Shown piece after piece: positions 1 to 64,000 of a stretch of DNA of 64,000 nucleotides. The first letter of the stretch is position 1, and the number at the start of each line of letters is the position of its first letter. The stretch spans positions 39,576,753-39,640,752 of the forward strand of contig OY754469.1 of assembly GCA_963575645.1 (NCBI GenBank). The letters are read 5' to 3'. Position numbers and translations under genes: made by a program. Under the pieces are notes generated by a model. That model was not told where the DNA came from. It made no database searches and saw only the letters and a program-made list of their open reading frames with translations. This DNA is from Xanthostigma xanthostigma (lineage: Eukaryota > Arthropoda > Insecta > Raphidioptera > Raphidiidae).

Positions 1-261
1 ATATTATTTGAAATCGTTCCTAAATTCAATTCAAGACGATAAGCTGTAAGACTGTTCGGAATAGGTAGTGATTATGGGTGTCCCGTTTTAATGTAGCCAC
101 CCGTAGATCTCCGGCATTTCACAAGTCATCTTCAGGACCTCAACTTGCATTGAGGCCCTGAAGATGAAAATATATTTTTCGAAACGGTGGCCACAGGCGA
201 TATTCTGGTAAAGCTTATTTTTCAATTGTTCCTCAACCAAATAAATCTCCTTCTCTACACA
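1..261. other. Non-coding; nested inverted repeat
   Basis: No gene is seen. Positions 127-166 form a two-part inverted repeat: a 10-base arm CATCTTCAGG pairs with CCTGAAGATG, and inside it CCTCAA pairs with TTGAGG. It is followed directly by a second hairpin (GAAAA/TTTTC, 166-180) and GAAACG (181-186), giving one copy of the CTGARGAN-hairpin-GAAACG motif described in the findings. Confidence 0.6.
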
Positions 262-879
262 TCTATACTAATATATAAAGCTGAAGAGTTTGTTTGTTTG
301 TTTGTTTGAACGCGCTAATCTCAGGAACTACTGGTTCAAATTGAAAAAAAAAATTTGTTGGATAGCCCATTTATCGAGGAAGGCTATAGGCTATAATATA
401 AAATCAGGCTACGACCATTAGGAGCGGAGCATTAATGAAAAATGTTCCAAATGTATCTAAAAAATAAGCTTCTATTCAGGTGAAATGCACTAACTAAGTA
501 TACTCATATTAGCGATGTAAGAATACAACGCCGGCTAGAGCAATCGGTAGAGCACACGACTGGCAATACCAGGGTCGTGGGTTCGAGCCCTACGTTAGGC
601 GAATGCATTTTTATTATTTTTTTTATTTACTACATTGCTTTCTTCTAAGGCTTACATTAAAATTTATTTTAATTTTATTTAATTAATTAAAAAAAATTAT
701 TAGTTAACAAAAGTATAAATACTGCTTTTTATCGACAAAAAATTTTGAACGGTAATTCCGATCATCATGAAATTTGGACACAACATTCATCTCGGAAACT
801 AAGATGAATGTGTGTACTCATGTTCCTCCCTTCCCCATTCGTTCTTTTACACCCGGGTGAAACCGGACGGGACCGCTAG
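262..879 (+). mobile_element. Non-autonomous Helitron
   Basis: The sequence starts TCTATACTAATATATAAAG and ends GACCGCTAG, matching the TC...CTAG ends of the common lepidopteran Helitron family. The flanking host bases are A (261) and T (880), as expected for insertion between A and T. It contains a (GTTT)n run near 289 and the family's conserved 'GAACGCGCTAATCTCAGGAA' segment. There is no Rep/helicase ORF, so it is a 618-bp non-autonomous copy. A tRNA-like sequence sits inside it at 530-601. Confidence 0.85.
530..601 (+). pseudogene. tRNA-Lys-like sequence inside a Helitron
   Basis: The D-arm (TCGGTAGAGCA) and T-arm (GTGGGTTCGAGCCCTAC) closely match eukaryotic tRNA-Lys, and internal A- and B-box promoter sequences are recognisable. 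The anticodon stem is broken (CACGA against TACCA), the loop CTGGCAA would read GGC instead of CTT, and the acceptor stem is short by a base. It is therefore a decayed tRNA or tRNA-derived head, not a working gene. It may have been captured by, or inserted into, the Helitron. Confidence 0.65.
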
Positions 880-1770
880 TATGTAATAAAGGTAAAAAGC
901 TAACATTACTTGAAAATATTGAGATTAAAAAAGCAATTAGAAATAACAAAAACATAACTAATCACCAGGTAGATTTTAATTTATCACCCCTCTTACAATT
1001 AGTCTGTAATTAAATTTATGATTAATTTTCGGAACCCTTTATAAACAATCGCATCTTCAAATAATTCAGTATATGTCTGTACTCCTGATGATGGATCGTT
1101 GAGAAGAGAAAATATTTTGTAGAATTTTCATGTGTTTCTTGCTTTTACTATTTAAACCTTTATTTGTTATATGTGCTTTTCTTTTGAGCGAAATCTCTCC
1201 TGAGCGAACAAAATATTGTGCATTATGCGGGTATCCACTCAAAAGAGATTTCACTGTATACGTATCATTGATAAATATAAAATTTCAGCAGTGAACACTA
1301 AAAAAAAAGTTTAACGAAAAAAAAGGACGTGCTTGAGTATGCAATTATGATGTTGACGATTTCGCTTTGTTTAGTTTGCATTACGTAATAATACCCTACA
1401 GCAGTAACTTGTCAGTATCTCAGACCAAAAACCCAGTTGGTGGAAATAAATTTCCACACAATAACGCCGCTTATCTCTGGCAGCGGCGTTCAACACAAGC
1501 TGTCGTTTGGGAGAGCGGCGTCGCCCCAGAGCTCCTGTTCAAGCCAAATGGTGAACTCGTACATACAGTGCGTCACTTTGACGCACAATTACCAACCTTC
1601 GGGAATGAAAAAATGTTGTATTAACCTTTACGCGCGACTGAAGTAAAATATAGAAACAATACATAGCCGAGATACCGAAAAGATTTACAGTAGAGCTTCG
1701 TTAATCCGCTCTAGATGAGCCCGAACCAATAAATAATTCGATGTCTCTAATTAATAATAATATAAACTAA
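880..1770. other. AT-rich intergenic DNA, no gene recognised
   Basis: A moderately GC-rich patch at about 1460-1580 stays open in two plus frames (1367-1624 and 1437-1646). Neither frame has a recognisable domain, and no splice-consistent partner exon was found. I make no functional claim. Confidence 0.4.
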
Positions 1771-2086
1771 ATATCTTCTGCTTATAATATTATTTTTCAG
1801 AGGATAAATAGATCAATAAAGATATATGCTGTTAAGTTATATTTTTAATCGCAACGTTTCGTTTTATATATTAAAACTTCCTCAGGCTTTACAAAAAATA
1901 CATAATATAAATTAATTAAATTTATATTATGTATTTTTTGTAGAGCCTGAGGAAGTTTTAATATATAAAACGAAACGTTCGATTAAAAATATAACTTAAC
2001 AGCATATATCTTTATTGATCTATTTATTCTCTGAAAAATAATATTATAAAATTAATAGATCTGAAACACATATAATATCTTCTGCT
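1771..2086. mobile_element. Palindromic element with 12-bp target duplication
   Basis: Positions 1782-2049 form a near-complete palindrome with arms of about 130 bp and a centre near 1915. The 12-bp direct repeat ATATCTTCTGCT lies at 1771-1782 and again at 2075-2086, suggesting a target-site duplication around the insertion. Each arm carries the CTGAGGA-A-hairpin-GAAACG motif (1947-1977 on plus; mirrored at about 1853-1886 on minus). A duplication this long suggests retroposition rather than a cut-and-paste MITE. The family is not identified. Confidence 0.65.
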
Positions 2087-2682
2087 TTTTCTTCAAATTA
2101 AAAATTAAATTTAAGTATTAGCAAGGTCTGAATTAACGGGACTTTCGGTTGTTTCCGGTATTCACTTAATATTAAGTATATTTTTAACATTTTTGACAGT
2201 TCGATTGTGAAACTAACTTCACTTCTATTAAGTTGCTTACGAAAATTACCATTCGCACATGTGGTAACATTACATGATATATTTCTAACGGTAGCGGATA
2301 GGTAGTTTATGAAAATTACTGTTGAGTGGAATAGATTGCGTGCTTTTGTTTTTCATTACACCACTAGTGAGAAATAGATCAGTTTACAAGCGTGTATATG
2401 TAAAGCAGGTTTCCAGGGAGTAATAAAAGGAGATAAGAATTATCCAATTTTAATTATTACATTTTTACCGAAAATTGACGTAAGGATCAAAAAATTAAAT
2501 TTAATACTGTCGAATTTAGCATTTAAAGTATATGTCGATCCGTATAGGTAGGCGTAATTTTCATAAACAACTAAACAGAAATGACGTGCGTTACGCAAAG
2601 AACTGTTAAATAGGTTCAAAACTCAAAATCAAATTAATTAACTATTTTATAGGAGATACGTGCTAAAAATATGGTATGAAAA
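2087..2682. other. AT-rich non-coding DNA
   Basis: No gene is seen. Short segments such as GGATAGGTAGTTTATGAAAA (about 2297) recur near 48590, so at least part of it is interspersed repeat. Confidence 0.4.
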
Positions 2683-3925
2683 TCATATACTAATATATAA
2701 AGCTGAAAAGTTTGCTTATTTGTTTGATTGAACGCGCTAATCTTAGGAACTACTGGTTCGAATTGAAAATTTTTTGTTGTTGGATAGCTCATTTATCGGG
2801 GAAGGCTATAGGGTACATAATATCACGCTACGACCAATAGGGGCGGAGCATCAATGAAAAATGTTGCAAAATGTATCTCAAAATGTGTCCGTCTGACAAA
2901 CTTTTGAACGGTTACTCCGATCATAATGAAATTTGGACACGACATTCATCTCGGTAGACTAAGATGAACGTGCGCACTTCATTCACACCTCCTATTATTA
3001 TTATCAGTACCTGGGTGACCGAGCTTTGCTCGGAAAGTTAAATAAAATACTGATATGCTGATATCGCCAAAACTTTGAGAACCGTAGATTCTCTGTCGCT
3101 TCCCTTTGTGGAGCCTACGTCTCCACCTTTGTTACAGTCTTACCTCGCAGGGCTGCGCCCCGCTCGGTTGTAAACGACACTAGTCGAAACTTCGGCTCTC
3201 CATATAAGAACCGTAGGTTCTCTGGGGAAGCTTCGCTTCCCTTTGTGGAGCCTACGTCTCCACCTTTGTTACAGTCTTACATCGCGGGGCTGCGCCCCGC
3301 TCGATTGTAAACGACACTAGTCGAGCCTTCGGCTCTCCATATAAGAACCGTAGGTTCTCTGGGGAAGCTTCGCTTCCTTTTGTGGAGCAATAAGATAATA
3401 TTGCTGAAACAGTTTGACTCCTTTGTGGAGAGGATTGTCGGCCCTTATGGCAATCCGGTACTTGTAAAACTGATTCGCCGTCATCTTGATCTATGATATT
3501 GCATCTTTCGCTTCAAATTTAGGTTAAAAATGTATTTATTAAAATTACTCACCTATAATAATAATTGCTTTTAACTTTCTTTCAAATACGTATTTATTTT
3601 AAGTCTCACTTGGATAGTAATTAAAGATTAACTGTCATAATATTTTGAAAACAATTGTTTCATTGTATAAAATTCCAAAACCTACTTACAATATTTAAGT
3701 ATTTTCATACGTCAAAAAATTGATTTTTATAATGATAAAATTTGTAAGAAAACGATTTTTTCGAGAGATGAGACCTAGCTAAAACGATTTTTTGCCCCCC
3801 AAAATCCCTTTTCAGTAAATTTCATCCAAATCGTTAGGGCCGTTTTCGAGAAAATATTTAGGGACATAGGTACATAGATATATAGGTAGATACAAGATTA
3901 GCTCGTTTAATAATATAGGGATACT
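2683..3925 (+). mobile_element. Helitron-like composite with internal minisatellite
   Basis: The left end (from about 2683: TCATATACTAATATATAAAG) and the next ~330 bp match the Helitron at 262-879. The sequence then departs into a minisatellite and AT-rich DNA. It finishes near 3925 with 'ACAAGATTAGCTCGTTTAAT', a segment typical of lepidopteran repeat 3' ends. The right boundary is uncertain and two elements may be juxtaposed. Confidence 0.5.
3078..3392. repeat. Minisatellite, about 129- to 137-bp unit
   Basis: The word AACCGTAG[AG]TTCTCTG recurs at about 3080, 3209 and 3346, giving two full units (129 and 137 bp) and the start of a third. The first unit lacks the GGGGAAGC stretch. Each unit contains GC-rich mini-hairpins such as GGGGCTGCGCCCC. 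Units are nearly identical, suggesting recent amplification or homogenisation. Confidence 0.85.
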
Positions 3926-4616
3926 TCGTGCGCAGGAATAATTTCGAATGAATCATTCGATTATCAAAATAATTCGAATAGCAGCGTTTCGATTAATAAA
4001 ATCAACTCAAATTTTTGACCTAAATTAGTGTCTCTCATTCACTCTGCTGTTGCAATGGTAATTATTTATGTGATGTGTTTTTCAAAGTTCTATAAAAATT
4101 GCTCGTGAAAATATCGCAATTTTGAAATATTTGTTTTCGTTGATAATTTCTGTTGGCATTAATTACCTATAACGTTTATCAGTACGTTTTCGGTTTCATG
4201 CAATCCATCGTCAGGCTATCCTCCCCTTGTAACTATTCTATATATACAGCGTAGATTGGTAGCGTACACAGATATCGTACAAAGCTGATGTACTATCTGT
4301 ACACGATACAGTGATCTGCAACAGTATTCCTGCTGTCATATTTTACCAGTGGCGGATTTAAAGAGTTCGGTGTTATCCAGACTTGGTAGAAGTAAAACTT
4401 CTTATTTAGTACATTTTTTACAATCTCATTCAACTTCACGCATACGTTTGTGATGAATTTATGTCGAATTTTGAACAACTTCCACATATCCGATCGATTT
4501 GAAATTTTGTACACATACTGTGTGTTCAACGTGTTGGGTTATGGTTTTACATGTTATATTAATATTTTCCTATAGTACGTACTTTGTGGTACAGTCATAG
4601 CTGAATCCTAGACTTG
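3926..4616. other. Non-coding; decayed hAT terminus
   Basis: No gene is seen. CAGTGGCGGATTTAAAG at about 4349 resembles the terminus of hAT-type elements, but no matching opposite end or target duplication was found. Confidence 0.35.
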
Positions 4617-4990
4617 TAAAGTATATGAGTAAAAGTATTTCAAAATACAAATACTATTCTAGTATTTGTATTTTGATAAATCAAATATTTGATACTTGAA
4701 TTTAAATGCTTAAAATTGAATATTTTTTACAAGTATATACTTTTAATTAGTTAAGCTTGTGTACTTGCTGATAGATCAAGCAATTGCTTAAGAATATTTT
4801 TATAAATATAATCCAAAAGTATTTGTATAATTATATTTCAAATACTTCAGGAGTATTTGTATTTGTATTTCAAGTACTCTATGCAGCAAAAGATTTGTAT
4901 TTGTATTTAAATACTCAATGAAGCAACAGTATTTGAATTTGAATTTAAATAGTTTTAAAAAGTATTTTTTACAAGTATGGTGTTTTCCTC
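4617..4990. repeat. AT-rich degenerate repeat (AGTATTTGTATTT words)
   Basis: Words such as AGTATTTGTATTTGTATTT and their complement AAATACAAATACT recur throughout, in both orientations. This resembles the subterminal repeats of a decayed MITE. No ORF is present. Confidence 0.5.
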
Positions 4991-5817
4991 ATATAGGTTA
5001 CTCTAATAGTCTTTGAAATAACTCAATCTCAAAAGGTGAAACTTGGAAAAAACTGTTTTGAAAACATGTACGACGGTCTTCGAACAAAGCACCCGCTCGG
5101 GAGTGGGTGGGTTTTATACAATTAAATATAAATTCGAAACGAAACGTTTTTTTAAAAATATGTATAACAAAAAATAGGCTTAAAAACATAGTATGTACCT
5201 ATATATTACACTGTGGGTCAAGCTGAGCGATAGCCCTGCTTGATTCTAAAAACTTATGATACTGTTATCGTTGCGGAGTGGGGCGTAGTCCTACGAGGCA
5301 GGACTGTAATAAAATGAAGCCATAAGCTCCTCTAAAACACCAGTTAAAAATAAAATATATTAACAAAATTTAATTGACGCTGTGGAAAAAGCTATATAAC
5401 ATTGTTTCATCTCAATCGCGTTCGTTTTTCATTTTTATGCTTTTTTTTCAGAAATTAGTTTTTATAAAAATGTTCTAAATTTCGCTATTCTACCAAATGT
5501 TTCATAGATAAATTTTGATGCGCACTGTATATGGCATACATTACATAGAACTCATAGGCTGTAACACTAAGTAATATATGTTACGGGCCACACTACAGAA
5601 TTAAAATATTTTTAAAATATACAACAGTCATGTCAGTATATTATTAAACTAATAAAATCGGTAAAATGCAAGCTGAGGTATTTTGTACTGCTAAAATGTT
5701 TCAGATTTTTTTTATAAACACATTACAAAAGTGACTTATAGCTCAAGTAGATTCTATTAGTGTAAACATTCTTGGGTAGGTATTTGAGGCAGCGTAAAAA
5801 TTTGTAACCGAAACCCG

Positions 5818-6323
5818 AAGGACCCCGCACAAACCTTATGGGATCTGGTTCTCGGTTAAATTGATCGAAAATGGTTTTATTTTATAGTTTAAAGGTCACT
5901 AAGAAAAAGTGTACATGGGCGCGTATAGCCTAAAAACCAATAGATTTTTAGCCACAGTATGTTTAGTGAGATTTTAGATATAGGGATATTCCTAGAATTC
6001 ACAATCTTAATAAATCCTAAGCTCTAGAAATATGTTTTCGAGTGCGCTGAATCCGAATATGACATTATTATTTTATACAGAGTGACAAGTTCCAACATTA
6101 CCTAGTTTTCGACTATTTTTCTATTTTCTAAAAAAAGCACAAAAGTTTGTGAATTTCTATATCTAAAATCTCGCTAAACATAGGTATATGTAGTTAAAAA
6201 TCTATTGGTTTTTGAGCTATGCGCCCATGAACAATTTTCTTAGTGACCTTTAAACTATAAAATAAAACCATTTTCGATCAATTTAACCGAGAACCAAATC
6301 GCATAAGGTTTGTGCGGGGTCCT
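5818..6323. mobile_element. Foldback MITE, about 506 bp
   Basis: Long inverted terminal repeats of about 165 bp (5818-5983 and 6160-6323) begin AAGGACCCCGCACAAACCTTA and end with its complement. The arms are diverged but collinear. There is no transposase. Flanking DNA back to 4990 shows no gene. Confidence 0.8.
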
Positions 6324-6942
6324 TAAAAAGACAATAACCGAACCGAAAAAAAATTCGATTTCAGTACCTGGCTGCAACATATACATGAGTGTGTTTATCC
6401 CCTTCGTGCTCCGTCCCCGAAACGTCCAACTGCTCCGGGGCTCCGGTATCGATCGGTTTCTCCTCGACTCTCATCCCCTACGCCACGCGCCCCTGCACCC
6501 CCTAACACAACTGTACACTCATACAGTCAGACGCGAGCGCCACTGACTGTGTACTAAACTGCGTCTGTGAAAGTATACCTACGCTCGAAATGTTTTATAA
6601 AAGGTCGTGTGTACCAAATACTCCCACCATTATGGGTTGACCACACACGATCGGTTTTTTTTCTTTCTTTGAAGAACAGAAATGTAAACGTAGTATTAAA
6701 TTAAATAAATTTCAATATTGTTTTATACACACTTTCAACAGTTGATCTACAAAGGCCGTATTGATTTGATGCGGGATCCAGTTTTTTAACACCTTGTAAG
6801 GTATCGTTTGTTGCTTCAGTTGGTTTCATTGCGGGCTTAATTGTAAAGGTACTCCAGTATCAGTGGCGTAACTATACCGTTTGAAGCCCGTGGCAAATTC
6901 ATCGGATGGGGCCCTCCCTCAATGTAAACAAGCTCAACCAGC

Positions 6943-7585
6943 GTTGTACATTTTACCATTCCAACCCACAAGTGGGGAATAGTACTAGTTTAGGTCAAAA
7001 AACACTTTTCAAAAATTTTACATCTTTTCATTTTGAGGTCCCCCGAATCCAAAAAACATATTTTTGAAAAAACTGTGTGCGTCTGTTAGTCTGTGAACAC
7101 GATACAGGTCAAACGGATGAGCGGATCGAAACCAAATTTTGGGAGGATGTTTGGTATGCAAATGTGAAGAGCCCTATTGTTTTTTGGGGAAAATAGGCGC
7201 ATGCGCAGAAGAGATATTTGCTATAACGGTGTTTTTTATGATAACGGTATACTTTTCACAACGGTTTATTTTTCTATTTATTTTTCAAGAAAGTTTTTCC
7301 AAAAAAAATGTTTTTCTTAATTTTATAGTTTCGGAAATATATGTTGAAAATAAAAAAATCAGCTGTTCTTTTGTTTTGTAGATCTGTTAGAAAGAAATTA
7401 GTTAAGCATGCTTTGATTAAGTTTTACATGACGTGGATCATATATGTATGCGAATAGCAAATATCATAATATTTAATACTAGGCATTACCCGCGTCTTAG
7501 CACGCGATTTCTTTATTATAATTTATAATACTATATCAAACGTTAATATTGGTCCCGTCGCCCAATTGGCTGAAATTTTGTTTAT
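6943..7585 (+). mobile_element. Interspersed repeat family A, copy 1
   Basis: Starts TACCATTCCAACCCACAAG and ends near GGTCCCGTCGCCCAATTGG. An inverted copy of the whole unit lies at 45735-46384 in intron 7 of the coiled-coil gene, and fragments lie near 32130-32235 and 56640-56785. The body contains 'GAGGTCCCCCGAATCC' and 'GACGTGGATCA' words shared between copies. No coding capacity is seen. Confidence 0.7.
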
Positions 7586-7615
7586 ATTCCACTGAATACT
7601 ATTTATATATTAATA

Positions 7616-7800
7616 AAGGCCGCTGCACACGAGGCTGGTTTTGCTGCTAGATTGACCTTGCTAAATTTGACTGCTAGCTTTCAAGCTTGCTGTGGTTTTT
7701 ATGTGTTATAAGACCACGGCTATCCTCAGATGAGAATATTTTCTTGTTTCATACTTTTCAGTAGTCGGGTTTTAGTTTTTGAACTTTATTTTTATTATTC
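7616..7800 (+). mobile_element. Fragments of two repeat families
   Basis: 7616-7705 starts AAGGCCGCTGCACACGAGGC, the terminus of the MITE family complete at 21941-22403. From 7709 a second repeat begins (ACCACGGCTATCCTCAGATG), which also occurs at 40078-40165 and inverted at 39887-39975. Confidence 0.6.
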
Positions 7801-8267
7801 AGACGAAACCACGACCTCTCACCATTTTAATACGACACATGATCTGTGAAACAACCTTAAATATGGCTTTTGTAAATAAAATAACTCCGCCCCATCGAAT
7901 GAATTGATTAGCGATTTAACTAAATTATTTATATGCCTACATGAAATCAGTTTGTACAAGCGTCGATCAGTGTGTTAAGGCCTTAATTGAACCCTTCGAA
8001 AGAGACCTTTGTTAGTTTACTTAGGCGCTATCCTTCACAGCGCTAATTTAACGATGTACCTTTTACTTGTTTTTTTTTTCGACTTTAAAATTGAACTCTG
8101 CTACCTATTTCGTTTATTTATATTTATGAGGTTACTGAATAAAGAGGTTTAAACGTCAACTTTTCAACAGAATTTTTGCTTAGACAAAAGATGAGCATCG
8201 AAAAAAAAAACTAAACAGCTATGTTAACGTCGAAAACTCTGGTCGCAGTGCCAAACCCTACCGACAG
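7801..8267. other. No feature recognised
   Basis: AT-rich DNA without an open frame of interest or recognisable repeat ends. Confidence 0.35.
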
Positions 8268-9038
8268 TACACTGGGTATGTTCCGAAATATAACTCAGTA
8301 TACTAGCCAGTAGAGCTGTAAAAGTAACGAGAAATTGTGTACCCGTATGTATTCGTTACTTAAAGAACCAGTAACCGTTACTTTCGTATCGTTACGTTAC
8401 TCGGTACTTTTCATACGACATACAATAGTGTACTTAACAGCATCAAGCAAGCATGTATTCAGACGTTAATCAAAGATTTGAATAAGCATGTAGCTTCGCA
8501 CCAAAGCGCGTCGTATTTGTGATACGACATGAGTCATGACTTCGTACTTTATGAATACATACTTTTATAACACATTGTGTTCGTATAACCGTATCAAACG
8601 AGTCGAACTGACATGGATACGAAACGTGCGAGTAACGAAATGAATTTGTAAGTAACGATTCGTTACTTCGAGTCAGACGATGTACCCGTTACTCAGTAAC
8701 GAATACATATGGTTTGTTACAGCTCTACTAGCCAGTGCTAATTACGTCATGAATCCAACACCATGATTGTACTGGTGTGCCACCATATTGTACTGGTGAG
8801 ACAGGTGTAACGTAGAATAAATATTTAACCGGACGTGTGTGCACCAGACTTCGTGGAATTTTTTATTTTATTATTTGTTATTTGCAATAATGTCTTCACA
8901 ACAAAGTAAACAATTACTTTTGGTGGACGAGGGAAATAACAATACGTCAACGCGCTGGCCACTATATTTAGGAACGATTCATGACGTCATTAGCACTGGC
9001 CAGTACACTGGGTTATATTTCGGAACACAACCAGTGTA
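8268..9038. mobile_element. MITE with about 70-bp inverted ends, split by a hAT MITE
   Basis: Left end TACACTGGGTATGTTCCGAA pairs with right end TTCGGAACACAACCAGTGTA. The similarity continues inward through GCCAGTGCTAATTACGTCAT and its complement, about 70 bp in all. A separate hAT element occupies 8311-8727 inside the left arm. Without it the element is about 345 bp. Confidence 0.85.
8311..8727. mobile_element. hAT-type MITE, 417 bp, 8-bp TSD
   Basis: Terminal inverted repeat TAGAGCTGTAA / TTACAGCTCTA, flanked by the perfect 8-bp target duplication CTAGCCAG at 8303-8310 and 8728-8735. TIR and TSD length both fit the hAT superfamily. The interior is built from repeated GTAACGA and CGTTAC words, typical of hAT subterminal repeats. 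It encodes no transposase. Confidence 0.92.
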
Positions 9039-9810
9039 TTTGCTAATAAAGCTACTGGGGCTTTATTATTAATTTTGGTCAAAATAAAAAATATAAGCCC
9101 TTAATACACCTCTTAAAATAATAATTGTTTTTCGATCCAACATCTGCACCAAATTCATATCCGCAAACTTGTTTCCTTAAAATTTGTAACTCCGGTCCTG
9201 TCGGGCCGATTTTATTTAGATTTTAGCAGCACATTTTAATATTTACTAAATGGTTAAATTTCAAATTTGAAACGGTTCTGAGAGTTTTTTTAATGCCACC
9301 CTTAAAATGGCCCGATTGGGATGTTGTACTACTTGCCTCATTGTACGATTTTTAATATTAATTGAGATTTTTAAAAAGAAATAATGGATTTGTATGAGAC
9401 TAAAGAAATAAATATTTCAAATTTTGCGTAAATATTGTTTCACTACGTAATGCGGACACACTGTCACGAACAAATGAAGTCAAAAATGTACAGCGCCAAA
9501 GATATCAAATTCGTGGTACTACTTACCCCTGAATCAACTTGCCCCTTATTCGTACATCCTTATACAATACTGTAATAGGACCGAATTTAGATCACACGTA
9601 TTGATGTACGTTTCATATTTACATATTGTGTCAGAACTTAATCTGCAGTTTGTTCAAAGTTTGTCTGAGCTCATCTTCTCAGAACAGAGCCTATGTAAGG
9701 ACGAGGCACATAAGTGAATATCTCAGACAGTATTGGTTGTATAGCACAAAAAGTTAAACTGTTTGGTATCAAGGGGGAAATATGTTGGCAAAATAGATTT
9801 TCTTCTCGAT
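9039..9810. other. No gene recognised
   Basis: AT-rich DNA with no ORF of interest. Any repeats present are too decayed for me to delimit. Confidence 0.35.
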
Positions 9811-9862
9811 TGATATGCTGACGTCAGGTCAAAGGTGACTTTGACCTGACCTCAGCATATCA
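9811..9862. repeat. Short perfect-stem palindrome
   Basis: TGATATGCTGACGTCAGGTC pairs with its near-complement GACCTGACCTCAGCATATCA, separated by AAAGGTGACTTT, which is itself self-complementary. The total is 52 bp. Confidence 0.7.
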
Positions 9863-9924
9863 GTCACCTGAAAAGTAATAGTGAAACCACGTGAAACGTA
9901 AAGTTATATAATTTTTTTCAGTTC

Positions 9925-10032
9925 CACATAGATCATAATACCTAACCTGTAAACGTGGAGTATTATATCTACAGTCTGCTCTTGTGAATTTATTTAGGTG
10001 TTGTTTATTAACCTTTTGTGAAGTGTATAGTA
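9925..10032 (+). repeat. Partial copy of the terminal repeat of the 10240-13708 element
   Basis: CATAGATCATAATACCTAAC and the following ~95 bp repeat almost exactly at 10240-10346. A short inverted copy also lies at 13707-13749. These outlying fragments suggest several insertions or duplicated ends of the same family. Confidence 0.7.
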
Positions 10033-11123
10033 TGTAAAACAGCAGCGTCATCTTAATTTAATGCTGTTATGGCCATATTAACCGAACGTAAGTAGTTATT
10101 TATTCGGTTCATTTGTTCTTTAGGTAGCTATTCCTTCGAATAAATAGCGATCATTCAAACATAACTGCAGGTATAAATCAAGTGTATCTTACTTCGAGGG
10201 TATCAATATTTATTTGCCTGATAAAATAATAATGGCCGCCACATAGATCATAATACCTAACCTATAAACGTGGAGTATTATATCTACAGTCTGCTCTTGT
10301 GAATTTATTTATGTGTTGTTTATTAACCTTTTGTGAAGTGTATAGTTGTAAACGTTAAAGTTAGTCGAAGTTTTGTGTGCGATTGAGTTAGGATAAAACA
10401 TTATTATTTTGTGAAACTTTTTTTTTACGTTTACACTAACGCCATCGATCGGATTTTTGGCTGAATATCAAAATATTCAACAAAAAAAAGCAAGGAGTAT
10501 AGTGCAGTGTATATTTATTCTTGAACTAACTTTTATACCTGATATTTAGCTTGGTGAAGTGAAAGTAAATTTTATTCTAACGAATTCTGTTCCAAGATTA
10601 GTAACTTCAATCTTCAGTAGTGTTCGGTGAATATGGGCATTTGAGGAACACATTTGTAATACATTGAAACGATTCTCCATACCTCTACCCTCCATAACTT
10701 CAAAAGTTTATTAACAGAACGGTAACTGTGGTTTTAGATACTGAATAACATGAATGAAACGCTTGTTTATACAATAAAAAGCGACGATGATAGTAGATAC
10801 ATCGAGTATTGTTCAGTTTTAGTTCAGCTACTTCGTCCAGTCGCAGTAAAATTCGCTCATAACGAGTCGCTCGTTCGGTCCCTTCGTCGGTTTGACAAAC
10901 GGGAACAAGGGGAAGCGACGCGCCTATAAGGACGCTCGTCGCTATCACGTTCGCTGTGTTTCTCTATACGGAAGGGGGACGGGGGAGGCTATGCCTTCTT
11001 GGAATATCGTTGTAATGCATACAACTCGCACCGACTCACTGGCCTTATTCACCGTTAACTGTGCCACGTCAACTTGCGAGAAGAGAATTCAGGATGCTAG
11101 TAGTCCAGTGAAAATAAACATTT

Positions 11124-11719
11124 AAAATTAGTATAATTCGCATAGAGCTGAAAATTGGTACAGGTCTTAAGTACACTATTCCAACTAAAATATTAAGAGA
11201 CACCACCATTTCTATATCTGCTTCAAAATTTACTCATGGTCAAAGGTCAAAAGTATCGGTTTTTTGCACTTTTCTCGTAAACGGTAAATGTTATCTAAAA
11301 ATAGATCAGACAAAAGTTGTAGATCATGAAATTGTCTACAAAAACTGTTCTTATATCTTTTTCCTACGAATCACTATTTCTGAGATATGGGACCAAAATG
11401 TCTATGACCGTACTGAGCGTATTTGTTAATATGCATATTAGTATTTTGGATGTATGAAATCACCATTTCAAAAGAATGGTGATTCGTAGGGAAAAAAGTA
11501 TAAGAACAATTCTTATAGACAATTGCATGATCTACAACTTTTGTCTGACCTATTTTTAGATAACATTTACCGTTTACGAGAAAAGTGAAAAAAAAACAAT
11601 ACTTTAAGCCTTTGACCTTGAATAAAATTTTTAGTAGATGTAGGACTTTTGATATTTCATTTATAATAGTGCATCTAAGAACTGTACCAATTTTCAGCTT
11701 TATGCGAATTATTGAAAAC
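11124..11719. mobile_element. Foldback MITE nested in the 3.5-kb element
   Basis: ATAATTCGCATAGAGCTGAA at the left pairs with AGCTTTATGCGAATTATTG at the right. Long arms continue inward through TACCGTTTACGAGAAAA and AACTTTTGTCTGA words to a short centre near 11420. Arms are about 240 bp with moderate divergence. Confidence 0.8.
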
Positions 11720-11762
11720 CTACCACTATTTTTTGTCTGTTTTGACCGGACTATTATAGTGG

Positions 11763-12180
11763 TTTGTTTGTATATGAATAAACTACTTTTATTCGTGTGT
11801 TCGGCATCTGTCGGAATTGAATCAGATAAAAATTATAGATGACAGCTATTGTTGTGGTTCGTGTATGTTGTCGATTTCGATTCGTTCATTTAAAAGGCAT
11901 TAAGAATATTGCTTGAACAAATTGTTTGCGTTTTGTTAATGGTAGATGAAGTAGTTGAATCGTCTATGAGTTTATTTTAAATAGTCGTTTTTTTGTATGA
12001 ATAAACATTTGTTTCTTCGTATGTTCGGAGTCTGTCGTTGAACCAGATAAAAATTGGATAACCACTATTGCTGTGGTTCGTATATGGTGTTTCATTAAAG
12101 GCATGAAGAATACGTCTAATGGTTGAAAGAGTTCTTTGAGATTTGTTATTGATAGATTAAGTAGTTGAATCGACTAGTTA
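11763..12180. repeat. Direct duplication, about 215-230 bp offset
   Basis: Segments around 11763-11875 (TATGAATAAAC..., GTTCGGCATCTGTCG, TTGTGGTTCGTGTATG) and 11938-11975 (TGAAGTAGTTGAATCG) recur in the same order at 11993-12085 and 12150-12180. The copies have diverged by substitutions and small indels. Confidence 0.65.
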
Positions 12181-12199
12181 ATTTTAAAAACACAAACAG

Positions 12200-12491
12200 A
12201 ATTGATTCGTTGAATCAACGCTCACCATTACCAAGTGTAATTGTTATGATGCCGTGTTTGTTTGTGGGCGTTTGTCCATATCGTCCACGTGACAAGATAC
12301 TGTTTTCTGACTGGTTCTTACTCAAAACAAGCAGACAAACAAGCGCAAAAAATAGCCCCGGTTCTAATTTTGATATCCATTTTGTGACCACGCACGCGTG
12401 CCAGCAGTGACCCAATTTGCATCTTCGCAGCCAGCGCGTCCGCCAGCACAAGTTCCAGCGGCGAAACCAGTCTCGTGTGGAGCGGCCTTTA
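12200..12491. mobile_element. Partial MITE of the 'TGCACACGAGGC' family
   Basis: Shares CCACGTGA[CA]AAGATACTG and GCCCC[GT]GTTCTAATTTT with the complete copy at 21941-22403, and ends with TCTCGTGTGGAGCGGCCTT, a diverged version of its terminus. Both-strand ORFs here (12165-12718) are by-products of this repeat. Confidence 0.6.
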
Positions 12492-13165
12492 GCCGAAGTT
12501 CAGAGTTTAGTACAATATGTTGCTGGCAAAGTGCGAGTTCAAACTGTAATCACATGAGACAAGGGAGGGTCAGGCGTCGCTGGTGGGGTTACAGAGAGAA
12601 CATAAGTATACAGGACACGCGTAACGCTTGCGTTTGCCGACAGCGCGTGAGCGTGGAATGGCAAGCTTTATGCTCAAACTTTTGTCTCACTGCGTCTGGC
12701 TGGAGATGCAAACGTTAATCAAAATATTCATGACGATCTATCGCCCTCTCATCGGTCAATATTTTAATTCAATTGAGATAAATTTGTTTTGATATGCAAA
12801 GAGTAAACAAACGATTAAAATGCTCATCATCATAAACGCTACAGTGAAACTTGCGTACATATCAAAATGTGATTCAGGTTAAAGAGGCTGCTAAAATATT
12901 CGGTTATTGTAGATTATAGACGCACGACAAATAAGGTCAGCAACGTCTAAGGCTGATGTCTGTAATACCCATATTCACCGAACATTATTAAAGATAGAAG
13001 TTACTAATCTTGGAACAAATTTATTCTTTAGAATAAAATTTACTTTGAATTCATCAAGCAAATTGTCAGGTAGAAAAGTTAATAAAAATACACTGCACTA
13101 TACTCCTTGCTTTTTTTGTTGAATATTTTAACGTTCATTCAAAAATTCGACCGATGATGTTAGTG

Positions 13166-13494
13166 CAGGGATCGGCAACCTGCGGCTCTTTTGATGTAAA
13201 GTTGCGGCTCTCCAGTTCCATACCCAAAAAATAATTCTTTTATTATATAAACCCTTAAAAATCGTCCAATCGATCTATGATTGAGTACCATGTCTATTTC
13301 TCAGCCATTTCCACTCGCGTCTCACCAGCACCGCCCCCGTCGCGACGTGTCGTCCTCGGATATATAATATATTATACCTATATAAACAAATACTATTATA
13401 CTGAAACGAAAATGTTTAGTGGTTCTTTAAAAACTAAGAAGTTTTGTAAATTGTAACTTTTGGCTCTTCCGTCTCAAAAGGTTGCCGACCCCTG
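13166..13494. mobile_element. hAT-type MITE, 329 bp, 8-bp TSD
   Basis: Ends CAGGGATCGGCAACC and GGTTGCCGACCCCTG are inverted repeats. Flanks are TGTTAGTG (13158-13165) and CGTTAGTG (13495-13502), an 8-bp duplication with one mismatch. The undisturbed opposite arm of the host element (about 10430-10445) shows the empty-site sequence, confirming the insertion. It has no coding capacity. Confidence 0.9.
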
Positions 13495-13799
13495 CGTTAG
13501 TGTAAACGTCAAAAAAAACTTTCACAAAATAACAATGTTTTATCATATAACCCAATTGCCCACAAAACTTCCACTAACTTTAGTGTTTTACAACTATATA
13601 CACTTCACAAAAGGTTAATAAACAACACATAAATAAATACACAAGAGCAAATCGTAAACTGTAGATGTAATACTCCACGTTTATAGGTTAGATATTATGA
13701 TCTATGCCACATAGATCGTAATATCTAACCTATAAACGTGGAGTATTTAGTTGTATACGTATGAACGATCCGGTGTACAAAGCAATTTTAATTTACAAC

Positions 13800-13999
13800 A
13801 AAATATTTTTAACAAAAAAATAGAACCGACTTCACATTAAAAAGTAAAAAATAATTGCGTATTGAAATGTTTTGGAGTCGGTGTCAGCCAAAATGAAATC
13901 TATTCCGAGAACTACACCGACTCCAAAACATTTCAATACGCAATTATTTTTTACTTTTTAGTGGGAAGTCGGTTCAATTTTTTTGTTAAAAATATTTTA
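13800..13999. mobile_element. Palindromic MITE, 200 bp
   Basis: AAATATTTTTAACAAAAAAA at the left is mirrored by TTTTTTTGTTAAAAATATTT at the right. Inner arms share AATTGCGTATTGAAATGTTT and CGACTCC. Arms are about 85 bp around a centre at 13900. Confidence 0.8.
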
Positions 14000-14276
14000 T
14001 TTTTCTCTTTTTAGTGTTAATCTAACACTAAAAATCGGTGAGCATACATAAAAAACATTATGCGTTTCTTTGAAATTTGATAGTTTCCCTCGATTTCTCC
14101 GGATTCCACCATCAGATCCTGACTTGGTTCCGATGGGACCACCTCTGAGGTGCACTCTTTCGAATAAAAAAAATAATTTGAAAATCGGTCCATAATTGAC
14201 GGAGAAATCGGTGAACATACATAAAAAAAAATGTGAACATAGAACCTCCTCCTTTTTGTTGAAGTCGGTTAAAAAT
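14000..14276. repeat. Lepidopteran interspersed repeat ending GAAGTCGGTTAAAAA
   Basis: Contains 'CGGTGAACATACATAAAAAA' and 'GAACCTCCTCCTTTTTGTTG', words I recognise as widespread at the 3' ends of lepidopteran retroposons. No intact ORF is present. Confidence 0.55.
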
Positions 14277-14639
14277 TAGTATTTTTCCTTGCCTTTTTAA
14301 TCGGCTTCTGCCAAAAAACTGGCCTGGATTTACTAACTTCGATGTGTAAAACCTTCAAAGAATCAATATCACGCCCAATTTTGCATCTCTACACTGTACA
14401 CTAGCCTAGTAGATTATTTCACGTGTGTGTCATTTACCCACATAATATACTCGTCTGGGGCAACCGTTGCATGAATCTGAAACATCTACCGGAATTCAAA
14501 ATGTTGCGCAAAACTAAATTCTCTATAAAATTACATTTGAGACTTGTGCTCTCCAAACGATCAGCAACCATAGAAATTCACGAAACAAACTAGCGTTCTG
14601 TTGTAGTGGTAGGTGTTGTTTCAACTAATTATTCTGAAA

Positions 14640-14960
14640 TAGTGGAGAGTGAGGAATTAGAGTACGGTTTGCTTAATGGGGCGACAAAGCAATGTAAAGC
14701 ATATCCGTTTCGTGCATATAAAAAACTGTGCCGATTATTATTTTGTTTTCAAACAAAAGTGGATTACGAAAGATTCAATTAGCTCACAACGCCTTGCAGA
14801 TGCCATGATTCGAATATACAGCAAAGTGCCAGAAGAATTAAAAAAAAAAACAATTTATGAAAAATTCAAATCCAGCCTAAACAAATTTCTGCAGCTATCA
14901 AAAAAATATTATACTGTATCCATTGTACAGTAATTGAATGTCATTATTGTGTAAATAAAC
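14640..14960 (+). pseudogene. Possible LINE reverse-transcriptase C-terminal remnant
   Basis: The frame at 14676-14933 ends with '...YSKVPEELKKKTIYEKFKSS'-like sequence and a tail of lysine, leucine and tyrosine residues. This is similar in style to the C-terminus of jockey/CR1-type LINE polymerases (compare the minus-strand fragment at 19645-20170). An AATAAA follows at about 14952. Upstream frames are broken. The attribution is by pattern only and could be wrong. Confidence 0.35.
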
Positions 14961-15012
14961 GTTTTTTAACTAATGTACTCTTTCTTATGTATTGACGTTA
15001 TCAGATCTATGC

Positions 15013-15745
15013 ATTTTTACACGCTTTATATTAACTTCACTTGTAAGTTTGTATGTATGTATGAATGTTTGTTTGTAACCTTCATTTGGACTACAGCAAG
15101 TGGTTTATTACTGTAGTATAATATGCCAGCACTGTAACTACAGTGGTTAGCCGTGCGGTCTAAGGCACGGGTCTTCGCTGACGTCAACTCTCGGAATCAC
15201 GGGTCGTGGGTTCTAATCCCGTCCACGCCGAAAAAAAAAATGATTTTTTTTCGACAAATTTTTGACAATAAATCGAACCAAAAAGTGGAAAATAAATATA
15301 GTTTAAAAAAAACTAAAAAACACGCTTTATATCGAACTAAAAAGTAACAAATATTTTTTTTAAATAAGCTTAAAACAATAATGAATAAAAAATACCCTAT
15401 CTATTCTATTATATTATATCCAATTAATTATTATATGTACTTATTACTATTATTATACTTACCTTCATATTTTTTATCTTTAGCCTTAGTTGCTGCACAC
15501 TGTTTTTTTAATAAAAAAAAAAAAAAAATAATATAAAATACAAGTATATTATTGTGAAAAAAGCGTGGGGCGCTCGATGTACGAAAATGTGGAACAAAGC
15601 GGCCCACGCTTTTTTCACAATAATACTTATATTTTTTATTCATTATTGTTTTAAGCTTATTTTTAAAAAAATATTTTTTACTTTTTAGTTCGATATAAAG
15701 CGTGTTTTTTAGTTTTTTTTAAATTATATTTATTTTTTATGTATG
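15013..15745 (+). mobile_element. tRNA-linked foldback element, copy 1
   Basis: Begins TTTTTACACGCTTTATATTA, carries a Leu-type tRNA-like block (15141-15231), then an AT-rich palindrome whose stem tip is AGCGTGGGGCGC...GCGGCCCACGCT (about 15557-15612). It ends with the complement of the internal CACGCTTTATATCGA segment. Two further copies lie at 16680-17118 (minus) and 56786-57345. The loop sequence reads in the opposite orientation from the other two copies relative to the tRNA block. Confidence 0.75.
15141..15231 (+). pseudogene. tRNA-Leu-like (class II) sequence
   Basis: GTGCGGTCTAAGGC (D-arm), a long variable-arm region and GTGGGTTCTAATCCCGTCC (T-arm) resemble a class II tRNA. The 5' acceptor strand does not pair with TCCACGCCG. 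The same block appears in two other repeat copies, so this is a SINE-like head rather than a tRNA gene. Confidence 0.65.
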
Positions 15746-16679
15746 CTAATTAGATAAATATATTATTATTACTATTATTAACGTCTTTTCCAAGCTCAAG
15801 GAACATAAAATTCGCATGTCAACGCATTAAATGTACCTACAAAACTTTTATTTGGTTTATTCAGAGAAAAAATTCGTTGAAAAATATATTTATGAATGAC
15901 GGCATGATTTGTGGTTTGTTTTTAATAAACAAAATGCAAACGAAACAATGATTAATCGTTTTTATATTCGAAAGTCTGAAAAAAAAATGAAATTTGGCTT
16001 ATAACTGAAGCTGTCTTTTTCATATTTTTGTATAAATAGAATGAATATATTTTTCACACCGATTTTTAAATAATTTTCAAAGCTCATAAAAAAAATAATT
16101 TAACAACACCGTCTGGCAGATAATCTGGCTAGCGATCTAGAACGCAAGTTTTTAAGTGGGCGAGTTTATACAGTTCCGTCGGCGAAGGCAGAACTGTATG
16201 AACGTCGTCCGGCAAACAGTGATAGGTACGCTGTTTACACTACACACTGCATAAGTGAAACTTACTCTAAAACTACATCTAATGGTGCTATTCCGCACAT
16301 TCGATATAAGAATATGCAGTGTTGTGTATTTTTCTAACAAATTTAACATTACGTAATTTAAATTGAGGCAGAAATTTAACAGGGGTTACAGAATCGCACT
16401 ATAAATGTTAGAAACTAACATTTACACAATAATACATGTTTTGTTTTTCGTTACCATGGTTACAACGTCAGCATCAAATATTTAACGCAAACGATCCTAA
16501 CTCACGTAAGAAGTTACACTTCAATAGAATAATAAAATAAATTTAAAAAAAATTAATATGCCACGTTTTTAAAACAAACTAAAAAGTATAAAATAATTTT
16601 TTTAACTTGTAGGATTTGAAACGGAAAAGCGTGGAGCGCATGCGATAGTTATATAAGAAGTGTAGAGAGTAGCTATCAA
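15746..16679. other. AT-rich DNA, no gene recognised
   Basis: No feature could be supported. A small GC-richer patch at about 16115-16250 contains the self-complementary words CAGTTCCGTCGGCG and GCAGAACTG but has no recognisable gene. Confidence 0.35.
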
Positions 16680-17118
16680 TGAAAAAAAACTAAAAAACAC
16701 GCTTTATATCGAGCTAAAAAGTAAAAAATATTTTTTTAAAATAAGCTTAAAACAATAATGAGTAAAAAATACTAGTATTATTGTGAAAAAAGCGTGGGGC
16801 GCTCGATGTACGAAAATGTGGAACAAAGCGCCCCACGCTTTTTTCACAATAATACTAGTATTTTTTATTCATTATTGTTTTAAGTTTATTTAAAAAAAAA
16901 TATTTTTTAATTTTTAGTTCGATATAAAGCGTGTTTTTTAGTTTTTTTTTCGGCGTGGACGGGATTAGAACCCACGACCCGTGATTCTGTAGTTACAGTG
17001 CTGGCATATTATACTACAGTAATAAACCACTTGCTGTAGTCTAAACGAAGGTTACAAACATACATACATGCATACAAACTTACAAGTGAAGTTAATAATA
17101 TAAAGCGTGTAAAAATCT
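16680..17118 (-). mobile_element. tRNA-linked foldback element, copy 2
   Basis: Inverted copy of 15013-15745. The palindrome is at about 16690-16945 with stem tip GCGTGGGGCGCTCGATG (16789-16850), followed by a shortened tRNA-like block on minus (16947-17010) and the ATAAAGCGTGTAAAAA end. The 5' part of the tRNA-like block is deleted. Confidence 0.75.
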
Positions 17119-17211
17119 ATTGATAAAACGAATAGTGCGCCCCACGTTTTTCGTTAATAAAAACATGGTAAAAACAAAAATACATCGTAAAAAAACAAAA
17201 ATATTATATGA

Positions 17212-17284
17212 CCCACGAGGGGCTCGAACCCGCGACCTTCGCGTTGTTAGCAAGACGCTCTAACCAACTGAGCTACGATCGATG
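17212..17284 (-). pseudogene. tRNA-Ile-like sequence
   Basis: On minus, GTAGCTCAGTTGGTTAGAGC and GAAGGTCGCGGGTTCGAGCC match the D- and T-arm regions of eukaryotic tRNA-Ile. The anticodon loop CTAACAA would read AAC, one anticodon stem pair is lost, and the acceptor strands do not pair. Intact A and B boxes but broken stems suggest a SINE head or pseudogene. Confidence 0.7.
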
Positions 17285-18394
17285 TTTGCAAAGCGTCGTA
17301 CAACGGTAAATAAGTAAGAATGAATTGTATGTATTTGTTAAAATTTCTTGTTTTTTATTTTAGTATTTTCTCGTATTGTCATCTAATTCCTAGTTATGTT
17401 AAAAATTTCAAGTCTCTATCTCATCAGGAAGCTAATTCCGCCCGTCGTACACGAAAAGCGAGTTAATATAAACGTGGTAAATAAAATTATCGACCAATTT
17501 TTCAGACAATATATTTGAATAAACGTGGTAAAATAGTACTAGGCGCATATAAGTCGGACGGTTGTTGAACATTTGAAAAAAGCGCTAAATTCTGAATAAT
17601 AAATAAAGTAAAGTAAAAAAAATTGGATCAATAAAAATATAAATGTATAAAATTGTAGCGCATGGCAGGTCGAGAAATGCTAGTTGAAAAAAGAAGTCTC
17701 GATACGCGCCGTAAATAACGCCAGACTCGCAATGTTTATCCCATAAATGTCTAATTAGTTTTTATAAACTGTTCCACCAAGCAGCGGTGGTATTGCCATT
17801 ACACATATAATCGGAAAACATTTCCATTTATCTGACCTGAGGTGAACTTTAACTGGCGTGGAACTCGCCTGAAATTTTTTGTGTCGTTGAAGGGGAAATC
17901 TTTAACATTGTACTGTATATTATACAGTATGTAGGTTAAGTTACGTATATCAGTTGCAATGCAGACTGCAAACGTAGTATTTCACTATAACACTTACTTA
18001 AGTGGTCTAGTTAAATGCGCATGGGTTTGCATTTCAAATTGATATAAATATATGTATATTTGGAAGGAAGAGAAGTCGGGTAGTGGACAAGAGGACAGGA
18101 GGTGACTATGCCAGCGTAATGCTGGCATACGTTGACGTTGGTGTTGTAAATAAATCATTATTAAATCAAATTCAAGAGTATTACTAATTTAAAAGAACCT
18201 GATCAATCACCAACACACTACAACATTAAAGGGGAAAATGATTCAACCTTGTTTGCTTGTAGTTTGCTCAATTAAACTAAGATCTATTCGAGAGCTGTCT
18301 TTAACGAAAGAATGGATATTTTTACATACATTTCGTATTATAAAATGTGTCTAAACATTTTTTAATGATAAAATCAATCAAAACTGTATAAACT
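17285..18394. other. AT-rich DNA with small repeat fragments
   Basis: AATAAAATTATCGACCAATT (about 17483) belongs to the repeat family of the perfect palindrome at 29657-29852. The rest shows no gene. A promoter-like and AATAAA-bearing stretch at 18060-18240 could be LTR debris, but no paired end was found. Confidence 0.4.
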
Positions 18395-18729
18395 ACCCGG
18401 GTGAAAATATAAGACTGAAAAAGGACTGAAAAGAGACTGAAAAATGAATTTTAGACGGAATTCAGTCTGAAATAAGGCGGAAATTATCATTTACACTGAA
18501 AATAGACTGAAAACGTTTTATATAGAGAAGGTGAACACGGAATTCAGATTGAAATGAGTCGGAAATATTTTTTCACCCTGAAGTGAAATTGAAACGAGAC
18601 TTAGATATTAGAATAGCTGTGTCGGAAAACAGGCTGAACTGAAATAGATATATTAGTCTATTTTCCGTTCGTTTTCCGACTGCTCTTAAACATAAAAATT
18701 AGTAAATTAGTAAACATTTTCACCCGGGT
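18395..18729. mobile_element. MITE with ACCCGGGTGAAAAT ends
   Basis: The 14-bp terminal repeat ACCCGGGTGAAAAT at 18395 is mirrored by ATTTTCACCCGGGT ending at 18729. The interior is rich in GACTGAAAA words and imperfect GGAATTCAG[TA]CTGAAAT repeats. It has no coding potential. Confidence 0.75.
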
Positions 18730-19277
18730 CGCTTATTCCTAATAAATTGTTGGTTATCTTCGTCTGCTGTGGTATAGAAAATAACGTAGATTTAAAAAAA
18801 TGGCGGAATGGTTAAATCCATCTAAATTTAAATATCTACAATTTCTTTCTCTCTCCAAATCTAAATAAAGTCGTAGCAAACTTTGTTTTTCAACTTATAT
18901 TTTGTGACAAGTTTACTCACCTTGCCAGTACGGTGTATATCCTCCTATCACAGTCCCCAGTTATGCTAATTAGAATATTTCAACTTGATTTTTATAATTC
19001 CGAACCAGCTTTTAAAATGTTATTAATTATTCTTATTTTATTACAACGCATGATTAGACCGTTACCTGACGGCATAACCGCCATAAAAAAATGGAACGAA
19101 TTAATTCAATTTGCATGTATTAAGGAATTTAATTAGTGTTATGCACGTATCTCCTACATAAAATAGCTGGTTTTCACTTCGCAATAATATATCCGACATG
19201 ACACGTGTGAAAGAGTCCGACAAATGGTCGGATTATGGTCACTTCGACAAAGTTCGGCATTGATTTTCCATTCATAT
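18730..19277. other. No gene recognised
   Basis: AT-rich DNA ending in the ATAT target duplication (19274-19277) of the LTR that follows. Confidence 0.35.
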
Positions 19278-20354
19278 TGTTACATACTCCCCGCTGGGAC
19301 GACAAAGAATTTCGCGAGACAACAATCGGCTCGTCATTTTAACAATGACACACGGATTGTTGTGGGACAATAACAATATGCGTAGGTAAAAAAGACTTTG
19401 TTGTCAAATTCCGGACAATTAATGCAAGAAAAAGAAATAACTATCCAGCGCATATAAATACAATCGGATAGCTCATACAGAGACAGTGATATATTGTGCT
19501 TCATCGAGTTGTGACATAAATTGACAGTTAGTACCGTGAACAGTCCTAAGGTAACTGCTGAGATAAATAAATACATGAACTGTGTGAATGACTGTACTAG
19601 ATAAATTTTGGTGTGTTCCTGTGTTGTAAATAATCTTGTGTATATAGTCATATTGATATTGATATTGATATTTATTTTCGTCAATTTGTAGATACAAAAT
19701 ATCTTTCTGACATGTCAAGAATAAAAGAAAACAATAGTTAAAAGTTAGACATTAGAATTCATTAATATTATAGAGGCACGCTTCGGTCAGAAATATTTTA
19801 ATTTTCTTTTTAAAAGGAGTTTCCGACAAACTTTTTAAAGATGTGGGCAATTTATTATAAAATTTTTGTGATATGTAATGAAAGTTTTTCTGTGTACTAG
19901 ACAGATGACATTTTGGCAATCGTAATGCTTCTTTATTCCTAGTATTGTAATTATGGTTATTATTACTATTAAAAGATGAGATATTTTGTTTTGCAAACAT
20001 TAACAGATGATATAAGTATAAAGAAGGTAAAGTCATTATTTTAAGATCTCGGAAAAATGGTTTGCAGTGCTCACGAGGTGCAACACGAGCTAAAATGCGA
20101 ATAGCCATTTTTTGTATTTTAAAAACTCTATGTATATGCGTTGAGCTACCTCATAATAGGAGTGTGTAGTGTGTAGTGTACATAAATAGTGACTTTGTAT
20201 TATTTATTACTTATTCTTTTATTTTATTAGTTAGAACTGTTGTTTTGTTTCTGTTACGCTATAAAGAAGTACTTTTCGTTTGTTTGTTTGTTTTGTTAAC
20301 GTTGCACTATTGTAAATAAATATTTTCCACCACGAACTAGAAAGTTTTGTTGCA
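19278..20354 (+). mobile_element. Solo LTR interrupted by a LINE fragment
   Basis: Starts TGTTACATACTCCCC and ends GTTTTGTTGCA, flanked by the 4-bp duplication ATAT (19274-19277 and 20355-20358). A sister LTR at 49402-50013 (minus) shares the collinear segments GTGTTCCTGTG[TC]TGTAAAT, TTTTATTTTATTA, TTTGTTTCTGTTA and TTGTAAATAAATA. In this copy the segment 'TGTGTATATAG / GTGTACATAAATAGTGAC' is split by about 525 bp of minus-strand LINE. A TATA-like GCATATAAATACA lies at about 19450. No internal retrotransposon genes are present. Confidence 0.8.
19645..20170 (-). pseudogene. 5'-truncated jockey/CR1-like LINE, RT C-terminus
   Basis: The minus frame 20108-19752 encodes 118 residues including 'HNYNTRN', 'FYNKLPTSLKSL' and 'LPSLYLYHLLMF', all typical of the C-terminal end of jockey/CR1 reverse transcriptases. 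Reading further upstream on minus gives 'LLWGSSTHIHRVFKIQK', the conserved block before it. The 3' tail is an (ATATCA)n-like microsatellite at about 19650-19675. Only the last ~140 residues remain, so it is dead on arrival. It was inserted into the LTR at 19278-20354. Confidence 0.8.
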
Positions 20355-20562
20355 ATATGATGGGGAGATAGAAGTAGAGCAAAGAAAAACCGGAGCAGCC
20401 GAAAAATGTGCTCTAGAACCTGGGTTCAATGTAACCAACTTATTACTTTGTGACAGCACTCGGCATTTGCCACGTATAAAATAGAAGAAAAATAAAAATA
20501 CGTAAATTTTAAACGCTTTTATTGTTCAATCGAACTAGAAGATAAATATGAGTCACCATATA

Positions 20563-20734
20563 TCCTCGTCAAACAGGAACTCCAAAAACTGCAGCAAAAC
20601 GCTAAGAAACTGATCATTCTCGAAGAGGAGAGAAATTCTATCGGTACATATATTTAACTTTCATAGCCAGATCCTAAGATTATTATTATCTGTGTAATAA
20701 AAACGTTTCAAATTTATTTTAAACATTTAATTAC
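20563..20734 (+). pseudogene. Duplicated fragment of coiled-coil gene exon 4 plus intron
   Basis: 20563-20643 aligns without gaps to the last 81 nt of exon 4 (41574-41654). There are four differences: GAG/GAA, CTG/CTC, CAG/CAA and GCC/GCT. All are synonymous, so the encoded peptide (VKQELQKLQQNAKKLIILEE and on to NSI) is unchanged. The splice donor position keeps GT (GTACAT here, GTATAT in the gene). The following intron piece is recognisable but more diverged and has small indels. It leads into the same SINE at about the same distance. No other exon of the gene was found nearby, so this is a partial copy. Confidence 0.88.
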
Positions 20735-21126
20735 CTATGTAGGCATGCGGGTTGCGTAGTGGTGTGAGCACTAGACTCGCATTCGGGAGTACCGGGTTCG
20801 AAACCCGGCGGGGGCAGATGTAGCTGGGACTTATTCCTGCTGCATCTCGCCGAGAAACGCTAATTCCTGTACCGGCCATCTTGATGAGGTTTTCCGTGGT
20901 TTCCCTCAACAATTCCAGATAAATATCGAGATGGTTTTTTATTCAAGGTCATGGCCGATTACCTGTCAAACTTCTATGCACAAAATTTGCCAACCTTAAC
21001 CTAATTTCCTAAAATTCCTTCATTCGCCCATTGCTATTAAGTGGAAGTTTAAAAATGTTGCAATTAACGGGAAGTGTTATAAATGGAAAATAGTAATGGT
21101 GCGAATTTATGAGTCGAGAAACGGAC
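20735..21126 (+). mobile_element. tRNA-derived SINE, longest copy
   Basis: The head GCGTAGTGGTGTGAGCACTA...GGTTCGAAACCCGGC carries A- and B-box Pol III promoter sequences and a tRNA-Ala-like anticodon region (CTCGCATTC). The body includes TCTCGCCGAGAAACG, ATAAATATCGAGATGG and a 3' part ending in GAGTCGAGAAACGGAC. Other copies lie at 35041-35440 (minus) and 41741-41965 (plus, 3' truncated). Confidence 0.85.
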
Positions 21127-21940
21127 GATAAACGCATTATTATTTAGCGCAAATTTAATTTTAGTACTAGCCTGGACATTGTGTCGGGTTGGCGTGCTTA
21201 CAGTCGTTCTGAATGTCGGCCTGTTCTATCGTGACGACATTCGATGGGGGCGGTGGCGTGAATTTGAATTTACTTTAACGAAACTGGCCATTACTATGCG
21301 CTGATGTAATCGTCCTTTCGGTCGCTGCCGTTCCGTTTTCAACTGTGCACATTTATACACCACTTTAGCGTGAAACTTTTGACGTTTAAATCTATATGAC
21401 ATTTCCTCGTGCAGTCGCTGCAAAGGTTAACCGGGGACAGGAAAACTATACACTTCCGACTTTTGAACACATGTTTTTCTTTAAGTCCTTTCAGCTAAAA
21501 GGCGACTATTAAAAATAATTGAGCTTAAGGCCCCTACACACGAAACAATCCAATATACAGGGATCCTGAAATACGTTCTTTGACTCTTATTTTTTATTCT
21601 TTTAAAATATCCATATCCGAAAGTAGCGGTTTCCAAACTTTGTGCACTAACGCCCCCCTTATAAAAATCTCACCTCTACCCCCCTCCTTTAAAAAATTTA
21701 TAAACAATTTGCAAATAATTTCTTTACTGAGAAAATTACAATAAGGTGGTAAATATATAGTACAGTAGTGAGCAAAAAAATCAGTGTTAATATTATAAAA
21801 TGTTCGTTTTTTGGTAATTTTGTTTGAGCGTTTATTCTTAAAACCATGATTTTATCAGAACAACGACGATATTTGCAAATAGTCTGCGCCCTCGACTTCG
21901 AAAACCGAATTTATTTTTCTCTCTACATTTCAAATATATA
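21127..21940. other. Non-coding, repeat fragments
   Basis: GGCCCCTACACACGAAACAA (about 21533) resembles PIF/Harbinger-type ends (compare 60733). GGTTTCCAAACTTTGTGCA (about 21628) resembles a hAT end. A minus frame at 21226-21423 is open but has no recognisable domain. Confidence 0.35.
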
Positions 21941-22403
21941 AAGACCGCTGCACACGAGGCTAGAAACGCTGCTAGATTCCTTGCTAGATTTGCCTACCAG
22001 TTTTCTAGCGCTAGTTTACTTGATTGCTGTTATAAGTGCTCGCTTCACACGAGACTATTTTTCATTCAAGCTTGTTTTGTGGATAGATCTGGTGCGCGCG
22101 CAGTGACAGTTCGAATATAAACACAGAGGAAAACGTGTTTGTCCTCTGACTCTGACCAGATTGACGCCATGTTGGTTTCTGGCCGTTTCTTCAAGTGCCC
22201 ACGTGAAAAGATACTGCTTCCCGATTGGTTCTTGCTCATACCTAGCAGCAAATCTAGCAGGGAAAATAGCCCCTGTTCTAATTTTAAAACCCTTCTTTTG
22301 AGCTAGCAGGCCAGCCCGCAGTGACGTCATTTCCAGCTTCGTACGTAGCCTACCGGCTAGCAGAACTCCTAGCAGCGTTTCTAGCCTCGTGTGCAGCGGT
22401 CTT
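21941..22403. mobile_element. MITE, 463 bp, TIR AAGACCGCTGCACACGAGGC
   Basis: A terminal inverted repeat of about 35 bp (AAGACCGCTGCACACGAGGC..., mirrored at the right end) encloses a non-coding interior with repeated CTAGCAG and CTAGCA words. Partial family members lie at 7616-7705 and 12200-12491. ORFs on both strands here are incidental. Confidence 0.85.
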
Positions 22404-23315
22404 AAGTTACGCAAAAACACGAACAGTCATTCTTGTAGTATACAAACAAGTGCACACCGAAGCACGTTTGTTTACTCTTGCGTATGTGTCTACAAGTCTG
22501 ACGTTACACTTCAAGCCATCATAGTGGGCAGTGTTTATTGTCGAAAAAAAATGAATATTTTTTTAGTTTTATTATTATCACACAAGGATACTCACGACTG
22601 CAGGAGTCAAGCAAAATATTAATTCCCAAACTAATTTTACAAATTCCTTTTCAAAAAGTATTTCTAAATTTTATTTTTTAGCCAGGTATTCGTATTATTT
22701 TCAGTCTTATTTTTTTATTACTATGATCCTGGGGGGAGGTGTTTACCCCCCCATATCTCCGCCCTTGGTCATACTGCGTCTAAAAGTAATAATTCACGCA
22801 CTAGATAGATATCTACATTAATCATCTATAAAATCGTCATTTTACATGTATAAATACAAAAAATAAAGATTTTAATTTTAGTGCAAAATATAGTTAAAAA
22901 ATTAATTAATAATTGATTAATTAAAACAGACGCTATACTCTGTAAATTTCTGTTCTGCGTTTAAATTAATATTTTAACAAGCTTTTGTTCGTTTTTCAAT
23001 TTGTGTTCGTAATTACTTTCTCGTTACGAACAGATACTTTTATATTAATTAAGACATTGCAAACTGTGTTCATACGTACATGACCCAGATATAAGTTTCA
23101 ACTTTCAATCAATAGTTACAAAGTTTTCTCATCCTTTCGTTAATCTACCAAGTTCAGCTTTTGTATTATGAAACGCCAATTTTCCTGAGCGCTCGATGTC
23201 TAAAGCACTTTTCTGAGTTTAAGAATTGCCGATCGCGTATTCGCCGGGTGTGTGACGGCAGCACCGCTGACCGTCCGTAATTTTTCATACTCATAACATT
23301 ACGTCAATGGAGCAT
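22404..23315. other. No gene recognised
   Basis: AT-rich, with a C/G-run pair (GGGGGGAGG...CCCCCC at about 22731-22752) suggestive of a decayed hAT end. Confidence 0.35.
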
Positions 23316-23872
23316 TTTGAAGTAAAACTTCTTTAGGCACGCTTGACTTAGGGAGTAAGCTGGTAAATGCCTGACGAAAGCGTTTACGGAAGTGCATCAT
23401 CGGACGAGGCGAACGGTACTTGAGAGGGAGATATAAGTTAGTGAAGATAGTATTTGAGAGAGTTACGTTTCGTATATTGGAAGTTGAGAGGGGGATATAA
23501 GTTAGTGAATGCGACAAAGACGGAGCATTAATCGAAATTCTTTTTTTTTTGACAACTATTTGACGTTTAAAATGAAAACAATTGTTTTTGTATCAAAAAT
23601 ACATTTCATCGAATTTTGCTGCATTTTGTAACGGGAAATAATGTAGGTTAGTTAATAAGTCCTTTTAAATTAAATTAATAAATATACATATTTTGCTTAT
23701 TAATTAATTAAAAATTATATTTTAAACATTTCGTCTTTGTAGATATGTGCTACAGAGTGAGGTTATATTGTGTCGTTAAATCAGGATGTCAAATCAAAAT
23801 ATGGTGATATATATATGGCAGGAAGAAGTTTTACTTCAGTCGTGTGGTCTAAAGCACACTCGCTTTTTTTTA
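23316..23872. mobile_element. Repeat family B, copy 1 (GAAGTAAAACTTCTT ends)
   Basis: The left end GAAGTAAAACTTCTTTAGGC and the right end GGCAGGAAGAAGTTTTACTT, then CAGTCGTGTGGTCTAAAGCA, recur at 50995-51585. Left and right ends share a self-complementary GAAGTAAAACTTC core. The copies share GGAGTAAGCTGGT[AG]AATGC and GAGAGGGAGATA inside. Confidence 0.7.
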
Positions 23873-23984
23873 AATGACTAATAATAATTAAACAAAAACT
23901 TTAATTAGGTACCGAAATTTTTATACCCAGTTAGAGTGATATAGTGTTTATGTTTTTGCATTGAAAAACATAATATTGAGTCTG

Positions 23985-25335
23985 TAATAATTTATTATCT
24001 GAGTAAATGTAAAATAAATGTATTGTTCGACGTTTACTTCTACGTAGACTACTAGCGCCGTCAGCGGGAAATAGAGCGAAACTGAGCTGCCTTGTTATTA
24101 TTGTTTTAAACCGCGAAGCTTCTTGATAAAAGATATGGCAGGGAGGGCGACGAAAACGACATCTGACGGCCACATGAAATCATACTCTATAACCGTTGCA
24201 TGATTTAGTCCACAGCTCACGCTGTGATCATTTAAGTTGTCCCCACTCTATACTCTGCATCCGGCCAATAGCGATGTCGTTGATCACATAGCGTTTCCCA
24301 GACTCCTCTATTTCAAATCCGCAGTTGCCAAGCTCAAATCCGACAACCAACAAAAGTAACCAATTGATTTTTCAATTTTTGATTAACAAAACCGAAAATA
24401 CCTGGCTATGATTTACATGTGAACCACATAGATAGACTTTTTAAAAGACCGCGCATACGTGTCAAGCACAAACCTGCACGACCTGCACATCACAAACCTG
24501 CTACCTGCACGATGTCGCACACTAGACCAGCACAAACCAATAAATTTTAGTTCAGCACGGCTAGACAGACATTGCAGGCGACCGACTGACGATCGTTGCT
24601 GGCTGCTGATTGCAGTTGCTGGTCTGATGTGCGTTACAACTTTTGTTCCGTGCTGTGCAGGTCGTGCAGGTTTATGCTTGACAAGCGTGCGCGGTCTTTA
24701 AACTCCTCTGTTTTCGTGTTCGGGTAAAAACACATTCAGCAACAAAACTTTTTGTGCTATCTGCAGTCGGTACAAAAAGATAACTAACCGACCGAACGCT
24801 GAAATTAATAGACACTTTCAAACTCCTGCATTTTATATGCAGCTCCTGCTACTCCCGGCAACTTCAACTAACTCCTCTAAATTCCGGAGGAATGCATTGC
24901 ATTCTCCTGCAGCGCCGTATCCCGGATCGTTAAGGACATTATAGTCCCATTTATAGCAGTCTCGAGGGAAAGAAAAAGTAGCCTGTCTGCTATAAAAAAG
25001 GCTTTACTGCCTACGAACCGCTCTGTTTATCGCAAAAGTTAGGAAAATCCACGAAAATAATATAATAAATGTATATTGTGTTATATTGCCTATTATATTT
25101 TTACGAAAGTGCGACGTGAGAAATATATTCAATTATAATCGAGTTATGTAATACAGTGGGGTCGCGATAATCAAACATTTGTTTAAAGGTAGATAATGTC
25201 ATCCAGGCGAGGCGGCAAGTTTTGAATGCCTGTGGTGAGTTGGTCGTATGATCGCTTACTCGCTAGTACTCATCGTGGAAGTAAACGTCGAATAAGACAT
25301 TTTTTTTACATTTTTTCAGATAATAATTATACGCA
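23985..25335. repeat. Inverted repeat pair, arms about 75 bp, enclosing a MITE
   Basis: 23985-24060 is the inverted counterpart of 25258-25335 (shared GAAGTAAACGTCGAA and TCAGATAATAA words on the plus strand of the right arm). The 1.35-kb unit may be one foldback element. It encloses the MITE at 24444-24699 and no recognisable gene. Confidence 0.55.
24444..24699. mobile_element. MITE, 256 bp, TIR AAAGACCGCGC
   Basis: AAAGACCGCGCATACGTGTC and AAACCTGCACGACCTGCAC at the left are mirrored at the right (GTGCAGGTCGTGCAGGTTTA, then TGCGCGGTCTTT). The TIR is about 45 bp. The interior contains AGCAGCCAGCAACGA-like hairpins. No coding capacity. Confidence 0.85.
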
Positions 25336-25745
25336 ATATGTCGTCGTTGGTTCTGTAATAGCTCTTATGTGCATAATTGGCAGATTTTACGTTTTTTAAA
25401 TGAAAAGATTCAGGAAACGGAGCTCTATACTCTAGTAATACCTCCAAATTAATTGTACAGTAACCAACAAGGGGAAGTAACTCTTATGTGAAAAGTTGTA
25501 TGAAATAATTCCTCCCATGTGCCAATAAATCCGAAATTAACGTTAAATATTTTTTTAAGAAAATACTTCGTCTTAATTAAACACGTATATCGTAAAGATA
25601 AGTATGAATTAGTAATATACCTCTGAAATTGCTAGTTCTTACCATCCGTCGCTGAAATAACCACTTTTTGGCTTTTCCTGCAAATTTTACATTTTTGCAC
25701 ATAAGAAGTATTACAGAACCAATGACGATGTTTTTGTTACTGCAA
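25336..25745. repeat. Inverted repeat, arms about 110-130 bp
   Basis: GTTGGTTCTGTAATAGCTCT and CTTATGTGCA at the left (about 25345) are mirrored by TGCACATAAGAAGTATTACA and GAACCAATGACGATG at the right (about 25697-25730). Inner arms include GTAATA[CT]ACCTC words. Likely a decayed foldback MITE. Confidence 0.55.
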
Positions 25746-25893
25746 CAACATAAACACTCTATCTCCTTAACTGGATATAACAATTTCGATAATATGTATA
25801 AGAGCATAAAAAATTGCTGACGGTAGGAGGTGCCGCCGTCACGCACCCAGCAAATAGAACAACTAAACTGCAAGTCCTACCGCTGAGCATTCT

Positions 25894-26364
25894 AATAGGG
25901 TATATGCACAATCTTTGAAAATATTTAAAATCATTTATTTTCATATTAAAAGTTGTCAAACACATCAAATCATTCATTAAAACATTCTTATTGATTTAGA
26001 AAATAAATATTCTTTTTGGGCAAGCTATTTTGATTATTCAAACGCGCCATTTTTGCGCGGGAGATCTGTGACGTCATATAACATGTCAACAATTTTGTTT
26101 AAATATATTTGTATTGAAAAAGAGGCAATAATTCTATGGCAATTATATGTTTACGTGGTTTTTGACGTCATACTACGGTCGAATTAATAGCATTGCGTTT
26201 CGATATTTTATATTTCGCGCGTATTTATTGTATTTTGTTTAATCAATATTTATTATTTGACAAAAATTTAAAAAGAAAAAACTATTTAGAGTTTAATCAA
26301 TTGCAATAAAGATTACAAAAAATAACATTTAAACTAAATATAAGTTACATGCATATACCCTATT
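25894..26364. mobile_element. MITE family C, copy 1 (AATAGGGTATATGCA ends)
   Basis: The left end AATAGGGTATATGCA is mirrored by TGCATATACCCTATT at the right. The interior contains TGACGTCATA and CATGTCAAC words. A related element with ends AATAGGTCATATGCAT and ATGCATATGACCCATT lies at 30143-30652. Confidence 0.75.
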
Positions 26365-26729
26365 GTGCAGGAAAGAGAAGGTCATAAAGTTGAGACCATA
26401 TATTTAATACCCTCTATATTACTAGCAAAGATCGACAGAAAGATTTAAACACTACGGTGCAGACATTTATACGTCTGTCTCACTTATTATACTCTGAGTC
26501 TCATGCGCATGTCCGTGAATGGATGCGCGTCAGTTTGCACATGGAACTAAGCTATGAAAGGCGGGTGGCTTGCTCTATTCCACTTTCTAATTGCCCCACT
26601 ACAGACGCGACACTTGCGCGCACAACGGGTCAAGTAAAGAGAAAGAGATAGAAAACAGGCATTTGCTGTCTTACTTCATGAGCCACGCTTCCACTTACGG
26701 CCACTAGTCATATAGAAGTTATAGTCCAA
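26365..26729. other. No gene recognised
   Basis: Contains one open plus frame (26457-26651) with no recognisable domain. Confidence 0.35.
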
Positions 26730-27647
26730 GAGCTAGCTACGGAAATAGGTTTGCAATTTATAGAGCAACGAAATCCCTCTAGTTAGTATGCAACACTATC
26801 ATTATTAATTAATCCGGGCGTCTGGCAGCTGTTCAGCGGTGGGTGTGAGAGTGGATGGGCAACAAAGGGGTTGTAAAATCAATTGAAGGTGTGCAATTTT
26901 TAGAGCTCTGTGTTTGGTGTGATATTATAGCTAATTATGTATTTAATTCGAATACAACAATGCCAGGCGTTTTAATTGGGGGAATAAAGTTCTTAAAAAA
27001 TTAAATAAAAACACTAAAACTTGAATATTAACAATTCGTAATAAATTGTTTCTCAAGATGTAATGAGAATAATGTTTTTTTCAGAATTAATAACAACATT
27101 CATTTTTCCTGCGTAGCTAAGGAAAACTAATTTTGACAAAAATCAAATAAGAGTGAGAGAGAGGGGGTAGCGCAGACGTCGCGTGCAACCCGGGCGGCGC
27201 GAGTTGGAGCCAGTTGCTCTTTGTCGTCGCCTGGCGGGGTGATCGACTGAATATTCGCGCCTGTATTTTTGCACACACGATTCTGAAGATCCACTCTAAT
27301 GAAAAAGTATAGGCCCAGTCCTCTATAAATGAGACGACTTTGGCACTTTTTCCCGCACCTTGGATGTTACCTGGCACTACTTTTCCCCCAATTAAAACGC
27401 CTGGCAATGTTATATTCGAATTAAATACATAATTAGCTATAATATCACACCAAACACAGAGCTCTATAAATTGCACACCTTCAATTGATTTTACAACCCC
27501 TTTGTTGCCCATCCACTCTCACACCCACCGCTGAATAGCTGCCAGGCGCCCGGATTAATTAATAATGATAGTATGACACACTAACTAGAGGGATTTCGTT
27601 GCTCTATAAATTGCAAACCTATTTCCGTAGCTAGCTCTCCGTCTATT
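26730..27647. repeat. Foldback, about 250-bp arms around a 390-bp loop
   Basis: 26730-26985 (AGCTAGCTACGGAAATAGG ... CCAGGCGTTTTAATTGGGGG) is mirrored by 27376-27647 with high identity. The loop holds an AT-rich half and a GC-rich half (about 27165-27265). A minus frame at 27117-27512 runs from the right arm into the loop but contains no domain I recognise. Transcribed through, it would form a hairpin RNA of about 250 bp. Confidence 0.85.
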
Positions 27648-28154
27648 ATTAAATATATGGATCCAACTTGATCGCTCTCTTTTTGCGCTCTCGTAGCCCA
27701 ATTTGGCAGTGTTCTTCATGTCGATAGATAAGTTAACTCAATGAAAGATTATCTGGTCTTAGTAAATTCACTAAATGCATTTCGTGTTAAGAAAATAATG
27801 TTTTGACATCAACTGTTTGCATGAAGATGTTTAGTGTCTTTAGACTATCAGGAACGAAGTATAAAATATAGATGATAGTACCATAAGCAAAGCAAAACAC
27901 CCTCGGGATTGTAAAATATGCCAGCCATTTGTTGTTTACATTCCTCTATATATCAAATTCATTTTAACCAATTCACTTTCAGACAGAACTTGCTATCTTA
28001 CGATGCCAGCCTCTTACTTTAATTCTGTTCAGGGCTGTGTCAATGTCTTTTATTTCTTTGACACTTGAGCAAAATGATCCAAAATTTCTGCTCGTATTAG
28101 TTTTTATTTTGTCAATTCTAATATACAGGCTGGCCGGTAAACCTTCTCTGTAAG
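27648..28154. other. No gene recognised
   Basis: Non-repetitive-looking AT-rich DNA, ending in the left target duplication TCTGTAAG (28147-28154) of the next element. Confidence 0.35.
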
Positions 28155-28642
28155 CAGTGCCGGATTAAGACTTCTTGATGACCTAAGCATTTCTTGCTTA
28201 TGGGCCCCCATCTCCATGTTCCGTTTATAAAAAAATTCAAATTGATAGAAAAAAGTTAAAAAGCATAGATTTTTAGGAAAAAATTGAATTTTACAATCAA
28301 TGCTGTCATTGAAAATTTGGCTGTCTATAAAATCGGACCTTAGGCATTTTTATACAATTAATAGAAAAAAGTTTCCACACTTTAAAATTAAAAATTGAAG
28401 CCTTAAGAAATAATGTTATTTTCGTTTTCTTTTTCAAAAATAAATTATTAGTTATTTTTAACTTTTATACTTCTAAATACATATCAATAGATCAAATTTT
28501 TGAGAACATGACAAAAAGAAAAAAAAATTGTTGACGCGGTTTAGTGAGGTACTTTTCATTTCTGAGTTGTGCTTCTTGGTGCCCCTTGAGACGTGATTCC
28601 CTAAGCAATTGCTTACTTTGTTTATAGGTTAATCCGGCACTG
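28155..28642. mobile_element. hAT-type element, 488 bp, perfect 8-bp TSD
   Basis: Terminal inverted repeat CAGTGCCGGATTAA / TTAATCCGGCACTG, flanked on both sides by TCTGTAAG (28147-28154 and 28643-28650). TIR and TSD length place it in hAT. There is no transposase ORF. Confidence 0.93.
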
Positions 28643-29634
28643 TCTGTAAGACTTGAATTAAAATAACAAAAGATGACTCTAGTAAAAAACCTAACAGTTT
28701 TCGAACTATTTCAACTTTTTAAATAATTAAAATAGTTGGTATGTACTAAAAAACGAAACCCTTTTTCGAGAAACTACCTTCCTCTCAAAAATACGTTATC
28801 TCACCTACCCTCCTCCTCTTCGAGAAATAACACACCGTGAAGAGTTTGGTTGTAGGTAAGATAAAAGAAATAAATAAAGATAAATAAATTAAAATTGAAG
28901 AAATATGTAAATAAATATCAAGTGGAATTTGGAAAAAACTTTGAAAAAAAAACATTACTATCAGCCGGCCGATAGTAGTGTTTGAGACACTCTACTATCA
29001 GCCAGCTGATAATAATGTTCATTTTAAATTTAACATATCATTATCCATAATTACAAATTCTTTTCTTCATTTATATTTATAAAATTTCGCTTCAAACTTC
29101 ATTAATTTGAATTCTTAATAATGATAACTTTTTCTTCATAAATTATAGAGGATTTATTGTAATCTGATGATGTGCCTATTATGATACGAAAGCAGCTCAT
29201 TAAAGGTTTTTCAAACTTTTTAAACAAAAAATTTTTTTTTGGAATGTGGTCTTCCCAAGCATCTAATATTGATATGTATTTCCAAAACTCTTCACCGCAT
29301 CTATCATATAATTTTATGCTAAATTCTAGTAATTAAATTTTGCCCTGTCAACTAACGCACTCCGGGATTGATGCTTCCAACACCGGCTAGACGTGTGTCC
29401 TAGCTACATAACTGTGAGATAATAGTGCGTAGTTTGTATCACATTAGGGCGTTAATTCGGCTCTCTAATTGAATTTATTGTAGTTGGTGACCTCTTGTCT
29501 ATTAAAAATAAATTATGCGTCATCACGTTCCATACTGCTACGGACTGCTTGCACTATTTAAAATATTCGACCATACACTCGTGGACTGTTCGTGTCTCAA
29601 GCAATAGTTATTTACTTTGTTACAAATCTTTGAT
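28643..29634. other. AT-rich non-coding DNA
   Basis: Holds small self-complementary words (CTATCAGCCGGCCGATAG at about 28958, and a related CTATCAGCCAGCTGATAA at about 28995). No gene is seen. Confidence 0.35.
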
Positions 29635-29870
29635 TAACGTCTAAATAGAACTCTTCAAATAAATAAAATTGTCGACCAATTTTTCTCAGACCAATATATT
29701 GACAGAAAATAATAAAATTACAAATCAATATTACACAAGATGACGTTTCGATCCGGATCGAAACGTCATCTTGTGTAATATTGATTTGTAATTTTATTAT
29801 TTTCTGTCAATATATTGGTCTGAGAAAAATTGGTCGACAATTTTATTTATTTATTTTGTTTATTATAATT
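29635..29870. repeat. Perfect 196-bp palindrome without spacer
   Basis: 29657-29852 is an exact palindrome: 98-bp arms meet at ATCC|GGAT (29754/29755) and I found no mismatch when comparing them base by base. Preceding it is CAAATCTTTGATTAACGTCT (about 29630), a family end also seen at 33400, 62246 and 62327. The arm's inner part is ...GACGTTTCGATCC, which matches the right half of the related element at 33093-33425. Confidence 0.9.
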
Positions 29871-30142
29871 TTTTAAAGTTAACAAAAAATGACAAATCTA
29901 TCAAAAAATTATAATAAATAAAATAAATAACTTTTAAATATTTATATGACTTAATCTTGTTCAGTATATATGTAAAAAGGGCTTCACGAAGCAAAAAATT
30001 TATAGGCCAATTATTTTTTGTTGTTGTCAATGGAGGCGTTTTTTCGAAAAAAAAGCGTCACTTTTTTCAAATAATTTTAAGGTTTTTTTCTAGGAAACGT
30101 CATTCTTTCAAGTGTTTATTAAGATGACACCATAATTTAATC

Positions 30143-30652
30143 AATAGGTCATATGCATGAGACTCCAAATTGGCTTAAATTTTTATTTGGAAATATATTT
30201 TAGTCTCTGATCATATCGTAATGGTTATTTTATTAATCTAATCACTGAAATAAATACAAATAATAAAAAAGAAATGTAGAAAATACGCGCTATTTTCGAA
30301 TTTTCAAAACGCAGCTTGACGTCAGAGTATATATCAATAACAGTTTCCATTGCGACTGTGTCGTCTCACAGTAAGATTATGTCAGTATTTAAAGAAAACA
30401 ACAAATAAACTTTATTTAGAACATAGACAATTTGACATCAAGGTTGACATGCATCATATATCATGACGTCACATAAGCTCGCCAACATGGCCGATTGTTT
30501 AAACTGTCTATTTATAATTGTGAAATTTAATATTTTTTTTCTTATGATAATATTACTTACATTTTTAAATGATTATCAATTTTTTCCCCTATTATGGTTG
30601 ACTAAATAATCTATTAAAAATATAAAAAAATACACATGCATATGACCCATTA
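30143..30652. mobile_element. MITE family C, copy 2
   Basis: Left AATAGGTCATATGCATGAG is mirrored by right ACATGCATATGACCCATT. Like the copy at 25894-26364 it contains TGACGTCA words and a long AT-rich middle. It is non-coding. Confidence 0.75.
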
Positions 30653-31560
30653 TTTAAATTGTTATTCAACAGGGGGCTGTGCACGCGAGCTGTTACGGCC
30701 GCACGAAACCCTATTTTCAACTTTAAATTAAAACTATAAATAATAGAGATAGGGCCCCGGGAGATGAGACTTTTTATTGGAAATTTCCTCCTCTTTACGA
30801 ATCTTTTTTACCAATTTTGGCTATCGCTTATGGTTTTTAAGATATCAGCGAAAAACTAAATACCTTTTTTCTTTCATCTTAATTTTTTTTATAACTTTTG
30901 CAGTTTCTTATGTGCTAATAAAGTATTTAAAAAAAATTTCTAGACGTCATTCCGAATCAAGTCTTAACACGTTTTTGAGTTTGTTAACTAGACTATTGAT
31001 ACTTTGCGTGAATGAATGAATGTTTCAACTAAAATAAAAAATTTGCTTTCGCTTTCGATTATTTTGAAATATACCATCTCCAGTTTTTATTAAAAGCGAT
31101 ACGTTTTGTACAGTCCACGAGTGTATGGTCGCAGAGTAAAACGCATTATGTGGCTTCCGTCGGTGTCGTAACAGCGGATACGGAAAAGGTTGCCGTTGCA
31201 TAACTTCCTTTATTACCGTGTTAAAAAAACTACGCGCGAAACACGTGTAAAAAAACAATGCCAGTTAATTATTATACAGATATTAATCCCGGAATTATTA
31301 TGTTAATTTGTTGGGGAAATAAAAGCTAATACTCTGATAAATGGCTTAAATACTCTTATTAACCAGGATCGTAGTACAATTTTTTTACCATTCCAACCAC
31401 CGCCGGGTGGCAGTTTCAGGGGGCGCCAAAATCACAATATAATATGCTTGAAAACAACACCAAATCTGTTCTTTTTCCAATTTACTCAATCTGCTTGTTT
31501 TCTGACAGTTTTACAACCCATGTGATGGCACCCGTTCACAAAAAAATGCCAACCATTATA
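30653..31560. other. No gene recognised
   Basis: AT-rich. Open frames at 30777-31019 and 31025-31258 have no recognisable domain. CACGAGTGTATGGTCG (about 31117) is the inverse of a word near 29570. Confidence 0.35.
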
Positions 31561-32024
31561 CAGGTGAGTTTTAAGTGCTTTTTTCTTACAGCGTGTAAAA
31601 ATCAAATAGACGAGCAAATATTTCAAATAGTTTTTTTATCAAAACTCAAAAATAAGAAAGAAACAGCATTTCGAAGTTTAAATAAATTTTATTAAATTTT
31701 CTTTAATTTTGAGGTCGGTCCTGGGGTTATATTATGTCACTATGGAAATAAGTTGTTATTATCAAGTAAGTGTATTGTTCTGTTTTTGAGAGAATTGTGT
31801 GTGCCTCAATTATTTTTGATAATAATAACATATTTCCATAGTCACATAATATAACCCCAGGACTGACCTCAAAATTAAAGAAAATTTAATAACATTTATT
31901 TAAACTTCGAAAGGCTGTTCCTCTCTTATTTTTGAGTTTTGATAAAAAAACTATTTGAAATATTTGCTCGTCTATTTGATTTTTACACGCTGTAAAAAAA
32001 AGCATCAACTTAAAACTCATCCTG
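31561..32024. mobile_element. Foldback MITE with TA duplication (Tc1/mariner-like)
   Basis: CAGGTGAGTTTTAAG at the left is mirrored by CTTAAAACTCATCCTG at the right, flanked on both sides by TATA/TA. The arms are about 205 bp each around a centre near 31790 and are highly similar. TA flanks and CAGG... ends suggest the Tc1/mariner superfamily. No transposase is present. Confidence 0.8.
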
Positions 32025-33092
32025 TATAGGTATTTGTGAGTTTTTTAAGTAATTTATCTCAAACACTAGAGAGAGGGGGCATCATTATCAAGTTTCTGCC
32101 CGGTTCGAAAAAATCGTAAATTCGGGACTGATTCCAACCCACAAGTGGAGGAATGTTACTAGCTTAGGTCACTTTTCAAAACTTGACGATATTTTTTTTG
32201 TTTTGAGGTCCCCCGAATCCAAAAAAAACATATTTTGCATAGCATGAAGCTCTCGGCTCGCTTTGGGCATCATGATGCGCAGTTCAAGGGTCAGACGCAC
32301 AGCGCAAGAATCCCAAACTTTCTGCCCTTGTGGTGTAAAATAATATTAAACATAATATGAACATGTTGAGGTGTACTGTCTGCACTTTTCACCCGGCACA
32401 ATAAGTCCACTATCAAGAAAAGTTTGAGTTAAAGTTTTCTAGCTTATATAATCTTTAAAAGTTTTTAAAAACTTTACAGATTAAGATAAACAGGTTCTGT
32501 CTGAAATCTTGCGAAAACATACTTAGAACCTATATACAGAATGTTTCAAACAAGAAACGGGAAATACTTCCGGGGCCTGTGATTAATTTTAATAAAAAAT
32601 TGTGAGCGAAGCGTAAGTACAATTTTCCGCTATGTTGTAAATACTTTAGCTACTATGTGTTGTAAATTGTTACTATGTGTTTATATAATTTCTATAATAA
32701 TTACAATGACTTGGCAAATACACGGCACCATATTCTACTAATTAAAATACTTTATTCTTAAGTGTTCTGCTTAGATTTACTTAGTAATCGAAATAGTAAA
32801 TTATTCTTTCATAATTATGGTGCCGTGCAATTGCCAATTCAATATAATTAAATCTACTGCAGTTTCTAAAACTGACAAACCTAGAAAACAGAATCTAAAT
32901 TAATAAGCTATTTATCTATATTATGCAAGCTATTATTATTACTTTCCTTATTAATTCCATATTTATATTTAGTACCTACCTATGTATATGAGTAGTTGTA
33001 TTTCAACAACTTTTCGTGCATATAGCCAAAGTTGCTGACCACGTAATAAAAAAAAATATATAATTAAATATTATAGAAATAAAAATGTCAAA
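32025..33092. other. Non-coding, with a family A fragment and a small MITE
   Basis: 32130-32235 is a fragment of repeat family A (CCAACCCACAAGTGG, GAGGTCCCCCGAATCC). 32712-32835 is a 124-bp palindromic MITE (TGGCAAATACACGGCACCA mirrored by TGGTGCCGTGCAATTGCCA). No gene is seen. Confidence 0.55.
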
Positions 33093-33425
33093 TTAAATAA
33101 AATTGTTGACCAATTTTTCTCAGACCATACGATATATTGACAAAAAATAATAAAAATCTTGCGTGAAATCTATTAGATAATAAATTACTTAATACCATTG
33201 GCTAACGTATTATACGTTTATCTATGTTAATACTAATTAATTTTTATATTTTTTAGATATTTCTGAAGAAGATCCAAATCCGGATCGAAACGTCATCTTG
33301 TGTTATATTGATTTGTATTTTTATTATTTTTTGTCAATATATCGTATGGTCTGAGAAAAATTGGTCAACAATTTTATTTAATTGAAGAGTTCTATTCAGA
33401 CGTTAATCAAAGATTTTAAAAATGT
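33093..33425. mobile_element. Relative of the perfect palindrome, with unpaired middle
   Basis: AAAATTGTTGACCAATTTTT and CTCAGACCATACGATATATT at the left are mirrored at 33330-33382. The middle is non-palindromic and carries CTGAAGA-A-GATCC/GGATC-GAAACG at 33263-33292. It ends with the family terminus TTCAGACGTTAATCAAAGA. It seems to show the ancestral arrangement from which 29657-29852 arose. Confidence 0.7.
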
Positions 33426-33449
33426 CTAATATTGATACGGTCTCTATAA

Positions 33450-33566
33450 GGCCTAGTTTATATGAGAGGCGTTCAACGCGCGTTTACAGTTTCTATACAA
33501 TTGTATAGAAACTGTAAACGCGCGTTGGGCCAACGCGCGTTGAACGCCTCTCATATAAACTAGGCC
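33450..33566. mobile_element. PIF/Harbinger-like MITE, 117 bp, TAA TSD
   Basis: Ends GGCCTAGTTTATATGAGAGG and its complement are flanked by TAA on both sides (33447-33449 and 33567-33569), fitting the 3-bp TWA duplications of PIF/Harbinger. A second palindrome (AACGCGCGTTTACAGTTTCT around CAATTG) lies inside the left part, so the element is a palindrome within a palindrome. Confidence 0.8.
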
Positions 33567-34490
33567 TAAATGTCTATAGGCAATTGATTAGGTAACAATT
33601 TATAACAAAGTTGTTGGACAGGTACTTCCATAGACACTATCTAAAATAACTGACTTGGTTTTACATGAGATCTCACAACTTTTTGTAGCGGAAAAACTGC
33701 GCTGCGAGACTTGGCATTTTTTCACATTTTATGTTTTTGATGGGATGTCATTTCTTTTTGTAGACTATCCTCCTTTTTTTTCTCGGTTAATATATCTTGT
33801 TCGTCAGCTACTGATTTTCTTAAAGCCCACTCCCTGTCTCTATTGATTTTTCGAATAATAAAATTTTGATATTTTTCATTTTTTCCTTCCTTTATAGGCT
33901 AAACGCTAACTAAAAAACAAGATTTCAAATTTGTGACACTGCTAGAAGTATCTTAGAATTTTGATGATTGGTAGATGTGTCAGTGACAAAATTAAAGAAC
34001 TTTTTTTTTTATTTTTAATAGCGATAATTCGTAAACTGCAAGGTTTAATTATTAGGTATATTGGCAATATAGACAGTTATAGTATGTCCTCTTAATCACT
34101 AAAAATTCAAACTTCTTGCTTTATCCACAACGAAGTTACACGGGGGTCAACAGTGCCGTGAGTCGCTTCGAGAAAAGGATGGTACGGCAGTGCTCGACTT
34201 GGCAGGGGCACTACCGTGCCCCCTGATACGTTAAATTTTATCTGGCGTGTATAGTCGCCTTTAAAATAGAAATCTATTATTTCATTAGGTATATAATTCT
34301 TCAAATTCCGTACCAATTTTTTTAATTCAATAAAACATAACTTTAGAACTTCTATCATCATGAGAAACATTTCAAAAAATATTCTTCAATCAGTTTTTAA
34401 ATTAAATCCGTTCAAAAACATACATACGAAGAATTTTATGTATTAGAATATTCTTAAATAAACAGTATACTGTGTCAATAACAATAGTAA
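33567..34490. other. No gene recognised
   Basis: AT-rich DNA. Frames at 33655-33846 (plus) and 34107-34370 (minus) show no recognisable domain. Confidence 0.35.
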
Positions 34491-34641
34491 GTTCATTCCA
34501 AGCAGCCAGCAAACGGTTACGAAATCGTCACCCGCATGCGCAGTAGGTAAAACGAAGCTGTTAGTGGCGTTAGAACACGTTTTAGCTAGCGCGCATGCGG
34601 GTGACGATTTCGAAACCGTTTGCTGGCTGCTTGGAACGAAC
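34491..34641. mobile_element. MITE, 151 bp, 51-bp TIRs
   Basis: GTTCATTCCAAGCAGCCAGC plus about 31 further bases are mirrored at the right with two mismatches in 51. The arms include AAATCGTCACCCGCATGCGC. The middle is only about 49 bp. Confidence 0.85.
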
Positions 34642-35040
34642 CTAGTGTATTTAATCTGTTAAACATAATCAATGGAGGACCAAGCTCATATTATATACTG
34701 TGTGTGTCGTTTTTTCAATGCACTCTTCGGTACAATGCGACGGTGGGATATCATGATGTGTAGGGGTTATTTATTACACCAGTTGATGTTATCCCAAATA
34801 AATCACTGTCCGGTAATGTGTTCTGTCTGCTGGTCTAGTCCGGAGCGGCTAGACAACGCTTGTAGAAAAACTGTTCGCCGGAATCCATTAGAAGAACTCT
34901 TCGAAGTCGCGATTTCATCTTCTAACCGGCGTTTATTTAATTTTTTTTAAGGTATTTATCTAATTGTATATGTCCCTACTATACGATATAAGGTGTTTGA
35001 CCAGTATCATAACATTGATAATGATGATAATGTGTTTAAC
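34642..35040. other. No gene recognised
   Basis: A plus frame at 34672-34950 (92 codons) is open but has no recognisable domain and no supported splice partner. Confidence 0.35.
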
Positions 35041-35440
35041 GTCCGTTTCTCGACTTTGTCATAACAGACGCCATTCGCACCATTACTATTTTCCATCTAT
35101 CATACTTCCCGTTATGTTCTATATTTTTTAAACTTCCACTTAATTAATAGCAATGGGCGAATGAAGAAATTTTAGGACATTGGGATAAGGTAGGCAAATT
35201 TTGAGCATAGGAGTTAATCGGCCATGGCCATTGAATAAGGGAACCATCTCGATATTTATCTGGAATTATTGAGGGAAACCATGGAAAACCTCAACAAGAT
35301 GGCCGGTACAGGAATTACCGTTTCTCAGCGAAAGGCAGTGGGAAAAAGTCCCAGCCACATCTGCCCTCGCCGGGATTCGAACCTGGTACCTCCCGAATGC
35401 GAGTCTAGTGCTGTCACCGCTACGCCAATGAGTGGTAGAG
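35041..35440 (-). mobile_element. tRNA-derived SINE, minus copy
   Basis: Inverted copy of the SINE at 20735-21126. The tRNA-like head is at 35365-35437 (B box reads GGGATTCGAACC on plus), and the 3' end GTCCGTTTCTCGAC is at 35041. The plus ORF at 35269-35466 is an artefact of this repeat. Confidence 0.85.
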
Positions 35441-36033
35441 ACAAGACAAAGCGAATGCTAAATTGAATTACCACAATTTTTTATATTGATATTCTTAGAT
35501 TCTTCTCGGTTCGCATCGCGGTCCGCCATTTGGTGACCCCTGATCTAGAATATTATAAATTTGCTTGTAAGTAGTTTATATTATGAGTACTTTTTCCGGT
35601 CAACTCGGACATTGCTCTATTCTTTTATCGTCTGAAACATGTTAAGATTGTTGTGCAAACCTCAGCTAGTTTGTTGCAATAAAAACAAAAATAAGCACGT
35701 TTTAATTTATCTTTTCAACGTTGGTAAAAGAAAATTAAATTATTCTTCTCAAGATTAATCTTCATCTTATAGCAAAAGTAAGGTTAGAAACTTATTACCT
35801 TGCAAGTTGCAAGATAATTTATAGATACATAAATCGCTGGAATTAGTTATATAATAGTTGCGTCTTTGTGCAACTTGACTAACAAGAATGAAAGATAATC
35901 AAAACTTTCTATAACAAAACACTTTTTGAACACACCCCTATAAAATAGTTGCTTTTAGCGGTAATAAAATTGTTCATTTTATACTAGCGTTGTAAATGGA
36001 AACAAATAAATACCATTGAACCAATCCAATAGT
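35441..36033. other. Non-coding, hAT debris
   Basis: CGCCATTTGGTGACCCCTG at about 35523 looks like a hAT right end. The rest is AT-rich with no gene. Confidence 0.35.
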
Positions 36034-36180
36034 CAGGGCCGTTTTTAGGTGGGGGCCGATCGGGCCCGGGCCCAGGGGCTCCCAGACATTAGGGGCCTCG
36101 TAACATTCAAGACCTCGAAAATATGCTAAATTGAAAGGAAAAATAACAACAAAAAACATTTTATTTGATAAGCTAATTTA
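36034..36180. mobile_element. Truncated hAT-like end
   Basis: CAGGGCCGTTTTTAGGTGGG followed by G/C runs and GGGGCC words resembles a hAT terminus. A possible remnant of the other side (GGGGGCCTCC...CCTGTCAG, about 36910-36945) lies beyond the MITE that interrupts it. Confidence 0.45.
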
Positions 36181-36182
36181 TA

Positions 36183-36761
36183 CAGTATGTAAACACGTAA
36201 AGTACACATAGGGAAATTAACATTGGAAAAAAATGACTGGATCAGAGTGAGCCTTGAAATCTTGTTTCAATTTGACAGATAATATTCTTTTGCAAAATGA
36301 ATGTGTATACTACCGAAGAAAATATTCAAATGATTACAACATAATCAGACTTTTTTTATTAATGAGACATTAAATTCCCAAAAATACTTAAATATGGTGC
36401 GAGATCAAATATCTCCGCCTATTCGTGTTGAACCTAAAGACATTGGGTCACTGTTTTACCAACTCGCATACGTTATACCAGTCAGACAATTTTTGAATGA
36501 AATGTTTCCAAACAGATGGAGTTGTTTTTTTGTTTTATTTTTGTACAAAAAAATTAAAATAATGTTTTCTAAGAGCTTTTTATTATTAAAAAAGCCAAGT
36601 AAAATAAAAATAAATCAAAATAAAATAGAAATCCTCAAGATTACCACGATAATTCAATTGAAATAACAATTAATGCAGTCATGGCTAACTCTGATCCAAG
36701 TATTTTTTCCCAATGTTAATTTCCCTATGTGCACCTTACGTGTTTACAACTTTACATACTG
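36183..36761. mobile_element. MITE with TA flanks (Tc1/mariner-like), 579 bp
   Basis: CAGTATGTAAACACGTAAAG, TACACATAGGGAAATTAACA and TTGG at the left are mirrored at the right (CCAATGTTAATTTCCCTATG ... GTTTACAACTTTACATACTG). TA lies on both sides (36181-36182 and 36762-36763). The 90-codon plus frame at 36394-36666 in the middle has no recognisable transposase motif. Confidence 0.8.
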
Positions 36762-36763
36762 TA

Positions 36764-37721
36764 TAATTAAAATATATTAATAATAAGGTAGTCACCGTAA
36801 TTAATTTTTGAAATTAAATAAGATATAAAAATTAAAATGTATGATAAAAATGCCTAATAAAAGATTTATGAACATTGATTTTCTAATGACCCATTACGAA
36901 TTCCTTAAGGGGGCCTCCAAACTTTTTTCGATTCAGGACCTGTCAGTTATTCTCTTTTTTTGAAATGTAAATATAGCAAAAATGTTTTTTCATTTAAAGC
37001 AAAAAACTATCTACACATGTTTTCATATTGCCAAATGACAACACCTCCCGTCCCGAATATTGAATTCAAAACTCATCACCAACCCTTCTACAAATCTCAA
37101 AAAAAAATTGCTACCTATCCACAATAAATTCATGGTTGGCCCATGCGTTATTAATACCATAAAACCCGTTTGTTGATTTAAAAATTTTGTCAATAAAATA
37201 AAAAAAAATGAACTGTGGTTATTATAATAATTATGTAACATTAATAATTATTACGATATTTGTCAAAATTTTAACCGGAAATAGGGGAAAAGTCATATGG
37301 CGTATTATTTTTGAATTCTGAAAATCTAAATAAAAAGTTACGTAACATATTTTAAATTTTGTGTTTTATATTTATAAAAAACTGAGAGAAAATTGTTTGC
37401 TTTTTTTTGGAGCATCACCAAAAATATATTTTGAAATCGTAAGATATTTTCATGTTCCGAAAAACCAAAATAATTATAATTTAGTGAACAATATTATTGA
37501 TTTTATTAAAAAATGCTTTTAAACCATAACTTCTCAAAAGTGATTCAAAATCCTTATAAAATTTTTACAAATCATTAAACGTAATCTATATAGATCGAAG
37601 TGTCTCGGATTTTTTAATATTTATAAACAAAAGAATCAGCGAAATATATTTGTCAAACTCAAAAATCCAAAAACTTTTCTAAATTTTAAGTAGACGAAAA
37701 ATTAAACGTGTGTTTTGTGGA
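36764..37721. other. AT-rich DNA upstream of the coiled-coil gene
   Basis: Presumably contains the promoter and 5' UTR, but no convincing TATA box or initiator stands out. An in-frame TAA at 37680-37682 lies 39 nt before the chosen ATG. An upstream non-coding exon cannot be excluded. Confidence 0.4.
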
Positions 37722-37886
37722 ATGGCCGGGCTGGCAGAATGTATAGTTGATGATACAAGAAGCGATCACACGCAGCTCAAACAATATAAACAATGGAGCT
37801 TTGTGACGGTCAGAGGAAGGTCAAGTAAAACAATTGTATCGAAAGTTAACAAATCCTCGAGCTCCGAAGATGAAGATTCTCTTGTG
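37722..37886 (+). CDS. Coiled-coil gene exon 1 (residues 1-55)
   Basis: The ATG at 37722 (context TGGAATGG, G at +4) is the first in frame after the TAA at 37680. The exon ends DSLV before the donor GTAACT, phase 0. The peptide is hydrophilic and ends in the acidic-serine run SSSSEDEDSL. If this exon is wrong, translation could begin at the ATG at 39136 in exon 2. Confidence 0.65.
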
Positions 37887-40800
37887 GTAACTCACCTTTA
37901 CATTAGCGTAATGAAAATTGAAAAAACTTGGCACCCTTTATATCTCATTTATTTTTTCGGCAAAGCCGGCAAACCCACTTGTTCTTTGTATCGAATTCGG
38001 CTCTTTTTTCACATTTACGTTTTTGGTAGGATTTCAATACTTTTTGTCTTTATTCTTACTTATTCTACTTAAATAAAATATTATCTAGACACAACTCTAG
38101 ACGCATAATATTGTATCACACAACTAGACGCGAGTAGTTTTCGGACGACTGGTTGATGCATTCGCGTCGATGCTCCCAGTATCAGCTAGATGCTTGTGAA
38201 TTATGATGATCTATCAATCAGTGAATGCCCAAAATCTTGATTTTTTGACACTATTCTATCTAAACGTATGAAATTTAGAATACTGCTTCATTGATTCCTT
38301 ATACGGTAACCTTAATCTCCCTGAAAAATTTCAGTTCTGCAACGTAACTAACCTCGAAAATAGAGCGGGTCGAAAAGGACTCGAACTGTTTCGGGTATGA
38401 TATGGTATGATAATATGATATTAATATCTTCTATATTTTAGGTATACTCGTGTAGTATATAAAAATCTCGTGTCACGATGTTCGTCCGTGCTAATCTCCG
38501 AAACCACTGAACCGATTTAAATGAAATTTTATAAATGTGTCTTGCTGGTTCAACTTACACTATAGGATAGTTTTTAATTTTTTATTGCAAAAAACAGGGA
38601 AAGAGAGAGAGAGGCTATTCTTATTTTTCACGTCTCAATTAATACATACTACGGACTATTTCATTCCAAAATGCAATATGGCATCACCTTATGGGGCTCT
38701 GCTCCTGGGGCAAAAAGAGTATTTTTATTTTTAAAAATCAAATTAACATGAACGTTAACTATTATATTTTAAATTTTTTTTTTTGTACATATTGTGTGAC
38801 GATTGTCAAACTTTGTATTCACTTAGTTGAGACAAAATAAATTATCTATCTATCTATCTATATAAAATATCGTGTGGTTTTAGTAGCATCTGATAGAATT
38901 TGCTCAAAGCTATTAGTTCAAAAGCAAGTCTGGTACAATTTGCTCAAAGCTATTAGTTCAGACGCCGGGCCGCAAACGAAATACATTTTGAAGAATAATT
39001 ATATCTATCGCACCCGAGTTAAACCGAGCCGAGCCGCTAGCATTATTATAAAATATATCTATGATAATTATGATTATAAAAACATAGCGCGAGAACATAA
39101 CCGAATGCTACACCGGCCAGTATGGCGAAGAAGTAATGAGTTCAACAAATTCGACGACGTCCACAATTCCGAGGGTGATGTCCCTGCAGGAGCTGCTCGA
39201 GAAGAAAGAGAAAACGATCGAGAACCTGAAGACGCAGATTCGAAACCAAAAACTACAGCTGTCGTTCTACTTGCATCGTAGCTTGCACGACACTTCCGTC
39301 ATCGAGCACGCTGAACATGTACGTTCTGTCCTTATATTCCGACGAAAAAAGATCACTCGCGCAAACGTACAACTTATATAGGTTCTCGTCATATTGAACG
39401 AACTCTGTTGATCTTTTCTCGTCGCAGAAAGTATAAGCCTGTACCGATTAATACTTACTGATATAATATAATCGAACGGCCTCCAGGTGAACGAAGATGA
39501 AGCGGAAGAAAGCGATCAGGTAAACTTGGCGATGACCAAGTTCAACATGATGTTCGGTAGGAAGAGTCGTATGCTGAAGTTACACGAGCGGGTTTTGCGC
39601 GCCGACACGAAAATCGCCACTTTAATCAAAAAACAGGAAGCTCTCTTGCGTAAGGTGCGTCGTTTTAAGATCTTCTAAATACATTTTTTTACCCGACTAT
39701 GGCGAAGCCAAAAAGAAGGGTTATGAGTTTAGCAATCTATGTGTGTTTGTATTTACGGATGTTCCACCGTAGCGCCTAAACTATTCATCCGCTTTTGATA
39801 AATAAGGTGTATTATGGTCCGGCTACATTTATTTTTGAATTTTAGTCCCAGAGGGGAGCAAATTGAAAACAAATAATTTAAATAAAAAATAAGTTCAAAA
39901 ACTAATACCTGACTACTGAAAAGTGTGAAACAAGAAAATATTCTCATCTGCGGATAGCTGTGGTCGTATGCTACCTCATATATATGGCCCCTCTAGATGG
40001 ATAGCGTGATGCACTTTTCCCTAGAGCTTATGATCGCTTACTGCTGTTAAAATGTAATGTTTTGTTAGGGCAGGTGGCATATTACCACGGCTATCCTCAG
40101 ATGAGAATATCTTCTTGTTTCATACTTTTTAGTAGTCGGGTTTTAGTTTTTGAAATATTTTTTTTACTACTTTTTTTACTAATTTAAAATGTCTGACACC
40201 TCGAATATGTTCGACATATTCGAGGTGTCAGGCATTTTAAATGGTTTATGTTATTTGTCAGAGTTTAGCGTTTTGGTTGAAGTTTTTAAGCTATCCAGTT
40301 AAAAAACAAACAGTATCTATAAATTTTCACATGTCGTCAAAACGACATCTTTCGGAAAATTTAGAGAGAAAACGCCCCAAAATCAAGAAAAGTCATAGAG
40401 GAAATAGGTGTCAGACTAGGCCTAATGAAGCCATATACAAAGTTTGGGGAGTGTATGTGTCAATAAATTTTTTGCCGACGGGCACTCTGACTATTAAGGA
40501 AGTACCTTCGGTACGCAGTAAGTCAAAGAATTTCAGTTTTCTACTTGAGTAACGTAGTATATAATTTGGCAATACCGCATGCCTTGCGATAGTTACAAGT
40601 GCTTATGTACGCAGCATAAGTCAGCACGCGGTGTCAAATTCGCATTAATTTATGAAAATGCTTTTCTTTATTCCTGTCATTTTGGATATAATAATATACC
40701 TACTATCATTTTTTTGGAATACTATGCTTTTAGCATTTACTCAATTTACGTATGTTTTTATGATATCAAAACTGCTGCAGTTTCGTAACTTACCTTTGAA

Positions 40801-43800
40801 TGACGCGCCACTAACTATAATATTGCAGTGTAGCCATGTTTATGAATTGCTAAAAAGCTCGGCTTTGTTTTAGTTATTTCTATTAACATAAGCAAGCTTT
40901 ATACGTTTTGGAAAAAGAAAAATGTTCATAGAATATTCGTTTATATTACCTGAAAATTTTATCAAAATCTGTTTGTCAATTCCAACGTAATAAATGATGG
41001 TGTGCGTCAAAATCACAGATTCCCATAAGACTCCATGTTAAGTGCAGCGAAATAAAATTATCAATATCTTTTTTCAAAGTCAACCAAAAATCACAAAAAT
41101 TTAACTGAGTCATTTTTGAAAAGGTTTTGACATATTTGTAAATTTTCGTAATTTTCTGTTTGTTAATTCATTTATCGAGGGTACTTCCTTAAGGAATACT
41201 TTGAGAACTGTGGCCAGTCTCCAAAGACGGCTGGTTGGCCACGCGAAACAATGTTCGTGGTTACTAATAAGTAAAACGACACGCGAATATCAATAAGATC
41301 GAGATGCGACTCTCTGCGCATGTATCGCGCTTGACGCGAAAGATTGTGTCATCGTTTCCCGTCGCCGTCTCAAGTTTCAAAAGCTACTGACTTTAAACGA
41401 CGGTCTACACAAATCATTAACCGTTTGCGATTTCATCGCCAAGGTCACAAAAGAAATTCTGAACGTGTGCAATAGTCCGGCGCCGTGTTTCGCGAAGCGC
41501 GAACTTCGTTTCTCGGGCTTCGTCAGCTACTCGGCACAAATGGACATGTTCAGTCGATTGCTGAGCGCCACGCTCCTCGTCAAACAGGAGCTGCAAAAAC
41601 TGCAGCAGAACGCCAAGAAACTGATCATTCTCGAAGAGGAGAGAAATTCTATCGGTATATATTTATCTTTCATAGCAGGTCCGAAGATTATTATTGTCTG
41701 TGTAATAAAAAACAACATTTTAAACATTTAATTACATATGTAGCCAAGCGGGTAGCGTAGTGGTTAGAGTACTAGACTCGCATTCAGGAGGTACCGGGTT
41801 CGAATCCCGGCGGAGGCAGATGTGGCTAGGAGTTTTTCCTACTGCTTCTCGCCGAGAAACGGTAAATCCTGTACCGGTCATCTTATTGAGGTTTTCCATG
41901 GATTCCCTCAATAATTCCGGATAAATATCGAGATGGTTCCTTATTCAAGGTCATGGCCGACTGGAGCAATGAACAGGGTTCGTTAAATTATTAATCATGT
42001 GAAATTCAGGATTTGAGTATTAACAAGCTTCAATTAGTAACAACTTTAGGTTTCGTTTAAATTTTGAAAAAAGGTAGTCTTCAGATATCTGCATGTATAT
42101 TTACAGGGACAAGTTAGGTTTCGCAACTTACTGTGAGTTGAATTCTGCAAATGATATTACAAATAGCAAAAATAAATATATGGAACACTAAAAATTTGGT
42201 GCATCATGAAATAATGTTTGCAGCAATCACTAAATCCAAGGTTTCGGTAATTCTAAACATCTGGTATATATGTAAAGTAACTCGTTTTGTTTTCTTTTTG
42301 ACAGTTTGCAACTTAAAGAAAATTTGTGTCTGTCTGACCGTTGGTCCGTTGTTCAGCAAATCAACAAGTTTTGTTTATTTGTCTACAGTTTGTGTTTTGT
42401 TTTCTTTATTCGGCTTGAAATTGTTTCTCAACGACCCGTGCCAAAACAATTTTAAACTAAACTAAACACCGAACTTTCACCCTATAAAACGTAGCTACAC
42501 CATCACTTCCGTAACTAAAATGAGAAAGTCACACTTGAAACTCGGAAAACGTGAGGACAGTTTAAAAATTCTCTATTTTTCACGTCTTAGAACCGTTTTA
42601 TATGTCGCGGTTGAGAACTTGTGAATAGCCGACTTTAGAGTAATATGATGATTACTCTAAGACAAGCCCCCAGTTTCCAGATTCCGATCTGGGAACTGAT
42701 AAAAAGATTTTCAATTTATTATTAAAAAATATAAATTGGAAATTATATGAATTGACGCTAGACCCAAATAACTCTGGCTAAATTAAAGAAAAAAAAAGAA
42801 AAACATTAACTATGGTTCGAAGATCCCTATTCTGTAAATATATTGCAGATATATTTAAAAAATCAAGTACACTTGCATAGTATTCACCACCATAAAGATT
42901 TTGCTATCATTTTTTTTAAACCAAAAACTATCCTATGTAATGAAATGATGATGATTTTCCTTTATTGTAGACCTCATAATTAATATCCTTAATTTTTCTC
43001 GGTTTTTCCGTGTTGGACAGTGATGAAATCTAGTTAGCATTTCAATGTTTTATGGGAATTAGCACTCCCAGGAATCCGAGTTTGTACCAATCGGTTTGTG
43101 TATGTTGGCTGGCAGAATCTCTAATACACACATAAACGCTGATGACCTCAGCTATCGATGGTCAATAATTAATCTACGATCTAAATCTAGATACCCAACG
43201 TGATAACCCAGCACGGATTGCATAATTATTTCAAAAGTTATTTTTGAACTTATTTTAAATCAAAATGACGTAATTTAGGTGTCGTTTTATTCAAAATTTA
43301 CTGCTCTATTAAAATAATATAAAAAACAATCAAATACCGTGTTTTAAATAGAGTACTTTATTTTTATTTAAAAAGCTGATCATGTGTTGTCACTACCACC
43401 GAAGGAACGCATCAACAGCGATTATTTGATGGCCGTTGAGCGCGAGAAAGTAATGCTCGGCTCGCAGATGAACGAGATCAAGAAGGAGCATCACCTCCTC
43501 AAGAATCGCATCGAGCAATTGAGACGACGAAGCGAAATGAGTAATCAGCAAAACGACAACAGCCAATACAATAATGACGACTCGAACTCCGACATAAATG
43601 CCAACGACAAAACGAGCTATTACAACGATATAGGTATTTATATTGAATTTAGGCATGTTTCGTTGGCGGGTAATTTTGAAGCCACCAGCTGGTCGTAATC
43701 TAGTATGGCAACGATCCTAAAGAAAGATCTCGTTGTCTACAAACTCTTTGCAGCTCTGTGCAGGCGTCGAAACTAAATTCCTCTTCAGGACACCAAATTG

Positions 43801-46800
43801 TTCCCTTACCGGAGATACCGTTAACTCAAACATTTACGAAAGCACGGAGCTACATTTTCCTTTCAGTCTTTCCACGTATCTCATTCTTTCCAAATTTTCG
43901 GAAAGTTCTAGAATCTTCTATGTATTATTGAGTATAGAACATCCGGCTTTGCTCAGATTAAACCAGGGTTCCCGTTGAAATCGATATTAAAGCGAACGAA
44001 GGCGCAGACAAGGTCACTAGATTACAGAGGTTGTCTCGTTTCATCTGATCAATTGGCGGGCGGATCGTTCATATTTTTATCAACCTATTCGGAACCGAAA
44101 GGAATGGTGAGACATCTGGTGAGAAATGCGCCGAACTATCCTAAGAGGGGTTTTTGACAGGTAAACTATGGAGGCATAAGGTAAACATTGATTTAGAATG
44201 TTTACCTTATGCCTCCATAGTTTACCTGTCAAAAACCCCCCTTAGGACAGTTTGGCGCATTTCTCACCAGATATCTCACCATTCCTTTGGGTTCCGAATA
44301 ATGTCAATATTTATAAAAATCAGGCTTTGCCACGCAATCAATTGACTATCCGTCGAATGACGTCATGAACTTCTGTAATTACTAACCTTGGTCGCGGGTA
44401 CGAACTGACCATTACCTAATATTACTATTTATCCGAAAGGTAATCATTTGAACAAAATGCTCGAGCTCATCGAATCGGAAGCAATATCGTTGGCGACGAT
44501 GACCGAAGACAAAAAAACGGAAATTAACGAACTGATGAAAATCAAAGGAGAAAACACGGAATTGTACGAGAAGTTGAAGTCGTTTCAGGAAATTGCACAG
44601 CAGAGGGACGAACTAGAAGTGAAGCTTGCCGAAATGCAGAAGACAATGACGGAAATGACCGAAGAAAAGTATTTTGCGTATGAGAATGAACTGACGAAGA
44701 TCAAAGACGAGAATTCTAATCTGGTCGACAAACTCAAATATTATCAGCACATCGAACGAGAAAAAGATGAGCTCGAAACCAAACTTGCGTTGTTGGAACA
44801 AAAGTTAGAGGAACCTAACCTTGAGGTAGTTCCAAAATTTTTTTCAAAAACAGATTTTTTTTAATCGCGAAATGTTACTTTTTTATGCGAATAATCTTTA
44901 AAAAACCGGCCATGTGCGAGTTGGACTTGCACACCGAGAGTTCCGTACAAAATTGCAGGTAGGTAAATAGTTCGCGAGAATCTAGTATCGAAAATTTTCC
45001 CCGCTTTGTCATTGGAAAGCTGTTGAATTATTTAAACTTAATTAAGAAAATAATGTTGATTTGAGAAATACCACAATTATTGAGGTATTTATTAAAAATT
45101 CTCCGTCCTAACAATTTTTTTATTATTCCCTTCAGAAAATAGCTGAACTACAAACATTACAAAAAAGAGTTGAAGAATCGGAAACGGTTCGAGCTGAAAG
45201 GGATTTCTTCAAAGTTCAAGTTGAAGAGCTTGAGGGCGTCAAACAAGCATATTCTGATTTTCTCAAACAGTACTGCAAATACAAGCTGGAATTCGAAAAA
45301 ACGCATATCGAAAGAGATCAAGGTTTGAATTGAAATTTTGAAAAAGTCTGTCTTAATGCAAATAATAATCTTATGTTAGGCTGCAGAACGCGTTGTCAAA
45401 AAGTCTGATTTGGCAATGACCTTAGATTATGATGATTAATTACAGTTTTTATAATACAGAAACAGTCTGACGTCGTCCTCTAACACTCAGAAAACCATAT
45501 TTTCATATAGAAAAAGACCTTTTTTCAAGCTAAATTTTGACCAAAATGCGTAGAAAAAATATTGTTTCAAAGAGGAAATTGCACATGAGCATATAAATAT
45601 ACCTATATTTACATACACAGTAATTAGTTTCCACTTTTTTAAACAATTTTATAAAAAAAATAATAATTTACACATGCCTATATTGATTTCAACAACAATT
45701 AAGTCTTGATATCAAAAGTAATCTTGAAAAAAAAATTCCAGCCAATTGGGCGACGGGACCATTCCAACTTCTAAAATGCTGACATTTGATTATAATAAAG
45801 AAAATAAAATTTCTGATATCGCATGAGGTGACGCGGGTAATGGCTAGTATTCAATGTGATATTTGTTATTCGTTACTATGGTTACCTATATAATATGTTC
45901 CACGTCATGTAAAAATTAATCAAAGCATGCCTAACTAGTTTATTTCTGACATCCATAAAACAAAAGAGCGGCTGATTTTTTTTTATTTTCAAAATATTTC
46001 CGAAACTTTAAAATTTAGAAAAAAAATGTTAAACGAAACTTTCTTGAAAAAATAAAAAGAATAATAACCGTTATGAAGAGTATACCATTGTTATATAAAA
46101 AACACCGTTATAGCATATATCTCTCATGCGCATGCGCCGATTTTCTCCAAAAACAATAGAGCTCATCATATTTGCATACAAAACATCCTCCCAAAATTTG
46201 GTTTCAATCCGCTCATCCGTTAGATCTTTATCGTGTTCACAGACTAACAGACACACAGAGTTCTTTCAAAAATATGTTTTTTGGATTCGGGGGACCTCAA
46301 AACGGAAAGATATTGTAAAATTTTTGAAAAGTGATTTTTAACCAAAACTAGTACCATTCCCCACTTGTGGGTTGGAATGGTAAGTGAAAAGAAAACTAGG
46401 TAAATACACTTGTAAGTCGTTTTCTACTTGTTAAAACTGTTCGCTATTTTAGAGTTAAAACACAATTCCTTCAACAGCAGCGGCGCTTTCTTTTTGCTTC
46501 TTCTTCCCGGTGCTTTTATTCTTTGTTTTTAGCGCCGCATCAATAGTTTGAGGTAGGTAGGTAATATGGATGCCTTCTGCTGAATATTTCACACCATTAG
46601 TTGTTTTCGACCAGATCTCTCCCCGAAGTGTAGAGTTATGTTTGAGTTGAAAGAAAAGTGCTGAAGTTGTAACTGGCACGTAGAAGAAGGCGGCCGCGTC
46701 GTAAGCATCTGTGTTAGGGCTTCGGTTCGGTACGACGACGCCGCGTCGTCTTGTCCGGCGTCTGCTTGTTGACTCTCTCAGGGACGTCCAATAAAGTAGT

Positions 46801-49800
46801 CCAAGATCCGACTGAAATTGTGAAAAACGCATCGACTGTTTCCATTTTTAATCGAAACCGTTGATCATTGATTAGGACCAATCTTCTGGAGCTCCTGAGA
46901 AGATTCAGATGATCGGAGGCCTAGATTCAGGATAAGGGGAAGCACAAACATCCTTATGGCCGACCTTCTAATTGATTCATTCGCCTCAAATGAGCGAGAA
47001 ACTTCTTCACGTCTAAAATAGACCTTTGGTCGCGTCTAATTTTTTTTTATGTGAACCATTTATTGGCAGTAAAACGCCACGACAAACGGCATGATGCTCT
47101 CCCCCTCTCCGGCCACGCTCTCGACTCCTTTGTGTTGCATGCGCGTATACTCCTTTGTGTTGCATGTGCCGTGTGCGTATACTAGTATACTATACACTAT
47201 GTGAGCTGTGTGCTGCGTGTGCCTTACTATCCGACTACAGTATACTTGTTTTTAATATGACAGGGCGAAATTTAGATACTCTGCCAGGCGTCTCACAACG
47301 GCTAATTTTTTTTGTACATGCCTGCAACAAAAACTTGTCGCATGGACAACGGCAGTAGTCTTTCGTTCTGAAGTATATAGACAGCTGTCCTCTCTTTCTC
47401 TTCTTTCTGTGTGGATGAGAACTCTCAGCTACACCTTTCTTTCTTTCTTTCTTGCTTTACGCTCCACGGCGACCGTGGCAAAGAGGGCGCAGCACCCCGG
47501 TACGGTTCCGCCAGCGTGTTTATATACTTCTTGTTTCCATACAGCTGCGTTGTGTTTTGAAAATAAAAATGTGCTTTTGTGCTTAGAAAACTTACTTAGC
47601 GTAAATTCGCATTTTCTTAAATTTATTGTAGTTTTAGCGTAATTCATTCGAATTACTGTTACTCTAATATTATTTTTTGCACTATACGTCCTATAAAATA
47701 GCTGTTTGTAAACGGTGAAAAATTTGCAAACAATGTGCAGACCAGCTATTTTATAGAAGGTACGTACACAAATAATAATAATACTAGAGTGACCTGTGCG
47801 AATTATTCGCACTAAATAAGTATAACAATTATCACTTTACAAAATTATTTTTTAAATATGATTGCAGGTATTCAATTCGTTTCTAATTTTGCACACTGCT
47901 TATAACGTTCTTCTTTTTGTTGTATTACAATATGAAGCTCAGATGACAGATCAAAGAAATATTTTACTAACATTGTCATATAGAGGCGCAAGTAGCAAAA
48001 GCGTTGAGCTAAGCCGTCAGATGGCATCATGCAGCATTGCTGTGGCGTTGTTCAGCGTTGCTCGCTGTTACAAAATTAAAGCCGTCAGATGGCAGTATGC
48101 AGTATTGTGTCTGTTGTATTACAATATAAAGGTCAGATGACAGATCGAAGTGTTGACGTTGTTTCAAAATTAAAGCCGTCAGATGGCAGACGTTGTTTCA
48201 AAATTAAAGCCGTCAGATGGCAGACGTTGTTCAGCGTTGCTGTATTTTAATTAATTTACAGAAACAAAAGCAATAATAAATTTTTTAGTTGTCGATGTCA
48301 GTAGAGCAAGCAATTATCTGTAAAATGATATCTATATAATTTATGTGGAGAAATTGTGAAGTTTTTTCTAAAAAGGGAGGCAAACATCTTAACCTTAGCG
48401 TATTAATATATATGACATATCTCGTGCGTAGTGGTATTACGGCTCGTGTGATTGTTATAACTCGCCGGCGTCAACATTTTTGACATTTTGTTATTGTGTT
48501 GTGTGTAACAAACTTCCTTTCGATTTGGTTGTTTATGAAAATTACATCTTCTTTGGTTTGTCATATTATAATAAGTAGTAGCCGATAGGTAGTTTATGGA
48601 AATTACAGTTGAACCAGTTAGATCGTGTATATTTTTGTATACAGTTATGTCCACGGTGAACACAGTTCTGTTCCCGGGTCGGAACAGTTGAGCCTATCCG
48701 CCTCTGGTCATTTACATCTATAAAAAACAGATATTTATTTTATAGGGGCGGGGGGGATAATATAAAATCAATTTCCAACCTGCTAGTCGATAAGATCAGT
48801 CGCTTTTTTCTGAAATACAACGCCCAGAAAATGTAAATGAAATGATAATCGTTGATGACCTCAGCTGCTCAGCGTCTATAATCGTCATTCTCTCTCTCTC
48901 TCTTTTTCATTAAAATGCACGACTCGACTGGAAGAGAAAAATACTCTTTGAGTCCCGTCCTGTAACAGGTTCGTTTGAGGACATGCTTAAGTTTGCTATA
49001 CCGACGATGATGGTGATGTTGGCAACATCATTGCTCTTACGGGAGTTGCCTGACCAACTCGTCATCTCCCTCCCTTTTCGATGCGGTCGTCCTTTTGCAC
49101 GTGTGCATTTCAGTCCGTCTGTCTGTTTGTCAGTCAATCGTGTCCACTGCTATATATATATACTTCTCGCCCTGACGCAAGGATTCGATTTGTCGTGTTC
49201 TTTCCGAACGAAGTATGTGTTTTTTTTTCTCCACACGATTATATTTAAGAAGGTCATCTCTCCGCGATCGATCGCTTATTGAATTTCATACAATTTTCTA
49301 GTGTCACTTCTTTATATTAGTCGGAGACCTACAATTTTCTGGGTGACAGGGTTTCAGCGGTACATATAGTGTGATCATTTTTATATGGAAACTAACCGTA
49401 TTGTAACAATACTGTTGTATTCCGTGGCGGAAATTATTTATTTACAATAATAAATGTTTAACAAAACAGTTAAACACACAAACGAAAGCGTAAGTACTTC
49501 TTTAACTTAACAGAAACGATAACGTTAACAGAAACAAAACTAATAGTTCTAAATAATAAAATAAAAGACTAAGTAACAGAGAATATAGAGTCACTAAATT
49601 ATGTACACAAAATATTTACAGCACAGGAACACTACACAAAGTTTATCAGCACAATTGTCTATTAACTATAAGTCATTTACGTAAAACCAGATTTATATAA
49701 TTGCACTCACTAAAGTTTATTTATTTTCACAGTATAACTGAATAATTTATGTCGTAATGCCAGAGCACTGTATCAACACATAAACGACACGAATAACTGA

Positions 49801-52584
49801 CTCCCTGAATCAACCACTCTGCTCGCATTTTATAGCTTCGTCCCACGCTTCTAGAATGTTGTCGTAGTTCCGAGATTCCTTCCTTTACATGTATTGGTTT
49901 CTCTAGGCTATTGCAAGAAAGGTCGGGTCTTTACATGCCTTCGATTGTTATTGTTGTCGTTACTAGAAGATTCCTACAGAATCCATAGTCGTCCCAACAA
50001 GGGGCACGCAACAGTATGTTTATGTAGATAATCTATATTTATGTATGTATATATTCCAATTCCTCGTGTCATATTCTCTCACCTTAGGCTCGATTTTTAT
50101 GATTAACAAACCGGGGAAGTTGATCCAAAAAGTTAATTAGCATTTATTTAATTTAACAGCATCGGTACGCGATTTAGCTATATGTATATTATTATTCAAC
50201 ATTATAATCTTTGTCTTCAGCAAATAACAGATGATGGGTTATAATATATATTTCTAATACAAGATCTTAGACTATAAGTTAATGTTACGTTACAAAGTCG
50301 TGCTTGTTTGGAGGCAATACCGCCTCCTACTGAATACGTCAACGGAAAAACGCGGTCCACCTCCCACCTGATTTCCTGGCGCCTGTACATTCGTATGAAA
50401 AATAACTTTGACACATATCGTGTACCAACTTAACAGTTCTAATGATCTCCCTCTCCTGACCAACCTACCGCGGCTGTGAAATAAAAGTTTGTGATAACAA
50501 ATTCAACTCTCGTGTATGTCGGTTCATTCATCTTCGTTAGTCAACAGTCGCTATAAGTTTATCCTTGAAGGAGGGAAGCTGTCAGTTACTCAGCACAACG
50601 TGTCAGCCGGAGACCCCGCCGCCGCCGCCTCCGCGCCGCAGCATGTTGAGACGTTATTTTCGTGTACCTTGCGATGTACACATGTTGCGGTCGGTTGTCC
50701 AATTTTCGAACTAATTTCTGTTTCCCTGTTCCGAAATTTTTTTTAAAGTGAGCCTCATTTGGCCAAGGTGGGGAGATTGCTCCAAAAAAATAATCATCGT
50801 ATGACTGTTACCTGTTAGAAATCATTTCCGCAAGTATAATTGCGTTTATTTTATTTGACAACACTTTTGGCAGGAAGATGATGGGATACGGAAAAACTTA
50901 ATCGACATAATAATCAACAGAAATCAAGTGATACGCAGTGAGGGCTTCAACAAATAACTTTTACATGTATAACAAAATTTAAATCCTGATAAAAAATTTG
51001 AAGTAAAACTTCTTTACGCACGCTTGACTTGGGGAGTAAGCTGGTGAATGCATGACGAGAGATTTACGAAAGCGTGATCGGGCGAGGCGAACGGAAGTTG
51101 AGAGGGAGATACAAGTTTAGTGACTATAGAAAGATGATGACAAATACTTTACTTCACTGAATAGTGGCGCCGTCAGGTAGCCGAAAATATAAGCAGTACT
51201 AACAATAGAATGACACATACTTTACTTGCCAGTAGCGCTATCAGGTGACAGAAAAAAGTTTTGTAAACCCACTTTAAATAATATTTCATAAAGATTTACG
51301 CTTAAAATCCAACGAGAACTAACTAATTGCAATGTATTACTTTTGTTTTCATTATATTTAGGTTTATTTTCTTTCTTCTTACATTAGACTGTTTCATTTC
51401 GTTCTTGAACAGTTTTATAAATTAATATTTTGTTCAATACATTAAATATTCTACGTTTGAAGTGAATAAAATTGTAAAATCATTTTAAAGTTCATATTTT
51501 GTGAATTTTCGGGTGAATAATAACAAATTATGGCAGGAAGAAGTTTTACTTCAGTCGTGTGGTCTAAAGCACACTCGTTTTTTTAAGCTAATGCAAAATC
51601 TTAATATATTATTTTAAAAAAATCTTATTGTAAAAAGCACATTTCTTTAATATTAGAGCGTCAAAAAACGAGAAATAGACATTTTTTTAAAATTTATAAT
51701 ATTAAAAATATCAACTTCACGAGAAAAAGAAATCGGTAAAAAAATTTAAAAAAAATGATTTTTTAATGATTTTTTTATTGTTATTACAAAAAGATTGATT
51801 TAAACCAGGTCACACCAGATTTCCGCCTGGTAATAGGTTTTCATAACCAGTACCTACAGTCTGATTCCTGCAAAAAAAATTTAATTCCAGATTCCACCTG
51901 GTTTTATAATTATTTATCAACCGGTAATTCATAAAAAGGAACATTATTAATTAAAAATATGGCACGGCATTAAACCGAAATGACCGACAATCACCGCTAC
52001 TTAAAAAATCACAATTAACGAATTGAATTAACAGAATAGCCGTAATTTATTTCAATTTTTACGAGTAACTTTTAATAACGCGGTCGTTTTGAAGCATGCT
52101 GCTTTTTTATCATCTATCGAGGCTGATTCGGTATGCCGCCGCCCCCGAAAGGCGGCAATTAAGTAGGCGGTTATTATAGAGAAATGACGCATTCAAAGCA
52201 TTTTCATATACAGACTGTTTTATAGTCCAGTAAAACTGTCCAAAATACAGGTTCGTAATGCACAAATCACGAAAATCAATCTGTTTTTATGATTCCGGGA
52301 GTATGTTACCTCATTGGCGTTGCCTAAAATGTTTCGCCATCTTTGCGAAAAATTCAATGCAAAATATTTCGCAAACCGTTGATCCTACGAGAAAAATGGT
52401 AAGGACCTTTTTTGCAGAGCAATAAATTTCCTATAACTTTCTTAACGGGGTCGTTTTTGTAGCACTAACAGTTTTGGTGAAAGAAAGAGATGTTAAATCA
52501 CATCTTCAATCAAGTATCAATAGAGACGAAAAAAAGCTTGAGCTTCTTTTGAAAGATGTAAATCAAATTACGTATGCAACATAA
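37722..52584 (+). CDS. Eight-exon gene for an unrecognised 587-aa coiled-coil protein
   Basis: The spliced CDS joins 37722-37886, 39121-39318, 39487-39654, 41375-41654, 43376-43633, 44440-44825, 45136-45322 and 52463-52584: 1,764 nt, 587 residues plus TAA. All introns are GT-AG and every phase matches. I do not recognise the family. Residues 1-75 are basic then serine/acid-rich (SSSSEDEDSL) and look disordered. Residues 75-110 form a first coiled coil (LQELLEKKEKTIENLKTQI). 122-270 are mostly helical, with a less charged stretch rich in cysteine and phenylalanine (about 190-235). 272-320 is helical. 325-356 is an Asn/Asp-rich linker. 358-587 is a long coiled coil with repeated E-L-K heptads. 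There is no signal peptide or membrane segment, so a cytoskeletal, centrosomal or chromosomal scaffold role is plausible but not shown. ATTAAA at 52629 could be the polyadenylation signal. Exons 1 and 8 rest on single open frames plus phase agreement and are the least certain. Confidence 0.8.
38400..38870. mobile_element. Intron 1: Helitron-like piece, LINE RT fragment, (CTAT)n
   Basis: 38440-38610 resembles lepidopteran Helitron sequence (CTAATCTCCGAAACCACTGA). 38640-38737 encodes, in a non-ATG plus frame, MQYGITLWGSAPGAKRVF, the conserved jockey/CR1 reverse-transcriptase block. The LINE 3' tail ends in (CTAT)5 at 38846-38866. Confidence 0.65.
38866..39045 (+). repeat. Intron 1: Helitron-like 3' remnant with internal duplication
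   Basis: The word AATTTGCTCAAAGCTATTAG appears twice (about 38897 and 38937), a 40-bp tandem duplication. The segment finishes near GAGCCGAGCCGCTAG (39045), a Helitron-type CTAG end. Confidence 0.55.
39121..39318 (+). CDS. Coiled-coil gene exon 2 (residues 56-121)
   Basis: Acceptor ACCGGCCAG|TATGG, donor CAT|GTACGT, both phase 0, 66 codons. It encodes the Ser/Thr-rich SSTNSTTSTIPRV then the heptad-like SLQELLEKKEKTIENLKTQI. Codon usage is GC-richer than the surrounding introns, supporting real coding sequence. Confidence 0.88.
39487..39654 (+). CDS. Coiled-coil gene exon 3 (residues 122-177)
   Basis: Acceptor GCCTCCAG|GTGAAC, donor CGTAAG|GTGCGT, phase 0 at both ends, 56 codons. It begins with the acidic VNEDEAEESDQ and continues as a helical segment ending KKQEALLRK. 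Intron 2 before it is only 168 bp and free of repeats. Confidence 0.88.
39671..40235. repeat. Intron 3: lepidopteran repeat and inverted repeats
   Basis: 39685-39830 matches a widespread lepidopteran repeat (ACCCGACTATGGCGAAGCCA, CACCGTAGCGCCTAAACTAT). 39887-39975 is the inverted counterpart of 40078-40165 (CAGATGAGAATAT, TTCTTGTTTCATACTTTT), a family also at 7709-7800. 40186-40235 is a tight palindrome (TGTCTGACACCTCGAATATG and complement). Confidence 0.65.
41375..41654 (+). CDS. Coiled-coil gene exon 4 (residues 178-270)
   Basis: Acceptor GTCGCCGTCTCAAG|TTTCA with a good pyrimidine tract, phase 0. Donor TATCG|GTATAT, phase 1. It encodes FQKLLTLNDGLHKSL... through KQELQKLQQNAKKLIILEEE. The frame stays open 5' of the chosen acceptor, so the start could differ, but this is the acceptor that fits exon 3's phase with a pyrimidine tract. 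Its last 81 nt are duplicated at 20563-20643. Confidence 0.85.
41741..41965 (+). mobile_element. Intron 4: tRNA-derived SINE, 3'-truncated
   Basis: The head AGCGTAGTGGTTAGAGTACT...GGTTCGAATCCCGGCGG has intact A and B boxes. Similarity to the full copy at 20735 stops near 41965. It lies 87 bp after exon 4, the same spacing as in the duplicated copy, so it predates the duplication. Confidence 0.85.
43376..43633 (+). CDS. Coiled-coil gene exon 5 (residues 271-356)
   Basis: Acceptor TTATTTAAAAAG|CTGAT supplies two bases that complete a GCT Ala codon with exon 4. The donor GATATAG|GTATTT leaves phase 1. The exon encodes a helical EREKVMLGSQMNEIKKEHHL-type segment, then an Asn/Asp/Ser-rich linker (NNDDSNSDINANDK). 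Confidence 0.88.
44069..44325. mobile_element. Intron 5: palindromic MITE, about 257 bp
   Basis: Arms of about 120 bp share GACAGGTAAACTATGGAGGC and ATAAGGTAAACATT around the centre TGATTTAGA (44197), and extend outward through GGTGAGAAATGCGCC and GGAATGGTGAGA words. The inner 50 bp of each arm are essentially identical. Confidence 0.85.
44440..44825 (+). CDS. Coiled-coil gene exon 6 (residues 357-485)
   Basis: Acceptor ATCCGAAAG|GTAAT completes a GGT Gly codon. The donor CTTGAG|GTAGTT is phase 0. At 386 nt it is the longest exon. It encodes charged heptads with two similar blocks, LMKIKGENTELYEKLKSFQE and LTKIKDENSNLVDKLKYYQH, separated by about 46 residues, suggesting an internal repeat in the coiled coil. 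Confidence 0.9.
44891..45125 (+). repeat. Intron 6: ACCGGCC...GAGAGTTCCGTAC repeat, 5' part
   Basis: AAAACCGGCCATGTGCGAGT and CACCGAGAGTTCCGTAC are hallmarks of a very common lepidopteran interspersed repeat. A longer copy is at 57366-57872. It nearly fills the 310-bp intron 6. Confidence 0.7.
45136..45322 (+). CDS. Coiled-coil gene exon 7 (residues 486-547)
   Basis: Acceptor TATTCCCTTCAG|AAAAT has a strong pyrimidine tract, phase 0. Donor GATCAAG|GTTTGA, phase 1. It encodes KIAELQTLQKRVEESETVRA and continues to FEKTHIERDQ, a seamless continuation of the exon 6 coiled coil. The open frame is bounded by a TGA 12 nt past the donor. Confidence 0.88.
45735..46384 (-). mobile_element. Intron 7: interspersed repeat family A, copy 2
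   Basis: Inverted full-length counterpart of 6943-7585. It starts CCAATTGGGCGACGGGACC and ends CCCCACTTGTGGGTTGGAAT, with GTTCCACGTCATG, GCGCATGCGCCG and GATTCGGGGGACCTC in the expected order. Confidence 0.75.
46455..46859 (-). CDS. Intron 7: unidentified antisense ORF, possibly frameshifted
   Basis: A minus frame from 46832 to 46455 encodes 125 residues. Its second half (AAFFYVPVTTSALFFQLKHN, GEIWSKTTNGVKYSAEGIHI, then a Lys-rich tail STGKKKQKES) looks more protein-like than most chance frames here, and base composition is richer in G+C. Its first half is Arg-rich and unconvincing. A second minus frame from the ATG at 46846-46848 (METVDAFFTISVGSWTTLLD...) is open until it stops near 46717. 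A frameshift between the two could join a better N-terminus to this C-terminal part. No family was recognised. It could be a decayed retrocopy, transposon gene piece or chance. Confidence 0.3.
47648..47810. mobile_element. Intron 7: small palindromic MITE
   Basis: CGAATTACTGTTACTCTAAT...CTATAAAATAGCTG is mirrored by CAGCTATTTTATAG...CTAGAGTGACCTGTGCGAATT. The arms are about 65 bp with several mismatches. Confidence 0.65.
48000..48236. repeat. Intron 7: tandem repeat of GCCGTCAGATGGCA units
   Basis: A 34-bp unit starting GACGTTGTTTCAAAATTAAA repeats at 48155 and 48189 and begins again at 48223. Looser copies of AAGCCGTCAGATGGCA lie at about 48010 and 48075. It is non-coding. Confidence 0.75.
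48237..49401. other. Intron 7: no exon recognised
   Basis: Contains a (CT)n microsatellite (about 48891-48905) and a repeat fragment near 48590 shared with 2297. The open frame at 48983-49282 has no domain or fitting splice sites. Confidence 0.4.
49402..50013 (-). mobile_element. Intron 7: solo LTR, 612 bp, GTAT TSD
   Basis: On plus it reads TGTAACAATACTG...GGGGCACGCAACA, i.e. TG...CA ends, flanked by GTAT at 49398-49401 and 50014-50017. It is the sister of the LTR at 19278-20354. The minus orientation shows AATAAA-type signals and TTGTAAATAAATA. There is no internal domain or second LTR, consistent with LTR-LTR recombination. Confidence 0.88.
50014..50994. other. Intron 7: no exon recognised; GC-rich patch
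   Basis: A short GC-rich run (CCCCGCCGCCGCCGCCTCCG, about 50615) lies in a plus frame at 50516-50746 with no recognisable domain. No splice sites joining it in phase 1 to exons 7 and 8 were evident. Confidence 0.4.
50995..51585. mobile_element. Intron 7: repeat family B, copy 2
   Basis: Starts GAAGTAAAACTTCTTTACGC and ends GGCAGGAAGAAGTTTTACTT, then CAGTCGTGTGGTCTAAAGCA, as in 23316-23872. The middle contains a duplicated AGATGATGACAAATACTTTACTT-like pair (about 51130 and 51208) linked to CG[CT]C[AG]TCAGGT words. Confidence 0.7.
52463..52584 (+). CDS. Coiled-coil gene exon 8, terminal (residues 548-587)
   Basis: Acceptor CGTTTTTGTAG|CACTA supplies CA to complete a GCA Ala codon with exon 7. 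The frame then runs LTVLVKERDVKSHLQSSINR... to TAA at 52582. Its ERD...KKLELLLKD style and phase match the preceding coiled coil. It lies 7.1 kb away across a transposon-filled intron, so a missed intermediate exon is possible. Confidence 0.75.
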
Positions 52585-53399
52585 CCTGCAATGTTTATAA
52601 TTTTCGTTACGTTTGGTACCTAATACCTATTAAAAATATACAATTAGATAGCGACCGTTGCTATTATATTATGAAACACCCATTGTTGAGCTTGCAATAT
52701 TGGCAATACTTATTATTCAAACAATAATATGTGTACCGGGACTTAACCCGAATCTTTCACTATCGCGAGAATGAGTATCCATTCTCTCACAGTGACGTAT
52801 CCAATCAACAATTTTTCATAATATGGGGACCGAGCTTCGTGATTTTCACGCCAACTGGTGGTAAAAATGTTCATTTTTTGGAAACATTTATTCAAAATAT
52901 TTATAATTATATATTATGAGCAGGCTTTGGATAAAAAAATGCATTTATATGTCAATTAGTGACAGTTTGCTTTTCAGTTATCGAAAATATAAGTAAATTA
53001 CAAAGTAAAATACTAATATTATACAAAATATTATATTATAAAAAAGAAATGATTTATACCTAGCGTAATTTTTACATTATATACTTTTAGACACTGTTGT
53101 TTGTGGTACAACTTTGCGGTTATGACAACTTGCCCATTTAAATAACCTTCGACAACATCATATACAATATACATGACCAGAATTATATAATTTTTCGCCT
53201 TTTGAGCTATTCTGCCCATGTACACGAGTATTAATTACAGGTTGAAATGCGTACTTCTTATTTTTCCATTTTTTTCAAATAAATTTCATTGTTTACTATT
53301 ATAAAATCATCCTATTTACTTCATTAATTAGGTACTAGAGAGCGCCAACTTCGCCAGTAGTGCTGCCTCTATATTTCACGCACGGTCCCCATAGCATTT
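52585..53399. other. Downstream of the gene; ATTAAA signal, otherwise non-coding
   Basis: ATTAAA at 52629-52634, 45 nt after the stop codon, is the best candidate polyadenylation signal. No further gene is seen. Confidence 0.45.
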
Positions 53400-53745
53400 T
53401 TTTATCTATTTTCTCCGCCATGCTAGAACATAGAGGGTCGCAAAGTATCAACTGGGGGGTCGCGGAAATTCGCGAAGCCTCAGAAAAAAAAAGTTCAAAA
53501 AAATATCCGTTTTTGCTACATTAATAATAAAATCGTTTCCTAGGCGATTTCACTGTTTCTTATTTATTTGGACCATTGATGAAAACGCCAACTTGCACAA
53601 GTAGGTCCGAAATAAATAAAAATGTACGGATTTGATATTTGTAATATAAAAAATACACTGTACTGGTTAAGAACAGCGGAGGGTATAGTGGGTCCTAAAA
53701 TATAGGGGGTCGCGCCATGAAAAAGATTGAAAAACACCGTAATAT
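53400..53745. mobile_element. hAT-derived repeat
   Basis: GGGTCGCGCCATGAAAAAGA and TTGAAAAACACCG at the right are typical hAT terminal words, and GGGTCGCAAAGTATCAACTG and GGGGGGTCGCGG lie at the left. No clear target duplication. Confidence 0.45.
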
Positions 53746-54660
53746 TGCATTGTAACATCAACAATGTGTTTCATGATATAATAGCAAACTTTAGCTATCT
53801 GTTTGTAAAATTACTTTTTGCAAAATTTTGACGCACTGTAACTCAAGTTGCCAGGAATTTAACGCTATATAAAAACAATTCTAACAACATAGTAACAACG
53901 GACCATTGAAGCAGTCTGTATATAAAATGTTTTCACACAAGTTGGTACACAAGTATCTTCCTGTTAAACCGAATCCGGACTCCGGTGTCATCCTGGAACA
54001 GAGAGAGAGAGAGAGAGAACTGGTTGAACGGAATGATAAAGAGGTGGCAGGAAAGGGTAAAAACCATGAATCACGAGTGTAGAATTGCTTGCTTTATATG
54101 AAATATCCGCTCGGTTTTAATTGCGTTCCATTGAAATAGCATTATTAATATTGTTTGAGAACTGCTGGTGGAATTGTCAATAGAATGTTTGATTTATAAT
54201 TATTACTATTATTTTCTTTTGTTAGACCATCAACAGCGAACGATATCTGGAGCTAATTCCAATGTTTTTATTATACTAATTTATAGAAGAGCCGTTGACA
54301 GTTGGTAGCTAATGAGGTCTTAGCTGTCGACCGTCTATAATACATTTTATCTATTGTCTTGCCTATTTTGCATAAAAAACATTCGAAATGTTCACGTTGA
54401 TGATAATATTTTTTTAGCTCGTTTTCGGATCATCGAATCCAGAACCGTTTTACCTATACAGTCGAACCTATAGATAAACAAAAGTTCAAGGAACCGCGAT
54501 CTTTTTCACTAACCCCAGTTTATAGCTTATATAGAGGTACATAGAGGTATATAGAGGTACAGGAGTGATTCTGTTCTCAACTTTTTGGGGTCCACATTAA
54601 CGTGACCGCGACGATAAATGGGGACCGACACGTACGTACCCCTTGTGACACATAGATGCA

Positions 54661-56317
54661 AGTGATGTAACGATTGTCAATTTTAGACATTCGAGAATGT
54701 GAATACGAATTTCTGTCGCCGATGTTAGCAAATGCGAATATTCAGTTTTCATATCTGGCGTCATTTGCCCATAAGATTAAAGTTTGACAGCTGATTGACA
54801 TTTGTAGTTATTCTGGGTACTAGGTTGATTATTATTAATACTAAACTTAAAGCTGTATGGTCTATTGTTAAAATAAAGGCTAATAAAAAATATAGCAATT
54901 GGGCTTTTGAATGAAATTTTTTTTTTGTCGTAAATGGAAAGATCGTATATAAGTTTTATAACAAAACTATTTTTCTTTTTTTTATTTTCGTTATAATTCA
55001 AAAGTTATATCAAATTAAAAATAAATTTTTGTACCCAGTTCCGAGAACGCGCTGACATTTCCCGAACATAATGTGACGTCATAATGTTAATTTATATTAT
55101 TCTAATAATAAATTAATTAGTTATATTTAATGAAAAATATTTAGTTTCTCATAAATTACAGTCACATTATTATTTTGTGAAAAAAAAAACTTTCTTTGAT
55201 GCTTTCGCATCTCGAACCACAGCTGAATTGAACCGAAAATGTATCATTTTTTAGAAAATCTGTGATCTTAAATAATATCTACAGTAAGTATATTAGCAGA
55301 ATTGGCTTTTATAAAAGATTTGTCACACATTATTAAATAGAATTACTTGTCAACAAAATTTGTTTATACTAAAAGGATAGTTTTAGTCAATACACACGTA
55401 GAAGCCATTGATAGTATACTGCGTATATACATTTTAACATTATGACGTCACAACTGTCAAAAACAATTTTAGTGCGTTTGCAGTCACGTGATTTTTTTTA
55501 ATATTTTATCAATTTTAAATTGCTTATAATTAATTTAAAAAAAGTTTTTTGAAAGTTTTTCGCATCGATTATCAATATTATTTATAATAAAGTTTTAAAA
55601 TACAATAAAAAAATCGATAATTATTTTTTTTTCAAAAGCCTAATTGCGAGGTTACTTTAGCGAAAAAACTTATTTTTAAATAACGAGTAAAAAACTGTTT
55701 TATTGCACATACTCGTACGAAATCCATTTAAATTGTACCTTTTTAAATAGAGGAGATTCTGCTCTATTAAACGGAATCATTTTTAGATTGATTCAGCTTC
55801 ATAATTAGTCCTAAAATTGTATTTTTCGAATAGCAGTTTTCGGTTGGTCTGTACGCATATTCGTACGTCCGAGCTCTACAGATCGCGGTTTCAGACGGAC
55901 CGCCTTGATTTATAATTTATTCACTTTGTTTGCTATCAGACTAAAACTCTATTTAAATTCAATGAAATGCGTTCAGTAGTTTTATTTTATTATTTTTTGA
56001 CAGCTAATAGTTTGAAAAACAATATTATGATAATTACTGTGTAAATTACCATAGAATAAGTGCTATACACTTCTATACCATAATATTAGCGCCAGCAAGC
56101 TTCTGTGTCATTGTGAATAAGGCATTAGATCAGCAAAAACAAGGTCCCGGGTTCGATTTCTACCAAAAACATTGATTTTTTTTGTCTATTCCATTTTATT
56201 CCACTTGATAGTTATATTTAATATTATTTTCACATTTTTTTTAACAAAGATAATATGTTTTTTTCTGATATTAATATTCGCATGAATTTTGCGAATGCGA
56301 ATATTCGTTACATCACT
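54661..56317. mobile_element. hAT-like element with AGTGATGTAACGA ends, nested MITE
   Basis: Left AGTGATGTAACGA is mirrored by right TCGTTACATCACT, with GCGAATATTC subterminal words on both sides. Inside, 54895-55647 is another foldback (GCAATTGGGCTTTTGAA mirrored by TTCAAAAGCCTAATTGC), itself containing TGACGTCATAATGTTAA mirrored at 55434-55450. No transposase is seen. I could not find an 8-bp target duplication. Confidence 0.6.
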
Positions 56318-56785
56318 AATATATACATTCGAGGTTCATTGCTTGTTGGACCCACGCGCTTTTCTCTTCCACAGTTCACTGATAAATCTTCGCTAATGAA
56401 CGTTCGTGCCGCAGCCGCCGGGAGGCCGCCGGGCGCTGTATACGGAGCGTGTCGTTCGCAAATGTGTGGGGATCGAGTTAACGAGACTCGCGCCGTAGGC
56501 GCTGCGCCCCCGGTCCTACAATGCATACAGGGTCCGGCGACGGGATCGTAACGAATTTAGTCAATTATAATCCAAAGTCCCACCGTACAAAAGTCTACCG
56601 GGCACGCAACTACAATATTATTATTGAATCAAATCACCATTAAGCATGCTATCTAATTCATTTCTTTTTGACAGATCTTTAGAACAAAAAAAAAACAGCC
56701 TGTTTTTATTTTTGAAACTATAAAGTTTAGAAAAAAAATTATTTTACAAAACTTTCTTGGAAAAAAAGTAGAATAATGAACCATT
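56318..56785. other. GC-rich patch of unknown nature and family A debris
   Basis: 56395-56530 is much richer in G+C than its surroundings and open on both strands, but no domain is recognised. 56640-56785 is a fragment of repeat family A. Confidence 0.4.
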
Positions 56786-57345
56786 TTTACACGCTTTATA
56801 TTAACTTCACTTGTATTTACTTGTATTTATGTATGTATGTTTGTTTGTAAACTTCGTTTGGACTACAGCAAGTGATTTATTACTGTAGTATAATATGCCA
56901 GCACTGTAACAACAGTGGTTAGCCGTGCGGTCTAAGGCACGGGTCTTCGCTGACGTCAACTCTCGGAATCACGGGTCGAAAAAAAATTGTTTTTTTTCGG
57001 CAAATTTTTGAGAATAAATCGAACTAAAAAGGGGAAAATAAATATAGTTTAAAAAAAAACTAAAAAACACGCTTTAGATATATCGAACTAAAAAGTAAAA
57101 AAATATTTTTTTAAAATAAGCTTAAAACAATAATGAATAAAAAATACTAGTATTATTGTGAAAAAAGCGTGGGGCGCTTTGTTCCACATTTTCGTACATC
57201 TAGCGCCCCACGCTTTTTTACAATAATACTAAGTAGTATTTTTTATTCATTATAGTTTTAAACTTATTTTAAAAAAAATATTTTTTACTTTTTAGTTCGA
57301 TATAAAGCGTGTTTTTTAGTTTTTTTTAAACTATATTTATTAAAA
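56786..57345 (+). mobile_element. tRNA-linked foldback element, copy 3
   Basis: TTTTACACGCTTTATATTAA is followed by a tRNA-Leu-like block truncated in the T-arm (56912-56978, ending ATCACGGGTCG then A/T). The palindrome has stem tip GCGTGGGGCGCTTTGTTCC...GCGCCCCACGC (57165-57222). Its loop is the reverse complement of the loop in copy 1, although the tRNA block has the same orientation. Confidence 0.78.
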
Positions 57346-57365
57346 GTATACTGACATAAGACAAA

Positions 57366-57872
57366 AAACCGGCCAAGTTCAAGTCGGACTCGCGCACCGA
57401 GAGTTCCGTACAAACGTGTACGTATGTAAGTAGTTCACCAATCACGGGAATCGAATTTCGAAGATTTTTCCCGCTTAGCCGTTGAAAAACTGCTGTCCCC
57501 ATACAGCGACAAAGGCCGCGGTCAGTTTGCCAACTAAGCGTGTAATTGCAATGAGTTCAGAGGGACTACTGAACCGTATTGTACCTCGTAGCTATATCTA
57601 ACAGCCTAGTTGTTGCACCGTGTTGTATGCGAGAGTTCTCATACTGTGCTGTGGTAGCAGACGCTTGTTTTGTATTAGAACTGTTACTGTGTACGTGCGT
57701 AGCATGTTGTTGCGGTTTAAAAACTTTTTTTTGTGATGTAACGACTTTCGGATATTTCCCTTTATTTGTGCTTTAAGACATTGCTTTAAGACAAATTCAT
57801 GATTCTAAGTCAACCCCATAGATTTTGATTGCCAAGAGTCTTGACAAACAGACAGACAGACATTAGTTTTGA
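57366..57872 (+). repeat. ACCGGCCAAGT...GAGAGTTCCGTAC repeat, long copy
   Basis: Starts AACCGGCCAAGTTCAAGTCG and ACCGAGAGTTCCGTAC, and ends in TTTGATTGCCAAGAGTCTTG plus (ACAG)n, the usual tail of this lepidopteran repeat. Plus frame 57579-57776 is incidental. Confidence 0.7.
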
Positions 57873-58200
57873 CCTAAATTAGTACCTACCATGCCACTTG
57901 TGGAGTTGGTATGGTAAAAATGTTGACTGCAGAGCCGCTGAAAGAAATTTCCTGTAGCCAAATGATGCCCAGTCAAATACCTTGGATACGACCATGTTGA
58001 AACTAACGCAAGTTATCAATATAATATGCAAGGCGATAATTCAACTTGTTTGTTTGAAATTAATGTTTAAATTACCACTATTAAAAAAATGTACAAAAAT
58101 GAAAATAAATTCTCCCATGATATAAACTCCTGTATGTCAAAATGACGCACCGCTCGGCTTTTCCGCTATTTTTTAAACGGGCGGAATGCTTTTCTTTTTA

Positions 58201-59572
58201 TTTTCTGATGAAACTATGACAAAAGCCTGAAAAAGTGTTTGCTGCCTGCAATATCTTTGCAACCCTGCGCCGGAATTGAAACATAGTATTCAAAGCAATG
58301 GCACGTCAATCCGGTGTCGGAGAGGCAACCGGATGGCGAGTGGTAATCTGGGCCTATGAGTGGTGCAGAACCCCCTGGTAGCGGCCAAAGTGACCCCAAA
58401 TGGACGGGGGCGGCGATATGGGGGTGGGGCAAAATCGAAAAATGTTTGAAAAGGCAACCGGATAAAAATGCGGTTGCATTGAAGGAAATACCCTAATTAT
58501 ATAATAAATTTTTTTTGCCATCCGAACCACGCGGGCCGTTTTTGCACTAGCGAATAAAAAAAAATAAAAAAAAAACTGAAAAGGCAACCGCTTCAAAATT
58601 AGTGAGCATACTTATTGACACCACCAAACGTTGGAAAAAAATTGCCATCCGATCCTGATGGGCAGTTTCGGAGAAACAACCCCTCAAAGTCGCCGAAAAA
58701 CCCTTTTTTTCGATTTTTTCAACAATAAGAAAAAAAAACACACTAAAAATTGTTCAAATCGGATGGCATTTATACTGTTCTAAGTACAAATAATAGTGTG
58801 TATCAAGTCCATCCGATTTCGATTAAATTTACCCCTATTTAGCCACCCCCCAAAACTCATGAAAATAACAATTTTATGCAGCGTATGGCATTATTTTTAT
58901 TGTTATTGAGTTTTGGGGGTTGGCTAAATAGGGGTAAATTTAATCAAAATCGGATGGCATTGATACACACTATTATTTGTACTTAGAACAGTATAAATTT
59001 CGAATGCCATCCGATTTGAACAATTTTTAGTGTTTTTTTTTCTTATTGTTGAAAAAATCGAAAAAAAGGGTTTTTCGGCGACTTTGAGGGGTTGTTTCTC
59101 CGAAACTGCCCATCAGGATCGGATGGCAATTTTTTTCCAACGTTTGGTGGTGTCAATAAGTATGCTCACTAATTTTGAAGCGGTTGCCTTTTCAGTTTTT
59201 TTTTTATTTTTTTTTATTCGCTAGTGCAAAAACGGCCCGCGTGGTTCGGATGGCAAAAAAAATTTATTATATAATTAGGGTATTTCCTTTAATGCAACCG
59301 CATTTTTATCCGGTTGCCTTTTCAAACATTTTTCGATTTTGCCCCACCCCCATATCGCCGCCCCCGTCCATTTGGGGTCACTTTGGCCGCTACCAGGGGG
59401 TTCTGCACCACTCATAGGCCCAGATTACCACTCGCCATCCGGTTGCCTCTCCGACACCGGATTGACGTGCCATTGCTTTGAATATAGGTACTATTTCTTC
59501 CAAAACGCAAAACGGTTTCCTTGGAGAGATATTGCTGATGTTTTTAAAATTTAACGTCGTTTCATCAGAAAA
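58201..59572. mobile_element. 1.37-kb foldback, arms of about 590 bp nearly identical
   Basis: Ends TTTTCTGATGAAAC and GTTTCATCAGAAAA; centre about 58886. Within 58279-58868 and 58906-59485 the arms are almost identical. A 64-codon frame (58741-58547 minus and 59030-59224 plus) encodes exactly the same residues in both arms, and the 80-codon frame beside it differs by one residue (Ser against Leu). The arms carry repeated GGCAACCG and GGATGGCA words. The outer ~75 bp are diverged. No transposase domain is seen, so the frames are probably incidental. Confidence 0.9.
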
Positions 59573-60119
59573 CGAAACAAACTTCCAGTTCAATTATTCT
59601 TTTAACACTTAAAATATAAACAGAACTTTTTGTACGCACTCTTTATTTATTCTTGGTTATATAGAGCTTTACGCAAACTACGTAAATACCCTAAGGAGAG
59701 GAGACTGTGGAAATATATGTAAAGTTGAAATGGAAAGATAAGTTGTTTTGTTGTTTGGGATATTCTCCAGAAAACTGTCATAAAAGTTTGAGAATTTATA
59801 CAGGTGTCACAAAGGGTCTGACGTGTTTAAAAAACGAATTAGATGTATCTACAGACTGTTTCGTATTTTACAGTGTGTTCACCGATAGTGGGTAACAGTG
59901 AATAATTCTTGTATCCATCATCAAAAAGTTTGAATCGTTTTTTATTCAACTTGACATTTACTTTGGAAACTACTGAGGTATATTTTTTGGTATTTCAAAC
60001 TCAACTGGAAGTGTACATGCATTTTTTTTCAAATTACATCTTTTTTACATTTTTGAAATCTCTATTTTCTTGAAGATTGACTCTATTCAATAAATAGAGT
60101 AACTGTGATCCATTGAAGT

Positions 60120-60355
60120 TAATGATGAGTATTTGGAAAGAATTCCGTGGCATAAGGATCGAAGAAAATGAAGCAATACTGAGACTTTTTTAAGCTTGCA
60201 TATATACTGATAACATGTGACAGCATTTGAACACTCTGAAGATGATATAAAACGTATCGAAACGTTAGTATTAAATGCAAGTTTAAAAAAGTCTCAGTAT
60301 TGCTTCATTTTCGATCCTTATGCCACGGAATTCTTTCCAAATACTCATCATCTCT
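60120..60355. repeat. Palindrome with CTGAAGAT-hairpin-GAAACG at its centre
   Basis: GATGAGTATTTGGAAAGAAT, TCCGTGGCATAAGGATCGA and GAAGCAATACTGAGACTTTT at the left are mirrored at the right. The unpaired middle carries CTGAAGA-T-GATAT...GTATC-GAAACG at 60236-60264. The words CTCTATTTTCTT at about 60062 and 60354 may be remnants of a target duplication. Confidence 0.7.
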
Positions 60356-60735
60356 ATTTTCTTTGAAAAAGCTTTCAAGTGAACAGCGATGGGGCCAAAA
60401 GCTGTAAAATCAAAATGTAAATGGACTCGACACGAAATAAGTTTTTGCTTTGATTTTTCTCTTTTCTCCCGAAGCTTTTCAATCATTATTAAAGTCATAG
60501 TAGCAATTCGTCTACGACGAATTATTTCTTGCACAACCATTACATCCATATTTAAATTTCAAATATAACTGTCAATAGTGTCAACCTAGCAAAACAGCGA
60601 GCAAACAAGCAAGCTGCGTGTGAAGCGAAACTAGCAGTGCTCCCTACCAACCACCAAGCAGGCTACCGTGAATGGCAGCCTGCAAGATTTCAAGCAAGCT
60701 AGCGAGCACGAAATCCTGCATCGTGTGAAGGGGCC
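60356..60735 (-). pseudogene. PIF/Harbinger-like element end with ORF start
   Basis: On minus, AAAGGCCCCTTCACACGATG at 60733 looks like a PIF/Harbinger-type terminus, followed by a MITE-like CTAGCTTGCTTG region. Next comes an ATG (60549) opening MDVMVVQEIIRRRRIATMTL, similar in style to the N-terminus of Harbinger transposases. The frame passes into the palindrome at 60355 and is truncated. Family assignment is tentative. Confidence 0.45.
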
Positions 60736-61216
60736 TTTACATAAGAAAATATTCGGGAAAAACGTTACCTATTTATTAATTAAACAAACAGGAATAATTG
60801 TTATTATTATTTACACTTATGTCGAGTGCTACCAAAAGTAATTATTGCGGTCATAACGCTTTTCTCGAATATTTTCTTATGTAACCTTATGAAAAGTTTA
60901 TATGTGTTACGCTCAAAGATCGAAAACGCTCAGTGAGCGGAAAAATAGCTCACAACGCGTTGTGGTCACAGTAAAACATCCACAGGGCGAAATTCGTGTT
61001 ATGGCTCTAATGAAAACGCGCACGACGCGTTGTGGCAATCACAGAAAGACCAAATAGCGAAATTCGTGTCGTGGCTGACATGCTATTCGATCTCAACGCG
61101 TTGTTGAAGAAAAGCCATGACGCGTATGGAATATTATTTGATTACGACGCACACTACTTTCCGATATGGATCCTACTAGGCCTAGGCTGGAAACGTTTTG
61201 GTAGATGTCCTTAGTA

Positions 61217-63055
61217 GTCCAATCGGTGGAGATAAAAAGCTCCAGAAATTAGCAAACAGGCTGAATTTTTTTTTAATAAGTAGTTTAAAGTGTACTGATT
61301 GAAATAAAAAAAAGTTCATTGGTCTATCGATTTCCCAAAATAAAAAAAAAATTGAAAATCATTTTGATTTTCAAAATTCTTTGATATTTTGAAATTTAAA
61401 AAAGATAGGAAGAAATAAAAAATACTGCGTTGTAGAAGACGTTTTTTTCTATAAAAAAGATATCTTATACTTTTTTCGTCCGACTTATAGTTTGCCCGCA
61501 AAAAATTCGATAAACTATGTATCTATTTTACGCCATGCGAGAACCTACTTTTTCATGTCCGGCGTATTGAATTATAATACTTTACATACTTATAGAGTAA
61601 TAAAATAAAAATTCAAATAGCCTATCTTCAAGTAGAAAATCTGAACTTTTCAATGGTGTAGTTAATTTTTTTTTTGAATAAAATATCATGTATAAAAATG
61701 CAAGTATAGATATATATTTGAATCGAAAATCGAACGTTGCAATAATAATTTTTTTTAAACATAAGGAAAAGTCGTAAATTTTTTTTAACCTGGTAAACTA
61801 TTCTTTAGATGTTCTTTTTCAAAAATAAAAACTCCTGACCATAAATCTTATCTCGTTATTAAATACGGCCCTTGTTACTATTTTCAATTTTTTCGGAATC
61901 TTGAATTCACTGGAAAAAATATTTTTAAACCTCTGTAACACGATGAAAACTTAACGGATTTCAATGTATATTTTTTTAAATCGTAGGTATAATTAAGTGT
62001 ATTAAGAATCACTAAGTATAAATTTGTTAAGTTTTCAAAATTTTTTAATATTAACGATTTTTCATCCATAAAGAGAAAACAGACATTTTTCTGGTTTTTC
62101 GTTTGTATCTTTTTATATCGTTGAATATAAAATTTCATACTATTACATTACGAAGATAAATACTCAAGGAATAGAATGTGATATGTGGCTAGGTAAGAAA
62201 GTATCTAGGTAAAAAATACAATGGAAATTAAAACAGGTAAACAAATCTTTGATTAACGTCTGATTAGAACTCTTCTATAAATAAAATTATCGACCATTTT
62301 TTCCATGACTACTTAATAAAAAATTCTAATCTTTAATTAACGTCTGAATAGAATTTTATTTACTTGAAAAATTAATAAAAAATTGTTTGTTATTATTTTG
62401 TCATTATTTTGATAATCATTAATAATTTTGAAAGATTTTATAAAAAGCTAATTAGAATTAATATCTCAAAAATCATACGAGACCTTTTTTCTTTAGAATT
62501 GTCCAAAAAACCTAAAAAAATTGGTTCCAACGCCAAAAACAAAAAAATTTTATTTTCCGAAAATTTTTTGCAAATTTTGAAATTTTTTTTGAAAATTTTG
62601 TTTTTTTTAAATTTTTTATTTGGAATATTTAGAATATGCATTTCTAGACAAATAGTGTTATAAACATTTTAGTAAAATTTAATGATTCTTGCTTCTGCAA
62701 AGTGATTTATTTGCTTGTTTGCCCACGCAAGATGACTTACTAACTTTCCGAATTTTTTCCAGGTAAACTATAGCTCTGACGAAAAAAGTACAAGATATCT
62801 TTTTTATAGAAAAAAATGTCCCCTACAAGGCAGTTTTTTTTATTTATCTCTATCTTTATCCCAGCTTAAAATATTCAAGAATTTTGAAAATAAAATTTTT
62901 TTTCAAAATTTTTTTTGACTTTGGGAAATCGATAGACGAATGAACTTTTTTCTATTTCAATCAGTACACTTTAAACTACTCATAAAAAAAATTTGAGTCT
63001 GTTTGCGAATTTCTGGAGCTTTTGGTTTAAAATTGTCTCCACCGACTGGACTATA
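61217..63055. repeat. Inner foldback, arms about 285 bp
   Basis: CTCCAGAAATT[AC]GCAAACA, TTTAAAGTGTACTGATTGAA, ATCGATTTCCCAAA and AAAAAAGATATCTT words at the left are mirrored at 62760-63055. The core (61500-62760) is extremely AT-rich and contains fragments of the CTTTGATTAACGTCT family at 62250 and 62330. No gene is seen. Confidence 0.7.
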
Positions 63056-64000
63056 GGAAATATTTTTTATTTTATAAAATCACTGCATAACGTGTTTGTC
63101 ATTATTAAATATGTTATACAATTATATAAATTAAAATAAAACGATATTTGTTATTTATTGAGATTTCTTTATATTTAAAAAAATCAAAGTATTAAGTAAT
63201 AAATTACTGAACACAAAACATTAATCATTTGTAAATTATCTACTTATAATTCATTTAAAATAATTAGGGATTTTAATTTTTTTATGACAATTTAAAATTC
63301 TTTCAAGTAATAAAAATATTTAACACAAACACAAATGTTTATTGATCACCAATAAACAACAACAATGTACTTAAATTAATTACTTATATTAAAAATTACT
63401 ATAATTGTGAAAAATAAGTATTTGATTGCTATTTATTTTTACAGGAACGCGTCATGGCTTTTCTTCATTGCCACAACGCGTTGAGATCGAATAGCATGTC
63501 AGCCACGACACGAATTTCGCTATTTGGTCTTTCTGTGATTGCCACAACGCGTCGTGCGCGTTTTCATTACAGCCATAACACGAATTTCGCCATGTGGATG
63601 TTTTATTGTGACCACAACGCGTTGTGAGCTATTTTTCCGCTCACTGAGCGTTTTCGATATTTGAGCGTAACATATGCATGAATAGAGAAAAAAATAGAGA
63701 TTTAGAAAATGTAAAAAAAGTTTTATAAAAAAAATGCATGTAGGTACCTACACTTCTGGTTGAGTTTGAAATACAAAAAAAAAAAATTACCTCAGCAGTT
63801 TTCGGTAGTAAATTTCGAGTTGAATAAAAAACCATTCAAACATTTTTTGAGGCATCAAAAAAATATATACTTTGTATTTGCGAGATATATGAAAAAGATT
63901 TTCTCTCCACCTAATTTCCAAAACTACGTACAGCTAAAATTTCGAAAAAAAATAGTGATATAACTACTGTCAGTCTAGCTTGACAAAGTTTCGTATTACC

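Follow-up and report, generated by a model that had tools for sequence, protein, structure and literature searches.

Partial gene duplicates, or pseudoexons, arise when an exon and a piece of intron are copied apart from the rest of their gene. In SINE/LINE 5′ transduction, unique 5′ sequence is carried with a retroelement and the insert is truncated at its 5′ end. Repeat-mediated break-induced replication with template switching (FoSTeS/MMBIR) is recognized by homologous repeats at donor and target and by an abrupt second junction. Templated sequence insertions of class 2 (TSIPs) have been described as human polymorphisms (Onozawa and Aplan 2016, PMC5110952).

The locus analyzed here lies in a 64,000-nt stretch of DNA (the window) on contig C6 of a 623-Mb genome of 28 contigs. 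The window is eukaryotic by its intron-bearing gene and its SINEs. In it, the end of one exon and the start of the following intron recur about 21 kb upstream of the parent gene. The copy is the same in kind as known partial gene duplicates and pseudoexons; its all-silent pattern of exon differences is unusual and rests on four sites. Like 5′-transduced sequences, it consists of unique 5′ sequence beside a retroelement and is truncated at its 5′ end, but no target-site duplication was found and the target element was lost. Homologous repeats at donor and target and an abrupt second junction in unrelated sequence are shared with FoSTeS/MMBIR, whereas the copied tract is short in our case and the presumed switch point is placed by one shared change in the SINE head. 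The likeness to class 2 TSIPs consists in an insert of distant sequence that has no target-site duplication and whose junction shows added bases and sequence lost locally; in contrast to those human polymorphisms, the present insert is old, is seen in one assembly, and has a SINE family at both donor and target (PMC5110952). Nothing at this locus goes beyond known kinds of genome rearrangement, and it is a well-resolved ordinary example. It is also a compact one, as the sequence to either side of an old ectopic copy can still be read, with a SINE on one side and a broken palindromic element on the other.

The final 81 nt of a coding exon (41574-41654, plus strand) are repeated at 20563-20643 on the same strand, and all 81 positions align without a gap. 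The four substitutions between parent and copy (G>A, G>C, G>A, and C>T) each fall at codon position 3 and are silent, and the translation of the fragment, LVKQELQKLQQNAKKLIILEEERNSI, is the same in both places. The gap-free alignment and the count by codon position thus agree with the earlier note, which had described an 81-nt repeat with four silent third-position changes. The alignment continues into the intron (41655-41743 in the parent, 20644-20742 in the copy, both plus strand) with 7 substitutions in 89 aligned sites and 4 gap events, and the GT donor is present in parent and copy alike, so that the reported intron indels and substitutions and the kept donor were both recovered. The span first given to the feature, 20563-20734, has the right start; its end falls short, as homology reaches 20957 (41959 in the parent) and takes in SINE sequence. 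The homologous block (20563-20957 versus 41574-41959) ends within a tRNA-derived SINE, which makes up its final 215 aligned sites and differs between the two places by 26 substitutions and 1 gap. The match over the entire block is far above chance (E = 4.5e-138 in the within-window comparison). The exon showed no significant deficit of differences relative to the intron (P = 0.54) or to the SINE (P = 0.08).

The parent gene comprises plus-strand open frames between 39136 and 45330, the translated pieces of which are coiled-coil-like; it had weak Pfam matches only, each under its curated cut-off. Read directly from the sequence, the exon end at 41654 is predicted to join in phase to an open stretch beginning at about 43376. 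In the whole genome, an 80-nt query of exon DNA matched 2 places (2 scored), the parent and the fragment, and a 90-aa query of exon protein gave the same 2 places (2 scored). The downstream exon protein (125 aa) matched itself alone (1 match, 18 scored, whole genome). No longer paralogue was found genome-wide with two of the gene's exons searched by protein. Elsewhere in the window there were no further exons of the gene, the remaining DNA matches being repeats or weak, and Pfam matched none of 10 open frames picked across the window as coding neighbors of the copy. The suggestion that the duplicate is an exon of a paralogue therefore finds no support in this genome, where the exon occurs at two places and the downstream exon at one, and it must also contend with a transposon arm directly upstream of the fragment.

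This arm is the left part of a palindromic (foldback-type) interspersed element (20488-20560, plus strand), recognized from its genome matches and cut off after CACCATA. It is followed by two bases, TA (20561-20562, read directly), that belong to neither the element nor the parent exon. The genome held 111 candidates for the element, of which 40 were scored. As the element query was itself cut at 20562, match ends at query positions 200-202 are not evidence alone; the continuation in the fetched loci is. There, the element runs on past the junction point with a conserved stretch of about 25 nt in 18 of 19 distinct junctions, a count that omits 2 matches ending before query position 195. This stretch was absent from both strands of 20500-24000. 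In 6 of 11 loci (L038-L048), or 5 of 10 distinct ones given that L038 and L040 overlap, a reverse-complement arm occurs 142-165 nt further on, and the element is therefore palindromic. The right flank of the copy (21145-21445) is single-copy. Had the insertion been clean, the remainder of the element should lie to the right of the copy. Palindromic DNA is prone to breakage.

On its other side, the copied intron leads into a full-length tRNA-derived SINE (20743-21144, plus strand, start approximate) that ends at the usual 3′ end of its family. The parent intron carries a member of the same family that lacks the 3′ half (41744-41959, plus strand, start approximate), identified by comparison with the family and by a match of its tRNA-like head to Rfam RF00005 at 41752-41811. 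The family is characterized by this tRNA-like head and an ATT-repeat tail. A first look at the genome gave 3441 candidates for the copy SINE query and 3720 for the parent SINE query; 40 were scored for each, and the copy SINE was not among the 40 scored for the parent. Past 41959, a search for a remnant of the missing 3′ half gave a match no better than random stretches when the family majority was used (0.74 of nulls as high) and a borderline one when the copy was used (0.06 of nulls as high). To the right of the break lies an older interspersed repeat (41983-42084, plus strand) with an 83% match on contig C4 and two weaker places; the C4 copy used as a query had 77 genome candidates, of which 40 were scored. 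We found no support for a subfamily to which the truncation of the parent SINE would belong; the comparable breaks each lead into different sequence. Among 30 other listed SINE matches, L076 and the second match of L070 depart within a few bases of the parent break, L077 departs about 20 nt beyond it, into different sequence, and the second SINE of L015 likewise departs near it, again into different sequence.

The SINE bodies at the two places are no closer to each other than random members of the family. Relative to the family majority, the copy differed at 12 of 204 sites and the parent at 14 of 205, and the two differed from each other at 23 of 204. Among 33 neighbors of the copy, the parent came 30th when ranked by raw distance and 25th when ranked on the tree. 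In a larger set with 62 other members it ranked 61st of 63; this second set was picked by likeness to the parent, which biases ranks taken from the parent. Copy and parent had 1 derived site in common, and other members share 0 to 3. In the smaller tree, copy and parent fell into a 3-tip group with a single further member (support 0.15), and the larger tree did not group them. In the head, however, a one-base shortening (GCGGGT.GCG) beside the intron is common to copy and parent and occurs in 0 of 62 other members' starts, 41 of which have the usual form; L074 is also one base short, in a different way. Divergence in the unique part of the block (11 of 170) was not significantly lower than in the SINE (26 of 215; P = 0.08), nor did the intron alone differ significantly from the SINE (P = 0.32). 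There are two possibilities: the SINE entered the intron and copying of the whole block followed soon afterwards, or the tract that was copied stops within the SINE head. We moderately prefer the latter, in which the SINE body at 20.7 kb would be an unrelated resident copy. A template switch just inside the SINE would leave such a shared shortening beside the intron.

Searches for a target-site duplication gave no sign of one. No exact repeat of at least 4 nt joined left ends at 20556-20563 to right starts at 21138-21153, none was found near the left end of the block, and wider searches gave background only, including one 8-mer of background quality inside the SINE. The best upstream match to the copy's right flank (12 nt with 1 mismatch, score 9) lies inside the block and was equaled or exceeded in 4 of 56 nulls. 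A duplication belonging to the parent SINE was likewise not found in the copy's right flank, and downstream of the parent SINE there was a background-level match only. A decayed duplication may nevertheless have escaped notice. In an analysis that retained 33 of 37 SINE matches as near full length, the detector reported duplications in 21 of 32 other SINE members, a figure obtained without a null. The sequence features of class 2, as described for human insertions, are present in the one assembly read: the template comes from a distant region; there is no target-site duplication or poly(A) tract, the right end being the SINE's own ATT tail; and the left junction has non-templated bases (TA, 20561-20562) and lacks the continuation expected of the palindromic element.

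Taken together, these observations make it likely that the copy arose through break repair and is a partial gene duplicate without function. For the more specific version in which a SINE primed the repair, we would put the chances at about even. The break would have fallen in or beside the palindromic element about 21 kb upstream of the gene, and strand invasion by the broken end, which carried the resident SINE, may then have taken place at the homologous intronic SINE of the gene. Synthesis would have run back through the SINE head and about 90 nt of intron into the exon tail, after which the new end would have been attached to the palindromic element at its broken arm and the remainder of that element lost. 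Either the repair of a break or the restart of a replication fork could have carried this out, with entry through SINE homology; we infer the direction of copying, the break, the SINE-primed invasion, and the order of events. Against this origin, a scenario in which block and entire SINE were copied together, not long after the SINE had inserted, fits nearly as well, since the divergence of block and SINE does not differ significantly (P = 0.08, or 0.32 for the intron). The shared head change could date from the insertion of the SINE, as SINE heads vary, and a neutral copy requires all four exon changes to be silent, at a probability of 0.01-0.10.

The nearest rival to SINE-primed repair is a patch-type insertion, in which an end-joined break would have taken up exon, intron, and whole SINE, in the form of either DNA or cDNA, with no SINE-primed invasion, the parent SINE losing its 3′ half later. 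The lack of duplication at the ends, the two extra bases at the left junction, the loss of target sequence, and the lack of a significant difference in divergence between intron and SINE (P = 0.32) are all consistent with such a patch, which we regard as possible though doubtful: it gives no reason for a SINE to lie at, or to mask, the right end, and as the two SINEs have almost no changes in common, it demands copying close after SINE insertion. The same demand, for copying almost immediately after insertion, weighs on retrotransposition with 5′ transduction, in which an unspliced exon-intron-SINE transcript would have been reverse-transcribed from the SINE 3′ end and 5′-truncated in the exon. 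Such a transcript would account for the kept intron, for a block that starts abruptly in mid-exon as after 5′ truncation, and for a full-length copy SINE reaching the usual family 3′ end, and the insert does end at the 3′ end of a retroelement, as expected of LINE-mobilized (class 1-like) transduction. However, a duplication of at least 5 bp around the whole insert was not found, although 21 of 32 other SINE copies have one (no null run), and the right-hand side lacks the remainder of the palindromic element, so that under this origin the target must have lost that part too. We consider this origin unlikely.

The earlier note had offered two explanations for the four silent changes, past selection on the duplicate, for example as an exon of a paralogue, or silent drift in the parent. 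The pattern itself holds; an exon of a paralogue lacks support in this genome, and silent drift in a constrained parent together with chance is enough to produce it. Depending on the mutation model and with the parent taken as the ancestor, 22-39% of random changes to these codons are silent. The probability that all four are silent is 0.002-0.024 if every change fell in a neutral copy, and 0.01-0.10 with a neutral copy, a constrained parent (omega 0-0.2), and equal branches. Simulations used branch lengths of 0.059 (copy SINE versus family majority, the maximum provided that the SINE is at least as old as the block), 0.041 (half of the intron distance), and 0.02. A neutral copy had no amino-acid change in 2.4, 7.9, and 28% of cases, respectively, and none together with at least four silent changes in 0.8, 0.8, and 0.3%. 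When the copy was constrained too, the corresponding values were 52, 63, and 78% and 14, 5.7, and 0.8%. The simulated odds of constraint on both copies versus a neutral copy were thus about 18, 7, and 2 to 1. The silent pattern mildly favors constraint on the copy, and as it was chosen for study because it was striking, any P value is weakened. The silent differences are too few, at four sites, to show that the fragment is used. If the copy is non-functional, the all-silent differences would stem from purifying selection acting on the parent and from chance in the copy, perhaps together with silent changes by which the donor allele already differed from the present parent when copying took place; such changes would add to the pattern even with the copy unselected.

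Could the fragment nevertheless serve, or once have served, as an exon, either in a chimeric transcript or in a paralogue since lost, its amino acids kept by purifying selection? The 0 amino-acid changes, where about 2.5-3.9 are expected in a neutral copy (probability of none, 0.024-0.079 at branch lengths of 0.059 and 0.041), would agree with this, as would the kept GT donor and an open frame at 20496-20657. On the sequence, the putative chimeric transcript would start in or before the palindromic transposon arm and the 27 codons would encode a coiled-coil segment under purifying selection. We think this highly improbable because the fragment has 27 codons only, the open stretch 20496-20657 contains no in-frame ATG (read directly), a transposon arm lies upstream, and neither another exon of the gene in the window nor a longer paralogue in the genome was found. 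If the fragment were expressed, it would be an exon moved to a new place by repair. The case also illustrates that four silent differences may give an impression of selection even where constraint may be confined to the parent.

Several other features of the window were observed. A minus-strand open frame of 132 aa (19752-20150) had no Pfam match at an E value of 0.01 and a best PDB E value of 0.81; its translation looks like the C terminus of a LINE reverse transcriptase. A tRNA-like match on the minus strand at 17217-17275, barely over the Rfam cut-off, may be a tRNA relic or the head of a further SINE. An inverted repeat of 264 nt (26721-26984 and 27383-27646) is 95% identical, and the open frame that overlaps it (27117-27518) had no Pfam match. 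A second inverted pair (60902-61125 and 63447-63675), 96% identical over 229 nt, lies in an AT-rich stretch with 29% G+C. Related repeats, mostly 85-96% alike, occur in both orientations at 15012-15395, 16682-16950, and 56782-57341.
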